Source: Candidatus Poribacteria bacterium
GTDB taxonomy: Bacteria; Poribacteria; WGA-4E; WGA-3G
Direction of reading: 5' to 3'
Length of the DNA stretch: 64,000 nt
Assembly (NCBI GenBank): GCA_026706025.1
Contig: JAPOZO010000075.1
Coordinates: 1 to 64,000, forward strand
Shown here piece after piece: positions 1 through 64,000 of the stretch; the stretch's first letter is position 1, and each line of letters starts with the position of its first letter. A program made the translations under genes and the position numbers. The notes beneath the pieces are model-generated. The model did not search any database and was not told where the DNA came from. It was given only the letters and a program-made list of their open reading frames with translations.

Positions 1-467
1 CGAGAGTATACCTAAAATATCAGAAAATGTATACTTATTTATTGGGTTCACCATAGTTTTATAGTTTGGAAACTTATTTTCAATGCAAATCCTTGCTATT
101 GATTCGCAGGGAACCCCTTGTAGCATAGGCTGTTAGCCTGTGCATCAATTAGCGCAACCATAGATGTCAATTTTAGAAAAAACAACCCTTGCAGTCCCCA
201 GGTCCGGTAGGTTCGGTTTCCTAACCGAACCGGATACGACGCGGAGACCTTGAAAACTTCAAACCCCTCTTGAATCCCGTACGGATGGCATCTGTGTAGA
301 AAAACTCCCAGACGCAAGCTCCAGAGGGGCGGCATTTGTAAGGATGCTCCTATAAAATACAACGAAATATCCCTAAATTGACACTTATGGTGCATCAAGG
401 AGCGCAACCTAACAGGATACGCTACGAAAGAGAAACTAAACGAACTCGATTTAAGTCTCATTTGTGA
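1..467. other. Repeat-rich non-coding leader region
   Basis: I see no convincing gene here. An open frame on the minus strand (461 to 96) has no recognisable protein features and runs through repeat sequence, so it is not called. The stretch contains two copies of the dispersed 17-mer TAAATTGACACYTATGG (374-390 on the plus strand, 158-174 as reverse complement). It also has a direct repeat of the form TGCATCAAnnAGCGCAACC near 141 and 391, and a perfect 9-bp hairpin with a 4-base loop (GGTTCGGTT at 210-218, AACCGAACC at 223-231). A copy of the GCACAGG...TATGCTA repeat lies near 115-142. The density of such elements resembles the spacers at 8.7-9.5 and 16.2-17.2 kb. Confidence 0.6.
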
Positions 468-496
468 TTGACAGAGATGGAAAAATGTGATACACT
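468..496 (+). promoter_or_regulatory. Sigma70-type promoter of the HEPN operon
   Basis: TTGACA at 468-473 is followed after exactly 17 bases by TACACT at 491-496. This is a good match to a housekeeping promoter and lies about 37 bases before the ATG at 533. It would drive the five-gene plus-strand run up to 3595. Confidence 0.6.
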
Positions 497-532
497 TTTG
501 GAAATTTATCTATACGAAGGTTTGTACATAAA

Positions 533-2170
533 ATGACAAAATATCCTAATCGGGCTGCACTTTATGAAGCGCATAACATATATCGGGACGCTATGCGTCC
601 ATTCATCGTTCGGTGCTTAAAAAGGGTTCGAGGCGAAAGGGTTGAAGATTTAATTCGAGATTCCTTACCCGATCCAGAAGTGGAACAATTCGAGAGCGAC
701 CTGCAAAAACACAACGGAAACATTGAAGCTGCGATGGATAGCAAGCATTTTCCGCACATTATTGGAAAATATTGGCATTGGGATCGGGCTTTCAGTCAAC
801 AATTTGATTCAAATTCAAAAATCCAATATAAGACTGGAACTATAGCGGACGGTCGAAATCTTTGGGCACATCCAGGGGTAGAGGATCTGAACTCTGACCG
901 CACTCAGGCAGACCTAACTTACGTCGCTGAGGTACTCGGCGAGATCGGAAATAGGGAGGCAAAGGAGGCAGTTGAAACCATCCGAGATCAACTTTTTTCT
1001 GATGAAGTTGAAGAACATCCAGCGGAAGTAGAGAATGCTGCTCTTAAGGAAAACCTCGCGGATATGACTAAGCAGCTTGATGAAGCGAAAGCAGAAAAAA
1101 CTGAATTGGAGAAACAAATCAAGACTAAATCAGATCGGCTGACAGAAATGGAGAGAGAATGGCTTGCTTCCGAAGAACGTCTTGAAGAAGCGGAAGTAGA
1201 GAATGCTGAATTGAAAAAGTGTCTCTCGGAAGCAGAAAATCGTCTAAGAACTGTCGAATCGGAGAGGGACGAACACATCAAAACCTTGACGGAACAGCCG
1301 AGGACGGTAGAAGCGGAGAAGACTATATTGGAGGAACGCCCCAAAAATTTGCCAAAGCAGCCAGAAATTAAGGAGTGGCGAAGGAAAATTTGGAAACAAT
1401 TGTGCGACTATGCAGCTCAAAAGGACACTCCAGTTAGATTTCATAAACCGGGTTCGGAAAATTACTTAAACGTTAGCAGAAGTTTGATAGCTCTTACTGG
1501 CTTTAACATGAAGGTGTGGTTGGGCAGGGACAATAGGGAAATTGCCATCCGGCTTTATATGTCAAAACAAAATTTTTACATCCTTGAGAAACAGCGGAAA
1601 GAAATTGAGCAGGAGTTTTGTGAATCTCTTGAATGGGAGAAGTTACCTCAGCGTAGTGATAGCCGGATTTCCTTACGTAAAGATATCATTGATCCGACAG
1701 ATGAATCAGACTGGCAAAACCAGCACGAATGGGTTATCTCAAAACTTGAAAAATTCCATAAAAAATTCAATGAAGTCTTTCTACCGAGAATCCAGGAACT
1801 CAATACCTCCAATTCGCTATCCGAAGACGAGGAGGACTTGCCGCTAAATACTGCTACACTTAATGAGGTAGTTATCTCCCCAGAAGATTTTGAATCATGG
1901 ATAGAAGACGAAGAACCATGGGATGAGGCAGATGAGGACAATGTTTTTTCAAACGAAGTGTATACAGAATCCCAAAGTTATTCCGAGAGTCCTGCGAAGT
2001 CTCCAAAATATCAGCGGAAATGGCGGCGACCTGGGGCGGTAGCTGCTCTCCGTGACCCTGCCGAGATTCAGGAGGCTGAGGCAAAAATTGCGAACATTCT
2101 CAATCCGCGTGAAAAAACTCGTTTAGAGCGTGAATTGCGTGAGGCAAAACGCGCCGTGGATGGTTTTTGA
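533..2170 (+). CDS. HEPN_Swt1-like / coiled-coil / DUF4268-like protein
   Basis: A 545-residue three-part protein. Residues 1-155 resemble the Swt1-type HEPN domain and carry the HEPN RNase motif R-x4-H at R108 to H113 (RNLWAH) in the expected ..GRNLWAHPG..DL context. Residues 160-285 are a long Glu/Lys-rich heptad region (coiled coil). Residues about 290-430 look like DUF4268, with the family pattern of a Trp-rich start, a LYMSKQNFYILEKQR-like stretch, the IE..WE segment and a conserved DW..HEWVISKLEKFH tail. The end (440-545) is acidic then basic and unassigned. Both end domains are found in stress-, toxin- and defence-linked proteins, so an RNA-cleaving, growth-arresting role is inferred, not shown. 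It is the first gene of a tight operon behind a good promoter and sits next to a second HEPN gene. Fold calls were made by eye; the HEPN part is firmer than the DUF4268 part. Confidence 0.7.
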   Translation: MTKYPNRAALYEAHNIYRDAMRPFIVRCLKRVRGERVEDLIRDSLPDPEVEQFESDLQKHNGNIEAAMDSKHFPHIIGKYWHWDRAFSQQFDSNSKIQYKTGTIADGRNLWAHPGVEDLNSDRTQADLTYVAEVLGEIGNREAKEAVETIRDQLFSDEVEEHPAEVENAALKENLADMTKQLDEAKAEKTELEKQIKTKSDRLTEMEREWLASEERLEEAEVENAELKKCLSEAENRLRTVESERDEHIKTLTEQPRTVEAEKTILEERPKNLPKQPEIKEWRRKIWKQLCDYAAQKDTPVRFHKPGSENYLNVSRSLIALTGFNMKVWLGRDNREIAIRLYMSKQNFYILEKQRKEIEQEFCESLEWEKLPQRSDSRISLRKDIIDPTDESDWQNQHEWVISKLEKFHKKFNEVFLPRIQELNTSNSLSEDEEDLPLNTATLNEVVISPEDFESWIEDEEPWDEADEDNVFSNEVYTESQSYSESPAKSPKYQRKWRRPGAVAALRDPAEIQEAEAKIANILNPREKTRLERELREAKRAVDGF

Positions 2171-2174
2171 TTTT

Positions 2175-2618
2175 ATGAACCGTAATTTACACAATGGAAT
2201 CAGCGAACTCGCTGGAGCTAGTCGTCAACGCTTGGCAGATGCGAGAGCACTTCTCAATGCTGCTCGGTGGCGGGGAGCAATGTACGTTGGAGGTTATGCA
2301 GTAGAGTGTCTCTTGAAAACGAAATTGATGCACATCTACAATTGCCAAAATTTGCACGCGTTAGAGGACCTACTTCGGCAACGTTCTATACTTCCCGCGC
2401 ACCGCACAGTTTTTACGCATCAATTGGAAGATTTGCTAAGACTTACCCCAGGCTATAACCGGTTAATACATAATCGTGAGATGTTATCCTTGTTTAACAA
2501 AATCAACCAATGGACACCAAACTGGCGTTACATATCCAAGCCGACAAATCGTAGAGAGGCAACTGAGTTCATAACTTCTATTGAAAGGTTTATACACTGG
2601 ATAAATAACAACCTGTAA
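2175..2618 (+). CDS. Small HEPN-domain protein
   Basis: A 147-residue protein with the pattern of small HEPN proteins: an N-terminal helix SRQRLADARALLNAARW, the signature GAMYVGGYAVECLLKTKLM, then FTHQLEDLLRL. An Arg-x4-His arrangement (RTVFTH) is present, but the His belongs to a TH-x-L-x-x-L-L segment usual in the family, so catalytic status is open. In-frame starts exist at 2130 (GTG), 2160 (ATG, overlapping the upstream gene) and 2175 (ATG). 2175 is preferred because it follows the upstream stop at 2170 directly; none has a strong ribosome binding site. Small HEPN proteins are usually paired with a MNT nucleotidyltransferase, which is absent here. The neighbour is another HEPN protein. 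Confidence 0.7.
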   Translation: MNRNLHNGISELAGASRQRLADARALLNAARWRGAMYVGGYAVECLLKTKLMHIYNCQNLHALEDLLRQRSILPAHRTVFTHQLEDLLRLTPGYNRLIHNREMLSLFNKINQWTPNWRYISKPTNRREATEFITSIERFIHWINNNL

Positions 2619-2633
2619 GGGAGAATTTACATA

Positions 2634-2897
2634 ATGGCATGTGAAATATTAAAGCAGAAAATCCATGATACGCTCAGGGACGGATACTTCAGCGATACAA
2701 AAGATTTTGTAGATGTTTCTGACGGTTCCGCAGATCATGTCCATATTGTCATTGTTAGCCGAAAATTCAATGGACACACCATGGGAGGTAGAAGTGATAT
2801 CATTTGGGATGAATTGGTAAAGCATCTTTCTCAAGAGGAATGGGGACACGTATTCCTCTCTATTGGTGCAACGCCAGAAGAGGTCCAGCTCTGGTAG
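2634..2897 (+). CDS. BolA-like protein, copy 1
   Basis: An 87-residue protein with the BolA/IbaG layout: an N-terminal helix (ILKQKIHDTLRD), a beta strand with DxSDGSADHVHIVIVSRKFNG (BolA proteins have DHfxvxvVSxxFxGk here), a central helix (IIWDELVKHLSQE) and the final strand VFLSIGATPEEV, equivalent to the A-L-S-I-K-T-x-T-P-E end of BolA. BolA-type proteins partner monothiol glutaredoxins in iron-sulfur handling or act as small regulators. The usual RHR segment before the central helix is altered. GGGAG lies 12 bases upstream of the ATG. It is followed 15 bases later by a paralogue. Confidence 0.65.
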   Translation: MACEILKQKIHDTLRDGYFSDTKDFVDVSDGSADHVHIVIVSRKFNGHTMGGRSDIIWDELVKHLSQEEWGHVFLSIGATPEEVQLW

Positions 2898-2912
2898 CGA
2901 GGGATTTACAGA

Positions 2913-3185
2913 ATGGCATCCGAAACTTTAAAACAAAAAATTCACGATACTCTCAAAACAGGTTCTTTTCCCGACCCAGACTATTTCATTGATGTTTTCG
3001 ACGACGGAGATGAACACATCCGCATCCTTGTCATCAGTCGTAAATTTGATATTTACAAATACAAACGCTCAGAACGGGAGGACCGGGTCTGGGAAGACAT
3101 TGTCCAAGTGTTATCCGAGGACGAACTGGCGCGTATTTCTCATATCGTCGCTGTGAACCCTGAAGAAATTAAAATTTATACCTAA
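2913..3185 (+). CDS. BolA-like protein, copy 2
   Basis: A 90-residue paralogue of the preceding protein. Both begin with a nearly identical helix (ETLKQKIHDTLK) and share the D-x-x-D-x-HIxIxVxSRKF strand, the central W-E/D-x-L/I-V helix and a final PEE segment. It differs by a basic insert (YKYKRSERED) where BolA has its RHR motif, so the two copies may bind different partners. GCGAGGGA lies just upstream of the ATG at operon spacing. Divergence between copies is high, so this is an old duplication. Confidence 0.6.
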   Translation: MASETLKQKIHDTLKTGSFPDPDYFIDVFDDGDEHIRILVISRKFDIYKYKRSEREDRVWEDIVQVLSEDELARISHIVAVNPEEIKIYT

Positions 3186-3205
3186 CGCTATATACAAAGG
3201 AAGTT

Positions 3206-3595
3206 ATGAATCAAACCGAATTTTACCAAGCAAAACTCAATTACGAAACGGATTCTTGGGATCTCTATGAAGCACTCAATAACGGAGAATCTATCGTTGT
3301 CATAGATGCTCGTTCCGCAGAGGCTCACGCACTTGAACATATACCAACATCCATAAATATCCCGCATCGAACAATGTCTGAGGCGACTACACGTGAACTC
3401 GATAAATCTAAGGTGTATGTGACCTACTGTGACGGTATCGGCTGTAATGCTTCTACCAAAGGTGCTTTAAATATGGCGAAGTTGGGGTTTAATGTTAAAG
3501 AGTTGATGGGTGGTTTAGATTGGTGGAAGCGCGATGGCTATGAAACGAAAGGCGAACAAGGCGTTCCGGGAACTGAAGTTGTGTGCGGGTGTTAA
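3206..3595 (+). CDS. Rhodanese-like sulfurtransferase
   Basis: A 129-residue single-domain rhodanese. The family features are visible: VVIDARSAEAHALEHIPTSINIPH (CH2A-like), the active-site loop YCDGIGCNASTKGA with the candidate catalytic Cys after VTY, and the C-terminal LMGGLDWWKRDGY (CH2B-like). The loop is of the YCDGIGCNAS subtype, longer than in thiosulfate sulfurtransferase, so the sulfur acceptor is not predictable. A clear ribosome binding site (AAGGAAG) precedes the ATG. It is the last gene of the operon that starts at 533. Pairing a sulfur carrier with BolA-like proteins would fit an iron-sulfur or redox role. Confidence 0.85.
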   Translation: MNQTEFYQAKLNYETDSWDLYEALNNGESIVVIDARSAEAHALEHIPTSINIPHRTMSEATTRELDKSKVYVTYCDGIGCNASTKGALNMAKLGFNVKELMGGLDWWKRDGYETKGEQGVPGTEVVCGC

Positions 3596-3615
3596 ACAGG
3601 ATAGCGGAATTTAAT

Positions 3616-3644
3616 TTGCAACTGCGAATAAGATACTGTATAAT
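3616..3644 (+). promoter_or_regulatory. Promoter P1 upstream of tRNA-Asn
   Basis: TTGCAA at 3616-3621 and TATAAT at 3639-3644 with a 17-base spacer. It is nearly the same sequence as the second promoter 73 bases downstream (same -35, same -10, similar spacer, both followed by TAA), so the pair looks like a duplicated promoter cassette. Confidence 0.6.
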
Positions 3645-3688
3645 TAAAATCAGTCTGTTTCGCTTGCAGCCAAAAAGTACTATTTAAC

Positions 3689-3717
3689 TTGCAATTGCTG
3701 ACGAGATAGGTTATAAT
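3689..3717 (+). promoter_or_regulatory. Promoter P2 of tRNA-Asn
   Basis: TTGCAA at 3689-3694 and a perfect TATAAT at 3712-3717 with 17 bases between. Transcription would begin near 3724, about six bases before the mature tRNA 5' end. Confidence 0.75.
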
Positions 3718-3729
3718 TAACACTAACAT

Positions 3730-3802
3730 TCCCCCATAGCTCAGTCGGTAGAGCAGATGGCTGTTAACCATCGTGTCGGCGGTTCGAGTCCGTCTGGGGG
3801 AG
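3730..3802 (+). tRNA. tRNA-Asn (anticodon GTT)
   Basis: A full cloverleaf can be folded by hand: acceptor TCCCCCA (3730-3736) with TGGGGGA (3795-3801), D stem GCTC/GAGC, anticodon stem GATGG/CCATC around loop CTGTTAA (anticodon GTT), a 5-base variable loop, T stem GGCGG/CCGTC with loop TTCGAGT, and discriminator G at 3802. The 3' CCA is not encoded. It stands alone behind tandem promoters. Confidence 0.95.
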
Positions 3803-3898
3803 CTTCAATTTGCTGGCGGGCTTTGTTCAAGGTTCGTCAGCAAAAATTTTTAACGTGTTTTCCTTCAAACTTGCTCCACTTTTCCAATGGAGGTTCTC

Positions 3899-4723
3899 AT
3901 GCCTAAGAAATTTACCGATGCACAGCTGGATGAACTCTTAGCGAAAGGCTATTTAATTGTACCCGACTACTATTCAGGTGAACAACTTGCGGAGATGCAG
4001 GCTGCCCAACGCCGTGTACTCCCGACATGGGAAGAAGTTAAGGATGACCCGCCACCCGGTAGAGCGACTTTGACCGAATTCCCGCCCGCTGAAATGGCGT
4101 TATTACGTGCGATCGTGGACCCCGATGCCTGGGCATTCGCACGTAAATTTCTGAAAACGGAGCATATTCACTACCGTGCTGGGTGTATGATTGCACGCTA
4201 TCCCGGATTTAAAGGCCCGGGTGTCGGTAGCGATCCAAGCAATTTGCACATTGATAACGGCAACAACTCACTGCTACCACAGTCCGAGAGTGCTCGTGAA
4301 TTCGGGCAACTCGGCTTTTGGGTACACCTTGAGGATGTTGACGCAGATCAGGCACCGCTTAGACTACTTGCTAAGGAACACGGACGGGATACCTCTGAAT
4401 ACGAACCGCTTATTTGTAAAGGCGGAACCCTCTGTATTTTCAACAACTATACACTGCATTCGGCAAGCGATTATCTACGCGAGGACGGACAACGCTACAC
4501 GTGGGGCTTCGGTCTCGGACGCGCAGACCACTATTGGGAAGGTTTTCGGCACTACACAGACAAAGGTCGGAATCCAACGTTCTCGAAATTCATCGGCACA
4601 CTGACAGCAGCAGAGCGTGAAGTCTTTCGATTTCCGCCTGCGGGTCACCCATACTACACGCCCCAAACGCTTAAGGCATTAGAAGAACAGTACCCGGGCT
4701 GGAACACACGCGGCGAATATTGA
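3899..4723 (+). CDS. Phytanoyl-CoA dioxygenase (PhyH) family protein A
   Basis: A 274-residue Fe(II)/2-oxoglutarate oxygenase of the PhyH family. The facial triad is H117-x-D119 (LHIDNGN) with distal H187 (NYTLHSAS); R199 (QRYTWGF) is placed to bind 2-oxoglutarate. The N-terminal GYLIVPDYYSGEQL is the usual PhyH start. The substrate cannot be told; the family hydroxylates many small molecules and lipids. An ATG at 3887 is in frame, but GGAGG at 3889-3893 sits five bases before the ATG at 3899, which decides the start. It is the first of three distantly related PhyH genes in the window (see 42005-42907 and 43869-44741). The methyltransferase gene follows after 7 bases. Confidence 0.88.
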   Translation: MPKKFTDAQLDELLAKGYLIVPDYYSGEQLAEMQAAQRRVLPTWEEVKDDPPPGRATLTEFPPAEMALLRAIVDPDAWAFARKFLKTEHIHYRAGCMIARYPGFKGPGVGSDPSNLHIDNGNNSLLPQSESAREFGQLGFWVHLEDVDADQAPLRLLAKEHGRDTSEYEPLICKGGTLCIFNNYTLHSASDYLREDGQRYTWGFGLGRADHYWEGFRHYTDKGRNPTFSKFIGTLTAAEREVFRFPPAGHPYYTPQTLKALEEQYPGWNTRGEY

Positions 4724-4730
4724 ATCGGAT

Positions 4731-5663
4731 ATGATGAAAGTTATGATTCCACCAATTAAATGTCAAGGAATAAAAAGCAAACTTGTTCCTTTCATAAAGC
4801 GAGTTGTGGACTGGTCTTTTGAAGGCAGATGGATTGAACCGTTTATGGGGTCAGGCGTTGTCGGTTTCAATATCACACCGCGCAACGCTGTCTTTGCAGA
4901 TAGCAACCCATGTCTGATTAATTTCTATAACGCAATCGCGAGCGGAAAGATAGATGGTCTGAAAGTGAGAAAATTCCTTGAACAACAAGGCGAAATACTA
5001 TCAAGATGTGGGCAAGATTACTATTATGAAGTTCGACAGCGGTTTAATAAAACGCATGAACCCTTAGATTTTCTCTTTTTAAATCGCTGCTGCTTCAATG
5101 GAATGATTCGCTTTAATCGTAAAGGGGACTTTAATGTGCCTTTCGGGCACAAGCCTCAGCGATTTGCCAAAGCATACATCACAAAGATTGTGAATCAAGT
5201 TGACTACGTTTACGTCTTGTCAAGGCATTCCAACTGGTCTTTTATCTGCCAAGATTATAGAGAAACACTCAAAGAGATTTCTGAAGACGATTTTGTCTAT
5301 TGTGATCCGCCTTATGTTGGACGGCACGTCGATTATTTCGATAGTTGGGACGAAGAGAATGAACAATATCTATTTGAGACTTTGAATCAATCTCCTGGCA
5401 AATTTATCTTATCTACTTGGCATAGCAATCAGCACAGGGAGAATGTCTTTCTGAAGACGTTGTGGTCGGAATTTAATATGTTAACCAAGGAGCACTTCTA
5501 TTACCTTGGCGCGAAGGAAGAAAATAGGAAACCGATGCTTGAGGCATTGGTAATGAATTACACACCTAAACACTTGCATGAGGAACCGACTGAGCGAGCC
5601 GAACAACTTTTGCTTCTCGAAAAGTTGGCAGAATATCAAAAAAGTGAGAGTTTGGTATCGTGA
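4731..5663 (+). CDS. Dam-type (D12 class) adenine-N6 DNA methyltransferase
   Basis: A 310-residue alpha-class N6-adenine methyltransferase. Motif I is EPFMGSGVVGFN (SAM binding) after a conserved PPIKCQGIKSKLV start, and the catalytic motif IV is YCDPPYVGR. The middle FLFLNRCCFNGMIRFNRKGDFNVPFGH matches the D12/Dam substrate-binding region. The target is unknown. There is no cognate nuclease on either side, so it is either an orphan methylase or the remnant of a restriction-modification system. The last 30 residues are Glu/Leu rich and family-atypical. The start could be the first, second or fifth Met. It converges on the gene at 5680 with a 16-base gap and no visible terminator. Confidence 0.9.
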   Translation: MMKVMIPPIKCQGIKSKLVPFIKRVVDWSFEGRWIEPFMGSGVVGFNITPRNAVFADSNPCLINFYNAIASGKIDGLKVRKFLEQQGEILSRCGQDYYYEVRQRFNKTHEPLDFLFLNRCCFNGMIRFNRKGDFNVPFGHKPQRFAKAYITKIVNQVDYVYVLSRHSNWSFICQDYRETLKEISEDDFVYCDPPYVGRHVDYFDSWDEENEQYLFETLNQSPGKFILSTWHSNQHRENVFLKTLWSEFNMLTKEHFYYLGAKEENRKPMLEALVMNYTPKHLHEEPTERAEQLLLLEKLAEYQKSESLVS

Positions 5664-5679
5664 AATTGAGTCAAGAATG

Positions 5680-7314
5680 TTAAAAATCTGTTTTTCGGAG
5701 CGGTTCGGCCATCAACCATCCGATGACGTTGATAATATCGTCCTGCCGTTCCTGTAGCATCACTTCGATGAGTGCCGGTTTTTCGGCAGCAAGTGCGTCG
5801 CGTAAGGTGTCCTTGAAATCACCCAAATTCTCAACCCGCTTGGCATACGCACCGAAAGATTTTGCGAATTCAACGAAATCAGGATTGAGCAGATCGGTAT
5901 CAATTGTGCGTCCTTCGCATCCCTTTATTTGAGACCCTTTAATCGCTGACAAGGCACCGTCATTTACGACAATCGCCACGACGTTGATGCCGTATTTCAT
6001 AGCGGTTGCCATTTCCACTGCACCCATCAGGAACCCACCATCGCCACTGAAACAGATAACCGGACGGTCGGGATGTGCCACCTTCGCACCAATCGCCGCA
6101 GGGTATGCGTGTCCTAACGCTACGCCGATATTCGGATAGAGGAAAGTCCTCGGATCGTAGATAGGAAATTCAGCAAAGGACGCATAGCCGAGGGCATGGA
6201 CATCAATCGCATAGATAGTATCCCGTGGAAGCACATCCTGTAATTCATGGATGACTGGCAACGATGGCTGTGCATCAAATTTTGTGCGGAGTTCTGCCAG
6301 TGTCTCGTCCCAGTCATTTTCGCCGGGACCAACATCCTCAATGAGTGCTTGCAACGTCAGTTTCATATCACCGACGACTCCCACATCACACGGATATTCA
6401 AGTCCAATCTCGTCTGCGTCTTCGTCAATTTGGATGAAGGGTTGGGGCAGTTCCAGACTCCAGTTTCGGGTATCAATTGAGGTGAAGCGGGGTCCGATGC
6501 CGATTAGACAATCAGCCCGTTGGAGTGCCTCGCGTCCGAGATAGCCGTAGCAGATTTGTAATGCCAGCGGATGGTCTTCTGATAAAACGCCTTTTCCATT
6601 ACGGGTAACGATGACAGGTGCGTTCAGTTTTTCGGCGAGGAGCCGTAACTCGTTTCGGGCGTTTGCGTGAAAGACGGCTGATCCGGCAAAGATTAATGGC
6701 ATCTTGGCGTTGCGGATAGTTTCAACGGCGGTGCTGAGGTCTGTATCGTCGGGTGGCGGTAATTCGGCGCGTTCCACACGCTTGGGGATTCGGACCTCGC
6801 CTTCTCCTGTGACGACATCCATCGGGAATTCCAGCACTGTCGGTCCGGGTCTCCCGTTCCGCATCGCTTTAAAGGCGTTTTCGACGACGACAGGAATCTC
6901 GGCGACGGTGTGTGCGATAGCACAGTACTTCGTGAGCGACTCGAAAAACCGCATCTGATCCAAACCGTGGAACATTTTGCTCGGGTGTTTGCTGTAGAGA
7001 CTGGAATCGCTCTGTCCGGTGATGAGTAGAACAGGGGCGCAATCGGTAAATGCCTCTAAAATCCCTGTTGATGCGTTGCTGGCACCCGGTCCCGGCACAG
7101 TAATAGCGACACCCACCTCTCCCGTTGCGCGGGCAAAGCCGTCCGCCATCTGCGTTGCTGCATATTCATGTCGGACGAGGTAGTGGTCAATTGTGTCTTT
7201 TCCGCGTCGCAGCAAAGCGTCGTAAATCTGAATGTTTTGGGTGCCGGGCATTCCGAAAACCGCTGAGATGCCTTGCGCTTTCAAGCATTCGATGAGAATA
7301 TCTCCGCCTTTCAC
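5680..7314 (-). CDS. Acetolactate-synthase-like ThDP-dependent enzyme
   Basis: A 544-residue thiamine diphosphate enzyme of the IlvB/benzoylformate decarboxylase superfamily. The N-terminal Pyr domain has the catalytic Glu at E50 (RHEYAATQMADGFARATG) and the GPGASNASTGI segment; the central domain has the Rossmann-like AGSAVF region; the C-terminal PP domain carries GDGGFLMGAVEMATAMKYG (from 424) and the Mg-ligand N451. Length is typical. There is no regulatory (IlvN-type) subunit nearby and no amino acid biosynthesis context, so the substrate is open (2-oxo acid decarboxylase or carboligase). The start is a GTG at 7314-7312. The upstream 49-codon ORF ends three bases before it and carries AAAGGAGA over its stop, which would serve this start. 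Confidence 0.9.
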   Translation of the reverse strand: MKGGDILIECLKAQGISAVFGMPGTQNIQIYDALLRRGKDTIDHYLVRHEYAATQMADGFARATGEVGVAITVPGPGASNASTGILEAFTDCAPVLLITGQSDSSLYSKHPSKMFHGLDQMRFFESLTKYCAIAHTVAEIPVVVENAFKAMRNGRPGPTVLEFPMDVVTGEGEVRIPKRVERAELPPPDDTDLSTAVETIRNAKMPLIFAGSAVFHANARNELRLLAEKLNAPVIVTRNGKGVLSEDHPLALQICYGYLGREALQRADCLIGIGPRFTSIDTRNWSLELPQPFIQIDEDADEIGLEYPCDVGVVGDMKLTLQALIEDVGPGENDWDETLAELRTKFDAQPSLPVIHELQDVLPRDTIYAIDVHALGYASFAEFPIYDPRTFLYPNIGVALGHAYPAAIGAKVAHPDRPVICFSGDGGFLMGAVEMATAMKYGINVVAIVVNDGALSAIKGSQIKGCEGRTIDTDLLNPDFVEFAKSFGAYAKRVENLGDFKDTLRDALAAEKPALIEVMLQERQDDIINVIGWLMAEPLRKTDF

Positions 7315-7317
7315 GTT

Positions 7318-7467
7318 TCAGTCTCCTTTGTGTTCTTTAAGAAAATTTTCTAACCACGCATCGGGGTCATACCCCAGTCTGCGTAGGAGTCGGCAGCCGA
7401 TACCTTTTAGAAAATTTGGGATGAGATTAAAGAGTCTAAGTCGCCAGTTCATAATTGGTAACACCAT
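7318..7467 (-). CDS. Possible 49-residue protein upstream of the ThDP enzyme
   Basis: An uninterrupted ATG-to-TGA frame of 49 codons. The product begins MVLPIMNWRLRLFNLIPNFL, continues with a basic region (CRLLRRLGYDP) and ends in DAWLENFLKEHKGD. Its tail encodes the AAAGGAGAC ribosome binding site for the next gene, three bases away, which is the layout of a translationally coupled leader gene. Composition is protein-like (amphipathic, few rare residues), but I recognise no family and its own ribosome binding site is weak. It may be a real small protein or chance. Confidence 0.4.
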   Translation of the reverse strand: MVLPIMNWRLRLFNLIPNFLKGIGCRLLRRLGYDPDAWLENFLKEHKGD

Positions 7468-7573
7468 TTCTACTTGAAGAGTTCCGATAACCGATCGTCT
7501 TCAGAAATCCATCCGTCGCTTGCGGGGGCGGGGGGTAGCGGGTATCAATAGAGAACGTTCCCGACAATAGTAT

Positions 7574-7616
7574 TATCATGGCAATCACAGAAATAAAAAA
7601 AATCACAGTTCAAATC
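7574..7616 (+). repeat. Dispersed 43-bp repeat, copy A
   Basis: A 43-base stretch that starts TATCATG and ends AATCACAGTTCAAATC. It matches 9276-9318 at 34 of 43 positions in the same orientation. It lies in the spacer behind the ABC ATPase gene (7621), so it is transcribed into that gene's 3' end. Confidence 0.6.
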
Positions 7617-7620
7617 CCGC

Positions 7621-8748
7621 CTACAAGATAGCGTCGCCAGTGTTTTTATCGAAAAAGTACATACGTTCTGGGACAAACGAGACATAGAGATGTTGCCCAA
7701 TCTCCGCTGCAAAGTTCGGGGCTGTGCATGCCTTGAGAATAGTATGCGCGCCTGCGGCATCCGTTCCGAGGGTCACCTCAACGATTGTTTCCGCGCCAAG
7801 CGGTTCGACACTATAGACTTCCGCTTGAAAAGCGTTCGGAATGGATTGATGACTCACAAGGACATCCTCAGCGTGCGCGCCAAAGACAGTGTCGCTGTTT
7901 GAGGTGTTGTCGTTCAGTGCTTTAGCAATCCGGGCATCTTGGATTGTCACAGAATTGTTATTTCCAGTGTCGTCTGCTAATTTCAAGTGAAGTTCGCCAT
8001 TGGTGCTGGTGATGTCGCATGGGATGCAATTCATGCTCGGATTACCGATGAAACCCGCGACAAATAGGTTGGCAGGGTGGTTATAGATGTCCGACGGGGT
8101 TCCAAGTTGCTGGATTCTACCCGCTTCAAGCACGGCGATTCTGTCCGCCATTGACATTGCTTCGATTTGGTCGTGTGTTACATAGAAAGTCGTCGTGCCG
8201 AGTTCACGTTGCCGCCAACGGATTTCGGCGCGCATTTCCGTGCGGAGTTTCGCATCCAGATTGGATATCGGCTCGTCCATGAGGAAGACTTGCGGACGAC
8301 GTACCATCGCCCGTCCGAGTCCGACGCGCTGTGTCTCACCACCGCTCAACTGGTTCGGCATACGCATGAGCAGGTGTTCGATATGGAGCATCTGCGCGAT
8401 ATCTCTGACACGCCGGTCGATTTCCTCGGTAGAGAGTTTTCTCGGATGTAATGGAAACGCCATATTCTCATAAACGCTCAGATGTGGATAGAGAATATGG
8501 GATTGAAAGACGAAGGCGACATCGCGTTCTGCTGGCGTTTTATCGTTAACACTGACATCGTCCAAATAAATTGTGCCTTCTTCGGGTTTGTCCAAGCCAG
8601 CGATGCAGCGGAGCGTTGTCGTTTTCCCAGCACCTGTTTGACCGAGAAGCACGAAGAATTCTTGGTCTTGGATATCGAGGGTGATGTCGTCGAGCGCAGT
8701 AAGGTCACCGAATCGTTTCGTGATGTTTTCGAGTTTTACTGTTGCCAT
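7621..8748 (-). CDS. MalK/UgpC-type ABC transporter ATP-binding protein
   Basis: A 375-residue ABC ATPase. Walker A is GQTGAGKT (36-43), the signature LSGGE (134-138), Walker B VFLMDEP ending at D158-E159, and the switch His H192 (YVTHDQ). Residues 235-370 form a TOBE-type regulatory domain, as in the carbohydrate-importer (CUT1) ATPases MalK and UgpC. Walker A has Q-T in place of the usual P-S. No permease or binding protein lies beside it. The only permease in the window (17208-19007) is of the iron type and unlikely to be its partner. CUT1 ATPases often serve several transporters. The gene stands alone on the minus strand behind a 730-base repeat-rich spacer. Confidence 0.9.
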   Translation of the reverse strand: MATVKLENITKRFGDLTALDDITLDIQDQEFFVLLGQTGAGKTTTLRCIAGLDKPEEGTIYLDDVSVNDKTPAERDVAFVFQSHILYPHLSVYENMAFPLHPRKLSTEEIDRRVRDIAQMLHIEHLLMRMPNQLSGGETQRVGLGRAMVRRPQVFLMDEPISNLDAKLRTEMRAEIRWRQRELGTTTFYVTHDQIEAMSMADRIAVLEAGRIQQLGTPSDIYNHPANLFVAGFIGNPSMNCIPCDITSTNGELHLKLADDTGNNNSVTIQDARIAKALNDNTSNSDTVFGAHAEDVLVSHQSIPNAFQAEVYSVEPLGAETIVEVTLGTDAAGAHTILKACTAPNFAAEIGQHLYVSFVPERMYFFDKNTGDAIL

Positions 8749-8780
8749 AAATATTCTATATTAACGCAAGTTGCCACTGG

Positions 8781-8857
8781 TCTATAGACATAGCACTCCT
8801 ACGGAGTGCTATCGCTTAAATACGCCGTTTCTATAGACATAACACCCCTACGGGGTG
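8781..8857 (+). repeat. Two hairpin-ended repeat units
   Basis: Unit 1 (8781-8810) and unit 2 (8830-8857) both start TCTATAGACATA. Each ends in a stem-loop with the same TAC loop: GCACTCC-TAC-GGAGTGC in unit 1 and CACCCC-TAC-GGGGTG in unit 2. One stem pair changes from T:A to C:G on both arms at once, so pairing is kept. Confidence 0.7.
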
Positions 8858-9116
8858 AAGAAAGTGTCCGAGAAATCGTGTTACAATGTTCAAAACCCGT
8901 TGGTAGCAACTTGGGTTATATTACTGTATTGTGGATATTGATTTAGTATAGCATGCATCGCGTTTAGCGGTCAACAAGAATTAGTTTTCAGTCCAGAGCG
9001 ATTCAGTTGTTCCGTTCTTCGGTCAGGTTTCTACCCCAGGCCCGGGAGGTGCGGTTTTGCGATGTACCATAGGGGTCAATTTAGCGATTATCCATGCCAG
9101 TCTCGGCAGAGTAAGT

Positions 9117-9318
9117 CTGAACTCTGATTGCTGTGATTTTTCTGATTTTTCTGATAAGATCTCTGATGGAAAATAAGATGCTGAGTGCGGCGTTGAAGTT
9201 TCTACAAAGACGGCGTTCCCGCAGAACTGCCGAGTCGTCAGGACTCGGTTTGCAGTTGATTGTGATAGGCACTCTTATCATGCAAATCAGAGCCATCAGA
9301 AAAATCACAGTTCAGAAC
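9117..9318. repeat. Imperfect inverted repeat with the 43-bp repeat, copy B
   Basis: The right arm (9276-9318) is copy B of the 43-bp repeat seen at 7574-7616. Its reverse complement, with the core CTGAACTGTGATTTTTCTGA, matches the left arm at 9117-9146 except for an insertion of about nine bases after CTGAACT. About 150 bases lie between the arms. It could be a small non-autonomous mobile element or its remnant; no target-site duplication was established. Confidence 0.5.
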
Positions 9319-9378
9319 GCAACAGTGGAAAGCGTTAGGAATGCAGATCGCATTTGGGTGTGTACACCGCAAAACCGA

Positions 9379-9423
9379 CCATCTCGGTTTGCGTGCCGAG
9401 GGTGTTTTTGCAGACCGAGATGG
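9379..9423. terminator. Terminator-like hairpin behind the giant surface protein gene
   Basis: A 10-bp perfect stem, CCATCTCGGT (9379-9388) with ACCGAGATGG (9414-9423), and a 25-base loop. On the plus strand it is followed by CTATTTTTCTT. On the minus strand, the direction of the gene ending at 9479, the following bases are TCGGTTTTGC, a weaker U-run. It may also belong to the local repeat family. Confidence 0.35.
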
Positions 9424-9478
9424 CTATTTTTCTTAAATTGACACTTATGGCTTCACTATAAATTGACACCTATGGGTC

Positions 9479-12400
9479 CTACTTGCGTATCAGCAGCTTG
9501 CGCGTCGCCGCGTAATCACCCGCCTTAAGCGTGTAGAAATACAGACCTGTCGCAACCTTCTCACCGAGTTCATTTCTGCCATCCCAATAGATCGCACGCG
9601 AACGGCTATGATACAAACCCGCAGCCTGATACCCCAGCTGCAACTCCCGCACCACAACACCGCGTATATCGTAGATCGTCAGTGTAACGTCAGCCGGTTT
9701 GGCGAGCTGATACGGGATCCACGTTTCAGGGTTGAATGGGTTGGGATAGTTCGTGAGCAAGAGGGTCTCATCCGGAATTACAGGCGTTGTTTGCACGGAT
9801 GGCGCAGCACCGACTACATCTGTGACATTGATAGTGACGGTAATTCTATTGCCGCCATGGTTCCCGTCATAGACGGTCACGGTTACTGTATAAGATGTCT
9901 TCGTTTCATAATCCAGTGGATCTTTGGTTTGGAGCTGTCCAGAGGTGTCGACAATGCTGAACGAATCCGCATCCGTGCCACCGAGTGTGTAGGTGAGCAC
10001 ATGAGTGGTATCCGCATCTGTCGCGCCTACCGCCGTGCCGATGTTTGTATTGGCTGCGGTATTCTCCGCGACGGAGCGAGTGGTGCTGGTGCCGTCTGTG
10101 AACACAGGTGGGTTGTTATTCAAATCAATATGATAAATCTGAACACTCGGATTTGCTGCCTTGAGGCGCACAAGGGGCCCATAATCCGAAATTGGATTTC
10201 TGTGGACATATAAATCCGTCAGCGAAGTCAAATTTTCAAGTTCGGATACATCGGTGATATTGTTTCCGAACAGCCTGAGGGATGTCAGCTGTGTGAGTTT
10301 GTCAAAGATACCCGCCGGCAACGAGGTTAGAGCATTGTTCCACAGCCTGAGCCCTGTCAGGGCAGTGTTTTTATCAAAGATACCCGCCGGCAACGCAGTT
10401 AGAGCGTTCTCGTTCAGGTAGAGATCTTCCAGGGCAGTGAGTCTGTCAAAGATACCCGCCGGCAACGAAGTTAGAGCGTTGTCGGCCAGAGAGAGACCTT
10501 CCAGCGCAGTGAGGTGGTCAAAGATACCCGCCGGCAACGAAGTTAGAGCGTTGTCGGCCAGGTCGAGCCATGTCAGCGCAGTGAGGTGGTCAAAGATGCC
10601 CGCCGGCAACGAAGTTAGAAGGTTGTCGTCCAGGTCGAGCGTTGTCAGGGCAGTGAGGTGGTCAAAGATACCCGCCGGCAACGAAGTTAGACGGTTCTCG
10701 TCCAACTGGAGCGTTGTCAGGGCAGTGAGGTGGTCAAGGATACCCGCCGGCAACGAAGTTAGAAGGTTGTCGGCCAGGTCGAGCGTTGTCAGGGCAGTGA
10801 GGTGGTCAAAGATACCCGCCGGCAACGAAGTTAGATCGTTGCCGCCCAGGTCGAGCTCTGTCATCTCAGTGAGTCCATCAAAATCACCGAGCATTAGAGA
10901 GACAATGCTCGCGCCTGGCGGATCAAGCGCAGTAATTGACGCAAGGTGTGCTTCCGTCACATCATCAACATTACTAACACTCGATATTGCCACGATAGCG
11001 TCTTGCACTTGTGTTGTGCGTTCAGCGACAGGTTTTAGAACAGTGACAGTGACAGTAATACTATCACGCTTACCCCTACCATCTGAAGCAATGATAGTTA
11101 CGCTATAGGATTGTCCATAGGTAAGGGATCCACTGGTTCGGAGTTGCCCCGAGGTGTTAACAACGGTAAACGATGTCGCATCTGTACCACTCAGACTGTA
11201 GGTGAGTGTATCATTACTGCTGAGATCTGTGGCAGAAACCGGATTACCGACGTTTCTACCGGTTGGCTTGCCCCCCAGTACAGAACGTGTGGTGCTCCTG
11301 CCCTCTGAAAAGAAAGGGGCATAGTTTTCCACCACAATCTTAACGGTAATACTATCACTCCCGCCCTTACCATCAGAAACGGTGATCGTTACCGTATAGG
11401 ATGTTTGCGTATCATAGGCAAGTAAGACCCTGGTTTGAAGCTGTCCAGAGGCACTGTCAATACGAAACGAAGCCGCATCTGTACCACTTAGACTGTAGGT
11501 GAGTGTATCATTCCTATTCACATCCGTGGCAGAGACCGGAGCGCCGATGTTTTTGCCGGCTCCCGTGTTCTCTACTACAGAACGTATGGTGCTGGTGCCC
11601 TCTGCAAAGACAGGTGCTCTATTGGGCGGTCTTTCGTAGACATCTGTAACGCTGATTGTGACGGTGATGCTGTCTGTCAAACTACCATCAGAAACAGAGA
11701 CAATAACCGTATAGGATCGTTTCCTCTCATAGTCAAGATGAGCATTGGTTTGGAGCTGCCCAGAAGTGCTGATAATACTGAACGATGCCGCATCTGGACC
11801 ACTCAGACTGTAGGTTAATTCATCGTTGTCCGGGTCTGTTGCCCCAACAGCACTGCCGATATTGATACCCGAACGCGTATTTTCAGCAATGGAACGTGTC
11901 GTGCTGCTGTCCTCTGTAAAGGCGGGCGCACGGTTTTCCTCCACATCTGTAACATCTATTGTGACGGTGATGGTATCTGTGATCTTGCCATCTGAGACGT
12001 GGATTGTAACCGAATAAGATGTTTCTGTTTCATAGTCAAGAGCCGCCTTTGTTTTAATCTGTCCCGTCTCGCTATCAATGTCAAATGTATCTGCATCTGC
12101 TGCATCAAGGCTATAGGTCAAAGTATCCCCGTCCACATCCGTCGCACTGTAAGGCGTACCGATGCTTTCACCCGCTGGTGTATTTTCTGCGACAGTGTGC
12201 GTTGTGAGACTCTCAACCGCAAATACGGGTGCTTCGTTGACATCAGAGACCTTGATCGTAACAGCAAGCGTATCCGTGAGCGTGCCATCGGAGACGGTGA
12301 GCCTGACGGAGTATGTCTTTTGCGTTTCAAAATCTAAAAGAGCCTTCGTTTTCAGCTGTCCCGTCTCACTATCAATGTCAAACGCATCGGCATCTGTCCC

Positions 12401-15400
12401 ATTATCAAGGCTATAGGTCAAGGTATCCGCGTCTACATCCGTCGCACTATAAGGCGTACCGATGCTCTCACCCGCTGGTGTATTTTCTGCGACAGTGTGC
12501 GTTGTGAGACTCTCAGTCGCAAATACGGGTGCCTCGTTGACATCAGAGACGTTGATCGTAACAGCAAGCGTCCCCGTGAGCTTGCCATCGGAGACGCTGA
12601 GCCTGACGGCATACGTCTTTTTCGTTTCAAAATCCAGTGCTGCCTTCGTTTTCAACTGCCCTGTCTCGCTATCGAGGTCAAACGCTGCAGCATCTGTCCC
12701 ATCATCAAGGCTATAGGTCAAGGTATCCGCGTCCACATCCGTCGCGCTGTAAGGGGGCCCGATGTTCTCACCCGTTGGTGTATTTTCTGCGACAGTGTGT
12801 GTTGTGAGACTCTCAGTCGCAAATACGGGTGCCTCGTTGACATCAGAGACGTTGATCGTAACAGCAAGCGTCCCCGTGAGCTTGCCATCGGAGACGCTGA
12901 GCCTGACGGCATACGTCTTTTTCGTTTCAAAATCCAGTGCTGCCTTCGTTTTCAACTGCCCTGTCTCGCTATCGAGGTCAAACGCTGCAGCATCTGTCCC
13001 ATCATCAAGGCTATAGGTCAAGGTATCCGCGTCCACATCCGTCGCGCTGTAAGGGGGCCCGATGTTCTCACCCGTTGGTGTATTTTCTGCGACAGTGTGT
13101 GTTGTGAGACTCTCAGTCGCAAATACGGGTGCCTCGTTGACATCAGAGACGTTGATCGTAACGTCAATCGTATCCGTGAGCGTGCCATCGGAAACGGTGA
13201 GCGTGAGGGAATACGTCTTTTTCGTTTCAAAGTCCAGCGATGCCTTCGTTTTGATCTGTCCGGTCTTGCTATTGAGGTCAAACGCTGCAGCACCTGCTCC
13301 ATCAAGGCTATAGGTCAAGGTAGTGCCTGTATTCACATCGGTTGCTATCACAGGGAGACCAACGTTAGTGCCGATAGCCACATTTTCAGCGATTGCGCGG
13401 AGGGTGTTCGCACCCTCCGTGAAGACCGGTGGTACGTTGATCTGTTCGATAACTTCCAAGGGGTGTGTTGTGGATTTGACAAGCACGTACCCGTTATGTG
13501 TCGCGGGATGCATCGGCAGTGGCGTTTCAATCTCCACGGTGACAGCATGGATCGTATTAGGCGTGCGCGTCAGCGTCAGCGTTCTACTTTCCACACTGCC
13601 TTTCGGAATGATGATCGCCGTCGCGCCATCTACCGAAGTGCCATTGGCAACCTTGATCGGTAGCATTATTTCAAAGGGCGCGCCACTCGGCACAACTGCC
13701 TTGAACCGGTTCGTTCCAACCTTTTCGAGTGCCACGACCAACGGCAATTGTGAAGCCGCGTCCGGGTTCCAACGCAGATCCAATTGCTGGAGCTCCGTCA
13801 AACCCTCAAAGATACCGGCTGGCAGTGAAGTCAGATTGTTATGAGATAACAGGAGACTCTGAAGATAGGGTGTTCCATCAAAGAGACCACTCGGTAAATC
13901 TGTGAGTGCATTCTGCTGCAAGTTAATCGCATATAGAGCCGAAAGTCCCTCAAACACATCGGCAGAGAGCGCAGGCAAGTCATTACGCTGTAGATAAAGA
14001 TGTGTCAGTGATGTTAAATTGCGAAAAATACCACTCGGTAGCGTTGTCAATTGGTTAGCATTTAGGGAGAGTTCTGTCAGAGAAACGAGGTCGTCAAAGA
14101 TACCGCTCGGCAGGCGGGTGAGATCGTTGCCATCAAGAGAAAGCCTTCTCAGCGATAGCATGCCATCGAAATCCCCTGCCTGCAAGGCTGTGATCGCAGC
14201 ATTTGATAGATTTAGGCTTGTGATTGCAGCGAGATCAATCTCTGTCACTGTGCTACAGTCCTCTACGCCGACAGCTGCCGCAATCGCCGCGGCGACCTGT
14301 TCGGTGCGGTGGCAGACAGTCGATTGTGCGAGCGTATACCCATAATGATAAGCAGGCAATCCGGGGAACCGAAGGAATGCCACTTTTGGCGTTTCGGTGC
14401 CCGTGCCGACGACTGTAAAGGGCACGCTTTCCATGCTGCCTTGCGGGATCACAACACGCCTCGCACCGCTTGCTATATCAATCGGCAGCACGATATTAAA
14501 CGGCGCGCCTGTGGGCATCACCGCCTTAAACGCACCACCACCGACACTTTGCAGAGACACAATTAGCGGTAATGGGTCAAGGACATTGCCCCCCAGTCTG
14601 AGCGATGTCAGTGCTGGCAATCCGGTAAAAATACCTGTCGGCAGGCTGCTGAGGTGGTTGCCATACAGATTCAGGTTGCGTAGGGCAGTCATACCCGAGA
14701 AATCACCCGGTTTCAGGGATGAAATACCGCTATTTCTCAGGTTAAGGGTTCTGATCGCAGCAACATCTGCTTCGGTAACACTGGCGGCATCTGTCGCGTT
14801 GGGAACAGCAGCAACAATCGCATCCCGCACCTCTGGCGTGCGTTCTATTACCGGGAGAAACCCCGCACTCCTGAGAGTATCGTTGACATCCATCACACTG
14901 ACAATCACCGTGATCGTATCCGAGAGTTCTTCATCTTCAACGGTGATGGTCAGCGTGTAGAGCCGTTGGGTTTCATAGTCAAGCTGTGCTTTCGTTTTCA
15001 GTTGTCCGGTGGCAGTGTCAATCGCAAACGCATCCGCATGAACGCCGCCGAGGGTATACCTTAAAAAGTCATCAGTCGCATCGGTTGCCAACACAGGAGG
15101 CCCGATATTCAGCCCGACAGCGGTATTCTCAAAAACGACACGCGTGGTGCTGTCGCCTTCATAGAAAGACGGTGCCGTGTTTACAACTTCGTCTATGTCG
15201 GTGACGGTGATTGTCACCGTGATGGTGTCTGTGAGACTCCCATCAGAGACGGTGATTGTCACCCTATAGGCGTTTTGGGTCTCATAGTCAAGGGATGCTT
15301 TTGTTTTCAGTTGTCCGGTGGCAGTGTCCATGGCAAACGCGCTCGCATCCGCGCCACTCAGTGTGTACGTCAATGGGTCGTTTTCAGCATCTCTTGCGCG

Positions 15401-16177
15401 GATCGCCGCACCGATGTTTGTCGATGCAGCGGTATTTTCCGCGACAGGACGCGTAGTGCTTGTCCCATCTATGAACACAGGTGCCGTATTGATTCCCGCG
15501 ATGACCGATAACGGAGCAGTATCAGCCGTGACAAGCGTATAGCCGTAATGCTCACTCGGCAGCCGCGGCAACGTCTCAATATCCACGGTCACTCCACCGG
15601 TGGTGCCAGGCGGGCGTGTGACAGTGAGTGTTTCACTTTCCAGACGACCCTGCGGAATAGTGACTGTCGTGGCACCCCCTGTGATGCTGCCGTTTGTAAC
15701 GGCAATGGACAGCACATAATCAAAAGTCGCACCTATGGGGGCAACTGCCTTGAATTGCCCTTCAGCCATTTTTTCTAACGCAACAGGCATCGGCAGTGGG
15801 TCAATCGCATTGCCACCGAGACGGATCGTTCGCAACGCTGTCAATCCCTCAAAGATACCATCAGGGAGGCGACGGAGTTGATTGCCATACAGATTCAGAT
15901 CGCTCAGTGCGGTCAGTCCATCAAAATCATCTGCTTTCAGGGTTGCGATATTTTTCCCTTTCAGGTTAAGGGTCGTAATCGCTGCGAGATGTGCTTCGGT
16001 CACGTCGGCAGCAGCGTCAATATCCGGCACCGTCGCAACAATAGCATCCCGCACCTGCGGCGTGCGTCCACTCACAGGCGTAACAACCGCATCACCTTGG
16101 AGATATGTTCCAAAAAACATTAAAAGTATGAAAAAAATTGCTAAAGTCCATTTACGGTTTTCAATCAACAGTTTCAT
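9479..16177 (-). CDS. Giant LRR/cadherin-repeat surface protein
   Basis: A 2232-residue exported protein. The start at 16177 is set by GGAGG five bases before that ATG; frames reaching 16213 add 12 residues ahead of the signal peptide (MKLLIENRKWTLAIFFILLMF...). Modules in order: LRR block, a beta-sandwich segment, two cadherin repeats, LRR block, sandwich, long LRR block, sandwich, eight cadherin repeats, a long LRR block of about 12 repeats (LTSLPAGIFDHLTALTTLDL type), one last cadherin repeat, and a C-terminal FlgD/Ig-like module starting NYPNPFNPETWIPYQLA and ending KLLIRK. I count 11 cadherin-type repeats (APVF...VAEN...TGQLKTKA.LDYET...SVSDG...T.NVTDV). Cadherin and LRR modules usually mediate calcium-dependent adhesion or ligand binding. 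The C-terminal module resembles type A sorting domains and recurs at 55518 and 60522. The opposite strand shows long mirror frames that are shadows. Confidence 0.92.
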   Translation of the reverse strand: MKLLIENRKWTLAIFFILLMFFGTYLQGDAVVTPVSGRTPQVRDAIVATVPDIDAAADVTEAHLAAITTLNLKGKNIATLKADDFDGLTALSDLNLYGNQLRRLPDGIFEGLTALRTIRLGGNAIDPLPMPVALEKMAEGQFKAVAPIGATFDYVLSIAVTNGSITGGATTVTIPQGRLESETLTVTRPPGTTGGVTVDIETLPRLPSEHYGYTLVTADTAPLSVIAGINTAPVFIDGTSTTRPVAENTAASTNIGAAIRARDAENDPLTYTLSGADASAFAMDTATGQLKTKASLDYETQNAYRVTITVSDGSLTDTITVTITVTDIDEVVNTAPSFYEGDSTTRVVFENTAVGLNIGPPVLATDATDDFLRYTLGGVHADAFAIDTATGQLKTKAQLDYETQRLYTLTITVEDEELSDTITVIVSVMDVNDTLRSAGFLPVIERTPEVRDAIVAAVPNATDAASVTEADVAAIRTLNLRNSGISSLKPGDFSGMTALRNLNLYGNHLSSLPTGIFTGLPALTSLRLGGNVLDPLPLIVSLQSVGGGAFKAVMPTGAPFNIVLPIDIASGARRVVIPQGSMESVPFTVVGTGTETPKVAFLRFPGLPAYHYGYTLAQSTVCHRTEQVAAAIAAAVGVEDCSTVTEIDLAAITSLNLSNAAITALQAGDFDGMLSLRRLSLDGNDLTRLPSGIFDDLVSLTELSLNANQLTTLPSGIFRNLTSLTHLYLQRNDLPALSADVFEGLSALYAINLQQNALTDLPSGLFDGTPYLQSLLLSHNNLTSLPAGIFEGLTELQQLDLRWNPDAASQLPLVVALEKVGTNRFKAVVPSGAPFEIMLPIKVANGTSVDGATAIIIPKGSVESRTLTLTRTPNTIHAVTVEIETPLPMHPATHNGYVLVKSTTHPLEVIEQINVPPVFTEGANTLRAIAENVAIGTNVGLPVIATDVNTGTTLTYSLDGAGAAAFDLNSKTGQIKTKASLDFETKKTYSLTLTVSDGTLTDTIDVTINVSDVNEAPVFATESLTTHTVAENTPTGENIGPPYSATDVDADTLTYSLDDGTDAAAFDLDSETGQLKTKAALDFETKKTYAVRLSVSDGKLTGTLAVTINVSDVNEAPVFATESLTTHTVAENTPTGENIGPPYSATDVDADTLTYSLDDGTDAAAFDLDSETGQLKTKAALDFETKKTYAVRLSVSDGKLTGTLAVTINVSDVNEAPVFATESLTTHTVAENTPAGESIGTPYSATDVDADTLTYSLDNGTDADAFDIDSETGQLKTKALLDFETQKTYSVRLTVSDGTLTDTLAVTIKVSDVNEAPVFAVESLTTHTVAENTPAGESIGTPYSATDVDGDTLTYSLDAADADTFDIDSETGQIKTKAALDYETETSYSVTIHVSDGKITDTITVTIDVTDVEENRAPAFTEDSSTTRSIAENTRSGINIGSAVGATDPDNDELTYSLSGPDAASFSIISTSGQLQTNAHLDYERKRSYTVIVSVSDGSLTDSITVTISVTDVYERPPNRAPVFAEGTSTIRSVVENTGAGKNIGAPVSATDVNRNDTLTYSLSGTDAASFRIDSASGQLQTRVLLAYDTQTSYTVTITVSDGKGGSDSITVKIVVENYAPFFSEGRSTTRSVLGGKPTGRNVGNPVSATDLSSNDTLTYSLSGTDATSFTVVNTSGQLRTSGSLTYGQSYSVTIIASDGRGKRDSITVTVTVLKPVAERTTQVQDAIVAISSVSNVDDVTEAHLASITALDPPGASIVSLMLGDFDGLTEMTELDLGGNDLTSLPAGIFDHLTALTTLDLADNLLTSLPAGILDHLTALTTLQLDENRLTSLPAGIFDHLTALTTLDLDDNLLTSLPAGIFDHLTALTWLDLADNALTSLPAGIFDHLTALEGLSLADNALTSLPAGIFDRLTALEDLYLNENALTALPAGIFDKNTALTGLRLWNNALTSLPAGIFDKLTQLTSLRLFGNNITDVSELENLTSLTDLYVHRNPISDYGPLVRLKAANPSVQIYHIDLNNNPPVFTDGTSTTRSVAENTAANTNIGTAVGATDADTTHVLTYTLGGTDADSFSIVDTSGQLQTKDPLDYETKTSYTVTVTVYDGNHGGNRITVTINVTDVVGAAPSVQTTPVIPDETLLLTNYPNPFNPETWIPYQLAKPADVTLTIYDIRGVVVRELQLGYQAAGLYHSRSRAIYWDGRNELGEKVATGLYFYTLKAGDYAATRKLLIRK
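12481..13080 (-). repeat. Near-perfect 300-bp tandem repeat inside the surface protein gene
   Basis: 12481-12780 and 12781-13080 differ at one position by my line-by-line reading (c versus t at the twentieth base). Each encodes one 100-residue cadherin repeat. Flanking units (12181-12480 and 13081-13380) are clearly related but diverged. This points to a very recent tandem duplication or gene conversion. Confidence 0.9.
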
Positions 16178-16233
16178 AAACGCCTCCATTTTCTTTTTTA
16201 TAGTAAAGCCCATAATTATTTCGACGCGCTATT

Positions 16234-16268
16234 GATCGTAGGGGCTGGGTTACCCAGCCCTTACGATC
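16234..16268. repeat. 35-bp inverted repeat
   Basis: The 17-base arms GATCGTAGGGGCTGGGT and ACCCAGCCCTTACGATC pair at 16 of 17 positions around a single central base. It sits just upstream of the surface-protein start codon. It could form a cruciform or an RNA hairpin, or be a dispersed repeat unit. There is no U-run, so it is not called a terminator. Confidence 0.75.
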
Positions 16269-16707
16269 AGGCAATGTGGGTTGCTATCGTGGTGTGTCAA
16301 TTTATTTTCGTGCTTTAGCGCATCGCTAATCGGCTCTTGTTTTTGTAGCCGTCGGATGTGACAATAAAAAAAGCCCGCGACAAAACGCTCCGTGCAAAAC
16401 GGAACGCGCGCAGGCATGACAAAGGATAGAACGACCGTGAAGGTTATACTATCTTGTGAAGTATTGTGCTTATTAAATGTTAAGCGGGGGGGGGGGTGTT
16501 ATCCTTAAAGACAGGACTGTTAACTGTGAGTTAATAACACACGAAATCAACGAACGGACAGAGAAACGGCGCGCAGTATGAACGCTTACACCATAGACCC
16601 TATCTCCGCGTAAAATCGGTGTAGTGATGTTGATATTGGTGTGTTCGTTTTGCATAGTGGTACTTCAATCGGTAGAAATTAAGACTTACACGACTTGTGC
16701 TAATTGT

Positions 16708-16767
16708 TAATAATATACGAGATTAATTAATAATATACGAGATTAATTAATAATATACGAGATTAAT
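16708..16767. repeat. Three perfect 20-bp tandem repeats
   Basis: Three head-to-tail identical units (16708-16727, 16728-16747, 16748-16767), each TAATAATATACGAGATTAAT. They are AT-rich and iteron-like. No replication gene is nearby, so an origin is not proposed; a regulator-binding array or simple slippage is more likely. Confidence 0.9.
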
Positions 16768-16908
16768 TATACTCCCTGAAAAAGGTTTCGTCAAATTAAA
16801 ATTTCAAAATTTTTTACTATTACGTTCTCAAAGGTTGAAAGGATTTTCTTTGGTGTTTCATCTGTCACAGAACTGATTTCCGAAAAATAACGGTAACTGG
16901 GAATTTGC

Positions 16909-16984
16909 CACAGGAAACCAACGGCCTACTATGCTACGAAGAACACAGGAGGCACAGGAAACCAACGGTCTACTATGCTACAAG
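16909..16984. repeat. Pair of 29-bp direct repeats
   Basis: Copy 1 (16909-16937) and copy 2 (16953-16981) both start CACAGGAAACCAACGG and end CTACTATGCTAC, with one mismatch. The reverse complement of 115-142 (GCACAGG...CCTATGCTAC) is a diverged member of the same family. Confidence 0.7.
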
Positions 16985-17036
16985 TATAAACTTATTTTCT
17001 GGTTTTACTATAAGCACGTTCTAAAGAAACAACCCG

Positions 17037-17080
17037 AGGTGTGATGGTGAGCCAGCTTTCTGCCGAATGCCATCACATCT
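17037..17080 (+). repeat. Hairpin with 11-bp arms
   Basis: AGGTGTGATGG (17037-17047) pairs with CCATCACATCT (17070-17080), with one G.T pair and a 22-base loop. It lies upstream of the promoter at 17107. Function unknown; it could be a protein-binding dyad or a repeat element. Confidence 0.4.
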
Positions 17081-17106
17081 CTTTGGCTTCTGGAGCGAAA
17101 AAATAT

Positions 17107-17156
17107 ATGCAATTCGGCAGTCTATAGGGTATAATTATTAAGAAGTACCCTATAGA
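17107..17156 (+). promoter_or_regulatory. Promoter with an overlapping operator-like palindrome
   Basis: ATGCAA (17107-17112), a 17-base spacer and a perfect TATAAT (17130-17135) form a promoter of the same kind as the tRNA promoters at 3.6 kb. A perfect dyad overlaps the -10 and start region: TCTATAGGGTA (17121-17131) with TACCCTATAGA (17146-17156) around 14 bases. A repressor bound there would block transcription of the permease at 17208. Which regulator binds is unknown. Confidence 0.55.
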
Positions 17157-17207
17157 TGTAGAATGTAAAACGTTCCGTGCACATAGAAAGTTGGAGAAAG
17201 GGAAGAG

Positions 17208-19007
17208 ATGCTGAATCGCTCAGAAATAAAAGAGGGCGGATATACAAACCTGTCGTTAATGGATAAAATTAGGCGAAAGTACGACTTAACACCGTCAATC
17301 TCGCTTGTCCTCGGATTGACCACGCTCTTCTTTCTGATCTTCCTTATATACCCGCTCCTCTATGTTTTCAAAGAGGCGTTCTGGATTGAAAATAAATTCA
17401 CTTTCGCCTACTTCAAACTGATGGTGACCGATCCAAATATCCGAGAACTGGTTGTTAACAGCTTCAATATCGGTGTGATGGTCACGATCGTGACGAGCAT
17501 CATCAGCCTTCCACTCGCATATTTTTTGACGCGATATCGGTATCCGGGACGCAATATGTTGCGTTCTGTCATCCTAATCCCGATGATTATGCCACCCTTT
17601 GTCGGTGCAATTGGGATGAAGCAGTTTTTCGGTAATTTTGGAAGTATCAACATGCTTCTGGTGAAACTCAATCTGATGGATATCGCTGAAACCATTGATT
17701 GGTTCGCTGGCGGTTTCTGGGGTGTGGTGATGTTATCAACGTTGCATTTGTATCCGATTATGTATCTTAACATCGTCGCTGCACTCGCAAACGTTGATCC
17801 GAGTTTAGAGGAAGCCGCCGAGAATATGGGCGCATCGCGGTTCCAAGTTTTCCGTCAAATAACATTGCCGTTGATGATGCCGGGGTATTTCGCAGGCGCG
17901 ATTCTCGTCTTTATTTGGGCATTTACGGATCTCGGCACACCGCTGATCTTTGAATACCGCAACGTAATTTCGGTGCGGATCTTCAACCAAGTCACCGAGG
18001 CGAACACAAATCCAATGGGATACGCCCTCGTTGTCCTAATTATTGTGCTAACAGCGTTAGCTTTTTATGTCTCGAAGCGGTGGACGGGAAGTAAGCACTA
18101 TGAGATGCTCGGCAGAGGGCATGTGACATCCCGTGAAACGGATGCCAAATGGGGGATGCGCACCATCATCTACCTCTTTATCGGGGGATTGACGTTTGTG
18201 GCACTCTTACCGCATATCAGTGTCATCCTTGTCTCCTTGACACCGGATGCAAGCCAGTGGCGATTGAGCGTGTTACCGCAATCGTGGACCTTCGCCCATT
18301 ATGTTGAGACATTCACACATGACGATACACTGCCGAGTATCTTCAACAGTCTAAAATACAGTATTTTCAGCACGCTGTTGGCACTCTTAGTCGGTATTGT
18401 GGTATCATACTTGTTAACTCGGAAACGGCTCCCGTTCCAAAATTTGTTGGATGCAGTCGCGATGTTACCGTTGGCGTTGCCGGGTGTTGCGATCGCGTTC
18501 GGATATATGGGCAGTTTTGCGGATACGACCCTACTGCTGAGGTATTTCCCTGATGGGTTCGTTTCTGTCATAGACCCTCGGAAGAACCCGACATTTCTCC
18601 TGATTATCAGTTATGCAGTGCGGCGGTTGCCGTATATGTTGCGTTCCATCTATGCCGGACTCCAGCAGACGAGCGTTAGTTACGAAGAGGCATCGCAAAA
18701 CATGGGAGCGACACCGATCCGAACCTTATATAAGATAACGTTGCCCTTAGTTATCGCAAATATCCTTGCCGGTGCGATTCTCGTCTTTTCCTTTTCGATG
18801 TTAGAGGTCAGTGATAGTTTAATCTTGGCAATGCAGGACAAGTACTATCCAATTACAAAGGCGATTTGGTCACTCTCTCAACGTCCTGATCACGGGGCAT
18901 ATACGGCGAGTGCGCTCGGCGTGGTAGGGATGTTAATTCTAATCGCGTGTCTACTCGGTGCCGGACGTGTGCTTGGTGGGAAGTTAGGCGAAATTTTCCG
19001 GATTTAG
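17208..19007 (+). CDS. Two-domain ABC transporter permease, iron(III)/FbpB type
   Basis: A 599-residue inner membrane protein with two fused permease halves and about 12 membrane segments. Each half has the EAA loop that docks the ATPase: EEAAENMGASRFQVFRQITLPLMMPG in the first half and EEASQNMGATPIRTLYKITLPLV in the second. This double-permease form is typical of ferric iron (FbpB/SfuB), thiamine and 2-aminoethylphosphonate importers; iron is the best guess from overall form. AAAGGGAAGAG precedes the ATG. No binding protein or matching ATPase is adjacent. It is preceded by a promoter with a perfect dyad over the -10, so control by a metal- or ligand-responsive repressor is plausible. Confidence 0.88.
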   Translation: MLNRSEIKEGGYTNLSLMDKIRRKYDLTPSISLVLGLTTLFFLIFLIYPLLYVFKEAFWIENKFTFAYFKLMVTDPNIRELVVNSFNIGVMVTIVTSIISLPLAYFLTRYRYPGRNMLRSVILIPMIMPPFVGAIGMKQFFGNFGSINMLLVKLNLMDIAETIDWFAGGFWGVVMLSTLHLYPIMYLNIVAALANVDPSLEEAAENMGASRFQVFRQITLPLMMPGYFAGAILVFIWAFTDLGTPLIFEYRNVISVRIFNQVTEANTNPMGYALVVLIIVLTALAFYVSKRWTGSKHYEMLGRGHVTSRETDAKWGMRTIIYLFIGGLTFVALLPHISVILVSLTPDASQWRLSVLPQSWTFAHYVETFTHDDTLPSIFNSLKYSIFSTLLALLVGIVVSYLLTRKRLPFQNLLDAVAMLPLALPGVAIAFGYMGSFADTTLLLRYFPDGFVSVIDPRKNPTFLLIISYAVRRLPYMLRSIYAGLQQTSVSYEEASQNMGATPIRTLYKITLPLVIANILAGAILVFSFSMLEVSDSLILAMQDKYYPITKAIWSLSQRPDHGAYTASALGVVGMLILIACLLGAGRVLGGKLGEIFRI

Positions 19008-19068
19008 GGATATTGGTGAGAACAACACTATTCATTAATGGAGAAGGATTTGAAAGCAAATTGATTTC

Positions 19069-19755
19069 ATGATAAAATATGAAGATATAAAATCGAAAGT
19101 TTATATTGAAACTACAGTCGTTAGTTACCTTGCAGCGCGCCCCAGCACAGATGCGACCTTGGGTGTTCGACAACGAATCACACGACAGTTCTGGGAAAAC
19201 TATTCCGATAATTTTGAGTTTATCGTATCGGATGTAGTTATTACCGAAATTAGACAAGGCGATGAAATCGCAGCACAGCGTCGGATTGAGGCATTGGCAG
19301 GTCTTACGGTATTGGAATTGTCCCCGGAGGCAGTTATTCTTGCACTGGAACTAATAAATGCAGGTGCTGTACCACCACATTCGCTCCCGGACGCTCAACA
19401 TATTGCTATTGCTGTGGTAAATGGCATCGAGTACCTAACCTCTTGGAACTATAAACATATCGTCAGCGAAACTAAGCGGCAGCATATAGATCAGGTTTGT
19501 CGAGCCGCTGGCTACCAACCTACGATCCTCTGTACCCCTGTAGAGTTGATTGAGGAGATGCACGTGAAAGAGAAAGAACACCCCCCCATGGATCCTATCC
19601 TTGAGGAATGCTATAAAATGAAAGAAGAGTTTGCTGCCCGATTCAAAACCATGCAGGAACTTGTCGATTATTTGAAGGCGGAAAATATAAAGAACAAAGC
19701 GGAAGGTTGGAAATATGTATCGTTCCCACCAGTCAAATGCGACAAACAAGACTAA
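19069..19755 (+). CDS. PIN-domain (VapC-like) toxin fused to its small partner
   Basis: A 228-residue protein. Residues 1-163 are a PIN nuclease of the family starting VYIETTVVSYLAARPS, with candidate metal ligands E14, the Glu in ITEIRQGDE, the Asp in LPDAQHIAIA and the Asn of SWNYKH; the first ligand is Glu instead of Asp. Residues 174-228 (MDPILEECYKMKEEFAARF...GWKYVSFPPVK) match the separate 60-residue protein encoded behind the second PIN gene at 59769-59951. In other genomes this small protein is a downstream gene and probably the antitoxin. The joint lies at a run of seven Cs (19581-19587) directly before an internal ATG at 19588, with GAGGAG just upstream at about 19552-19557. Internal translation or slippage could give a free partner. 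Confidence 0.85.
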   Translation: MIKYEDIKSKVYIETTVVSYLAARPSTDATLGVRQRITRQFWENYSDNFEFIVSDVVITEIRQGDEIAAQRRIEALAGLTVLELSPEAVILALELINAGAVPPHSLPDAQHIAIAVVNGIEYLTSWNYKHIVSETKRQHIDQVCRAAGYQPTILCTPVELIEEMHVKEKEHPPMDPILEECYKMKEEFAARFKTMQELVDYLKAENIKNKAEGWKYVSFPPVKCDKQD

Positions 19756-19814
19756 GGTGTCTACGCTTTTGTTCCACACACAGAGTTATTTTAGACGCAA
19801 GGTATAGAATGTAT

Positions 19815-19844
19815 GCAGGGCATTTGGGATTGCCCTGCTTTTTT
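19815..19844 (+). terminator. Rho-independent terminator
   Basis: A perfect 8-bp stem, GCAGGGCA (19815-19822) with TGCCCTGC (19831-19838), an 8-base loop and then six Ts (19839-19844). It lies 60 bases behind the PIN fusion gene and ends the permease/PIN transcription unit. Confidence 0.85.
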
Positions 19845-19941
19845 GTCCAATTGCTACAGCTGAAAGAATAACAGGGGCAGCCGATTCAGTTTCGAGCAGA
19901 GCATAGACTGAAAACTTTACACTCGGAAAGAGAAAAATATA

Positions 19942-20532
19942 ATGGACATTTTGCATAGCATTCGCGATGCGTTGTTAGAAGCGCAGGACGTACTTGATCG
20001 GTTTATCCGAAATCCTGAGAATATCACAACCATCGCGGAGACAGCGGAAATGATGCAAGACGTATTTGAACGGCAAGGCAGGATCTTCACGTGCGGGAAC
20101 GGCGGCAGTTTATGCGACGCTGTCCATTTCGCTGAGGAATGTACAGGGAAGTTTCGAGATGATCGGAGACCGCTTCCAGCCATGGCACTCAGCGATGCCG
20201 GGCATATTACCTGCACAGCAAACGATTTCGGCTTTGCAGAGGTCTTCGCGCGTCCACTGTCAGCACTCGGACACAGCGGCGACCTACTCGTAGTCCTGTC
20301 AACCAGCGGAAATTCTGAAAACGTTGTCCGTGCAGCAGCGACAGCGAAATCACGTGGGATGCAAGTATTTGGACTGCTCGGTGGGGATGGCGGGGATATT
20401 AAGCAGCACTGCGATATATGCCTGATTGCCCCCGGCAACACGGCTGACCGTATTCAAGAAATCCATATTAAAGTCTTGCACATTCTGATTGAACACGTCG
20501 AGCGATTGATATTCCCAGAGAACTACCGATAG
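19942..20532 (+). CDS. gmhA: Sedoheptulose-7-phosphate isomerase
   Basis: A 196-residue SIS-domain protein very close to E. coli GmhA. The zinc site and active-site segments are present: CGNGGSLCDAVHFAEE (H62, E65/E66), STSGNS at 120-125 (phosphate binding), and ADRIQEIHIKVLHILI with Q172 and H175. It makes D-glycero-D-manno-heptose 7-phosphate, the first step of the ADP-heptose route for lipopolysaccharide inner core or other heptosylated glycans. No other heptose gene is nearby. It follows a terminator, so it has its own promoter. The opposite strand frame at 19917-20441 is a shadow. Confidence 0.95.
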   Translation: MDILHSIRDALLEAQDVLDRFIRNPENITTIAETAEMMQDVFERQGRIFTCGNGGSLCDAVHFAEECTGKFRDDRRPLPAMALSDAGHITCTANDFGFAEVFARPLSALGHSGDLLVVLSTSGNSENVVRAAATAKSRGMQVFGLLGGDGGDIKQHCDICLIAPGNTADRIQEIHIKVLHILIEHVERLIFPENYR

Positions 20533-20621
20533 CTACCTCTTACTGTCCTTGCAAATTAACGGTGGATTTTCAGGGAGCGATGTGATACGATAAATTGTTG
20601 AGAACCTTTGAGGAGGCGACA

Positions 20622-22238
20622 ATGAGAAGTTTTGGAACTGAGGGGCGCGTCCGTCCTGAACATCACTATATTGTTCCACGCACCGAGGAGATTACCGATT
20701 TCATCAGCCGCGTCAAAAATGGCAAGTACATCGTCCTCTTCGCGCCGCGCCAGACCGGGAAAACCACCTTCTTCCGATTGGCACTTGAAGCACTTGTCGC
20801 GAAAGACCCGACCTATTTTCCGATTCAGTTGGATTTTCAAACGATGCGTAACGCCGCACCTGCCACTTTTTATGAACAACTCTACTACCAGATTAACAGG
20901 CAAATTGAGAGCGTCTTCCAAAAACGAGGTGAGGTGCCTTCCGAAGCATTGACCCAATTTTTAGAGAACACAACGCTAACCGATCATTTTTCGATGGAAG
21001 CGTTCTTTGAAAACCTTAAAAGTTTTCTGGACAACGATTTTGGTAATCAAGGGCTTGCTTCCACGAAGGTTGTACTCCTCATCGATGAATTTGACGGTAT
21101 CCCGCAAACCGTCGTGAGCAATTTTTTGTATTCACTCCGCCAAATTTACCTCTCTGACGAGATACCCTGTCCGCACAGCGTAGGCATCGTTGGGGTCAAG
21201 AGCATCGCGCAGCTAGATTACGACAGGTCTGTCTCTCCGTTTAATATCCAGGATGAATTTCAGTTGCCGAACTTTACACCTGAACAAGTACACGGGCTCC
21301 TATCACAATATACCGATGAAGTTGGGCAAGCCTTCGAGCCCGAGGTTGTTGAATCTATCCATAAGGAGACTGCCGGGCAACCTGTCCTTGTCAACGGTCT
21401 CGCGCGGATTCTTACCGAGGACTTGGATATCCCGAAAACCGAATCGATTACGATGGCACACTTTTTAAAGGCGCATATCCAACTTGTGCGCGGCCGGAAC
21501 GTCAACATTCAGCATCTCACAACCAATATCCGTAGGGATAGGCGTTTCGAAAGAATCCTGATGGATATCATGTCTTATGAAGACGGCCTGGACTTCAACC
21601 TGCGGGATCCACACATCGATGAACTCGCTACGTATGGTGTCATTAAGGAAGACGCCGATGGCATGTGTCAAATTGCGAATCCGATTTATCTCTATTGCAT
21701 CATGCAGGCGTTCAAGCCGACGATGAACGGACTTGAACTGGAATACCACCACGAAGACAATATAGACGGTTTTCAAGGTTACCTGACTGTCACGGGACAG
21801 ATAGACATGGAACGGCTGCTTGATAACTTCCGAGACTTCATCGCACGCGCTGGCTTCAAAATCCTACAGGTGCCTGATACGCCGCAAGAATCTGTGGGAC
21901 GCCATCTTCTCCTTACCTATCTGGACCTTTTTGCTCGGAGCGTGGGCGGTGCCTTGTTCTTTGAGACCGAAACAGGACGTGGCAGGATGGATCTCCTCAT
22001 CACGCACGAGAGAGAAAAGTATATTGTTGAGACAAAGATTTGGCGCGGGGATAGCCGTTATCAGGCAGGCAAAAGACAACTTGCTGCATATCTCAAATTG
22101 GAAGGTGTTGGGCAAGGATACTATGTTGTTTTTGATCATCGGAGAAATCCAGAACCGAGAGTAGAGACACAAGAGTTAGATGGCGTAACAGTTCGGAGTT
22201 ACGTGATTCCTGTCATGCAAAAACAACCCTCATCATAA
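20622..22238 (+). CDS. AAA-like ATPase with C-terminal PD-(D/E)XK nuclease-like domain
   Basis: A 538-residue protein. The N-terminal part (10-330) is an AAA-like (PF14516-type) P-loop domain: a GRVRPEHHYIVPR start, Walker A FAPRQTGKTTF, Walker B-like VVLLIDEFDG, and the helical LSQYTDEVG...TAGQPVLVNGLARIL segment. The end (about 440-530) has GRMDLLITHEREKYIVETKIW followed by GKRQLAAYL, the D-x(n)-E-x-K core of the PD-(D/E)XK superfamily. In cyanobacteria and Bacteroidetes such proteins occur in many paralogues without a proven role; mobile-element or defence links are suggested. The start at 20622 is chosen because GGAGG lies five bases before it; the TTG at 20595 lacks this. Confidence 0.8.
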   Translation: MRSFGTEGRVRPEHHYIVPRTEEITDFISRVKNGKYIVLFAPRQTGKTTFFRLALEALVAKDPTYFPIQLDFQTMRNAAPATFYEQLYYQINRQIESVFQKRGEVPSEALTQFLENTTLTDHFSMEAFFENLKSFLDNDFGNQGLASTKVVLLIDEFDGIPQTVVSNFLYSLRQIYLSDEIPCPHSVGIVGVKSIAQLDYDRSVSPFNIQDEFQLPNFTPEQVHGLLSQYTDEVGQAFEPEVVESIHKETAGQPVLVNGLARILTEDLDIPKTESITMAHFLKAHIQLVRGRNVNIQHLTTNIRRDRRFERILMDIMSYEDGLDFNLRDPHIDELATYGVIKEDADGMCQIANPIYLYCIMQAFKPTMNGLELEYHHEDNIDGFQGYLTVTGQIDMERLLDNFRDFIARAGFKILQVPDTPQESVGRHLLLTYLDLFARSVGGALFFETETGRGRMDLLITHEREKYIVETKIWRGDSRYQAGKRQLAAYLKLEGVGQGYYVVFDHRRNPEPRVETQELDGVTVRSYVIPVMQKQPSS

Positions 22239-22329
22239 TAAAAGCCTGAATCGGGTCATCTTCGCTTGCTAAGAACAAAACGATTTGTGCAAGCAAGCTG
22301 TGATCGTGGTTACCCAAGGAGGACAACTT

Positions 22330-22605
22330 ATGGAGTCATCGGAAAAAAATAAGGCGTATTGGCGAAAGAATTTGCAATACCTTGCTATTTTATTGGGGAT
22401 TTGGTTTATCACCTCGTATCTCTGCTCAATTGTGTTTGTTGATCAGTTGGATAAAATCCAAATCAAGGGTTATCGTCTCGGTTTTTATTTTGCGCAACAG
22501 GCATCAATCTGGATTTTCGTTGAGCTGATCTTTGTCTATGCCTGGTTAATGAACCGTTTGGACAAAAAGTATCAAACTCCCGAAGAAGCGGAGGATCCAC
22601 AATAA
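22330..22605 (+). CDS. DUF4212 small subunit of a sodium:solute symporter
   Basis: A 91-residue protein with two membrane segments, beginning MESSEKNKAYWRKNLQYLAILLGIWF and ending with the WLMNRLDKKYQ motif of the DUF4212 family. This family occurs almost always directly before a VC_2705-type sodium:solute symporter, as here (gap of two bases). AAGGAGGA precedes the ATG at 22330; an upstream in-frame start at 22285 lacks support. Confidence 0.92.
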   Translation: MESSEKNKAYWRKNLQYLAILLGIWFITSYLCSIVFVDQLDKIQIKGYRLGFYFAQQASIWIFVELIFVYAWLMNRLDKKYQTPEEAEDPQ

Positions 22606-22607
22606 AC

Positions 22608-24305
22608 ATGAACGTACAAGCATGGACTTTCGTGATGGTTGGACTCTCCTTCACACTGTATATCGGCGTTGCACTTTGGTCGAAAGCACGCTCGACGGGT
22701 GATTTCTATGTTGCAGGGAGTAATGTACATCCGGTTGTCAACGGCATGGCGACGGCAGCAGACTGGATGAGTGCTGCCTCTTTCATCGCAATGGCAGGGA
22801 TGATCTCCTTTATGGGACGCGACGGTTCCGTCTATTTGCTCGGATGGACAGGTGGCTACGTCCTGCTGGCGTTGTTGTTGGCACCCTACCTCCGCAAATT
22901 CGGTAAGTATACGGTCCCTGACTTCGTCGGTGACCGGTATTATTCACAATTGGCTCGGATTGTCGCTGTGGTGTGTGCAATTTTTGTCTCGTTTACTTAT
23001 GTTGCAGGACAGATGCAGGGTGTTGGCATTGTCTTTTCCCGGTTTCTGAGTGTCAATGTTGAAACCGGCGTGCTTATCGGTATGGGAGTTGTATTCTTTT
23101 ACGCTGTACTTGGCGGTATGAAGGGTATTACCTACACGCAGGTCGCACAATACTGTGTGCTGATTTTTGCCTATCTCGTTCCTGCGATTTTTATCTCTAT
23201 CCTTATTACAGGCAATGCGATCCCTCAACTTGGGTTGATGGGGAAAGTGGCAGATGGTTCAGGATTATATCTCTTGGATCGGCTCAACGGTTTGAACGAG
23301 GAGTTGGGGTTTAACCTATATACCGATGGCAGTAAAGCGACGATTGATGTCTTTTTTATCACGGCAGCGTTGATGCTGGGGACAGCCGGACTTCCACACG
23401 TGATTATCCGATTTTATACAGTGCCAAAAGCCTCGGAGGCACGAATTTCTGCGGGCTGGGCACTGCTGTTCATCGCTATTCTCTATACCACCGCGCCAGC
23501 AGTTGCTGTGTTTGCTCGGACAAATCTCCTCAAAACCGTCAGATACGAACAGAATGGCGTTTTAACGGATGTTAGATATGAAGATGTACCGGAGTGGTTT
23601 AAAAATTGGGAAGCGACGGGATTGATTACATTTGATGATCTAAATAGTGATGGAAGAATTCAGTACCGCGGTCCGAAATCAGATGTGGCAAATGAACTTG
23701 AAATTAATCGAGACATCATGGTATTAGCGAACCCTGAGATTGCGAAACTTCCGAACTGGATTGTTGGGTTAGTCGCTGCTGGCGGTCTGGCAGCAGCACT
23801 TTCAACAGCCGCGGGCTTACTCTTGGTGATCTCTACGGCGGTCGCGCACGACTTACTTAAGGGAAGTATCGCACGAGGGTTGTCAGAGAAACAGGAGTTA
23901 ACAGCAGCGCGTATCGCCGCAGGTGTTGCCGTCTGTATTGCAGGGTACTTTGGCATAAATCCGCCGGGGTTTGTCGCGCAAGTCGTTGCATTCGCCTTCG
24001 GGCTTGCGGCGAGTTCGTTCTTTCCCGCGATTGTCATGGGAATCTTCTCTAAACGGATGAACAAAGCCGGAGCGGTTAGTGGTATGATTGTCGGTATCAC
24101 TTTTACTGCGGCGTATATTATCTATTTCAAATTTATTAGCCCCAATCTCAACACCTCAGAACACTGGTGGTGGGGTATTTCGCCGGAAGGCATCGGAACT
24201 GTCGGTATGGTCCTAAATTTCGTTGTTTCTATTGGTGTCGCTGCTTTGACGCCACCACCACCTGATGAGGTGCAGGCACTTGTTGAGGATATTCGGGTTC
24301 CGTAA
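22608..24305 (+). CDS. Sodium:solute symporter, VC_2705/ActP-like
   Basis: A 565-residue membrane protein of the SSS family. Typical parts are STGDFYVAGSNVHPVVNGMATAADWMSAASF (TM1-2 with the substrate and Na site), the conserved GGMKGITYTQVAQ segment, LPHVIIRFYTVP and GLAAALSTAAGLLLVISTA. There is an extra hydrophilic loop around residues 305-375. Together with the DUF4212 subunit this defines the VC_2705 subfamily; acetate or another short organic acid is the likely substrate by analogy to ActP. It is co-transcribed with the small subunit. Confidence 0.92.
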   Translation: MNVQAWTFVMVGLSFTLYIGVALWSKARSTGDFYVAGSNVHPVVNGMATAADWMSAASFIAMAGMISFMGRDGSVYLLGWTGGYVLLALLLAPYLRKFGKYTVPDFVGDRYYSQLARIVAVVCAIFVSFTYVAGQMQGVGIVFSRFLSVNVETGVLIGMGVVFFYAVLGGMKGITYTQVAQYCVLIFAYLVPAIFISILITGNAIPQLGLMGKVADGSGLYLLDRLNGLNEELGFNLYTDGSKATIDVFFITAALMLGTAGLPHVIIRFYTVPKASEARISAGWALLFIAILYTTAPAVAVFARTNLLKTVRYEQNGVLTDVRYEDVPEWFKNWEATGLITFDDLNSDGRIQYRGPKSDVANELEINRDIMVLANPEIAKLPNWIVGLVAAGGLAAALSTAAGLLLVISTAVAHDLLKGSIARGLSEKQELTAARIAAGVAVCIAGYFGINPPGFVAQVVAFAFGLAASSFFPAIVMGIFSKRMNKAGAVSGMIVGITFTAAYIIYFKFISPNLNTSEHWWWGISPEGIGTVGMVLNFVVSIGVAALTPPPPDEVQALVEDIRVP

Positions 24306-24351
24306 CCAAACACATTGGACCTAACTTTAGGGACACACATTGAGGTATCTC

Positions 24352-26001
24352 ATGAAAAGCAAATTGAAAGTAACAATTTTATTTTTTCTTTCCGCTGCCA
24401 TCGTTTTTTCGGCGAATGCAGCGGAGGTCAAGGATTTCATGCCGAAGGAGAGTGTTTTCTATCTGCAGCTTCAAGATATAGATGAAGTCTACGGCGAAAT
24501 TGAGGTCTCGGAAAATTGGGAGAAAGCACTTGCCCTATTACCAGATGCTGTCGCGGATTGGCAGGAGATGCAACAAGGGTTAGTGATGGCACAAGGGGTC
24601 CTGAGCACAGACCTAATGGGTGTAATTGAAACTGTGGGTTACCGAACCGCTTTGGCGATATGGTTAGATGAAACCGGCACTCAGCAGATCGGACTCGTCA
24701 TCCATTCGGGTGGTAACCTTGGTGAACTTCAACGCTTTACCAAGATTGTTGAGGGGTTGCTGGGTATGTCTGGTGGCGGTACTTTACGTTTGGATGCCGG
24801 TGTGTACCAGCGGGTTCACTATAACGCGATGGAAATAGAGCAGAATATTGCTAAATACGGGTTTGTGGATGAGTTTCTCGTGCTTGGTGTCGGCGAAAGG
24901 GCTTTTGAAAAACTGATAGATACCTACCGGAAGGATAGCCCGTCTGTCCAGCAGAACCAAGAATTTACCGATGCAGTCAAGAAAATAGGGGCCGGGGTCG
25001 CCATCGTGTTCGCCGACGTTCCATCCCTTTTGCCTATGATAAATGATATTGATGCGGCAAACCGAGAGCGTTTTGCTGTTTTTCAGTCCCTCTTTGCCCG
25101 GCTTAATTTACTTGAAACAGGTCCCTTCTTTCAAGTATCTGTCGAATTTGATCCAGATCTTCCAGAAAATGAAATCGGTCTGTTTTTAAAAAAAGGCGTG
25201 GCACTGAAAACCCTGAAGGCATTATCTGCTCAGGACGATCTGTTCGTTGCTATAGCACCCAACATTCTGAAAAGTGTGTGGGAACTTGTTAGCACTGAAA
25301 TGGAAAAAAACGCAACGGGTGAGACCTACGCGGCGATCTCTTTCTTGGAGGGACTGCTGAACCTTAATCTGGAGGAGGATGTTATGACGGGATTGACTGG
25401 CGAACTTGCGCTATCGGTTCCTGACTTCACCACATTTGATCCTCAAGCCGTAGATAACCTTAATCTTGAGTTTGACGGCACATTTGTACTTGACGCAGAT
25501 GGCGTGGAGACGGACGGTGCTATTATTTTTAGTCCAAGTCATCAGATGAAATGGAACCAAATCGGCAATAGTCTGTCTAACCTACAAAATGCCTCTATTT
25601 CTCAAATCGATTACAACGGCACTACGGTATCAGGGTTTGCCTCAAGTATCTACTATAGCAAACTAAATGACCTGTTTCTTATGGGATTTTCGGAAGAGCA
25701 GGTGTGTATGCTTGTTGACGAGATTAAGAAGAACAAGAAGCTGTCTTATTTAAAACAGGTGCCGAAGACCCCTGTAGCGTTCACACAACTGAATTTAGCG
25801 CGGATTTTAGAGGCAGCAGCGGAAGGCGCACCACCTGCTGATAAAGTGCTTGTCGGTTCCAGAGAGATTTCACCTATACTCGCGTGGCTTTCAGTCGAAG
25901 ATGATGAAGTCCTATTAGAAATGACCTTATCAGGAAAAGAGATCCCGCTTGAGGTGCTCGCGAAACTCGCCCCGTTCTACGTTTGGTCTATGGAGAATTA
26001 G
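24352..26001 (+). CDS. Exported DUF3352-like protein
   Basis: A 549-residue protein with a clear signal peptide (MKSKLKVTILFFLSAAIVFSANA, cleavage after ANA). The start KDFMPKESVFYLQLQDIDEVY and the recurring pattern of mixed alpha/beta modules (FLVLGVGERAFEKLID, FLMGFSEEQVCMLVDEI) resemble DUF3352-type exported proteins of unknown function, in which a repeated unit measures about 200 residues. The start at 24352 is supported by TTGAGG upstream; 24340 is an in-frame TTG within that site. It lies between the symporter and a HEAT protein, all on the plus strand. No enzyme motif is seen. Confidence 0.6.
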   Translation: MKSKLKVTILFFLSAAIVFSANAAEVKDFMPKESVFYLQLQDIDEVYGEIEVSENWEKALALLPDAVADWQEMQQGLVMAQGVLSTDLMGVIETVGYRTALAIWLDETGTQQIGLVIHSGGNLGELQRFTKIVEGLLGMSGGGTLRLDAGVYQRVHYNAMEIEQNIAKYGFVDEFLVLGVGERAFEKLIDTYRKDSPSVQQNQEFTDAVKKIGAGVAIVFADVPSLLPMINDIDAANRERFAVFQSLFARLNLLETGPFFQVSVEFDPDLPENEIGLFLKKGVALKTLKALSAQDDLFVAIAPNILKSVWELVSTEMEKNATGETYAAISFLEGLLNLNLEEDVMTGLTGELALSVPDFTTFDPQAVDNLNLEFDGTFVLDADGVETDGAIIFSPSHQMKWNQIGNSLSNLQNASISQIDYNGTTVSGFASSIYYSKLNDLFLMGFSEEQVCMLVDEIKKNKKLSYLKQVPKTPVAFTQLNLARILEAAAEGAPPADKVLVGSREISPILAWLSVEDDEVLLEMTLSGKEIPLEVLAKLAPFYVWSMEN

Positions 26002-26043
26002 CAGACGCTACCTTATTAGGTTCAACCCGTCAAGGAGGCAACC

Positions 26044-27225
26044 ATGTTGATTCAGAAACGATTTCTACAGCATACAAACACTAAACAATGGTTTTGGGTG
26101 TTAACAATTGTTACCAGCTTATTAGTCGGTTTGGGGATTGGTCAGATGGTGCGGTTTCAGGAGGCAACGGCGGAATCACAAGAGGAAGTCCTCCCACAAC
26201 TGACTGCGGAGCTTGATGCGCTCAAAGCAGAACATGAAAAGATTCAAGCGAAGTGGCAATCCGAACTACTTGCACAAATCGTACCAACTTTAACGGACGA
26301 GTCAGACGCCGTAAAGCGTCAATTTGTGGATTTCCTTGAAGAAATTGGGAGTCCCGGGATGGCTGCACTTGCTGTAATGATCCGTGATCCGGCTAAGAGT
26401 GTACGCAAAAAGGCGGCGGACACATTAGGCGGAATCGGTGAACGTGAGCGGAAGGCAGGACGGAATTATGATGCTGCTGCGATCGGTTTAGCAATGGCAC
26501 TCAAAGACGATTCTAATGATGTTTTCCGTGAGGCCGTTGCGGAATTGGATGACGTTCGTCCGACATCTGCGGAATCGCTTGCTGTCGTCGTACCAGCACT
26601 CATCGCTGTACAAACGAAAGGTTCATCAAGTACACGCAACGATGTACTCGACATTTTAGGACAGATCGGCGAATATCTCGCAGAAAATGGACAGTCCACC
26701 GATATAATTCGAGATGCTTTAATTATGGGTCTAAATGATAATTCGACTAAAGTCCGAACCAATGCGATAACTGAGTTGTCTGATATACGAGCAGCATCTG
26801 CTGAAACATTCACGGCGTTGATAGGTGCACTGTCAGATGATGCGAAGTCCGTGAGGGCACGTGCTGAAGATGTGTTGATTAAACTCGGTAGAAGCCACGC
26901 TGTGAGCATCACGCCTCTGTTGGCAAGTACGCTGACGAACAACCAATCAGCCACTACGCGCGGACATGTTGTTGATGTATTGGGGGAAATCGGTGAGGCA
27001 CTCGTGAAGCGGGGTGAATCCGATGAGATGGTAGTCAAACCGCTTCTCGTTGCATTGCAGGATTCCGTCGCAGATGTCCGACGTAACGCCGCTGACGAAT
27101 TGGGTGAGATGCGCGCGAAATCACCGGCGGCGGTAACCGCATTGACACAGGCACTGGAGGATTCTTCTAAAAACGTTCGTAGTGCTGCGCAAAAGGCGAT
27201 TCGACGGATTGAGGCGGCGAAATAG
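26044..27225 (+). CDS. Membrane-anchored HEAT-repeat protein
   Basis: A 393-residue protein with one N-terminal membrane segment (WFWVLTIVTSLLVGLGIGQMV, about 17-37), a short coiled coil (50-75) and about seven HEAT/PBS-type helical repeats. Repeat signatures include D-x-x-K-x-VRxxAxxxLGxIG, as in DPAKSVRKKAADTLGGIG and DSVADVRRNAADELGEM. It is predicted to hang outside the inner membrane as a protein-binding scaffold. A strong ribosome binding site (AAGGAGG) precedes the ATG. It directly precedes the secretion operon, but a 290-base AT-rich gap separates them. Confidence 0.85.
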   Translation: MLIQKRFLQHTNTKQWFWVLTIVTSLLVGLGIGQMVRFQEATAESQEEVLPQLTAELDALKAEHEKIQAKWQSELLAQIVPTLTDESDAVKRQFVDFLEEIGSPGMAALAVMIRDPAKSVRKKAADTLGGIGERERKAGRNYDAAAIGLAMALKDDSNDVFREAVAELDDVRPTSAESLAVVVPALIAVQTKGSSSTRNDVLDILGQIGEYLAENGQSTDIIRDALIMGLNDNSTKVRTNAITELSDIRAASAETFTALIGALSDDAKSVRARAEDVLIKLGRSHAVSITPLLASTLTNNQSATTRGHVVDVLGEIGEALVKRGESDEMVVKPLLVALQDSVADVRRNAADELGEMRAKSPAAVTALTQALEDSSKNVRSAAQKAIRRIEAAK

Positions 27226-27515
27226 GGCTTCGCCTAAAACGTTAATGAGAATCAATTTTCTTCCTATTGTCGAACAAATAGGTTTTTGATGCGTCTAATA
27301 CTATTAATAAGTATTTTAAAATAGTATATGCTGAAATGTCTCTGAACAGGACGTGAGACATAAATCGTCAAGTAATTTGTTAAACTTATTTGTGGTTGAT
27401 GCGTCTTATATTGTCAACTGAGGGAAATGACTTAAGATAAATTTAGAGAACAAAATAACACCAAGGCTACCGCTCGCGCGGGTCAAAATTCCCGCCAGCA
27501 TAGAGCGTTCCTGTT
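27226..27515. other. AT-rich spacer before the T2SS operon
   Basis: No gene is seen. A direct repeat, TTGATGCGTCTnATA, occurs near 27287 and 27396. A possible promoter lies at TTGTCA (27411-27416) with a TAAGAT-like -10 about 16 bases on (27433-27438). It could drive gspE but is weak. Confidence 0.35.
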
Positions 27516-29294
27516 ATGCAAAACACACAAAATACAACTTCGGTTGTTGAGGTGATGCGAGAAGCATCTCTTCTCTCTGAGCAAGACTATACAGACATCG
27601 TTAGAGAAATAAACGAGACGGGCGCATCTGAAGCCGCGATCCTTTCCAAGCATGGTGTGTCATCTGACCTCCTTACCCTTGCTACAAAGAGTGTCGAGGC
27701 GCGAACACCCCTCGTCCAATTGGAAGGCGTTGCGCCTGAACCTGATACTCTTGAAAAGGTGTCTCCAGGGTTTGCCTACCGCAATAAAGTCGTCCCTATT
27801 GACCTAAATGGCGATGAACTCACCGTCGCAATGGCGGATGTCCTGGATGTCGTCCTCATAGATGAACTTGAACTCATCACAAACTGTCGGGTGATTCCTG
27901 CCCTTGCTGATGAGGCGGACATTGACGAGGCAATTATCCGTCTCTATGGACGTACCGCTGAGAGCCTACTCAGTGCTGGTATCAAGGGCCCCGTCGGTGC
28001 TACTGAGACGCTTGAACGTGAGACCATTGAAGATTTCGGCATTGATGAGAAAGATCTCAGCCAAGATCCGACAGTCATACACGCCGTTGACCAGATGATT
28101 ATTGATGCTGTCCGGATGGGCGCGAGTGATATCCATATCGAACCCTATCCGACACAACTCAAAATCCGATTTCGTATTGATGGTGTGCTTGAGGATCAAC
28201 CCCAACCGCCTGCCTATTTACAATCCGCAATCACCTCCCGTATCAAAATCATGGCGGGCATGGATGTTGCTGAACGCAGACGGCCTCAAGATGGAAAAAT
28301 CAGTAGACGGATCGGTAGTGTCGGAAATCGACAAATAGACCTTCGGGTTTCCACTGTCCCCACTGTTGCAATGCTTCATGGTGAAAGTGTTGTCCTCCGT
28401 ATCCTTGACCGGCAGTCTATCGACTTTGGACTCGCTGAACTCGGATTAACTGAAGACAATCTCCAACTCTTTCAACGCATGATCCGCAAACCACACGGCA
28501 TCATCCTTGCCACCGGTCCTACAGGTAGCGGCAAGACAACATCACTTTATGCCTGCCTGAAAGAGATCAACTCACCGGATGTTAAAATCATTACCCTTGA
28601 AGACCCAGTTGAATATGAATTGGAAGGTATCAACCAAATCCAGGTGAATCCCGATATTGATTTCACTTTTGCTGTTGGACTCCGTCATATCCTGCGTCAG
28701 GATCCGGACAAAGTCTTAGTCGGTGAGATTCGTGACTATGAGACCGCGGAGATGGCGGTTCATACGTCGCTTACCGGTCACCTCGTCTTTAGTACACTCC
28801 ATACAAACGATGCACCGGGAGCAATCACGCGGCTTATTGATATGGACGTTGAACCGTATCTTGTTGCTTCTACGGTGGAAGGTATCATAGCCCAGCGGCT
28901 TGCCCGTCGAGTCTGCAAGGCGTGTTGTGAAATGTATACCCCCGATAGGGATGAATTAGTGGGGCTTATCGGAAATGGTCATAACGGTAATGGCAACGAT
29001 GTCACCATCCCGCACGACCTTAAGATTCCGCGAGCCGTCGGATGTAAAGAATGTCGCGGAAGAGGCTACAAAGGTAGAATTGGCATTTTTGAAGTTTTAC
29101 TGATGACTGATGAAATTCGTTCAATGGCTCTTAAACAAGCATCGACAAATGAAATTCGTCGCCTCGCAGTCCAATTGGGCATGAGAGGTTTACGTGAAGA
29201 TGGGTGGCGCAAAGTCACCGCAGGCTTGACAACTGTTGACGAAGTTGTCCGGTTAACGCAGGAAGATGAATTTGATTTCGAGGAAGTTGTGTAG
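27516..29294 (+). CDS. gspE: Type II secretion ATPase GspE (PilB-like)
   Basis: A 592-residue secretion ATPase. The N-terminal 1-160 is a MshEN/T2SSE_N-type region. The motor domain has GASDIHIEPY, Walker A GPTGSGKTTSLYA, the Asp box ITLEDPVEYELEGINQIQVN, Walker B-like DKVLVGEIRDYETAEMA and the His box TGHLVFSTLHTNDAP. The four-Cys zinc element is CKACCEMYTP...CKECRGRGYKG. It powers pseudopilus assembly at the cytoplasmic face. GspE and PilB are hard to tell apart; the downstream pseudopilins and secretin favour T2SS. First gene of the operon. Confidence 0.93.
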   Translation: MQNTQNTTSVVEVMREASLLSEQDYTDIVREINETGASEAAILSKHGVSSDLLTLATKSVEARTPLVQLEGVAPEPDTLEKVSPGFAYRNKVVPIDLNGDELTVAMADVLDVVLIDELELITNCRVIPALADEADIDEAIIRLYGRTAESLLSAGIKGPVGATETLERETIEDFGIDEKDLSQDPTVIHAVDQMIIDAVRMGASDIHIEPYPTQLKIRFRIDGVLEDQPQPPAYLQSAITSRIKIMAGMDVAERRRPQDGKISRRIGSVGNRQIDLRVSTVPTVAMLHGESVVLRILDRQSIDFGLAELGLTEDNLQLFQRMIRKPHGIILATGPTGSGKTTSLYACLKEINSPDVKIITLEDPVEYELEGINQIQVNPDIDFTFAVGLRHILRQDPDKVLVGEIRDYETAEMAVHTSLTGHLVFSTLHTNDAPGAITRLIDMDVEPYLVASTVEGIIAQRLARRVCKACCEMYTPDRDELVGLIGNGHNGNGNDVTIPHDLKIPRAVGCKECRGRGYKGRIGIFEVLLMTDEIRSMALKQASTNEIRRLAVQLGMRGLREDGWRKVTAGLTTVDEVVRLTQEDEFDFEEVV

Positions 29295-29334
29295 GTAACT
29301 TTAAACGCCTCTCTATGAGATGGAGTGTTATACG

Positions 29335-30120
29335 ATGAAGTTAATCGCAATTGGGAGTGCAATTTTACTCTTTACACTTCCCGCGTGGGCGGGGACATTT
29401 CTCGAGAATTTTGATAATAACTTCGGTGTGTGGAAAGAACTTCTCATGGCTGATGCCGTGCCAGGCTCTTGGGAAATCGTTGACGGTGAACTTCATGCGG
29501 TAAGTCCTGATGGCTGGACCCGTTTCCTTACAGTTGGTGATGAGACGTGGCGAGATTACACCTTTGAATTTGATGTCAAACCGCTTGATAATCGAGGTCC
29601 CAGCAATATTGTTATTACCGCTCGAATCAAAGGGAGTTGGGGTGTATGGTGTCTCATCGGCGATTTGCCTTTTGTTGACAACATCTCCGATGTTAAGTTT
29701 GCTGCTGGCAATTTTCAGGACCCAAATACGTTCTTATTTTCGCATAGCAAGCGCTTTCGATTTTTGAAATTAAACAAATGGTCAAAGCTAAAGTTGGATG
29801 TTAAAGAAAACATCCTAAACTTTTGGATTAACGGAAATCAGGTTATTGGACCTGTCCAACTTCCAAACCGTAGAAGTTTTGAGCGTTTTGATGCTATTAG
29901 AAAGGAGCATGCAGCTGAAGAAGGAAGGGAATTGCCAGCATTGCAGCTGAACGGGCTCCAAGACTTTTTGACAGGCGCAGCGGGCTTAGGGCTTTCAAAT
30001 CAAACAGCGAGATTCGACAATGTTGTAATTACCGGAGAGAGTATCCCAGACAGGCAGGCATTCTCAGTAACACCGAAAGCGAAACTCGCGACAATGTGGG
30101 GAAGTCTAAAGCGTTTTTAG
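29335..30120 (+). CDS. Secreted lectin-like (LamG/DUF1080-fold) protein within the T2SS operon
   Basis: A 261-residue protein with a signal peptide (MKLIAIGSAILLFTLPAWAG). The mature part reads as a concanavalin-like beta sandwich: FLENFDNNFGVWKEL...GSWEIVDGELHAVSPDG, then WRDYTFEFDVKPLDNRGPSNIVI, KLNKWSKLKLDVKENILNFWINGNQV, and a late GLGLSNQTARFDNVVITG. The pattern is that of DUF1080/3-keto-disaccharide-hydrolase-type or laminin-G-like domains that bind or cleave glycans. The start at 29335 is preferred (GGAG upstream, signal peptide follows directly). Its place between gspE and gspF suggests a dedicated substrate or accessory factor. No catalytic residues are assigned. Confidence 0.7.
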   Translation: MKLIAIGSAILLFTLPAWAGTFLENFDNNFGVWKELLMADAVPGSWEIVDGELHAVSPDGWTRFLTVGDETWRDYTFEFDVKPLDNRGPSNIVITARIKGSWGVWCLIGDLPFVDNISDVKFAAGNFQDPNTFLFSHSKRFRFLKLNKWSKLKLDVKENILNFWINGNQVIGPVQLPNRRSFERFDAIRKEHAAEEGRELPALQLNGLQDFLTGAAGLGLSNQTARFDNVVITGESIPDRQAFSVTPKAKLATMWGSLKRF

Positions 30121-30160
30121 GATATACCTATGGTTTTGGACTCTGACGGAGGGTTTGATC

Positions 30161-31387
30161 GTGCCGTTATTCCGATATGAAGCACTGACGCATGGCGGTG
30201 GTAGCGTAAAAAACACACTGGAAGCTGACTCTAAAGCCGAACTTATCTCTCGGTTGCGACAGATGGGATATTGGCCAACGGACATTGTTGAGGAGACAGA
30301 ACAAGACGCCCCAACGGATGTTCGTGGATGGCTTAAAATTGGGCGCAGTGGGGTTAAAGCGGCAGACGTTGAATTCTTCACCTATCAGTTAGCGACACTG
30401 GTGAATGCCCATGTCCCGCTGCGGCGTGCTTTGGAAGTTGCCCTCGGACAGGTCCAGAATCCTGCGCTTAACCGCATCGTCTCTCAAGTTGCATACGATG
30501 TTGAACACGGAGCAACTTTTCACGACGCGCTCACCCAGCACCCGAAGGCTTTTTCAGACCTATATGTTAACATGGTGAAAGCGGGTGTGAGCGGGGGTGT
30601 TCTCGGTTTGGTCCTCGAACGCCTCGCAGAATTTGCAGAACGCCAAAGACTCCTCAAAAACGATGTTATCTCAGCACTCTTTTATCCTATTATCTTGTTG
30701 ACGCTTAGCATTTCCGCTGTTGTCGTACTTATGATTCTCGTCATACCGAAATTCACTGCGATGTTCAACGACCTCGGTGTCGAATTGCCGTTGCCAACGC
30801 GAATCCTTATTGGGACCACAGATGCCTTCCAGACCTATTGGTGGGTGGCACTCGCCATTTTCATCGTAGGCGCCGTTGGCTTCAGACAATACCTGCGGCT
30901 TGAAACCGGCAAAATCTGGTTTGACCGGTTGAAGCTCAAATTACCACTCATCGGCCCCATAATTAGTACTTTTGCCATTGTCCGTTTTACCCGAACGATG
31001 GCAACACTTTTGGAGAATGGTGTACGCATGCTGCCTGCCCTCCAAGTCGTCAAAGATACGATCGGAAACAGGGTATACAGCAATGTTGTCGCCGAAGCAG
31101 AAATAGAGGTTGAGCAGGGTTCTACGCTCTCTCGTGAACTCAGTAAAAGCAATGACTTCCCTGAATTCGTTACCCACATGGTGGCTGTCGGTGAGGAGTC
31201 GGGTGAACCTGTTCACATGCTCAGTAAACTCTCTGAATACTATGATTTAGAAATAAAAAAGAGCCTTGAACGCTTAACGACTTCCATCGGACCTCTTGTC
31301 ATCCTATTGATGGGAGTGATAATCGGGTTTATCGCTATCGCGATGATCCTCCCGATCTTTGAGGCGAACCAATTACTAAGCGGCTAA
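30161..31387 (+). CDS. gspF: Type II secretion inner membrane platform protein GspF
   Basis: A 408-residue protein with two T2SSF domains. The N-terminal segment (PLFRYEAL...GGSVKNTLEADSKAELISRLRQMGYWPTDI) is the usual GspF/PilC start, followed by FFTYQLATLVNAHVPLRRALEVA. The second copy is FTRTMATLLENGVRMLPALQVV. Three membrane segments end with LVILLMGVIIGFIAIAMILPIF. The GTG at 30161 is chosen because GGAGGG (30148-30153) lies seven bases before it; the TTG at 30155 is too close. Confidence 0.93.
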   Translation: MPLFRYEALTHGGGSVKNTLEADSKAELISRLRQMGYWPTDIVEETEQDAPTDVRGWLKIGRSGVKAADVEFFTYQLATLVNAHVPLRRALEVALGQVQNPALNRIVSQVAYDVEHGATFHDALTQHPKAFSDLYVNMVKAGVSGGVLGLVLERLAEFAERQRLLKNDVISALFYPIILLTLSISAVVVLMILVIPKFTAMFNDLGVELPLPTRILIGTTDAFQTYWWVALAIFIVGAVGFRQYLRLETGKIWFDRLKLKLPLIGPIISTFAIVRFTRTMATLLENGVRMLPALQVVKDTIGNRVYSNVVAEAEIEVEQGSTLSRELSKSNDFPEFVTHMVAVGEESGEPVHMLSKLSEYYDLEIKKSLERLTTSIGPLVILLMGVIIGFIAIAMILPIFEANQLLSG

Positions 31388-31446
31388 TATGCTTCTTAGG
31401 TGTCAAAAAGCATCTTATGAAAATAATAATATAGGAGAATAATTAA

Positions 31447-31902
31447 ATGTTCATGCAACTGAAATCCGATGAGTCCGGATTGACCCTGATTGAACTAACG
31501 ATTGTTATCGTTATCTTAGGGATTTTAGCAGCCTTCATCGCACCACGGGTGATCAATGCCCCGCAGCAAGCGAAAGTCTCGAAGGCGCAAACAGAGATTA
31601 GCGGTATGAAAACCGCGTTGGAACAGTATGCTATCGCAGTCGGTGAGTATCCGACAACGGAGCAAGGATTGAATGCCTTGTGGCGCGCCCCGAGTCCAGC
31701 ACCACCGAACTGGGACGGTCCTTATATTGGTAGCCCGAGTTTCGAGGATCCATGGGGTAACCCGTACGTCTATCGGCAACCGAGCACCCATTACGGCTAT
31801 GACTATGACCTCTATTCAATGGGGAAAGATGGCAAAGTGGGCGGCACTGAGTTAGACGCGGACATCACCAATTGGGTTGAAGAGACAACCGGAGTCTATT
31901 AA
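31447..31902 (+). CDS. gspG: Major pseudopilin GspG
   Basis: A 151-residue pseudopilin. The prepilin peptidase site is SG/LTLIELTIVIVILGILAAFIAP, with E at +5 of the mature protein. It is followed by the GspG signature KAQTEISGMKTALEQYAIAVGEYPTTEQGLNAL and the C-terminal calcium-site region (FEDPWGNPYVYRQPS, YDLYSMGKDGKVGGTELDADI). It forms the body of the pseudopilus. A GGAG-type ribosome binding site is present. Confidence 0.95.
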   Translation: MFMQLKSDESGLTLIELTIVIVILGILAAFIAPRVINAPQQAKVSKAQTEISGMKTALEQYAIAVGEYPTTEQGLNALWRAPSPAPPNWDGPYIGSPSFEDPWGNPYVYRQPSTHYGYDYDLYSMGKDGKVGGTELDADITNWVEETTGVY

Positions 31903-31909
31903 AACAGTG

Positions 31910-32605
31910 ATGAGAGGAATAAATAGGCGAGATTCGCGGTTCTCGCCTATTTCTCAATTCCAAAGTGGTTTCACGATCACGGAGTTACTGCTCGTTTTGA
32001 CGCTGATCGGTATACTGTCGGCGATATCTATGCCAACACTGAAGGGGTTCGCTGCAACGCGTCGGCTGAAAGCGTCAGCGTATACAATCCGCAGTCTCCT
32101 CACGTTCGCACGGGATATGGCAATCACTGATCGAACGGCATACTTAGTTGTCTTTGATCTTGACAACGGGCGGTGCTGGCTCGCCTCCAGTGAGACGTTT
32201 AACCCGAGTACCCCACTCACGTCCGCACTCACTGCCCAGAATTCTACGGCTGTCGCCGCATCCCGTACCAACACAAGCGCGAACCCGCTGACAACAAATT
32301 CTGTTCAACAGGAGACTTTGACCCGTACTGGTGGTATCTTGGGAGTGCCTTACCCGATGGAGCGAAGCGTCACATTAGCAGCTATGGTGACCAATCGCAA
32401 TGGGCGTACGCTTCAAATTGATTCAGGTGTCGAGTCCGTCTACTTCTCACCAAATGCAACCTCTGAAGAAACACTCATCTACCTCCAAAACACACGCAAT
32501 CAGATTATGTCTATTGCTATTGAGACCGCCAGTGGACGCGTGAGTGTGCGACAACTCCCTTCAGGAGAGGTTGAGACGTTAGGGTTTGAAACACCAGAAA
32601 ACTAA
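31910..32605 (+). CDS. Minor pseudopilin, GspH-like
   Basis: A 231-residue protein with the type IV prepilin motif QSG/FTITELLLVLTLIGILSAISMP and a GspH-type helix AYTIRSLLTFARDMAITDRTAYLVVFD. The frame opens at a TTG (31877) overlapping gspG, but the ATG at 31910, just behind the gspG stop, is more likely. Residues 100-150 hold a Ser/Thr/Asn-rich insert unusual for GspH. The long leader before the cleavage site (about 25 residues) is also unusual. Assignment to H is by order and by the AR/ITDRT helix. Confidence 0.8.
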   Translation: MRGINRRDSRFSPISQFQSGFTITELLLVLTLIGILSAISMPTLKGFAATRRLKASAYTIRSLLTFARDMAITDRTAYLVVFDLDNGRCWLASSETFNPSTPLTSALTAQNSTAVAASRTNTSANPLTTNSVQQETLTRTGGILGVPYPMERSVTLAAMVTNRNGRTLQIDSGVESVYFSPNATSEETLIYLQNTRNQIMSIAIETASGRVSVRQLPSGEVETLGFETPEN

Positions 32606-32637
32606 TTCGCCTATAGTTTCGAGTCGGGATGTAAAGT

Positions 32638-33078
32638 ATGAAGCAGCCAATTAAACAGTTGAGGTCAGCCGAAGAAAACGGTTTTACGCTTGTTGAGATA
32701 CTCGTGACATTAGCAATTTTGGGGGCTGTGCTCCCCGCGCTTCTGCATGCATTTGCTTCTGCTGCACGTACCCAAGGACTTTCAGACAATAGTACCACGG
32801 CACTCTATCTCCTTAAATTTCGGATGGCAGAGATTGAGATGGCAGGTTACCCTGATGTTGGTGAGGAGACAGGCGAATTCGGTAATAATACACGCTACCG
32901 CTGGAGTTCTGTCGTTGAGGACATAGAATCTGAAGAAGTTGAAAACGTCCGACGGGTTCAGGTAACCGTCACATGGCAGCATAGGAACCGAGAACGTTCT
33001 ATGTCTATGAACACCTATGTCGCTGACCGACAAAAGTCAGAAACACAGCAAGGACAACAGCCGGGCGGGGGTCGATAA
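32638..33078 (+). CDS. Minor pseudopilin, GspI-like
   Basis: A 146-residue protein with the prepilin site ENG/FTLVEILVTLAILGAVLPALLHAF. It is followed by a GspI-type SDNSTTALYLLKFRMAEIEMAG helix and a short beta domain (RVQVTVTWQHRNRERSMSMNTYV). Size and position between the H-like and J-like genes fit GspI. The end is Gln/Gly-rich. Confidence 0.85.
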   Translation: MKQPIKQLRSAEENGFTLVEILVTLAILGAVLPALLHAFASAARTQGLSDNSTTALYLLKFRMAEIEMAGYPDVGEETGEFGNNTRYRWSSVVEDIESEEVENVRRVQVTVTWQHRNRERSMSMNTYVADRQKSETQQGQQPGGGR

Positions 33079-33113
33079 CCGTTCCTTCGATATTTCAACG
33101 GGGCACCGCAGAC

Positions 33114-34043
33114 ATGAAAATTCAAAAAATGTCCACCAACACCACTGGTGAGAGTGGGTTGACACTCATTGAAATGCTCATGGCAGTTAGCATTCTCGTC
33201 ATCATTGGCGGGTCGGCGTATTTCGCTTTCAAAACAGCGGTGGATGCCTACCATCAGACGGAAGCAAAAATATTAGCTGCCCAGAGATGCCGTTTCGCGA
33301 TGGATCGGCTTGTGACGGATCTCAAGAACATGCAGGTCTCACTTCAGGAACCTGAACTCGTACTCTACACACAGGATGGACCGAGCCAATCGGGCGATAG
33401 AGACATGCTGAGTTTTGTCACCCTTGTCAGGACAGATCCCGATCCGTTTTTGGAGCAGCTTTCAAGTTTTCAAGCGCAAAATGCATCACAAATTCCTTTA
33501 CCGCTTCTAAGCGATGTCCAACGTGTGGCTTACTTTGTTGCTGCGGAGCCGCAACCCGGTCAATCCGGGCTGGGGGCTGAAAATTTTCAGGGTGGTTTGG
33601 CAGGAGACGCGAGTCCCGAACAAGAGGGCGGTTACGCACTCTTTCGCGTCGCAACCACAACGCTTGATCCAGAGGTTGTTATTGGTCCCTTCTTACAGAC
33701 AGGCACAGTACCAGAAACAGACGAAAACGGAGAACCGATTTACGTTGACATCGCCACGCTCATTATTGGACTCGCTAATTTCGATCTACAATATTTTGAT
33801 GGGGAAGCAGAGGTATGGAACACCTCATGGGACGATACCGAAAGTCTTCCGAGTGCTGTACAGATTCTGATAACTGTCCAAGGCGAAGCGCAGAGAACTG
33901 TAAGTCCAAATACCACACAGTTTGGCACCCAAAATCAACAACCTGTAATGCCCTCAAACAGTATGACCCAATCAACGATGGTGTATCTCCCCGCGAGTGC
34001 TACTACTGGTGGTGCCGAAGGCGCACCTCAAGGGGGACCATAG
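33114..34043 (+). CDS. Minor pseudopilin, GspJ-like
   Basis: A 309-residue protein with the prepilin site ESG/LTLIEMLMAVSILVIIGGSAYFAF and the J-type helix AAQRCRFAMDRLVTDLKNMQ. The following beta-rich domain (VAYFVAAE, GYALFRVATTTLDP, FDLQYFDGEAEVWNTSW) matches the GspJ pattern. It is longer than E. coli GspJ (about 200 residues) because of an insert near 100-160 and a Ser/Gly-rich tail. Part of the pseudopilus tip with the H/I/K-like proteins. The gap to the next gene is three bases. Confidence 0.82.
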   Translation: MKIQKMSTNTTGESGLTLIEMLMAVSILVIIGGSAYFAFKTAVDAYHQTEAKILAAQRCRFAMDRLVTDLKNMQVSLQEPELVLYTQDGPSQSGDRDMLSFVTLVRTDPDPFLEQLSSFQAQNASQIPLPLLSDVQRVAYFVAAEPQPGQSGLGAENFQGGLAGDASPEQEGGYALFRVATTTLDPEVVIGPFLQTGTVPETDENGEPIYVDIATLIIGLANFDLQYFDGEAEVWNTSWDDTESLPSAVQILITVQGEAQRTVSPNTTQFGTQNQQPVMPSNSMTQSTMVYLPASATTGGAEGAPQGGP

Positions 34044-34046
34044 ACC

Positions 34047-35621
34047 ATGTTCCTGAGAAAAAGGGTTTCCGATACATTTTACAAAGACCAGAATGGATTA
34101 TCCCTTGTTTCAACGCTCTGGATACTTACGATCCTCTCTATTTTGGCTGCACAGCTGCTCTACTCGATCCATATCGAGCAACGTACCCAACGGAATTTTT
34201 TAGATAGGGCGAAGTATCACTATGCCGCGAGGGCGGGCTTTGAGTGGACACTCGCTGTTATGCGTACAGACCAGACCCCTTTCGACTCACTCGGTGAAAG
34301 TTGGGCTGAACCTATTCAAGGACAGGTTGATGATGGCGTGCAGGTCGGAAATTTCTTGAACTATCAGGTGACCATCACCGATGAAGCCTCAAAGGTCAAT
34401 ATCAATGCTGCTGATGTTGGGCTCATCAGTAATTTGCTGGCACAAACCGGAGTTTCGCCGGATGAACCGCTCATCCAAGAACTTGCCAACAGTATTGTAG
34501 CAGGGCAGCCGTACCGAACCGTTCGGGATCTTGCACGAGTAGAAGGGATGACCTCTGAGATTTTGTACGGCACGCAACAAATGGCAGCGTTTACACAAGG
34601 CGTTACAGCCCCACAAAGCACGTCTACGAGCACGGTTGGCGGACTTCCAACGGCAGCAGGTACTGACAGTCTTCAAGCAACTACAACAGAGACGCAGCCC
34701 GGATTGGTGGATTTAGCAACCATCTATTCACTTGACGCAAGCACCGATCCAAACGGAGCGTCGCTCGTTAACGTCAATACAGCGGACGCAGAGCAGCTGA
34801 CGCAAATTGAGACGCAGTCCAGTCAAGGTGGCGGGCAATCTGTTTTTTCACAGGCGGAGGCGGAATCCCTGATTCAGCAACGTGAATTTGACAGATTCGC
34901 TGCACTCATAGATGTAAAAGCAGTCTCCGATGAACTTTTCAACAACATTCAAAACCAAATCACCACTGAGGATTCCGGTGGAAATGAAGACGATGGAGAA
35001 ACGAACAATTCACAAGGAAACGGACCACCGCGCCAAGGCGAAGGTGGACAAGTCAATATTAATACCGCCGATGTCGAAACCTTGGAATCCTTGCAGGGTA
35101 TTGACGAAGGTATTGCCCAACGTATCGTCGAGCATCGCGATTCCCAAGGATTTTTTCAGAACATAGATGCTGTTAAAGATGTCACAATGTTAACGCGGCA
35201 AGAATTTATCGGTATTGTTGACAAAATAACCCTTAAAGATGGAGATACCCGCAGCGGACTTATTAACATAAACACTGCGTCGGCTGAAATCTTAGCACTG
35301 CTACCGGGGATGGATTCGCAAAAAGCGCAGGCGATCGTTGAACGCCGTGAACAAGATCCACCCGACGATTCACCGATACAGAATTATACTGATGAAGAGA
35401 TAAAGGGAAACCCGTTCACTAACATTTCACAACTCTCAGACCTTGAGGAGATTGACTTTGAAACGTTCAGGGAAGTCGTCGATTGGGTAACCTACCGTTC
35501 ACACGGGTATCGTATTGCGGCAAACGGTGTCGATGCTGCAGGTAAAGTTATCTCGACCTGTATTGGTATCATTGACCGGACGGGTGACCAAGTCGTCGTC
35601 CAATATTGGAGACAGGATTAG
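34047..35621 (+). CDS. GspK-like minor pseudopilin with ComEA-type HhH repeats
   Basis: A 524-residue protein. The N-terminus (NGLSLVSTLWILTILSILAAQLLYSIHIEQRTQRN) is of GspK type, and the DEASKVNINAADVGLISNLL segment is the GspK SAM-like region. Beyond the usual length of about 320 residues it carries further helix-hairpin-helix units of the ComEA type: LVNVNTADAEQLTQIE, VNINTADVETLESLQGIDEGIAQRIVEHR and LININTASAEILALLPGMDSQKAQAIVERR. In ComEA such motifs bind DNA; in GspK they pack between pseudopilins. Expansion to about four units is uncommon. It follows the J-like gene with a three-base gap. Confidence 0.83.
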   Translation: MFLRKRVSDTFYKDQNGLSLVSTLWILTILSILAAQLLYSIHIEQRTQRNFLDRAKYHYAARAGFEWTLAVMRTDQTPFDSLGESWAEPIQGQVDDGVQVGNFLNYQVTITDEASKVNINAADVGLISNLLAQTGVSPDEPLIQELANSIVAGQPYRTVRDLARVEGMTSEILYGTQQMAAFTQGVTAPQSTSTSTVGGLPTAAGTDSLQATTTETQPGLVDLATIYSLDASTDPNGASLVNVNTADAEQLTQIETQSSQGGGQSVFSQAEAESLIQQREFDRFAALIDVKAVSDELFNNIQNQITTEDSGGNEDDGETNNSQGNGPPRQGEGGQVNINTADVETLESLQGIDEGIAQRIVEHRDSQGFFQNIDAVKDVTMLTRQEFIGIVDKITLKDGDTRSGLININTASAEILALLPGMDSQKAQAIVERREQDPPDDSPIQNYTDEEIKGNPFTNISQLSDLEEIDFETFREVVDWVTYRSHGYRIAANGVDAAGKVISTCIGIIDRTGDQVVVQYWRQD

Positions 35622-35624
35622 AGG

Positions 35625-35785
35625 AGTGGCTATCAGCCATCGGCTTTCAGCAAAATGGCTTTCGGCTTTCGGCTTTCGGCTTTCAGTAAAGAGTGTTCCG
35701 ACCCAATTACGTTCTCTTGCTGACGGCTAACGGCTGATAGCTGACGGCTAATGCGCTGACGGAAACCGATTGCTGACGGCTGAGG
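35625..35785. repeat. CTGA/GGCTTTC-rich repeat element
   Basis: The element is made of short units: five copies of GGCTTTC-type words at 35641-35686 and TGACGGCTAA/TGATAGC-type words at 35719-35783. TATCAGCC near 35630 is complementary to GGCTGATA at 35731-35738. It resembles the elements at 53681-53808 and 55425-55514 in its TCAGTTATCAG/CTGATAGCTGA word style. It sits inside the T2SS operon between the K-like and L-like genes. Confidence 0.5.
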
Positions 35786-35790
35786 CAAAA

Positions 35791-37569
35791 ATGGCGAAAA
35801 AACGAGTTGTGGCGGTAGATATCGGCACACACATAGCGAAAATGGTTCAACTTGAACAGTCATCTGCGGGCGTGCGTCTTATCAACGCAGGTGTTGTGAC
35901 GTATGCGAACAGGGATGACCGACAGCAGATGGCGGCGTTGATGCAGAACCTTTGGTCAACCTTAGGAAAACCACCGAAACAGGGGAACTTAAATTCGCTA
36001 TTCAACAGGCATAAGACGGAAGTTGTTCTCGCGCTGCCGCGATCCTTGGTAAACACAAAACGTTTAGCCAACTTACCTGCAGCAACTGATGATCAACTCG
36101 CGAATATCGTCGAAATCGCTGCAGAAGCAGAGCTGCCTTTTCGGATTGAGGAAGCGATTTTTACTTACCACGATATACACCAAACATCAGAAGCGACCTC
36201 GGTAGAGTTGATATCTACTCGGCGCGCATCGGTCACAGGATATCTGGATATCCTCGAGCAGATTGGTGTATCCGCATCGGGCGTTACGCCTTCAATGATA
36301 GCCATCGCTGAAGCGGCAATGAACAGCGGATCCACCGAACCTACGTTCATTGTCGACATCGGTGCTGCGCAAACAGACTTTTGTTTTCTTGAGGACGGCG
36401 CACTCCGGTTTTCGCGAAGTTTTCGCTTGGGCGGTGATAATCTATCTGAGCATGTCAGTCGGGCATTGAACGTTGATCCTGAAACCGCCGCGCAAGAAAA
36501 GCAGCATATCTCCGCGGGTGAGGCACCCACCTCTGCGTGGACAGCCGAGTTGATCAGCGAACTCCAGCGTTCTATTGCCGCTGCGACTGCACATCGGGAT
36601 ACGGATAGTTTTGGCACAGCGGAAGAAACCGATATATTGGGCGGGACTACACGCTCCGAAGCGAAGACCGAACTCTGGTTATGTGGTGGTGGGGCGCGCG
36701 TTCCTGATCTCGCAACCGTTTTAGAAGCGGAACTCGACATTCCGACATACTTATGGAATCCACTTCATACTATTGAACAACAGGCAGCTATTAAAATTGA
36801 CCCTGAGCGAACGGAAGCCAAAGCTATACTCGACGAATGGGGTGATACACTTGCTGTGCCATTAGGTGTTGGGCTGGCTACTTTGAATCCGGAAACGCAG
36901 ATATCCTTGTTGCCAAAGGAGGCAGCCGAGACACTGACACAAACAACACGGCAGCAACAGATTTTTGCGACAACTGGGTTGGGCATTTTGGTGATTGGTG
37001 GACTCCTTTTTGGCGGTTATACCCTTCAACGCTCACAAAAACATAGGACGGAAATGGTAGAGGCACAACTTGCGGGTTACGCCCAACCGGTGGCTGCCGC
37101 AAAAGCACAACTTGGACGAGAATTGGCACTTACAGAGATGTTGGCACATAACATCTCACCGCTTGATATTTTACACGCACTCAGTGAGATGTTTCGTGAT
37201 AGAACGCAGGTCGCTTGGACAAATTTCAATATTACCAATCTCCATACGCCTGAGACAGCGCGCATAACCTTCAACTTGGAGGGTGCCTCCCATAATGCCA
37301 TAAATAACCTTTTAGGTGCCCTTGATCGTTCTGGGGTTTTTACCAATGTTCGACCGGGTGAAGTTACAACCATTTCTCAAAACAGAAAACAGATTTTCCA
37401 AGTGCAGGTGCGGTGTAACTTAAAATCTTCTGCTGTACGGGCATTCGCGAAAAAACGCTACCCGATGCCCGATCCTCAAGTCGATGAACCAGAAAGGCAG
37501 ACGGAATTTTCTGTCGCGCCCCCGACATCAAACAACTTTGAAAATGAAAAAGTCGAAAAAGAAGAATAA
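35791..37569 (+). CDS. GspL-like protein (PilM-PilN fusion)
   Basis: A 592-residue protein. Residues 1-360 are an actin-like PilM/GspL cytoplasmic domain: VVAVDIGTHIAKMVQLE (phosphate 1), FIVDIGAAQTDFCFLEDGALRFSRSFRLGGDNL (phosphate 2) and LWLCGGGARVPDL (adenosine motif). One membrane segment (about 390-410, GLGILVIGGLLFGGYTL) leads to a PilN-like periplasmic ferredoxin-type domain (ILHALSEMFRDRTQVAWTNFNI...GVFTNVRPGEVT). This is the GspL plan, though the PilM part is closer to true PilM. A TTG at 35770 is in frame but lies in repeat sequence; the ATG at 35791 is preferred. It recruits GspE to the membrane. Confidence 0.85.
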   Translation: MAKKRVVAVDIGTHIAKMVQLEQSSAGVRLINAGVVTYANRDDRQQMAALMQNLWSTLGKPPKQGNLNSLFNRHKTEVVLALPRSLVNTKRLANLPAATDDQLANIVEIAAEAELPFRIEEAIFTYHDIHQTSEATSVELISTRRASVTGYLDILEQIGVSASGVTPSMIAIAEAAMNSGSTEPTFIVDIGAAQTDFCFLEDGALRFSRSFRLGGDNLSEHVSRALNVDPETAAQEKQHISAGEAPTSAWTAELISELQRSIAAATAHRDTDSFGTAEETDILGGTTRSEAKTELWLCGGGARVPDLATVLEAELDIPTYLWNPLHTIEQQAAIKIDPERTEAKAILDEWGDTLAVPLGVGLATLNPETQISLLPKEAAETLTQTTRQQQIFATTGLGILVIGGLLFGGYTLQRSQKHRTEMVEAQLAGYAQPVAAAKAQLGRELALTEMLAHNISPLDILHALSEMFRDRTQVAWTNFNITNLHTPETARITFNLEGASHNAINNLLGALDRSGVFTNVRPGEVTTISQNRKQIFQVQVRCNLKSSAVRAFAKKRYPMPDPQVDEPERQTEFSVAPPTSNNFENEKVEKEE

Positions 37570-37619
37570 AATATACATCACTGCGAAACAAAGATGGCAC
37601 TTTTACAGAGGATAAATTT

Positions 37620-38912
37620 ATGGAACTGGATCTCCAATTAACACCACACGCCAAAATTCTGCTCGGTATTTTGGGCGCGGTGCTGCTAATTTTGCTTCTC
37701 ATACAAGGCGTTCCTGCCTTTTATCGTTTGTTTGCAAATCAGAGCACAAAAGCTAAACAGGAAGAGTTGTTGAATGCTGAAAATTTAGTACATGCTGCCG
37801 AGGTGCTTAAACCAATTGAGTCCGAGATCTATAAAGCAACCGGATTGGCAGATACAGCAGATCAGCAAGCACGGAGCGGTAACCAAGGGGCTGCAACGCT
37901 CTTTGATACGCAGCTTCCAGAGACTGTTATTCGCGCGCGCGTTGATGCATTGGTTAAACGTGCCGGTATCCAGCAGAATTATCAACTTCTGACGAAACCT
38001 GGAACCGGTAAACAGACCCAAAAATTAACAATGCAAAATCGAGAGCGTCTTGTCCTCTATCTCTATCTCAAACATATAGAAGCGGAGGAAAGCGAACTTA
38101 TAGAGATAGCAGAGCAGACGGCAGAAGCTGAATCATTTGATATGTTGATGGACGCATGGCTGTCTGGAACAGAATCTGAGTTAGACACGGATGAAAAAGT
38201 GGAGGAGACAGACGAAGATGCAGCGTCTGGAAAGGCATTATCCAGCGAAGAACCAGTGCCAATAGATGAAGCACAGCCAGCAAACCCGATAGCCGCTGCG
38301 GCGCAGTGGAAGTTCACCGCAATGCCTGAGACGATGCCGCTCACTGTTCGTGCTAAACTCGCTGGATATATCAAAAGCATGGTAACGCAGCAGTTGCGTG
38401 GTGCGACGGATTTCAGGCAAGGTTTCTTTGAAGCACAAGTTCTTAAAATTAGAACGCCTGCTACGCCGGGTATCTTCGGCATTGGTGCCAAGCCTGCTAC
38501 TGTTGAGGTTCAGTTACGAAAAGATAGTGGACTGTTGGATATTCTCATGCAAGCACCGGACGAGTACACTGAAGAACCATCAGACACAGGTGAACTTCAA
38601 TCAGCACTCGTCAAATATATTGAAAGGATTCAGGAGCAGAGTGCAACCCTTTTGGCGCAGCTCACTTTAGCACCACCAACTTACGAAACGCAACTTTACA
38701 CCGTTGAAATGAAATTTAAAACAGATCTCGAAAAACTCGTTAACTTAAACCGTCTTATCGAAACAGATGCCAAGTGGCTAACAGTCCGCGATTTGCGAAT
38801 TTCCGCGGATAAACAGGCATCGCAATCTCAAGCACAACGCGGTCGGAATCGTGGCGGGGATGAGGCAACAAACTTGAATGTTGATATATTTCTTATCGCT
38901 CGAATATTCTAA
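37620..38912 (+). CDS. GspM-like T2SS component
   Basis: A 430-residue protein with one N-terminal membrane segment (ILLGILGAVLLILLLIQGVPAFY, 14-36), a coiled-coil stretch and a long periplasmic part with an acidic linker (around 180-215). By topology and by position between the L-like and D genes it is the GspM/PilO counterpart, but it is more than twice the usual GspM length (about 160 residues) and has two ferredoxin-like candidates (95-160 and about 320-430). Sequence similarity to GspM is not visible by eye, so this rests on context. Confidence 0.6.
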   Translation: MELDLQLTPHAKILLGILGAVLLILLLIQGVPAFYRLFANQSTKAKQEELLNAENLVHAAEVLKPIESEIYKATGLADTADQQARSGNQGAATLFDTQLPETVIRARVDALVKRAGIQQNYQLLTKPGTGKQTQKLTMQNRERLVLYLYLKHIEAEESELIEIAEQTAEAESFDMLMDAWLSGTESELDTDEKVEETDEDAASGKALSSEEPVPIDEAQPANPIAAAAQWKFTAMPETMPLTVRAKLAGYIKSMVTQQLRGATDFRQGFFEAQVLKIRTPATPGIFGIGAKPATVEVQLRKDSGLLDILMQAPDEYTEEPSDTGELQSALVKYIERIQEQSATLLAQLTLAPPTYETQLYTVEMKFKTDLEKLVNLNRLIETDAKWLTVRDLRISADKQASQSQAQRGRNRGGDEATNLNVDIFLIARIF

Positions 38913-39052
38913 CTTTACTGAGTTTGATCGTTCGGTTTAGGTCTGAAAAAAACTGTCTAAATCTTAATGAGGTCTCTTTATAGTATTCTTGTATTAGAAG
39001 ACGCCGACGAGGTTGACAGGAAATGTAATAAAACAAAAAAGGATCAGATGTT

Positions 39053-41992
39053 ATGCAAGGACAAAAATTCTTAATTATTTGGCTACTGTGTTTCGGATTA
39101 CTTAGCGCGGGAGTTGTTGAACTACAGGCACAGGAACAGCAGCCGATGCGCGTCGCACAAACCGATGAGCAAGGGCGTGCAATCCGTTTTGACTTCAACT
39201 TTACAAGCCAGGAACTCAAAGGCGTTCTTGAATGGCTTTCACGAGAAACAGACCTCACGATTATCGCCAGTGAAAACGACATTCGCGATAAACAGTTCTC
39301 CCTCATTAATCTCAGAAATGTGACCATTGAAGAAGTTGTCGAGCAAATTAAAACTGTCCTGACACAATACGATCTCACCCTCATCCAAACCGATAGCACA
39401 CTCTTAGTCACAACCTTCACACGCGCTATGAGAACAAAAGGGATCGTCAAAAGCATTACACCTGACCCTAATCTCGTTGATATGACCGATGAGATTCAAA
39501 CTTATATCATTCGATTGACGAACGTCGTTGCCTCAGAACAGGTGGACCGTCTCAAACCGCTCCTTAATAATCAAGCACATATTTTCGCCGATACTGCAAC
39601 AAATTCGCTTATTCTAACAGATGTCTCCTCCAATATACGACGCATCGTTAGAATTCTACAAGTCGCTGACGAAGGTGAAAGATTTCCATTAAAGATTCTT
39701 ATTTACCCGCTCGCTTTTGCGGATGCCAACAGTTTGGCGCAGGCACTCACAAACATTTTTCGGGAAGAGGAGGGGCGCGACGAAAGGCAATCTGATAACG
39801 GTAGTGCCCGTATGACTGCAGAAGAGGCGCGAGCCGCAGCAGAACAGATGAAGACTGACGGCACCGGCTACGAAGTTCTTGATGGCACCATTAAGATTAT
39901 TCCCGAAACCAACTCCAATTCACTCGTCATCAAAGCCTCCGAGGCAAACTTGATTATCCTGCAGGAGATCATCAAGGAACTTGATGTTCCATCCACCGCA
40001 CAAACGCAGATACGGACCTTCCAACTTAACTATGCATCGGCAGAGGATGTCGCACAAACCCTACAGGAAGTACTCACGGGTGAACGTGGAGGGGACAACC
40101 GTAGGATGGATGCTTGGGATCGCGCGAAATTAAGGAACTGGCAACGCGAACAGGGACTTGACCAAGAAGGTATTGTCGGGACCGTCAACGTCGCTCACAA
40201 TGACCGACTCAATGTCGTTGTCATTTCCTCAGATCCACGGAACTTCTCTATCATTGAGAAGGTTGTCCAAGAACTTGACAAGGAACAGACACAGGAAGAG
40301 ATTAGGCTCTACTTCCTCAAACATGCGGACGCTGAAACCCTCGTGCCGAGCTTGCAGGACCTCTTTGAAGGGGGTAGTACCGGTCGCGACAGGGAGCGTC
40401 CTTGGTGGGAGCGCAGGTACCGGGAACCTTCTGAAGGCGGTGGCGGATTTGGTGTGCAAGGCGAGGTTCACCTTGTTGCTGATGTACGCCTCAACGCTAT
40501 CCTTATCTCAACCAGTTCACAAAACTTTGAAACAATTGATAGCCTCATAGAGAAACTTGATGTTAGCATGCCGGACCAAGAATGGGGCACCCGTATGTAT
40601 AGACTCCAATACGCTGATGCTCAAAATATCGCCGCTGTCATCAATAACACCTATCAAGGCAGTTCTGGAAGTAGTAGAGATTTTTTCTTTTATCTTCCTC
40701 AAGGCCAACGGAATCAGACACAAGGTTCCTTAGCAGGCAATGTTACTGCTGAACCCTATCCTACACTGAATGCTATCATCATTTCGACTGCTACACAGCG
40801 TAACTTTAAACTCATTGAAGAGTTTATCAACTCTATGGATGTCCCTACACCGGAGAACCTAAAAGAAGTCACTGAAGCAATTCGGCTTGAGTATGCAGAT
40901 GCCGAGACACTTGAGGATGTCCTTGAAGATGTCTGGGAAGGTGAAGATGATGGTGGATTTAGTAGTTTTAGATTCTTTGTTATGAATGCTGGCAGACAAC
41001 AGCAGCAAGATATTAATTCCTTGCGTGGAAAAGTTACAGTCTTCGCTGAGAGTGATACCAATACCCTAATTATTACTACGCTCCAGCGGTATCTCCCTGA
41101 TGTCAGGGCACTCATTAAGCAGTTAGATTTCGTACGGGGTCAAGTCTGGATAGATATCCAAATTCTTGAAGTGACACTTGATGAGACCACCAAACTCGGT
41201 ATTGAACTCACGGCGCAAGAGAACAAACTCTTCGGTGTATCCCCGGTTCCTGGCAACCCGCTTGTCGGTAGTCTTGAAGGTCAACTCGGGCTTGAACAGG
41301 AGATCTCTGGGTTTAATCTCGGCTTAGCGACCAAGGAATATATGGCACTCCTCCACACCCTCATGCGTGAAAACAAGGTACAAACCCTTTCAACACCGTC
41401 TCTGTTGACACGAGATGCCAGAACCGCCACGTGGAGTAGTGGACGCCGTATCCCATATCTCCAAAGTGTTGATACCACCAGTATTTTGGGAGAGGCTGTC
41501 TCACAACCGCTCTTTAACTACGATTTTATCGATCCACCGGTGGGCATCAATATTGATCTCACTCCTTATATCGCTAAATCGAAAGCAGGTGAAGACGGCA
41601 AGCGCACCATTGGCTTGGATATTAATAACATCAGTGCCAGCAATTTCATCGAGTTTACTGACTTCAACGCGCCTATCACCGACGACAACTCCATCAGCGT
41701 TTATATTGATGTGGAAGACGGGCAGCAGATTGTTGTTGGCGGTATCATCCGTAAGAAGCAAAAACAGGTAGAGAACAAACTTCCGATCTTAGGCGATATT
41801 CCGTTGCTCGGTCGACTCTTCAAAAGCACCGAAACTGCTATGGAAGACACTGAGATTGTGATCATCATTACCCCGCACATCGTCGATATTAAAAATCCCG
41901 GTGACCTTGAGAAACTCAAGGAGAAGGCTGATAATTGGCAGCGTAACGGGGCCATCGAAATGGAGAAGAAAACAAAGGAAACAGACGAATAA
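39053..41992 (+). CDS. gspD: Type II secretion secretin GspD with an extended N-terminal stack
   Basis: A 979-residue outer membrane secretin. It has a signal peptide (MQGQKFLIIWLLCFGLLSAGVVELQAQ), an N0 domain (45-125), then six N1-like (NolW) modules at about 148-207, 213-313, 316-413, 414-505, 510-598 and 605-692. Each module pairs a YxLxYADA-type strand/helix with an NxxIIS-type helix and ends in LD. The secretin core follows (700-965), with VGINIDLTPYI, VYIDVEDGQQIVVGGII and the hallmark LPILGDIPLLGRLFKS...TEIVIIITPHIV. Typical GspD (650-710 residues) has three N1-like modules, so the periplasmic channel should be about twice as long. Loops inside the modules are Gly/Arg-rich. Last gene of the operon; it converges on the PhyH gene at 42005. 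Confidence 0.95.
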   Translation: MQGQKFLIIWLLCFGLLSAGVVELQAQEQQPMRVAQTDEQGRAIRFDFNFTSQELKGVLEWLSRETDLTIIASENDIRDKQFSLINLRNVTIEEVVEQIKTVLTQYDLTLIQTDSTLLVTTFTRAMRTKGIVKSITPDPNLVDMTDEIQTYIIRLTNVVASEQVDRLKPLLNNQAHIFADTATNSLILTDVSSNIRRIVRILQVADEGERFPLKILIYPLAFADANSLAQALTNIFREEEGRDERQSDNGSARMTAEEARAAAEQMKTDGTGYEVLDGTIKIIPETNSNSLVIKASEANLIILQEIIKELDVPSTAQTQIRTFQLNYASAEDVAQTLQEVLTGERGGDNRRMDAWDRAKLRNWQREQGLDQEGIVGTVNVAHNDRLNVVVISSDPRNFSIIEKVVQELDKEQTQEEIRLYFLKHADAETLVPSLQDLFEGGSTGRDRERPWWERRYREPSEGGGGFGVQGEVHLVADVRLNAILISTSSQNFETIDSLIEKLDVSMPDQEWGTRMYRLQYADAQNIAAVINNTYQGSSGSSRDFFFYLPQGQRNQTQGSLAGNVTAEPYPTLNAIIISTATQRNFKLIEEFINSMDVPTPENLKEVTEAIRLEYADAETLEDVLEDVWEGEDDGGFSSFRFFVMNAGRQQQQDINSLRGKVTVFAESDTNTLIITTLQRYLPDVRALIKQLDFVRGQVWIDIQILEVTLDETTKLGIELTAQENKLFGVSPVPGNPLVGSLEGQLGLEQEISGFNLGLATKEYMALLHTLMRENKVQTLSTPSLLTRDARTATWSSGRRIPYLQSVDTTSILGEAVSQPLFNYDFIDPPVGINIDLTPYIAKSKAGEDGKRTIGLDINNISASNFIEFTDFNAPITDDNSISVYIDVEDGQQIVVGGIIRKKQKQVENKLPILGDIPLLGRLFKSTETAMEDTEIVIIITPHIVDIKNPGDLEKLKEKADNWQRNGAIEMEKKTKETDE

Positions 41993-42004
41993 GCATTTGC
42001 TTCT

Positions 42005-42907
42005 CTACTCTAATCCCCACTGTTTTTTCGCTTCTTCAAACGAAATTTTTTGGCTTCCGGTGTGAGAAATCGGGTTTTTGCCGACCCATCGCTCATCGAT
42101 CGGATGCTCTGCCGGTTGGAAACGAATGTCGCAACTGATACGCCAACGATCTGAAAGGTTCTTGGTGGAGGTGTGCATCGTGTGCATCGTGAAGATGATG
42201 ACATCCCCCATCTCGAAATCGGCTGTCTGCCACTCACCCCCGTATTTATGGCTGATTTCCATCGGATCGCGTCCGAAGTGTCCGGGAGTCCCGTCTCTAT
42301 CAACATCTGTTTTGCCGTAGGTGTCCCGAATCGGTGCGAAACTCGGTAGGTTGTGTGAGCCGACCAAGACTGTCAACGTTCCCATCGTTGCAGGCACATC
42401 ACCGAACGGTACCCAACAGGTGTGCAGCTGCTTTGAGCCTCTCCCCATATAGACGAAATCGAAATGCGGTCCCGACCAGCCGTCGGGACGGACGAACCGG
42501 AGCCACTTGTAATCAAATGTGCGGGTATCGCCACCAAAGAAATTTCGGAAAAACTTGAAAAGTTCATCACCCTCCAAAACGGATTGGACATCTGGATGGT
42601 GTGTAACAGCGGGTGTGCCCATCGTTCGTCCCGGACTTCCTTCACCTGCGACTGCCTCCATGATGTCGGTGTCGGGTTTGAAAACGTTATCTTTTCCGTT
42701 CCCATTGGCGTATTCAAGGATCGCGCGCCGCCCCGCGATCAGTTTTTCTTTATCAATTAAACCGCGAGCGAGTAGATACCCGTCTTCTGCTATCTGTTTG
42801 TGCAAGCCTTCTGCTGAGTCAAGCACGGTGTTACAGTCCCGAAGCACACCGAGGTGTGGACCTGGAAAGGCCAGTTCATGGTCTCCTACAAAAACGGTTT
42901 GTGCCAT
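42005..42907 (-). CDS. Phytanoyl-CoA dioxygenase (PhyH) family protein B
   Basis: A 300-residue Fe(II)/2-oxoglutarate oxygenase. The metal triad is H148-x-D150 (GPHFDFVYMG) and H245 (TMHTMHTSTKN); R256 (RWRISCDIRF) would bind 2-oxoglutarate. The MGTLTVLVGSHNLP segment is typical of the family. The substrate is unknown. Its ATG overlaps the stop of the upstream broken DprA-like gene (TAATG), with GGAGG six bases before, so the two were once translationally coupled. Confidence 0.9.
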   Translation of the reverse strand: MAQTVFVGDHELAFPGPHLGVLRDCNTVLDSAEGLHKQIAEDGYLLARGLIDKEKLIAGRRAILEYANGNGKDNVFKPDTDIMEAVAGEGSPGRTMGTPAVTHHPDVQSVLEGDELFKFFRNFFGGDTRTFDYKWLRFVRPDGWSGPHFDFVYMGRGSKQLHTCWVPFGDVPATMGTLTVLVGSHNLPSFAPIRDTYGKTDVDRDGTPGHFGRDPMEISHKYGGEWQTADFEMGDVIIFTMHTMHTSTKNLSDRWRISCDIRFQPAEHPIDERWVGKNPISHTGSQKISFEEAKKQWGLE

Positions 42908-43542
42908 TATGTTCCTCCGAGTAGGGGTTGTGCCCCAAGTTGAAAGAGTGCATCGTTTGCTGGTGTCTCAAAAGTGAAAACAGGTTTACCCCACGCTATT
43001 ACCATCTGCGCGAACTCTAAGGTCTTGCTGTCTTCTGCGGCATGTGCGATACAGATTTTGTCCGCAAGTGCTGCAACGAAAACATTGCGTCGGTTCGCCA
43101 ATGCTGCTGTTGATCGGTTGTGGCGACTCTCAAAAGTAGAGAAAATTAATAACCGTTCATCGGTTAATGCGTCTCTTCATGCCGGTTTCAGTCGCATCTT
43201 TTCGATGCTTCGTGCCGGACATAAGAGAATCGGTTGTACACCGCGTAGTAAGACGCGCAGGCATTCTTTTTCAATTGGCGAGTGATAGCCTCCGATCGTT
43301 GGGATCCCTCTTTCTTTGAATGTCTGTGCCAAGTCGTGTGTCTTCAATATAAGTTCACCGGGACACTTGCGAGAGCAGAAGAGCACCCAAAGGTCTCCAT
43401 TTAAACGGGTGTTTTGTCCCGGTAACAAGTTGATATTCCCGCGCGCCCAGATCGTTTCTGGGGTTTCTGTTTTTAGATATTTTTTTAACCTTTTTGGGTA
43501 ATTCGTGTCTGTCTGTGTGATGTTTTGAATTGACGGTATCAC
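42907..43542 (-). pseudogene. DprA/SLOG-like gene interrupted by one in-frame TGA
   Basis: The locus reads as one continuous frame of 211 sense positions from a GTG at 43542 to the TAA at 42909-42907, broken only by a TGA at 43179-43177. The first half (1-121) includes ARGNINLL, DLWVLFCSRKCPGELILKTHDLAQ, TIGGYHSPIEKECLRVLLRG and PILLCPARSIEKMRLKPA. The second half continues RDALTDERLLIFSTFESRHNRSTAALANRRNVFVAALADKICIAH and GKPVFTFETP. Together they give a Rossmann-like DprA/SLOG fold. Related proteins commonly have a Trp at the interrupted site, so TGG to TGA is the simplest event. TGA is a normal stop elsewhere here (for example at 2170), so recoding is unlikely. An internal restart at 43101 could yield a fragment. 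Confidence 0.75.
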
Positions 43543-43868
43543 TTTTGGATCCTAAGTAAAGTACTATCGTTGCCTTGTGAAAGTGTCTAAGCGTTAATAG
43601 TATTATTTTAACAAAACTTGTTAATTAGTGCAAGGGTATAACCTGTAGTGAAAAATTGCGATTGACGCAGCAGTCAACGTCTGTTAATATGCTGCTGAAA
43701 CTCAGTTTTCACGGAACACACTTATAGTAAAATCCGAAAACAAATGAGCACTTGCCCGAAGGTAACCCCCTTATCAGGGCGGAATAAGATCAGAATCGCT
43801 TTGACTTGATGTGTTTCAATAATTATAGGCTTTACTATAAATCTGACAAAATATCGGAGGTGTCACTT
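43543..43868. other. Divergent intergenic region with promoter and short motifs
   Basis: No gene is seen. It lies between the minus-strand DprA-like locus and the plus-strand PhyH C gene. It contains the promoter at 43662-43690 and two opposed copies of the TTTACTATAA motif (43732-43745 reversed, 43828-43841). Confidence 0.5.
43662..43690 (+). promoter_or_regulatory. Sigma70-type promoter upstream of PhyH C
   Basis: TTGACG (43662-43667), a 17-base spacer and TAATAT (43685-43690). It would give a leader of about 170 bases before the ATG at 43869. Confidence 0.5.
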
Positions 43869-44741
43869 ATGAAGGAATATTTAGAGATTCAGAAACCTGA
43901 ACTTGGTTATACTTACGAGTTTGAGGTGGATCAACTTGTTCAGATGTCCGAATGCTTGGCGGCACACGGTTTCGCGATTGTTAAAGATGTTCTGCCGCCT
44001 GAGTTGGTTGACAGTCTCAAACAGGCGGTCTTTGATGGGACGGATCCAAACAGAGCATTGGAACATGGGCAGAGCCGGACCCGACACGCTTGGGTTGAGT
44101 CTGGTCCGGGGGCTTGGCAGCTGCTTGGATATGACCCCTTCATGAAAATCCATCGCCATCTCATCGGGACAGACGAAATGACTGTCCACCGTTCTGCTGC
44201 TATCATTCGGATGCCCGGATCCCAGCCTGTTGCATGGCACACGGATTGGTGCGGGTTTTCGACAGACACACCGAAGAACTCGGGCGATGTGTTGAACCGT
44301 GGACTGTGGCCCTCAGGCAAATGGTTCTATCTGACGGGTTCTCGTCCGGAACACGGTGGTCTGTGCGTGATTGAGGATTCTCACGTAGAGAACTGGGAGG
44401 GACCTGAAGGTTTCAACCTAACTGCCGACAAGCGTTCCTTCTATAAGGAGGGTGAAGAAGAGAAGGCGTACGTCGGTTTTGATATTCCGGGGTTAGTACC
44501 GCTGTTCACGAATCCGGGGGATATGATTGTGTTTGCGCATCGGACGTATCACGGTGCATTTCCGAACCAGATTGATGAGATCCGGTTGTCGTGTGCGATC
44601 GGTTTTCGGAGTCGATCTCACCACATTGATATTCCATGGGAGATTCCAGACGACGGTAGGCAGTTCTTAGCGGATTTACCGCCGCATTTTCAGCAATATA
44701 CGCATGGGTATACCAGTATTGATGTGGCTTGGCGTGGGTAA
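43869..44741 (+). CDS. Phytanoyl-CoA dioxygenase (PhyH) family protein C
   Basis: A 290-residue Fe(II)/2-oxoglutarate oxygenase. The triad is H124-x-D126 (VAWHTDWCGF) and H228 (FAHRTYHGAFPNQ), with R239 (EIRLSCAIGFRSR) for 2-oxoglutarate. The N-terminal QMSECLAAHGFAIVKDVLPPELVDSLK is the usual PhyH start. It shares little beyond motifs with proteins A and B, so the three are not recent duplicates. The start at 43869 follows CGGAGG; an in-frame ATG at 43806 lies in repeat-like sequence. Confidence 0.9.
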   Translation: MKEYLEIQKPELGYTYEFEVDQLVQMSECLAAHGFAIVKDVLPPELVDSLKQAVFDGTDPNRALEHGQSRTRHAWVESGPGAWQLLGYDPFMKIHRHLIGTDEMTVHRSAAIIRMPGSQPVAWHTDWCGFSTDTPKNSGDVLNRGLWPSGKWFYLTGSRPEHGGLCVIEDSHVENWEGPEGFNLTADKRSFYKEGEEEKAYVGFDIPGLVPLFTNPGDMIVFAHRTYHGAFPNQIDEIRLSCAIGFRSRSHHIDIPWEIPDDGRQFLADLPPHFQQYTHGYTSIDVAWRG

Positions 44742-44777
44742 TTGTCTGAATGCAGATCGCAAATGTAAAGCAAAGAC

Positions 44778-44804
44778 AAATTTTGCCGCGTGTGGGCAAA
44801 ATTT
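44778..44804. terminator. Bidirectional hairpin between convergent genes
   Basis: A perfect 10-bp stem, AAATTTTGCC (44778-44787) with GGCAAAATTT (44795-44804), and a 7-base loop. It lies between the ends of the PhyH C gene (plus) and the PIN-like gene (minus). There is no long U-run on either side, but the stem is A/T at its base. Confidence 0.45.
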
Positions 44805-44955
44805 GGGCGAGTACGCCGCAAATCGCGGATTATCGCGGATGACGCGAATGACGTGGATTTTTAAGAGTGTTCAGTCGTGCCAACATCTTCTGTAGGAGCA
44901 AGTGTTTTTGCTTGGGTGTTTCCCCGCGCTCGCGATACTCATAACAAATACTGCA

Positions 44956-45489
44956 TCAAGCGGAAAGTTGACGATGGGGTTCGGATGGTGCGCCGTTTTG
45001 GAGCCAAGTGATAGGTTGTTCTTCTGTTGTCCTATCTGGATTGACCCAGATAATGTTTCGGATTTCGCCGACCTGTTGAGAGGCTTGCTTGAAAAGTTGC
45101 CGGACGGTTTCGTCAAGCGAAATAACCGTTTGATCGGTTGCGAGTGCTGCTTGTAGGAGGTGAAAATCTTTTTGTATCGCTTCAATCTCATCTGTGTTGT
45201 TTGTTGTAGTTGTGACCTTGGCTTGAAGTTCTTCATCCTCTGGTGGATCAATGCGATTTATTTTCTTGCGTGCATCCATTGATACCCGCCACCGACGGGC
45301 AAACCGGGATTGGTGATTTTTCCATTCGTTGTTGATTTTCTCTGTCATCACGATGCGGTGACTTAGCGACAAAACCGCATTTAGAAAATCACGACAATGT
45401 TCGGCGCGTGGATGGGTTGCTGTTTCACTACCGGAGGCTCGGGCAACATCAGCATCAATCACCAACTGTTTTGAATCTCTTGCTCTCAA
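44956..45489 (-). CDS. PIN-like nuclease, partner of the AAA ATPase
   Basis: A 177-residue protein that overlaps the end of the upstream ATPase gene by four bases, so the two are coupled. It starts RDSKQLVIDADVARASG (candidate metal ligands D12 and D14), then EHCRDFLNAVLSLSHRIVMTEKINNEWKNH, and in the middle DFHLLQAALATDQTVISLDETVRQLF. These resemble the D...E...D-xxxLxxAA-x-D-xxVxSxD layout of PIN nucleases. The last 35 residues are unassigned. It is likely an effector RNase controlled by the ATPase; the pair reads as a toxin or anti-phage module. The identification is by pattern only. Confidence 0.6.
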   Translation of the reverse strand: MRARDSKQLVIDADVARASGSETATHPRAEHCRDFLNAVLSLSHRIVMTEKINNEWKNHQSRFARRWRVSMDARKKINRIDPPEDEELQAKVTTTTNNTDEIEAIQKDFHLLQAALATDQTVISLDETVRQLFKQASQQVGEIRNIIWVNPDRTTEEQPITWLQNGAPSEPHRQLSA

Positions 45490-46790
45490 GATGCCTCCTC
45501 TTTGCCAAAGTGAAGTCTATCTACGGCATCAAGATAACGGCTCTGTATTGTGAGATCGACATCTGCAAAATCTTCGGGCCACTCTCCATAAGCTCCTGCT
45601 TCGTCTAAATCGGCACTGTTAACTTCGGTTACGCCATCTGCACGCCGTGTGAACCAGTGCAGTTTGACCAACTCTGGCGGGAGGTCTCCTTCAGCAACAA
45701 GTGTTTGGATCCCCAACAGTAGCAGTGAACTGTGCGTTTCGGCGACGACACGGACCCCGCGCTTCGCAGCGTCTGCCAGCACTTGCGCTAATGCAACTTG
45801 TGCGCGTGGATGGAGATGCAGTTCGGGTTGTTCGAGATAAACTAACTGTCCAGGCTCAGCAACAATCAAAGCCACTAAAACGGGCAGAACTTGCGATACC
45901 CCTAATCCCACGTCAGCGATATTGACCATATCCGTATGGTCAGTGCTGCCGCGTGGGAGACGACCCACTTGAACTTCAATGCCTACGTCCCCAATTTGTT
46001 TGGTGCCAACTTGTCCTGTCAGTCCAAGGATGTGAAGGGCACGAACCACCGTTTTCAGGCGTTCATCTTTTGCCTCCTGCCACTCGTGAATGATACTTGC
46101 AACGTAATTTTCAAAGGTGCCGAGGTACCGGGGTCCGGTGCTGATAAGTTTGTAAATACGTTCTGGATTACCGCGTAAGCCGGGGAGGTGGATGCTGTTG
46201 AGAATATTGGACTCAAAGTCAGGGGTAATGGTAAAAAACGTATAGCCATCTTTGAATCCAAGAACTAAAAAACATCGGAAACGCTTCACTGTATCAAGAT
46301 CCTTGGGAATTGAGAGTCCTTCAATTACAGATTTAATTTCCGCAGATGTCATTTCAGGATACAAAGTTAAACACTCAGAAGACAAGGTCTGGTTGTTTCT
46401 TACTTTCTCTTCTGCTGTCATTTCGATAAGTTCAATCCTATTTTCCCCTTTTCTGTAAGTTGTCGCCACCGAGCGAGAAAAATCATGCACGTGAGTTTCA
46501 ATCCGAAGCTGGAAACGGTCAGTACCTTTTTCACCAATTACCGTGGACAAAAATTGCGCTGTTTCAGTAAATTGTACATTAGGCCCATCAATTAACAGCG
46601 GTCCTGGATCATAGGGTGCCTCCAGTGTCTGTTTTAGCAGCAATAGCGGTTGCATGATGCTGGATTTCCCAGAACTGTTCGCGCCGGCAAGGATTGTCAG
46701 TGGACGGATGTCTATTTCACACTCCTCCGCTATCGACTTGAAACCCTTCACAGTTATCTTGGTGATGCCTTTTATCGTTTGTTCCGACAT
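45486..46790 (-). CDS. SMC/OLD-like AAA ATPase (AAA_15/DUF3696 type)
   Basis: A 434-residue ABC-class ATPase of the kind found in OLD, AbiEii-like and retron or PARIS-type defence systems. It starts GITKITVKGFKSIAEECEIDIRPLTILAG with Walker A GANSSGKSS (36-44). The signature-like DVGLGVSQVLPVLVAL, Walker B LVYLEQPELHLHP and the switch His in RVVAETHSSLLLLGIQTLV are all present. No TOPRIM domain follows; the C-terminus is short. The nuclease role appears to be supplied by the separate PIN-like protein downstream. AAGGAG precedes the ATG. Confidence 0.88.
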   Translation of the reverse strand: MSEQTIKGITKITVKGFKSIAEECEIDIRPLTILAGANSSGKSSIMQPLLLLKQTLEAPYDPGPLLIDGPNVQFTETAQFLSTVIGEKGTDRFQLRIETHVHDFSRSVATTYRKGENRIELIEMTAEEKVRNNQTLSSECLTLYPEMTSAEIKSVIEGLSIPKDLDTVKRFRCFLVLGFKDGYTFFTITPDFESNILNSIHLPGLRGNPERIYKLISTGPRYLGTFENYVASIIHEWQEAKDERLKTVVRALHILGLTGQVGTKQIGDVGIEVQVGRLPRGSTDHTDMVNIADVGLGVSQVLPVLVALIVAEPGQLVYLEQPELHLHPRAQVALAQVLADAAKRGVRVVAETHSSLLLLGIQTLVAEGDLPPELVKLHWFTRRADGVTEVNSADLDEAGAYGEWPEDFADVDLTIQSRYLDAVDRLHFGKEEAS

Positions 46791-46821
46791 GTAGAACCTG
46801 CTCCTTGTAATAATCGCTTAC

Positions 46822-47484
46822 TTAATCGTTCACTTTTCGTACGTACTTGGTTCCCCGTCCCTTACCTATCACATCTAATAAACTTTTACCCACCATATCC
46901 CTAAGTTCCTCATAGGCAGTTGTATTTGAAACACGATTAATCTGAACGTATTCCTTCCTCGTGATTTGCCCGTATCTTTGCACATGAAACAAGGCATTCC
47001 TTTGACGCTCGTTCAACTGCTCTGAAATGTCGTCAATTTCAACATAAGTGCTCTCTTGAATCGGGGAATCAAAGATGATTTTGGTTTCAAGGGGGTGAAA
47101 CTCATAACGCGGTGCTTTGTTTCCCCACTCCTCACATAATCTGCGCATCATCCTGATACCAGCACCGTACCGTTCAATGAAACCGACATCAAACATGAAT
47201 TGACTCAAAGTAGGGTTTACCGGTTTGTGAGTCGGTTCGTTTGGACTAACGCCTTCTGGAAAAGTGCCGGGACTAATAACCTCAAAACGGTTATCAAATA
47301 TAAAAACTCGGACATCCACAGTTTCTTGATAGCTGCGGTGAATCAAGGCGTTGATAATCGCCTCTCGCAGTGCCTTCAGCGGATACTCAAACTTATCGTC
47401 TCGTTGGAAACTCTTTGAGGTCCGAAAACTGAGTTTTCTAATGCCAGACAATTCGTTTATAGTAAGACTATAATCACCCAACAC
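46822..47484 (-). pseudogene. 5'-truncated AlbA/HATPase_c_4-type regulator
   Basis: The 220-residue frame matches only the C-terminal half of the large regulator family with an N-terminal AlbA_2 (Schlafen-like) domain. The parts seen are PLKALREAIINALIHRSYQETVDVRVFIFDNRFEVISPGTFPEGVSP (HATPase_c_4 fold), FMFDVGFIERYGAGIRMMRRLCEEWGNKAPRYEF and a C-terminal winged helix (ERQRNALFHVQRYGQITRKEYVQI). Family members have about 450 residues; the N-terminal AlbA_2 domain is missing. The frame opens at a GTG/TTG inside a hairpin repeat (47482-47510) that abuts the purine permease gene. Truncation by repeat insertion or deletion is likely; a restarted short product is possible. Confidence 0.65.
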
Positions 47485-47510
47485 CGGCAGGATTTGGAAC
47501 CCCGCCGGTG
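47482..47510. repeat. Hairpin repeat at the truncation point
   Basis: CACCGGC (47482-47488) pairs with GCCGGTG (47504-47510) around GGAACCCC-type loop sequence. It stands between the end of the NCS2 permease gene and the truncated regulator and may mark the rearrangement joint. Confidence 0.5.
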
Positions 47511-47530
47511 ATGGATGGTGATTGTGACTT

Positions 47531-48844
47531 CTACAGACCGCCGATGTAGCAGGCGATGAAGAAGAGTGCGAAGTAGTAGATGATCGGATGGATCTCTTTG
47601 CTACGTCCGGTTACTAATTTGAGGAACGCTAACGAGATAACCCCGAAACCGATGCCGTCTGTAATGCTGAAGGAGAGCGGCATCATGATCATCGTGAGGA
47701 ACGCCGGGATCGATTCTGTGATGTCTTCCCAATCGATCTGGATGATGTTTCTGAGCATCAACCCACCGACGACGATAAGTGCTGGCCCAATAATCGGATT
47801 GATGGGATAGCCGCCGCCGATAATCTTAATGAGCGGGATGAAAAGGAGCGAACCCAACATGAAAATCCCAGTGAAGACAGCGGTAAGTCCTGTGCGTCCG
47901 CCTTCAGCGATCCCGGTTGCACTTTCGATGTAGCATGTCACGGTGGAAGTGCCGAGGCAAGCACCACCAGCGGTACTGGCTGCGTCTACCATAAGTGCGC
48001 GTCGCGCTTTAGCGAGTTTTCCGGCTTCCATGAGTTCCGCTCTATAGCCGATAGCCGTGAGTGTGCCGATGCTATCAAACATGTCGATGGCAAAGAACAC
48101 AAAGATGACCGGAATGAGGTCCAGTTTGGCGAAGATGTTCGGGAACTGTAATTTAAAGAGCGTTGGCGTTGGATCCGGTGGAAGGGCGGCGATGCCCCCG
48201 TAGTTAACGAATCCGAAGATCAGGTTAGCCCCCGTTGTGATAAGGATACCAATCAGAATCGCGCCCCGTACTTTACGTGCCATGAGTGCGAGTATGACCG
48301 CGATGCCGAAGAGTGCGAGGAGGATATGTTTAGAGTCGAGATCTCCTCGCGTTATAAACGTGGCGGGATCTTTTGTAATGATTCCACTCATCTGTAGCCC
48401 GATAAAGGCAATGAACAGTCCGATTCCAATGGCAATCGCGTTTTGGAGCGAGGCCGGAAGCGCGTTCATGACGGCTTCTCGTATTCCTACAAATGAAAGG
48501 ATAAGGAACAGCATACCTGCTATGAAAACGATGCCTAATCCTTCCTGCCAAGATAGACCTAAACCGCTGTTGCTACACACTTCAAAGGCAAAATAGGCGT
48601 TAAGCCCCATCCCGGGTGCTAATACGACGGGATAGTTCGTAAGAAACGCCATAAGGAATGTTGCGATTGCACTGGATACGCAGGTCGCCACCATGACAGC
48701 CCCAGGGTTCATCCCAGCAGCTGAAAGAAAATTGGGTTGCACGAAAATAATATAGGAAATCGTCATGAAATTCGTGAAACCTGCGACCAGTTCGCGTCTC
48801 ACCGAAGTGTTGTGGTTTTTTAACTCAAATAGCTTTTCTAGCAT
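47531..48844 (-). CDS. NCS2 family purine permease (AzgA-like)
   Basis: A 437-residue permease with about 12-14 membrane segments. The N-terminal LKNHNTSVRRELVAGFTNFMTISYIIFVQPNFLSAAGMNPGA and APGMGLNAYFAF, plus the later FFAIDMFDSIGTLTAIGYRAELME and GTSTVTCYIESATGIAEGGRTGLTAV, are diagnostic for the AzgA group that imports hypoxanthine, guanine and adenine by proton symport. AAGGAGG precedes the ATG. It is the last gene of a minus-strand run after the dehydrogenase (gap of 36 bases). No purine riboswitch was seen. Confidence 0.93.
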   Translation of the reverse strand: MLEKLFELKNHNTSVRRELVAGFTNFMTISYIIFVQPNFLSAAGMNPGAVMVATCVSSAIATFLMAFLTNYPVVLAPGMGLNAYFAFEVCSNSGLGLSWQEGLGIVFIAGMLFLILSFVGIREAVMNALPASLQNAIAIGIGLFIAFIGLQMSGIITKDPATFITRGDLDSKHILLALFGIAVILALMARKVRGAILIGILITTGANLIFGFVNYGGIAALPPDPTPTLFKLQFPNIFAKLDLIPVIFVFFAIDMFDSIGTLTAIGYRAELMEAGKLAKARRALMVDAASTAGGACLGTSTVTCYIESATGIAEGGRTGLTAVFTGIFMLGSLLFIPLIKIIGGGYPINPIIGPALIVVGGLMLRNIIQIDWEDITESIPAFLTMIMMPLSFSITDGIGFGVISLAFLKLVTGRSKEIHPIIYYFALFFIACYIGGL

Positions 48845-48880
48845 CTTTCCTCCTTGTTTCAGTTAGTTTAGTGTAGGCAG

Positions 48881-49855
48881 TTATGGAAAGTTTGGCTGGA
48901 GCACGCCGTAAGGCAATTGTTCCCCCTTTAACCCTGCGAGCAAATTCTCCATCGCCATTGTTGCCATTTTCATCCGTGTTTGGACAGTCGCACTGCCGAG
49001 ATGCGGTGCAATGATAACATTGTCTAAACTGAGGAGTGGGTGATCGGTATTGATCGGTTCCGGTTCGGTTACGTCAACGGCAGCACCGGCAATTTGCCCT
49101 TGCTTGAGCGCGTCGTATAAGGCGTAGTGGTCAACGACGGGACCTCTGGCGATGTTGACTAAAATAGCAGTGTCTTTCATTGACGCAAGTTCTGCTTTGC
49201 CGATAAGATGTGTTGTCTCGTCGGTCAGTGGCACGTGAAGCGACACGAAATCGGAGGCTTGCAGAAGTTCTTCAAATGCTACGTATTCTACGCCGAGTTC
49301 CTCTTCCCAATCGGGTCGGCGTTCGCGTTTGTAGTAAAGCACGCGCATATCAAACGCTTTTGCGCGCTTGGCAACAGCGTAGCCAATTCTACCCATACCA
49401 ACGATCCCTAACGTTGCGTGATGCACATCGGTACCCCAGAGGATATTCGGATCGTAATATTTCCACTGCTTGGACACTTGGACGTGATTATACGCCGGGA
49501 CAATGTTTCGTGCGGTGGCGAGCAGGAGTGCCATCGTCATGTCAGCGGTGGTATCACTGAGGACACCGGGTGTGTGTCCAACTGCGATGCCGCGTTCTCT
49601 GCAAGCCCCAACATGGACATGATCATAACCGACCCCGACGACGGAGATCGCTTTGAGGTTCGGTGCAGTCGCGATCATCTCTGGAGAGACGGGTTCGTGT
49701 CCATAAGTCATTAACCCGTCAAGCGGCGGAATTTTTTCGGCGATAGGCGGTAAGATAGCACTCGTATGCCACATATCAACTTCGCATTCTTCCGCGATTT
49801 TCGCACGAATTTCTTCCGGGATAGGTCGGGTGATAAAAACTTTAAATCCTGACAA
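48881..49855 (-). CDS. D-2-hydroxyacid dehydrogenase (glyoxylate/hydroxypyruvate reductase type)
   Basis: A 324-residue NAD(P)-dependent dehydrogenase. The Rossmann motif is LGIVGMGRIGYAVAKRAKAF, and YYKRERRP after beta-2 suggests NADP preference (Arg-rich). Catalytic residues are Arg in NIARGPVVDHYALYDALK, Glu in DVTEPEPINTDHPLL and His in IIAPHLGSAT. This fits glyoxylate reductase/GhrB-like enzymes. The start is a TTG (49855) with a strong GGAGGAACGC ribosome binding site. It lies between der and the purine permease on one strand. Confidence 0.92.
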   Translation of the reverse strand: MSGFKVFITRPIPEEIRAKIAEECEVDMWHTSAILPPIAEKIPPLDGLMTYGHEPVSPEMIATAPNLKAISVVGVGYDHVHVGACRERGIAVGHTPGVLSDTTADMTMALLLATARNIVPAYNHVQVSKQWKYYDPNILWGTDVHHATLGIVGMGRIGYAVAKRAKAFDMRVLYYKRERRPDWEEELGVEYVAFEELLQASDFVSLHVPLTDETTHLIGKAELASMKDTAILVNIARGPVVDHYALYDALKQGQIAGAAVDVTEPEPINTDHPLLSLDNVIIAPHLGSATVQTRMKMATMAMENLLAGLKGEQLPYGVLQPNFP

Positions 49856-49875
49856 AGCGTTCCTCCTTTTGTGGG

Positions 49876-51285
49876 TTATGATCTACGATAAAAAATACGT
49901 ATCGGTGTGCCGTGGAATCCGAATTCTCTGCGAATATTGTTGACGAGGTATGCTTCATACGGTTGACCGACCCGGTTTACGTTTCGTCCGAAGATAAGAA
50001 ACGTCGGTGGTTTCGTCTCAACTTGCGTAATGTATTTCAGCGCGGGACGTACACCTTTGACACGTGGTGGCGGATGCGCGTTGCGTAATTCCAGCAGTAA
50101 TTCGTTAAGCGCGGGTGTCGGGATATGCGTGCAATACTCTCGATGAACTTCTAAGGCTGTCGTTAGTATTTGGGTAACGCGTTGCCCCGTGGCAGCAGAG
50201 ACGAAGACACGTGGCACATAATCGAGTTGCGGGAGTTGGATGTCAAGTTTATCCATAAACGCCGGGTGTGTTGCGTTATCCTTTTCAATCAGGTCCCATT
50301 TATTCATGACTAAAACAGAGGCTTTGCCTTGTCGTTCAATGAACTTGGCGATAGCCTTATCTTGTTGTGCTGCCTCTTGGGTTACATCCAGTACGAGAAC
50401 AGCAATATCGCTTTGGCGGATACTATGTATGGCGCGTTTGACAGTTGCGGATTCGAGTTCGTCGTTGATCGCCGATTTGCGGCGCATTCCGGCTGTGTCA
50501 ACGATTTCAAAGGGGATATTGTCGTGAACGATTTGGATATTCACAGCGTCGCGCGTCGTGCCGGGTCGGTCATCAACGATCATTCGCTCTTCACCGAGTA
50601 GGTTGTTGATAAGTGAGGATTTTCCGACGTTGGGTCTGCCGACAATCGCGATTTTTATGGTGCTGGATGTATCGTATAGTGTCTCGTCGGTTTCCGGTAG
50701 GCTGTCTACGACAAGGTCAAGGAGTTCTCGAATCCCATCGTTTTGAACGCACGATGTCCATATCGGTTCTGGGAATCCGAGTGCGTAGAACTCTGCGGCT
50801 TCATTACGGAACCGTTCGGTATCTACCTTGTTGACGACGAGGAAGATGGGTTTATCGGTTGCCCTGAGTTTATCGGCGACGGTTCTATCGTGTGGCATGA
50901 TACCGGTTCGAGCGTCAACAACGAACAGTATAAGGCTTGCTTCATCCAAAGCGGCATCTACTTGCGATTGGACGTTATCGATAAGCCGATCGTCCGGATC
51001 AATGTCTAATCCGCCGGTATCAACGATGGTAAAAGCGCGGTCTTCCCATTCAACATCTGCGTAATTCCTGTCGCGCGTTACACCCGGTGTATCATGGACG
51101 ACAGCGAATTTACGAGGCATTCTCGTTTTTTTTATGTTGCGCGGTTTGTCGCTCGTTTCAGTTTCGGCATCGTCGTATGTGTAAGGCAGCGTTATGGGTG
51201 CCGATGCAGTGATTCTATTGAAGAGCGATGATTTCCCGACGTTGGGTCTGCCGACAATCGCAACAATGGGGCATCTGGTTTCCAT
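49876..51285 (-). CDS. der: Ribosome assembly GTPase Der (EngA)
   Basis: A 469-residue protein with two GTPase domains and a C-terminal KH-like domain. G1 motifs are GRPNVGKSSLFNR (from residue 12) and GRPNVGKSSLINN; G3 motifs are DTGGLDIDPDD and DTAGMRRKSAINDELE; G4 motifs are NKVD and NKWD. Acts in 50S subunit maturation and is normally essential. The first domain has an insertion of about 30 residues (PYTYDDAETETSDKPRNIKK) between G1 and the switch I segment TPGVTRDRNY, absent from typical Der. The start at 51285 follows AAGGA; ten more codons are open upstream. Confidence 0.96.
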   Translation of the reverse strand: METRCPIVAIVGRPNVGKSSLFNRITASAPITLPYTYDDAETETSDKPRNIKKTRMPRKFAVVHDTPGVTRDRNYADVEWEDRAFTIVDTGGLDIDPDDRLIDNVQSQVDAALDEASLILFVVDARTGIMPHDRTVADKLRATDKPIFLVVNKVDTERFRNEAAEFYALGFPEPIWTSCVQNDGIRELLDLVVDSLPETDETLYDTSSTIKIAIVGRPNVGKSSLINNLLGEERMIVDDRPGTTRDAVNIQIVHDNIPFEIVDTAGMRRKSAINDELESATVKRAIHSIRQSDIAVLVLDVTQEAAQQDKAIAKFIERQGKASVLVMNKWDLIEKDNATHPAFMDKLDIQLPQLDYVPRVFVSAATGQRVTQILTTALEVHREYCTHIPTPALNELLLELRNAHPPPRVKGVRPALKYITQVETKPPTFLIFGRNVNRVGQPYEAYLVNNIRREFGFHGTPIRIFYRRS

Positions 51286-51358
51286 TTTTTGTATTTCCTT
51301 GCGGATAAGTTCCACTGTTGGTTACTTGACAATTTTCGCGTTACCAGCGAAACCACAA

Positions 51359-53671
51359 TTAGGTTGGCTTTCCAAGCGTCGTTTTGTCACCGGAAACGGC
51401 AATAACCGATTTTATCACAACAATGGTAGGAATTGCAAGCAATACTCCCCAAAAACCGAGTACGGCTGCACCGACAATAACGGCGAACATAATCAGCAAC
51501 GGGTCTACATCAATGGCATCGCTCATGATTTTTGGGGAGATGAGCGAATTGTCAATTGCCTGAATACCGAGGATGGCACCCAACACAAATGCGCAGCGAA
51601 CGAGGAAATCAATCTCCCCGAAATCTCCGGCTGCCAACCCCATGAGCATGGCTACAAACGCGAAAGCACCACCGATAAAGGGTCCGAAGGTCGGTATAGC
51701 ATTACAGATACCGGCAAGTATACCGATAACTAAAGCGAAGGGAACACCTATGACACTGTAAGCAATGGAGGAAATTATCGAGACGATTGCGATGACTGTG
51801 ACAAGTCCTCTTAGAAACTCTTGTAAATTCTTGTCAATTTCACGCAGATATGCTTTGGCAGCGTCCCGATGCGTTTCAGGCACGAGCGTGAGGAAACTCC
51901 TGAAATAATTATCAAACGATTGGTTGGCGTACACAAACACGATGAGTGCGAGGGACAGAGTCGCTAAAAAACCGCCAAAGCCAAAAGCGATTGAACTTGT
52001 GAACTGAAATATTTCTCTGACAGCCTCGCCGCCGGTTTGTGCAATTGTCGGTATTCGTTCCGTCAAATACGATTTTGCCTGTTCAACGATAGGTTGGTCC
52101 TCATAGGCGTGGCTAATGCCTTCCCTGTATGTCGTAAACGTTCGCCATCTGGCGGTGGAAGTAGTGCGATGCCAGATAGCAGTGCTGTTACCAACGTATA
52201 CCCCAGAAGGTGCAGAGGCTAACAGTGGGGTTGCTGGTGCCCCAGAAATTACAGGTGTCCTTTCCGTTTTTAGCCAGTCATGACGATTCCATCCATGGAG
52301 TCCATCCGGAGTGTTCGCATATAATTCGATTGCGCTGTCATTTGTGTCACCTGTTGTATCATCGCCACCTGCCAGAGCATAAACTTCCTTTTTTATTTCA
52401 GTGAGTTTTTCCCATCCGAGGGAAGAACCTTTTAGGTGCCAATGCACTATCGTGATTATAGATGAGGTGTTCGTCTGTCGTGAAGTGGTTTCCGCTTCGG
52501 TTTTCTTCGATGTAGGTGTGGTGTCTGTCTGCTCTGACTGCTCTGAAGGTACCGCATCAACTTCCGCTGCTGTAGTTTGGATTTCTTCCTGTTCTAAGGG
52601 AATTTCCGCGTCCATCTGCCTTGTACTGGCGACGTAGGTTACGCGATCACCATTGGTATCTGTAGTAGAGATGATACTCACAACAGACCTGCCGCTATAA
52701 ATGTTAGGCGCGACCGGGTTCCATGTTTCGCCTGCGTCGTTACTTGCGTAAAGTCCTTTCTGTGTTCCGACGTAAATCTGTGTATCATCCCAGTGTGGAA
52801 CGTTGATGGCTTGGATAGACAGTGTATCAAAAGGGGTGTCTTCCACTTTATGCCATACCTGTGTTGAACTTGCGTCGTTTTCGTCAGCAGGTGGTGTTTT
52901 ATAGTAGCGATATAACCCACTTTGCGTGCCAGCGTAGATAATGTTTTCACTCGCTGTAAGTACTTGTATCGGTTTACCGAGGAGCCCACCGTTGGTGATA
53001 CCGATAGGGGAAAGTTTCCCTTCAGTGTTTGGTCGCATTTCATAGATCCCGTGGTTCGTGCCGAGATAAAACGTTTCTGTGGGCGGGGATTTCTCGTTGT
53101 TTTCGGTAACTTCGTCTTCATCAGCACGCGAATTAACACTGATAGCGACTGCTGTAAAGGTTTCACCGATAGCGTGCGGCAGAACAGTTTCATGGTAAAA
53201 CTTCAGTAACCCAACTCCCATCTGGCTGGCTTGTCTACTCACCTGTTTGCCGGTATAGAAAAGCACGCCGCCACAGACGAGCACAATCACAGTGGTTGCG
53301 ATGCCGCGTTGGTATTGCTTTTTGAATGGGAGCGCGTTCCAGAGGAACCTGAAGACGTAAGCGAAACCGAACCCCAAAATGAAAGGCATCAGGACACCCA
53401 ACAAGCGTATAAAAACCCAGACGCTTATCATTATGATTTCCAGTATAACGATGCTTCTTATATCGATCCAACGATAGATACGCGTGAGCAACACAATCAG
53501 CAATATCGGGACTACCGGATGTAGTAGCATCGTTCGACTGCCGTTGGAACTGTTGCCTTTGTAATAAGCGAAAGCGATCCATACAGCAGCGAGTACGACG
53601 CTGATGATTGCGAGAATTGTTGCACCGTTGAGTACCGGTTTTTGTGGGTTCGGTTCGTTTTGTGTGTTCAT
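51359..53671 (-). CDS. AI-2E/PerM-type permease with a beta-propeller-like insertion
   Basis: A 770-residue membrane protein. The C-terminal 220 residues are a classic AI-2E transporter half (FRSFLTLVPETHRDAAKAYLREIDKNLQEFLRG, then IGVPFALVIGILAGICNAIPTFGPFIGGAF and DNSLISPKIM, ending GVLLAIPTIVVIK). The N-terminal 160 residues supply the first membrane helices (LLGVLMPFILGFGFAYVFRFLWNAL). Between them, about 180-520, lies a large soluble region of repeated blades: YLGTNHGIYEMRP, IYAGTQSGLYRYY, IYVGTQKGLYASNDAGETWNPV and VTYVASTRQ. These are sialidase/BNR-like (Asp-box) repeats, expected to be extracytoplasmic. Normal AI-2E proteins are about 350 residues. The direction of transport and the solute are unknown. 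It leads the der operon (gap 73 bases to the der ATG). Confidence 0.85.
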   Translation of the reverse strand: MNTQNEPNPQKPVLNGATILAIISVVLAAVWIAFAYYKGNSSNGSRTMLLHPVVPILLIVLLTRIYRWIDIRSIVILEIIMISVWVFIRLLGVLMPFILGFGFAYVFRFLWNALPFKKQYQRGIATTVIVLVCGGVLFYTGKQVSRQASQMGVGLLKFYHETVLPHAIGETFTAVAISVNSRADEDEVTENNEKSPPTETFYLGTNHGIYEMRPNTEGKLSPIGITNGGLLGKPIQVLTASENIIYAGTQSGLYRYYKTPPADENDASSTQVWHKVEDTPFDTLSIQAINVPHWDDTQIYVGTQKGLYASNDAGETWNPVAPNIYSGRSVVSIISTTDTNGDRVTYVASTRQMDAEIPLEQEEIQTTAAEVDAVPSEQSEQTDTTPTSKKTEAETTSRQTNTSSIITIVHWHLKGSSLGWEKLTEIKKEVYALAGGDDTTGDTNDSAIELYANTPDGLHGWNRHDWLKTERTPVISGAPATPLLASAPSGVYVGNSTAIWHRTTSTARWRTFTTYREGISHAYEDQPIVEQAKSYLTERIPTIAQTGGEAVREIFQFTSSIAFGFGGFLATLSLALIVFVYANQSFDNYFRSFLTLVPETHRDAAKAYLREIDKNLQEFLRGLVTVIAIVSIISSIAYSVIGVPFALVIGILAGICNAIPTFGPFIGGAFAFVAMLMGLAAGDFGEIDFLVRCAFVLGAILGIQAIDNSLISPKIMSDAIDVDPLLIMFAVIVGAAVLGFWGVLLAIPTIVVIKSVIAVSGDKTTLGKPT

Positions 53672-53680
53672 TGTGTTATA

Positions 53681-53806
53681 GTTATCGGTTATCAGTTTTC
53701 AGCTATCAGTCGTCAGTTAAGAGGGATATCTGATTTATCCAAGTCTTCTCTTAACTGAAAACTGAAAGGTTTTTTGAAAAAAAACCGAACCGATAACTGA
53801 AAACTA
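53681..53806. repeat. Imperfect inverted repeat of TCAGTTATCAG type
   Basis: The left part has GTTATCGGTTATCAGTTTTC and CAGTTAAGAG (53713-53722). The right part has CTCTTAACTG (53748-53757) and CCGAACCGATAACTGAAAAC, complementary to the left. The pairs give a long foldback of about 120 bases between the AI-2E-type gene and the symporter gene. The same word style recurs at 55425-55514. Confidence 0.65.
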
Positions 53807-53807
53807 A

Positions 53808-55406
53808 TTACGATGTTGCTGGCACTTCGGTTGCATTTCCGTCTCTGGATTCATACGCCTCGATTACGCCTGCGCCGATGCTGTCGCCCCAGACGTTAAC
53901 TGTGGTACGGAACCGGTCGAGTAGCCAATCAATAGAGAGAATAAGTGTTATACCCTCAACTGGAAGATCTACGGCTCTCAGTACAATAACCATTGTGACG
54001 AGGCCCGCTTCTGGGATTCCTGCAGCACCGATGGCTGCCAATGTCGCGGTCAGCACGACGACCACCTGTTGTGCTGGATCCATGGAGATCGCATAGACTT
54101 GGGCGATAAACATGACAGCGACGGCTTCATAAAGCGCAGTGCCATCCATATTAATGGTTGCTCCCAACGGAAGCACAAAACTGGAAGTCCGGCTGGAGAC
54201 ACCGTTCTGATTCTCGACCCCTTCCATCGTTAGCGGGAGGGTTGCGCTGGAACTTGCTGTCGAAAAGGCGTTGAGTAAAGCGGTTGCCATGCCTCTGAAG
54301 TAGTTCAGCGGATTTCTGCGTGCAAGCAACAGAAGCAGGATTGGTAAAGCAATAGCACCGTGTACGCCGAGCCCTAAGACGACTGTCGCACTGTACTTGC
54401 CCACGGCGACGAGTTCGGGCCAGAAACCCGCAAATCCTTTTGCCTCGCCAATCCTGCCTGCGATTAAACCGAAGATACCGAGCGGTGCGACATACATGAT
54501 CCAGTGAACGAGTTTCATCACCGCCTCATTTAGCCCCGAAATCACAGCGACGACCGGTTTGCCAATATCACCCAACATGGATAAAGCGGCACCAATGAGA
54601 AGCGAGAAAAAGATTAAAGGCAAAATGTCGGTATGCACCATCGCTTTGAAGACGTTTGACGGGATCATCCCCTCTTTACCTGTCTCTTCGTTGCCGAGGA
54701 ATACCTCTTTGATGGTGCTGCCCATCGTCTTTTCCATTTTGCCGGACACGCTTGTGGCAATCGGTAGGTTGATGTTAACGCCTGCACCTGTGTTTTGGGG
54801 TTCTATCGTCTCAAGACGACCCTCAATGAATAATAGGCGTTCACCGGTGTCTGTTGTGACGTAACGCGCATCCTCCGATAACGGTTGCCACGACTCCACT
54901 GTGGCTGTTGTCCCGGAAATTGATTTCACTTCGCCACGTAGGTTTTGATCGGCGAGCGTGATGACGTATTTATTGTTATATGTCCGATTGAATTCGCCGC
55001 TCATCTCAACAGTGAGCATCTCGGTGCCAGACAATGTGTAACTCAGATCAGGACGTTCTTCACCTTGTGATAGCCCTTTTCCCGGCGAGATGATGTTCAC
55101 AAGAATCATCCCGATAATAACGGAGATGGCGGTTGTTGCCATATAATACAGGACGGTTCGTCCGCCGATGGAACCGATGTTGCGGATGTCGCCTAAATTG
55201 GTTATCCCAACGATCATAGACAGGACAACAAGCGGGACGACGATCATCTTCAAGAGGTTTAAGAATACTTCACCGAGTATCGTTGTGTGGACTGCGAAGT
55301 CTGGTGCGTAACCACCGATAATTGCACCGGCAACAATCGCAATGATAATTCCGTAAAGCAGCCCGAGGCTAACTTTCGGTTTCTGTTCGTTTTCATTTTC
55401 ATTCAT
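53808..55406 (-). CDS. Dicarboxylate/amino acid:cation symporter (SDF family) with insertion
   Basis: A 532-residue GltP/DctA-type secondary transporter. Hallmarks are LKMIVVPLVVLSMIVGITNLGDIRNIGSIGG, the Ser-rich hairpin FSTASSSATLPLTMEG, GATINMDGTALYEAVAVMFIAQV and the final SIDWLLDRFRTTVNVWGDSIGAGVIE. It moves C4-dicarboxylates, glutamate or aspartate with Na+ or H+. Family members have about 420 residues. Here some 110 extra polar residues (about 120-235, TLSGTEMLTVEMSG to GKEGMIPSN) lie between membrane helices, with a small beta domain (VKSISGTTATVESW). AGGAG precedes the ATG. It is flanked by repeat elements on both sides. Confidence 0.93.
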   Translation of the reverse strand: MNENENEQKPKVSLGLLYGIIIAIVAGAIIGGYAPDFAVHTTILGEVFLNLLKMIVVPLVVLSMIVGITNLGDIRNIGSIGGRTVLYYMATTAISVIIGMILVNIISPGKGLSQGEERPDLSYTLSGTEMLTVEMSGEFNRTYNNKYVITLADQNLRGEVKSISGTTATVESWQPLSEDARYVTTDTGERLLFIEGRLETIEPQNTGAGVNINLPIATSVSGKMEKTMGSTIKEVFLGNEETGKEGMIPSNVFKAMVHTDILPLIFFSLLIGAALSMLGDIGKPVVAVISGLNEAVMKLVHWIMYVAPLGIFGLIAGRIGEAKGFAGFWPELVAVGKYSATVVLGLGVHGAIALPILLLLLARRNPLNYFRGMATALLNAFSTASSSATLPLTMEGVENQNGVSSRTSSFVLPLGATINMDGTALYEAVAVMFIAQVYAISMDPAQQVVVVLTATLAAIGAAGIPEAGLVTMVIVLRAVDLPVEGITLILSIDWLLDRFRTTVNVWGDSIGAGVIEAYESRDGNATEVPATS

Positions 55407-55424
55407 AGGTTGACTCCTGTTTTA

Positions 55425-55514
55425 GTTGTCAGTTATCAGTACGGTTTTTCTGCGAAAAACCTTTCAGTACTCAGTACTTAGTCAAGAAGAGACTTCGCTG
55501 ACAACTGAGTACTT
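55425..55514. repeat. Foldback repeat element
   Basis: GTTGTCAG (55425-55432) pairs with CTGACAAC (55498-55505), enclosing the perfect hairpin GGTTTTTC-TGC-GAAAAACC (55443-55461) and AGTACT-type words. It lies between the symporter and the cytochrome/LRR surface protein gene and could also work as a terminator for the latter on the minus strand. Confidence 0.65.
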
Positions 55515-55517
55515 GTT

Positions 55518-58500
55518 TTACTTGCGTATCAGCATTTTTTTGGTGGCGTTAAAATCGCCTGCTGTAACGGAGTCGCGTGTGGACTCCGTGGACAATGTAT
55601 AGAAGTAGACACCACTTGCGACTGATTCACCGACTTCGTTTTTGCCGTCCCAATACGCGGCACGGGTGCGGGTTTGGTAGATGCCAGCGGGTTGATGCCC
55701 TAATTTTAATGTTCGGACCAAGGTCCCGTTCACAGAATAGATGGTCAGGATAACTTCTGCCGGTTCAGCGAGTTGATACGGTATCCATGTCTCTGGGTTA
55801 AAGGGGTTTGGATAATTGTGAAGTAATGCGGTTTCTTCCGGGATGAACAGTGTTAAGAGTCGTTCAAGATTGGCGATGCCTTGTTGGAAGGTAATGGATC
55901 CATCACCTTCAATTTGTGCTTGTGTTATCCATGCTTGTATCATTGCTGGGTCTAATAAATCTAAGTCGTTTATAGCAATAGCGGAAGGTGCTGCAGCGTC
56001 GGTTGATTCACCGAGATGTTGTGCGACGAGGATGAGGTCTTGGATGTTAATAGTTCCATCCCGATTGACATCTACTTGCGGATTGATAGACGCATCTTCA
56101 CCGAGGTGCCGAGAGACAAGGATTAGATCCAGGACACTCACCTGTCCATCTCGGTTTACGTCTCCGGTAGCAAGTTGTCCTTCTATCGTGAAAACTACCT
56201 TGTGGGGACCCGCAGGAATGCTATCACCCGTGATAGAACCTAATTGGAAGTTTTCCAGCATTATTTGGGTTTCGCCACCTTCCTTCGCTGTGAATGTCAC
56301 TGACAGCAGTGTACCTGTCCCGGTGACACCGTCTTCGTTGAGCCTCGCTGAACTCAGTTTGCTAATCTTGCCTGTAGCGTTATCAATTGTTCCTTTTTGG
56401 AAGAAGGTCGTTCCGCCGCCTTCCTTGAGAAAATCGCCTTCATTGACCTCAACTGTTTCAAGTACTGATGGATCAAAAGCAATATCAAATTGCCAGCCTG
56501 CTAAATCAAATACATTCTCTGCGTTGACCTCAAGGGTGAAAGTATCCCCGGCATGAATATTAGACTCGGAAAAGGTATAACCTACACTCGGATTCTCCAC
56601 CATATATTCCGTGCTAGGTGCAAATCCAGCAAAGAAACTTATTGCCCTATAGGTTTTATACACATGACTCACTAACAACACGTTCTTCCCTTTTTGCAAT
56701 GTGATAGGGAAAAAATCCTGATAATCAGAATTCCATGTTTCACTATCAATATAGTGTGGATAATTGTAGACTAACGCGCCATTGAGCCAAACTTTGCGAG
56801 GGAACTCACCTGCACCTATGAACATTTTCGTCTGCTGTATTCGTGGAGAATATAAGGTAATGGAAGCATAAATAACAACCAAACCTGATTTATTTTCAAT
56901 GGACATCAATCGCCGAAGGTTATCAAGGTTACTATCAGATTCATTCGGATTATAATTATAAGGCTCAAGGGTACCTGATAACCATACGTTATCACCAATG
57001 CTATCGCCCGCCGTTACCCCGAGGGTAGCAATCTGTTGCTCTGTAACCTTCCCATCAGATGCTTCTGCCAAATAATCTACACCTGTATCCGAGTAATAAA
57101 AACTATTGTTAGGTTTTGGTAACTGTAACCATAACCAGGGGCCATCAATTTTGGGGCCATCTTGTGGATAGCCGGGGTTTTTATGCCATTTGAAGACCTC
57201 CAAGTTTTCGCGTATACCGTCTAAGGGCGAGATATCATCTATGTTATTGGAATTAAGGAGGAGCGTTTTCAAATTGTGTAAGGAGGCGAGTGGTGAGACA
57301 TCTGTAATGCGATTGAAGCTTAGATTTAGCGTTTCTAAGCTGTGTAAGGAGGCGAGTGGTGAGACATCTACAATGTTGTTTTCGTTTAGTATGAGCGTTT
57401 CTAAGTTTATCAAGCCAGCGAGCATTGAGATATCCGAGGTTCTATTGTTGAAAAGGTCGAGATGTTTCAAATTGGTCAACCCTGCCAGCGGTGAATAGTC
57501 TGATATCCCTTTAACATATCGAAAACCGAGCCAGGTGAGTTTCGTTAAACTTCTTAAAGGTGAAATATCGGTTACACGGCTGGCATATAAGTTAAGGCGC
57601 GTTAAGTTTGTCAATCCTGCAAGGGGTGAAATATCGGATATATCAGTTTTTATGGTATCTAATTTTCTCAGTTTCGTGAGCCCTGCCAAGGGCGCAAGGT
57701 TTGATATATGGGCATCCTCAATCCATATCTCTTCTAAATTGGCAGCGTGCTCAATGCCTGTTAAATTTTTAATGTCCCTATCACTTGTGCTTAGGGTTGT
57801 TAATGTTGCCATATCTTCAAGTGTAATCGGAACAGTATCAGCATCCTCCTTCCCAAGTGCTTCGGCAATTACCGCGCGGAGGTTTGGATCTGGAATGTCA
57901 ACAGACTCTCCGGGAATGAGTTCTGGACGCTGCACAACTGGAGGCAGGGTGCTATCAGGCGTATTCAGCGCGGAAATCATATCGTCAAAGTTAGACGTCC
58001 AGGCATCCCGTTTTATAGTCCCATTTTCTAACACCTGCAATCCTAAGTTTTGTAAACTCACATTCTTACGAATTTTTCCAAGGAATACCCCGGTCTCTAA
58101 ACCGACAGCAGCTGCAGCGTGTGAAGCGTCAAGTGGTGCTTGAAACGCTTCATGGAACCGCTGAACAGGTTCAATACCGCCAAATACATCGCCTGTTGCT
58201 TCAAGTGCCTGTCGGTAACGGTCAGTGTCCTCTTCGATGAGCCCATCCATCACTGTTTTTTCAACATAAAGCCGCAACGCGCGATCTTTGTCAAACGGTG
58301 GGTTCTCGTTCTGTTCAACAACACCCCGCACTTGATCTTCAAACGTCTTCATACCTTCGGTATGACACCCAATACAAGAGAGTCCGTTACGGACAGTCGG
58401 ATCGCTCGCCGCAGGGTTGGAAACGATGCTTATCGGTGCTTCATTCAGCCGATTGCCACCGGCATCTGATAGATAATATGCCTGTAAGCCGTTTGGTAGA

Positions 58501-59594
58501 TTGAAGATAACCTCACCACCGTCGTGTGTAAAATCAAGTGGATGTGTAAGGATGTTCTGTGTGCCGACACTTCCAGCAAAGTCGTAACTCTTCCAATACG
58601 CGCCGTATCGAGAGAGGTGCCGTTCTACAATACGGTTGTGATTGGAGACACCGGAATCGTTGAACCCGGCACGCCAGACGCGTCTTCCTGGGGCATTTCG
58701 GATATTTTCAACTACATTCACCTCAAGACGTGTCTCCAACTCCCGATCTGTTAGTGGGAGATCAAGGAGATCGTGGTAGAGTGGCGGCAGTGAAGCGGTC
58801 GCAAGAAACCAGTCTACATGGACAAATGGCACCTCGCAACTCATTTCTTGGCGAAGATTCGTTAGTTTTTCATGGAGTGCTGTCTGTGTCAGTGCGTTGA
58901 ACTCAACTTTATAGGGATATTCCGTTTCAATTAGCGTCCATCGGTTGGTGCCGATCTCCCATTCATAGTCTCGGAGGTCAATATAGAAGATTGTTGCTTG
59001 TGAATCGATGGGCTGCGGTTTGGTAACCTCGCGTCCCCAAGAGAGACTATTCACAAGTTTTGAGAGTGCCCGTTGGTACGCGCGGAGGGTCTCTGTTGTT
59101 TCGCCTGCGTTATAGAGATGTGTCGATGTAAAATAGCGTGCGAAGGCGCGGTCGAATGTATCGAGCGATTGGACATGGTTCTCAATCGTCTGCAGCATTT
59201 CTTCGGTTGTGATGAAGTTGATGTCGGTTCTGGCAGCAGTATTCCAGTCCGGCGCGCCTGCTTGAATCCATTGTCGGATCGTCTGAATCGCTGCAGGAGG
59301 TAAGGGTGGCTGTCCGAGCGGCATCCGTTTTTCTACAGCGGTTTCGATTAACCGTTGATAGAATATGGAATTATCAGGGTTTCCGGGAATAACTTTCCCG
59401 GTATTAATCAACCCTTGGCTGCTTTGAATGATGAGTTGCTCGGTAAAGGAGCCGTGTGGTCCATGGCAAATGAGGCAGCTTTGTTCAAATATGGCGGATA
59501 CCTCCTGCGCGAGGTTTTCTTGGGCATCAACACTCTGGTATGTTGTCATGAATATTAATACACAGACGGGTACAACAAAGATCCTCCATTCCAT
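55518..59594 (-). CDS. Surface protein: cytochrome c / LRR / cohesin / dockerin / FlgD-like module
   Basis: A 1358-residue exported protein. It has a signal peptide (MEWRIFVVPVCVLIFMTTYQSVDA), then a planctomycete-cytochrome-C-like domain with haem motif CLICH (40-44) and the MPLGQPPLPPAAIQTIRQWIQAGAPDW end. Further on is a second CxxCH (CIGCH, 407-411). Residues 590-820 hold about nine internalin-type LRRs (NLTRLNLYASRVTDISPL). Residues about 860-1010 form a beta-sandwich (WLSGTLEPYN, KVWLNGALVYN). At 1015-1150 is a cohesin-like domain (AGDTFTLEVNAENVFDLAGWQFDIAFDPSVLETVEVNEGDFL), followed by a two-repeat type I dockerin (DVNRDGQVSVLDLILVSRHLG and DVNRDGTINIQDLILVAQHLG). The C-terminal module is NYPNPFNPETWIPYQLAEPAEV to KKMLIRK. 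Cohesin and dockerin in one chain could drive self-assembly on the cell surface; haem suggests redox. A paralogue starts beyond the window at 64 kb. Confidence 0.92.
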   Translation of the reverse strand: MEWRIFVVPVCVLIFMTTYQSVDAQENLAQEVSAIFEQSCLICHGPHGSFTEQLIIQSSQGLINTGKVIPGNPDNSIFYQRLIETAVEKRMPLGQPPLPPAAIQTIRQWIQAGAPDWNTAARTDINFITTEEMLQTIENHVQSLDTFDRAFARYFTSTHLYNAGETTETLRAYQRALSKLVNSLSWGREVTKPQPIDSQATIFYIDLRDYEWEIGTNRWTLIETEYPYKVEFNALTQTALHEKLTNLRQEMSCEVPFVHVDWFLATASLPPLYHDLLDLPLTDRELETRLEVNVVENIRNAPGRRVWRAGFNDSGVSNHNRIVERHLSRYGAYWKSYDFAGSVGTQNILTHPLDFTHDGGEVIFNLPNGLQAYYLSDAGGNRLNEAPISIVSNPAASDPTVRNGLSCIGCHTEGMKTFEDQVRGVVEQNENPPFDKDRALRLYVEKTVMDGLIEEDTDRYRQALEATGDVFGGIEPVQRFHEAFQAPLDASHAAAAVGLETGVFLGKIRKNVSLQNLGLQVLENGTIKRDAWTSNFDDMISALNTPDSTLPPVVQRPELIPGESVDIPDPNLRAVIAEALGKEDADTVPITLEDMATLTTLSTSDRDIKNLTGIEHAANLEEIWIEDAHISNLAPLAGLTKLRKLDTIKTDISDISPLAGLTNLTRLNLYASRVTDISPLRSLTKLTWLGFRYVKGISDYSPLAGLTNLKHLDLFNNRTSDISMLAGLINLETLILNENNIVDVSPLASLHSLETLNLSFNRITDVSPLASLHNLKTLLLNSNNIDDISPLDGIRENLEVFKWHKNPGYPQDGPKIDGPWLWLQLPKPNNSFYYSDTGVDYLAEASDGKVTEQQIATLGVTAGDSIGDNVWLSGTLEPYNYNPNESDSNLDNLRRLMSIENKSGLVVIYASITLYSPRIQQTKMFIGAGEFPRKVWLNGALVYNYPHYIDSETWNSDYQDFFPITLQKGKNVLLVSHVYKTYRAISFFAGFAPSTEYMVENPSVGYTFSESNIHAGDTFTLEVNAENVFDLAGWQFDIAFDPSVLETVEVNEGDFLKEGGGTTFFQKGTIDNATGKISKLSSARLNEDGVTGTGTLLSVTFTAKEGGETQIMLENFQLGSITGDSIPAGPHKVVFTIEGQLATGDVNRDGQVSVLDLILVSRHLGEDASINPQVDVNRDGTINIQDLILVAQHLGESTDAAAPSAIAINDLDLLDPAMIQAWITQAQIEGDGSITFQQGIANLERLLTLFIPEETALLHNYPNPFNPETWIPYQLAEPAEVILTIYSVNGTLVRTLKLGHQPAGIYQTRTRAAYWDGKNEVGESVASGVYFYTLSTESTRDSVTAGDFNATKKMLIRK

Positions 59595-59768
59595 CGTGAA
59601 CTCTCTCCTCCGGATTCTGAAGTTTTGTTCGGAATTATGGTAGATTTTAGAATTTTCTAAACAATGTTGGTGGCAAAGTTAGGAAAACTCGCCTACCGGT
59701 GGGTGACTTCTAACATCTGATTTGGTTTAATCTACAAACACACGATTATCGCTGGCAGATTCGCGGAT

Positions 59769-59951
59769 CTAAGAGCCAGGCTTCTCCGGTTTCTTTACCC
59801 GGACGATCGGTAAATCGACGTATTTTATGCCTTGTTTTATACGTTTCTCTTGTTTTTTGGTCATAAATTCCATGTACGTTTCTAAATCGCCGAAAAGCGC
59901 GACAAGACGTGCTTTGGCATCAAGGCATTCTTTCAAAATTTCGTCGCACAT
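59769..59951 (-). CDS. Small partner (probable antitoxin) of the PIN toxin
   Basis: A 60-residue protein whose ATG overlaps the stop of the PIN gene (TAATG). Sequence MCDEILKECLDAKARLVALF...GIKYVDLP aligns with the C-terminal tail of the fused PIN protein at 19069-19755 (D-x-IL-x-EC...K...F...G-x-KYV-x-x-P-x-V). Small proteins of this kind commonly follow this PIN family and are likely the antitoxin or partner. The C-terminal region is basic (VRVKKPEKP). Confidence 0.75.
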   Translation of the reverse strand: MCDEILKECLDAKARLVALFGDLETYMEFMTKKQEKRIKQGIKYVDLPIVRVKKPEKPGS

Positions 59952-60442
59952 TAGGTCTCCTCCAGTATCGCCTCTGGGGTATCAATGCGGGGCGGCGAAT
60001 AACCCGCATCACGACAAACTTGCCCAATTTTGGGTCTTGTGTGCGGATTTGCGAGATGCGCGAAGTTCCACGTTACGAGATACGGAATAGCACGTCTCGC
60101 TGAAACGGCTATGTGAACAGCATCTGTAAATGCAATTTGCGGAAGTGCTCCTTGATCAACTAATTGCTGTGCCAAAACTCGGTCAGCACTTTGTACAACT
60201 AAAATGCTGAGACCTTCAACGGCTCGTAGTCTATTTGTTGCTTGATCTCTGTTCCCGATTGATATTTCATTAATAACATAGTCAGACAAAATGAATTCAA
60301 AACGGGTATCTTGCCAAAACTCACGCGTGATTTTTTGTCGTTCCGCAGTCTCGGGAGAACGGCTCGGTCTGGAAACCAGATAGCTCGGAATTGTTGCGTC
60401 AATGTAAGTTAGGCGCGACTCTCCTTGGGAATTCGTCTTCAT
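59951..60442 (-). CDS. PIN-domain (VapC-like) toxin
   Basis: A 163-residue PIN nuclease, YIDATIPSYLVSRPSRSPETAERQKITREFW, with candidate ligands D15, the Glu in INEISIGN, the Asp in FTDAVHIAVSA and the Asn of TWNFAH. It ends DTPEAILEET, the same end point as in the PIN half of the fused protein at 19069, and the two are paralogues. The product is an RNase-type toxin by family. It forms a two-gene unit with the small partner that follows. No clear ribosome binding site precedes the ATG. Confidence 0.85.
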   Translation of the reverse strand: MKTNSQGESRLTYIDATIPSYLVSRPSRSPETAERQKITREFWQDTRFEFILSDYVINEISIGNRDQATNRLRAVEGLSILVVQSADRVLAQQLVDQGALPQIAFTDAVHIAVSARRAIPYLVTWNFAHLANPHTRPKIGQVCRDAGYSPPRIDTPEAILEET

Positions 60443-60521
60443 ATTTTATATGATAACATGAAATGTCTTGAAACGCAAGAAGCTTTCGGGGAGACGCGCT
60501 ATACATCTGCTCAGTTACGTC

Positions 60522-63500
60522 TTACTTCAGAATGAGCATCTTCCGCGTAGCCGTAAAATCGTCAGCGGTAAATGTATAGAAGTAGACACCGCTGGCGACG
60601 GATTCACCGACTTCGTTTTTCCCGTCCCAATACGCGGCACGGGTGCGGGTTTGATAGATGCCAGCGGGTTGATACCCTAATTTTAGTGTTCGGACCAAGG
60701 TCCCATTCATGGAATAAATGGTTAAGGTAACTTCTGCTGGCTCGGCGAGTTGATACGGTATCCACGTCTCTGGGTTGAACGGATTTGGATAGTTGTGAAG
60801 TAAAGCGGTTTCTTCTGGGATGAATAGTGCTAAGAGTCGTTCAAGGTTGGCGATGCCTTGTCGGAAGGCAAGCGAGCCGTCATTTTCAATTTGTGCTTGT
60901 GTTATCCATGCTTGTATCATTGCTGGGTCTAATAAATCTAAATCGTTTATAGCAATAGCGGAAGGTGCTGCAGCGTCGGTTGATTCACCAAGGTGTTGTG
61001 CGACAAGGAGGAGGTCTTGGATGTTGATCACACCATCGCGATTTACGTCAGTCCGCAAGTTAGCAGGCGCATTGGAACCCAAATCTTTTGCTACAAGAAC
61101 CAGATCCGCAACACTTACACGTCCATCCTGATTTACATCCCAAGGCGGATATTCTCCGACAGTAATGGTAATATTGGGTGGAACAGCAGGAATGACCTCG
61201 CCACTGATAGAACTGAACTCAAAATTTTCCAGTGTCACTTGTGTTTCGCCGCCTGCTTTTGCCTTCAATGTCACCGACAGTAATGTGCCTGTACCGCTAA
61301 CACCACTTTCAGATATCCGCGCCGAAACCAGATCAGTGATTTTTCCTGCAGCGTTATCAATCGTGCCATTTTGGAAGAAGGTATTTCCACTTTCCGTCTT
61401 CAGGAAATCCCCTTCGATAACTTCAACGGCTTCAAGGATATTGGGATCGAACGCAATATCCGCTTGCCATCCTGCTAAATCAGTGGTGTTCTCTGCGTTG
61501 AGATTGATCGTAAGTGTATCACCAGCGAGAAGGTTTGTTTGGATTGCAGAAAATGTAAAGCCGACATCTGGAGGCATCACTGTATACTCTGTACCTTCTT
61601 CAAAACCGAAAAATCCACTTAGATCAGTATACTCGCTTTGAATGGCAACTAACAACACATTTGCTCCCGGCTTCAAGGTAACAGGAAAAAATTTTTCATA
61701 TTTGTACGGCCAACCTTTTGTTGATATGTCTTTATGAACCAAGTCACCATTGAGCCAGATTTTTAACAAACCATTACTGCCTTGAAGCATCACCGTTTTC
61801 TGTTCTGATGGTGATTCTAGGATAATGGAACCATAGATAGCTTGGTTACTTTTATTTTTTTCTCCGATAGATTCTACCATATCACTGATGTTCCGAGAAC
61901 GGTTACCAATTTTGCTGGTTGTCCACACCTTGTTACCGATAACACTACCAGGTCTTGCGCCATAGGTAGCAATTTTCTGTTCTGTTACTCCACTAACTCC
62001 ACCACTATCTGCTATTGCCAGCCAATCTTTGTCAAGATTTTCAGCTGGGACTATCATCCACATCCAGGGACCCTCTATTACAGGTCCACCTATAGCAGAA
62101 CCCGGGTTTTCGACCCAATTAATATCTGAGAATACAGATAACTCCTTCAAAGGAGAGATGTCCAATATTAAGTTATCACGAAGGACTAAATTTTCTAAGT
62201 TGATTAATCTTGCCAAAGGAGATACATCTGAAATCATATTTTGATGAAGATGAAGAAATATCAACCCTGTTAAGTTTCCAAGTGGGGACAAATCGGTTAT
62301 CAATCTATTATCATAAAGATTTAGGGATTTTAATTTAGTTAATCCAGCCAATGGTGATAAATCAGATATTGAATCGTGGTGAAAATCAAGATGTTCCAAG
62401 TTGATTAGTCCTACAACAGGTGAAGCATCCGATATAGCTCTGTTACCACCAACTTCCAAATGTGTTAGACCTGTTAATTCCACAAGCGGCGAGATGTCTT
62501 CAAGGTCGCAACTGTAAAACGTCAGTTTTCTCAAGCTCGTAATGCCTGCCAGAGGTGCCAAATTTGATATAGGGGTGCGACCGAAGTCTAACCATCTCAG
62601 TTTTGTTAGCCCTGTAAGTGGTGATAGGTCTTTTATAGAGGTTTCCCAAGCACCTAAGCCGATAAGGTTTTTTAATTTTGCAAGTGGCGAAATGTCAGAT
62701 ACCGGATTTTTTGAAATCCACAACTCTTCCAGATTTATCGCGTCCTCAATACCTGTTAAATCTTTAATGTCTCTATTACTTGCCCTTAGGGTTGTCAACG
62801 TCGCCATCTCCTCCGCCGTAATTGAGACAATCGCAGTATTGTTTTTCCCAAGTGCTTCTGCAATTGCAGCGCGGAGGTTTGGATCAGGTATAACCACTTC
62901 ACCAGTAAGTATATTCGTATTTTGGGATAGTGCCTCTAAAGGTGAGAAATCCGTTATTGGATTATTGGAAAGCTTGAGCCATGTCAGATTGGTTAAAGAT
63001 GCCAGCGGTAACACGTCCGATATATCGTTTCCTGAAAGGTCCAGTCGTGTTAAACCCGTTAACTCCGCCAAGGCTGAAATATTTGAGATTCCGTTTTTGA
63101 CGAGATACAGTTCTGTCAACTCCTGTTTTCCAGCCAAAAATGAGAGATCCGTTATGTCCGCGCCGCAAATATCTATCGTTTTCAATTTATCTAATTTCGC
63201 CAAAGGTGAAAAATCTGATATAGGATTCCGCCAAGTGATAATGTGTTCCAAATTGATTAAATTTGCTACGGGCGATATATCGGATACATTGTTGCCATCA
63301 AATTTTAGAAACTTCAGATTAATCATACCTACTAAGGCGGATAAATCAGATAGGTTTACACCGTGAAAGACTAAATAAGACATATCCGTTAACTCTGTGA
63401 GGGGTGATATGTCTACAAATTCGGGATTTATGTCAACATAATCATAAGCGAGAGTTAATTTTGTTAGTTTAGTTAATTCTGTGAGTGGCGATAAGTCAGA

Positions 63501-64000
63501 TACTGGACAATCCCAAAGCTTCAATTCCGACAGATTTTTCAAATTCTTTATAGGAGATAGATCAGAGATAGGGTTATGTGAAAGATAAAGATTTTTTGCA
63601 TTGATTAATCCTGTTAGTGGTGATATGTCGGAAATCTGATTATCGGCAAGTGATATTGTACGTAGATTTATTAACGCCTTCAGAGACGATAGGTCGGAAA
63701 TCTGGTTATTCCACACTTCAAGACTTTCCAGATTTGTTGCATACTGAAGCCCTGTTAAATCTTGGATACCTTTATCCACAGCTTTAAGCGATCTCAATTT
63801 CGCCATATCTTCTACGGTAATCACATCCCCTGGGGCTTTGTTGTGTCTTTGCTGAAGTCGTTGTTGAATAGCATCGCGTAGGTTTGGGTCGGGAATATAT
63901 ACACCAGCACCAGGAATAATTTCTGGGCGCTGCACCACAGGTGGCAGAACGATATTAGGAGAGTTGATCTCAGAAATCACATCGTGAAAAGCCGATGTCC
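60522..64000 (-). CDS. LRR / cohesin / dockerin surface protein, 5' end outside the window
   Basis: This frame is open to the window edge and continues beyond it; the first residues readable are TSAFHDVISEINSP, which align with TSNFDDMISALNTP just before the LRRs of the 1358-residue paralogue. The visible 1150 or so residues hold two LRR blocks of the NLISDISPLxxLxxL type (about 20 repeats, each block begun by IPDPNLRAAI...), a beta-sandwich (KIWLNGDLVHK), a cohesin-like domain (AGDTLTINLNAENTTDLAGWQADIAFDPNILEAVEVIEGDFL), a dockerin pair (DVNQDGRVSVADLVLVAKDLG, DVNRDGVINIQDLLLVAQHLG) and the same C-terminal module ending TRKMLILK. The missing N-terminus probably carries a cytochrome-like domain, as in the paralogue. 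The dockerin/C-terminal part is nearly identical to that gene at DNA level. Confidence 0.9.
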   Translation of the reverse strand, partial: TSAFHDVISEINSPNIVLPPVVQRPEIIPGAGVYIPDPNLRDAIQQRLQQRHNKAPGDVITVEDMAKLRSLKAVDKGIQDLTGLQYATNLESLEVWNNQISDLSSLKALINLRTISLADNQISDISPLTGLINAKNLYLSHNPISDLSPIKNLKNLSELKLWDCPVSDLSPLTELTKLTKLTLAYDYVDINPEFVDISPLTELTDMSYLVFHGVNLSDLSALVGMINLKFLKFDGNNVSDISPVANLINLEHIITWRNPISDFSPLAKLDKLKTIDICGADITDLSFLAGKQELTELYLVKNGISNISALAELTGLTRLDLSGNDISDVLPLASLTNLTWLKLSNNPITDFSPLEALSQNTNILTGEVVIPDPNLRAAIAEALGKNNTAIVSITAEEMATLTTLRASNRDIKDLTGIEDAINLEELWISKNPVSDISPLAKLKNLIGLGAWETSIKDLSPLTGLTKLRWLDFGRTPISNLAPLAGITSLRKLTFYSCDLEDISPLVELTGLTHLEVGGNRAISDASPVVGLINLEHLDFHHDSISDLSPLAGLTKLKSLNLYDNRLITDLSPLGNLTGLIFLHLHQNMISDVSPLARLINLENLVLRDNLILDISPLKELSVFSDINWVENPGSAIGGPVIEGPWMWMIVPAENLDKDWLAIADSGGVSGVTEQKIATYGARPGSVIGNKVWTTSKIGNRSRNISDMVESIGEKNKSNQAIYGSIILESPSEQKTVMLQGSNGLLKIWLNGDLVHKDISTKGWPYKYEKFFPVTLKPGANVLLVAIQSEYTDLSGFFGFEEGTEYTVMPPDVGFTFSAIQTNLLAGDTLTINLNAENTTDLAGWQADIAFDPNILEAVEVIEGDFLKTESGNTFFQNGTIDNAAGKITDLVSARISESGVSGTGTLLSVTLKAKAGGETQVTLENFEFSSISGEVIPAVPPNITITVGEYPPWDVNQDGRVSVADLVLVAKDLGSNAPANLRTDVNRDGVINIQDLLLVAQHLGESTDAAAPSAIAINDLDLLDPAMIQAWITQAQIENDGSLAFRQGIANLERLLALFIPEETALLHNYPNPFNPETWIPYQLAEPAEVTLTIYSMNGTLVRTLKLGYQPAGIYQTRTRAAYWDGKNEVGESVASGVYFYTFTADDFTATRKMLILK

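Follow-up and report, generated by a model that had tools for sequence, protein, structure and literature searches.

An AI-2E family transporter of Poribacteria with a predicted six-bladed beta-propeller that seems to be exchanged between lineages

We found that Poribacteria, a phylum known chiefly from marine sponges, encode an AI-2E family transporter with a predicted beta-propeller built into its core, and comparison of gene trees indicates that the propeller seems to be exchanged between lineages as a cassette, apart from the rest of the gene. The gene was analysed in 64,000 nucleotides of one such genome (GCA_026706025.1, contig JAPOZO010000075.1, positions 1 to 64,000; hereafter the window). 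The gene, the predicted parts of its product and the two neighbouring genes are as follows.

51359..53671, minus strand: AI-2E permease with inserted propeller, whole gene; 770 aa, ATG start (open reading frame; Pfam PF01594, E = 7.5e-38)
53222..53671, minus strand: N-terminal membrane part, residues 1-150 (AF2 helices, hydropathy, alignment with propeller-less orthologs)
53159..53245, minus strand: first stalk helix of the extracytoplasmic loop, residues 143-171 (AF2; common to propeller-less orthologs)
52130..53158, minus strand: inserted six-bladed beta-propeller, residues 172-514, about 343 residues (AF2, Foldseek)
53000..53158, minus strand: blade 1, residues 172-224 (AF2 strands)
52847..52969, minus strand: blade 2, residues 235-275 (AF2 strands)
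52712..52816, minus strand: blade 3, residues 286-320, with the Asp-box SNDAGETW (AF2, sequence)
52721..52744, minus strand: Asp-box SNDAGETW, residues 310-317 (sequence, alignment)
52403..52690, minus strand: blade 4, residues 328-423, broken by a disordered linker (AF2)
52460..52609, minus strand: low-confidence Glu/Ser/Thr-rich linker in blade 4, residues 355-404 (pLDDT <50; several orthologs are without it)
52268..52384, minus strand: blade 5, residues 430-468 (AF2 strands)
52130..52225, minus strand: blade 6, residues 483-514 (AF2 strands)
52022..52096, minus strand: second stalk helix, residues 526-550 (AF2; common to propeller-less orthologs)
51362..52024, minus strand: C-terminal AI-2E membrane core, residues 550-770 (Pfam)
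53808..55406, minus strand: SDF (sodium:dicarboxylate symporter), upstream neighbour and synteny anchor (synteny)
49876..51315, minus strand: Der/EngA GTPase, downstream neighbour and synteny anchor (synteny)

The initial annotation had called the product an AI-2E-type permease and had given no strand. The identity was borne out by Pfam, and the gene was assigned to the minus strand; on the plus strand of 51359-53671, stops interrupt the reading. AI-2E_transport (PF01594) was the sole family found in the 770-aa protein, in two stretches of which the better covered residues 550-758, and the profile score of 131 bits was well over the curated cut-off of 34.3. In L073, an ortholog lacking the propeller, profile positions 5-325 were aligned in one piece. 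Hydropathy and the AF2 helices showed a single chain of N-terminal helices, extracytoplasmic loop and C-terminal helix bundle, as in AI-2E proteins. The first AI-2E helices, at residues 71-113 (a kinked pair) and 118-142, all precede the loop, and residues 16-38 and 53-68 form an extra N-terminal helix pair beyond the AI-2E plan. The protein therefore shares with the AI-2E/UPF0118 family (PF01594; E. coli TqsA, 7nb6) the N- and C-terminal membrane parts, the profile match and the loop helices beside the insertion site, but differs in the added helix pair and in the 343-residue loop propeller, the nearest propeller-less loops having about 50-80 residues. A profile search of the source assembly (6.27 Mb, 103 contigs) revealed no second AI-2E gene at the cut-off used. 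The family as such is nearly universal, 13 of the 14 reference genomes having it. The gene upstream of the SDF symporter (55518-59594, minus strand) encodes a 1358-aa protein with leucine-rich repeats and cohesin, dockerin and FlgD-Ig domains, and most close relatives have a related protein at this position.

The segment that separates the membrane parts had been described as a beta-propeller-like domain with some 340 residues of YxGTxxGLY and Asp-box-like repeats. It corresponds to residues 172-514. A loose pattern of the YxGTxxGLY type was matched at residues 201, 245, 299, 450 and 491, and none of 5000 shuffles of the insert reached five matches (mean 0.02, maximum 2); the Asp-box is the SNDAGETW of blade 3. 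When the window protein was modelled by AF2 with 27 orthologs, six blades were predicted and the pLDDT of the propeller block was mostly 75-92 outside the linker; the membrane part was of low confidence and unusable. The insert of L062, the most compact ortholog (275 aa), was modelled with a mean pLDDT of 81 and a pTM of 0.82, and its 24 strands were arranged in six four-stranded blades. The best Foldseek matches in the PDB were all propeller proteins, namely the periplasmic sensor propellers of BT4673 and BT4663, Ycf48 and LRP6 (E about 1e-8; TM 0.59-0.67, by query length), and the sequence profile of the insert matched BT4673 (E 3.6e-5) and a BNR protein (E 6.6e-5). A search of a viral structure library matched only generic propellers. 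The profile search suggested in the initial annotation held for AI-2E_transport and not for the repeats: scans of the insert against the BNR/Asp-box, PSII_BNR and Sortilin-Vps10 families of Pfam were weak (best E about 6e-4) and below the curated cut-off where one was shown. Structural modelling confirmed that residues 172-514 are predicted to form a true beta-propeller built into the AI-2E core.

Both the best sequence-profile match and the best structural match of the insert were Reg_prop HTCS sensors (BT4673, 3ott/3va6; BT4663, 4a2l), which share the YxGTxxGLY motif and the extracytoplasmic placement. Their ectodomains are far larger, whereas the window protein has one six-bladed propeller on a transporter and no kinase; with PF01594 alone in the protein and no histidine kinase, it does not follow the plan of a hybrid two-component sensor. 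Ycf48/PSII_BNR (5ojp, 5ojr) has the same Asp-box propeller fold at a comparable size (TM about 0.55-0.59), but Ycf48 is a stand-alone assembly factor, and the similarity of the insert to this family is under the Pfam cut-off.

For UPF0118 proteins, PhoA fusion located the N-terminus in the cytoplasm (PMC7221264). In the window protein, the basic loop ALPFKKQY precedes the last helix, and the loop domain itself is acidic (31 K+R versus 53 D+E). Given a cytoplasmic N-terminus, as in UPF0118, and the basic loop inside, we infer that the propeller lies on the extracytoplasmic side, which supports the placement originally proposed. The structure entry of E. coli TqsA (7nb6) holds five chains, and by analogy the window protein is probably a pentamer.

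The distribution of the architecture was assessed in related genomes. Some 60 Poribacteria genomes, of which five are single-contig assemblies, carried the same intact frame, and named Poribacteria MAGs matched at up to 92% identity. It was full-length in 54 of the 57 family f1 genomes with a match, the remaining 3 being cut by contig ends. Both genomes of f2 and three of f4 likewise had the propeller-bearing frame, which in one of the f4 genomes is truncated at a contig end. An assembly fusion of two genes, which the initial annotation had considered together with a survey of domain order, is therefore ruled out. Orthologs of family f3, another family of the order (L073-L075; G059, G062 and G064), have a plain loop of 73-80 residues instead of the propeller, and are 56-60% identical to the propeller-bearing protein in the C-terminal core. 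In G059, the order SDF symporter, AI-2E, Der is kept, providing a natural empty site, and in G075, a class-level relative, the AI-2E-Der pair is kept with a loop of 52-59 residues. The insertion point lies between two loop helices that are also present in the propeller-less orthologs. Such a syntenic ortholog pair, of which one member has the large ectodomain and the other does not, allows the role of the AI-2E loop to be tested directly. The best topology of the core tree needs two changes (for example, one loss in f3); a single gain was not rejected (p-AU 0.37). The trees thus fit one gain of the propeller, and independent repeated gains are not needed.

Family f4 also has a second AI-2E paralog (L088-L092, in G063, G066, G069, G071 and G070), whose loop of 101-153 residues is not a propeller; in the genomes of genus g8, this paralog was the only AI-2E protein recovered in the search for relatives. 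PF01594 surveys of three other phyla (4, 40 and 61 genomes, about 105 in total) yielded a few longer frames, with no loop propeller in those that were read. Three of the longest PF01594 frames in one of these phyla (566-624 aa) were read and were without a propeller, and a 736-aa frame had a profile match of normal length, so that its extra length probably falls outside the loop. The initial annotation knew of no described family with this insertion; likewise, a joining of AI-2E and propeller was not found in the literature searched, most subscription journals and UniProt architectures being outside that search.

The evolution of the insert was compared with that of the core. The insert evolves faster: in the closest pairs of the window's genus, identity was 0.84-0.98 in the core and 0.60-0.90 in the insert. 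The dN/dS was about 0.1 for the core and 0.2-0.3 for the insert, indicating purifying selection. Loop entropy was 1.61 in the A-B and C-D loops, which lie on one face, versus 1.23 in the B-C and D-A loops (Mann-Whitney p 0.004), and the A-B/C-D loops also had the maximum dN/dS of any region (0.46). As no region had a dN/dS >1, positive selection was rejected, and some of the variability could be due to relaxed constraint.

The propeller and its surroundings gave conflicting trees. In genus g3, core and flanking genes united L022, L023 and L070 (core identity 90-91%; neighbour tree 99/98) and placed L066/L067 near L026/L027/L030 (core tree 98/95). In the insert tree, L022 joined L024/L025 (98/97), and L023/L070 joined L066/L067 (100/100). 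In AU tests, for which the groups were chosen after the trees had been seen, the insert data rejected L022 with L070 (p 6e-6) and L066/L067 with L026 (p 1e-33), and the g3 neighbour data rejected the groups of the insert (p 1e-9 and 4e-5). L053, of the window's own genus (g1), shares 94% identity in the neighbours and 95% in the core with the window's locus, and its propeller groups with L041/L042; the AU p values, for groups chosen in the same way, were 2e-4 on the insert, 7e-71 on the neighbours and 0.007 on the core. Its identity profile is a mosaic in which the closest partner switches near residue 130 and back near 480-520. Since the insert tree contradicts the core and flanking-gene trees and the mosaic breakpoints lie near the insert edges, the propeller seems to have moved as a cassette. 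The exchange may not be special to the propeller, the trees having been compared at this locus only. That the propeller appears to be a fast-evolving, recombining cassette is a point beyond the view taken in the initial annotation.

The apparent exchange of the ectodomain suggests that an external ligand or partner differs from strain to strain. We tentatively favour, as plausible though somewhat short of probable, the reading that the propeller is an exchangeable extracytoplasmic recognition or gating domain, arranged as a pentamer ring, for a strain-variable ligand or partner. By analogy with TqsA, the inner-membrane AI-2E pore would be a pentamer with five propellers ringing its outer mouth. 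Each propeller would bind a ligand or partner in the periplasm or at the surface, and by doing so capture cargo for the pore or gate it; if that ligand or partner differs between strains, the propeller would be exchanged and the transport core would stay fixed. A narrower proposal, which we regard as possible but doubtful, is that homologous recombination in the conserved flanks replaces one propeller type by another and leaves the pore in place, so that what is recognised, be it a ligand, partner, phage or host molecule, would be specific to the strain.

The propeller might instead serve as a scaffold or envelope anchor, keeping the transporter beside other periplasmic proteins, peptidoglycan or polysaccharide and taking no part in cargo selection or gating. 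Ycf48, which binds a peptide of its partner, and LRP6 were among the best structural matches, conserved catalytic residues are absent, and the syntenic short-loop orthologs keep the same core, all of which would suit an anchor; however, exchange between strains and a variable face are not obviously needed by one, unless its partner varies too, and we consider this reading rather unlikely. It is still less probable that the propeller is a hypervariable surface target whose exchange provides escape from phages, bacteriocins or host lectins. The discordant insert tree between a conserved core and conserved flanks and the faster A-B and C-D loops are what such a target would show, but dN/dS is <1 in all regions and AI-2E is a cytoplasmic-membrane family, so that the domain would sit behind any outer membrane. 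A nearly neutral passenger, that is, a propeller that was once captured, folds without harm in a loop that tolerates it and is subject to drift, would account for the f3 orthologs lacking it and for an insert evolving faster than the core; purifying selection on the insert and the intact frames and fold motifs retained in all families having the propeller make this quite improbable.

The initial annotation had also allowed for an enzyme domain, and here the data point the other way. Across 18 divergent propeller-bearing orthologs, the residues kept are of the structural type (Gly, Thr, Tyr, Trp, Pro, Ser, Ala, Phe and aliphatics), with the exception of H207, kept in 16 of the 18, and neither the acid/base pair nor the Arg triad of a sialidase/GH74 catalytic set is conserved. 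An extracytoplasmic enzyme processing the cargo (a BNR glycosidase, sialidase or GH74-like protein) is therefore very improbable, even though GH74 and BNR glycosyl-hydrolase structures were among the Foldseek and profile matches, because no Asp/Glu/Arg catalytic set is conserved and the sequence similarity is limited to the blade motifs.

Two activities known for the AI-2E family were considered for the transporter and rejected. None of 83 Poribacteria genomes gave a match to LuxS (PF02664), whereas the same search found it in 5 of 14 control genomes. LuxS-made AI-2 is therefore an unlikely cargo, and the protein was not taken as an AI-2 exporter in the strict sense; AI-2 export is the function on which the family was founded, and not every member has it. 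The Na+/H+ antiporter group of AI-2E (UPF0118) has the signature E179-R182-K215-Q217-D251-R292-R293-E296-K298-S307 (PMC7221264). In a by-eye alignment of the window protein, signature residues were missing (D251 to N657, R292 to N708, R293 to S709, E296 to S712 and Q217 to L623), and a Na+/H+ antiporter was rejected.

Relatives of the propeller were also found in the same and related genomes, where the best non-orthologous profile matches of the insert were about 1000 aa in length, apart from a few of some 330-350 aa. Two of the large matches were read, and each is an ECF-type sigma factor with a single membrane helix and, across the membrane, a propeller. These sigma factor-propeller fusions of the source genome (for example, the G000:C3 frames of 1028-1079 aa) are among the closest in-genome relatives of the insert, and they too combine a propeller outside the membrane with a cytoplasmic partner domain; they differ in that the effector is a sigma factor and the propeller is C-terminal, versus inserted in a transporter. 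The same kind of propeller thus serves in these genomes as an outer domain coupled to an effector on the inner side, and the transporter is in this way connected with the sigma factor-propeller proteins of its own genome; that the insert descended from one of them is a guess. ECF57 sigma factors with WD40-like C-terminal extensions have been described (PMC8999054). In the source genome, the order ECF-type sigma factor, helix and large C-terminal beta-propeller occurs on contigs C3, C56 and others (L003, L004, L005 and L006), and Sigma70_r2 had 83 matches, more than half of them in frames >400 aa and many near 1000 aa. A stand-alone 339-aa Asp-box propeller, Sortilin/PSII_BNR-like and related to blade 3 of the insert, is encoded at about 104860-105060 of G000:C63 (L002 796-1815, minus strand).
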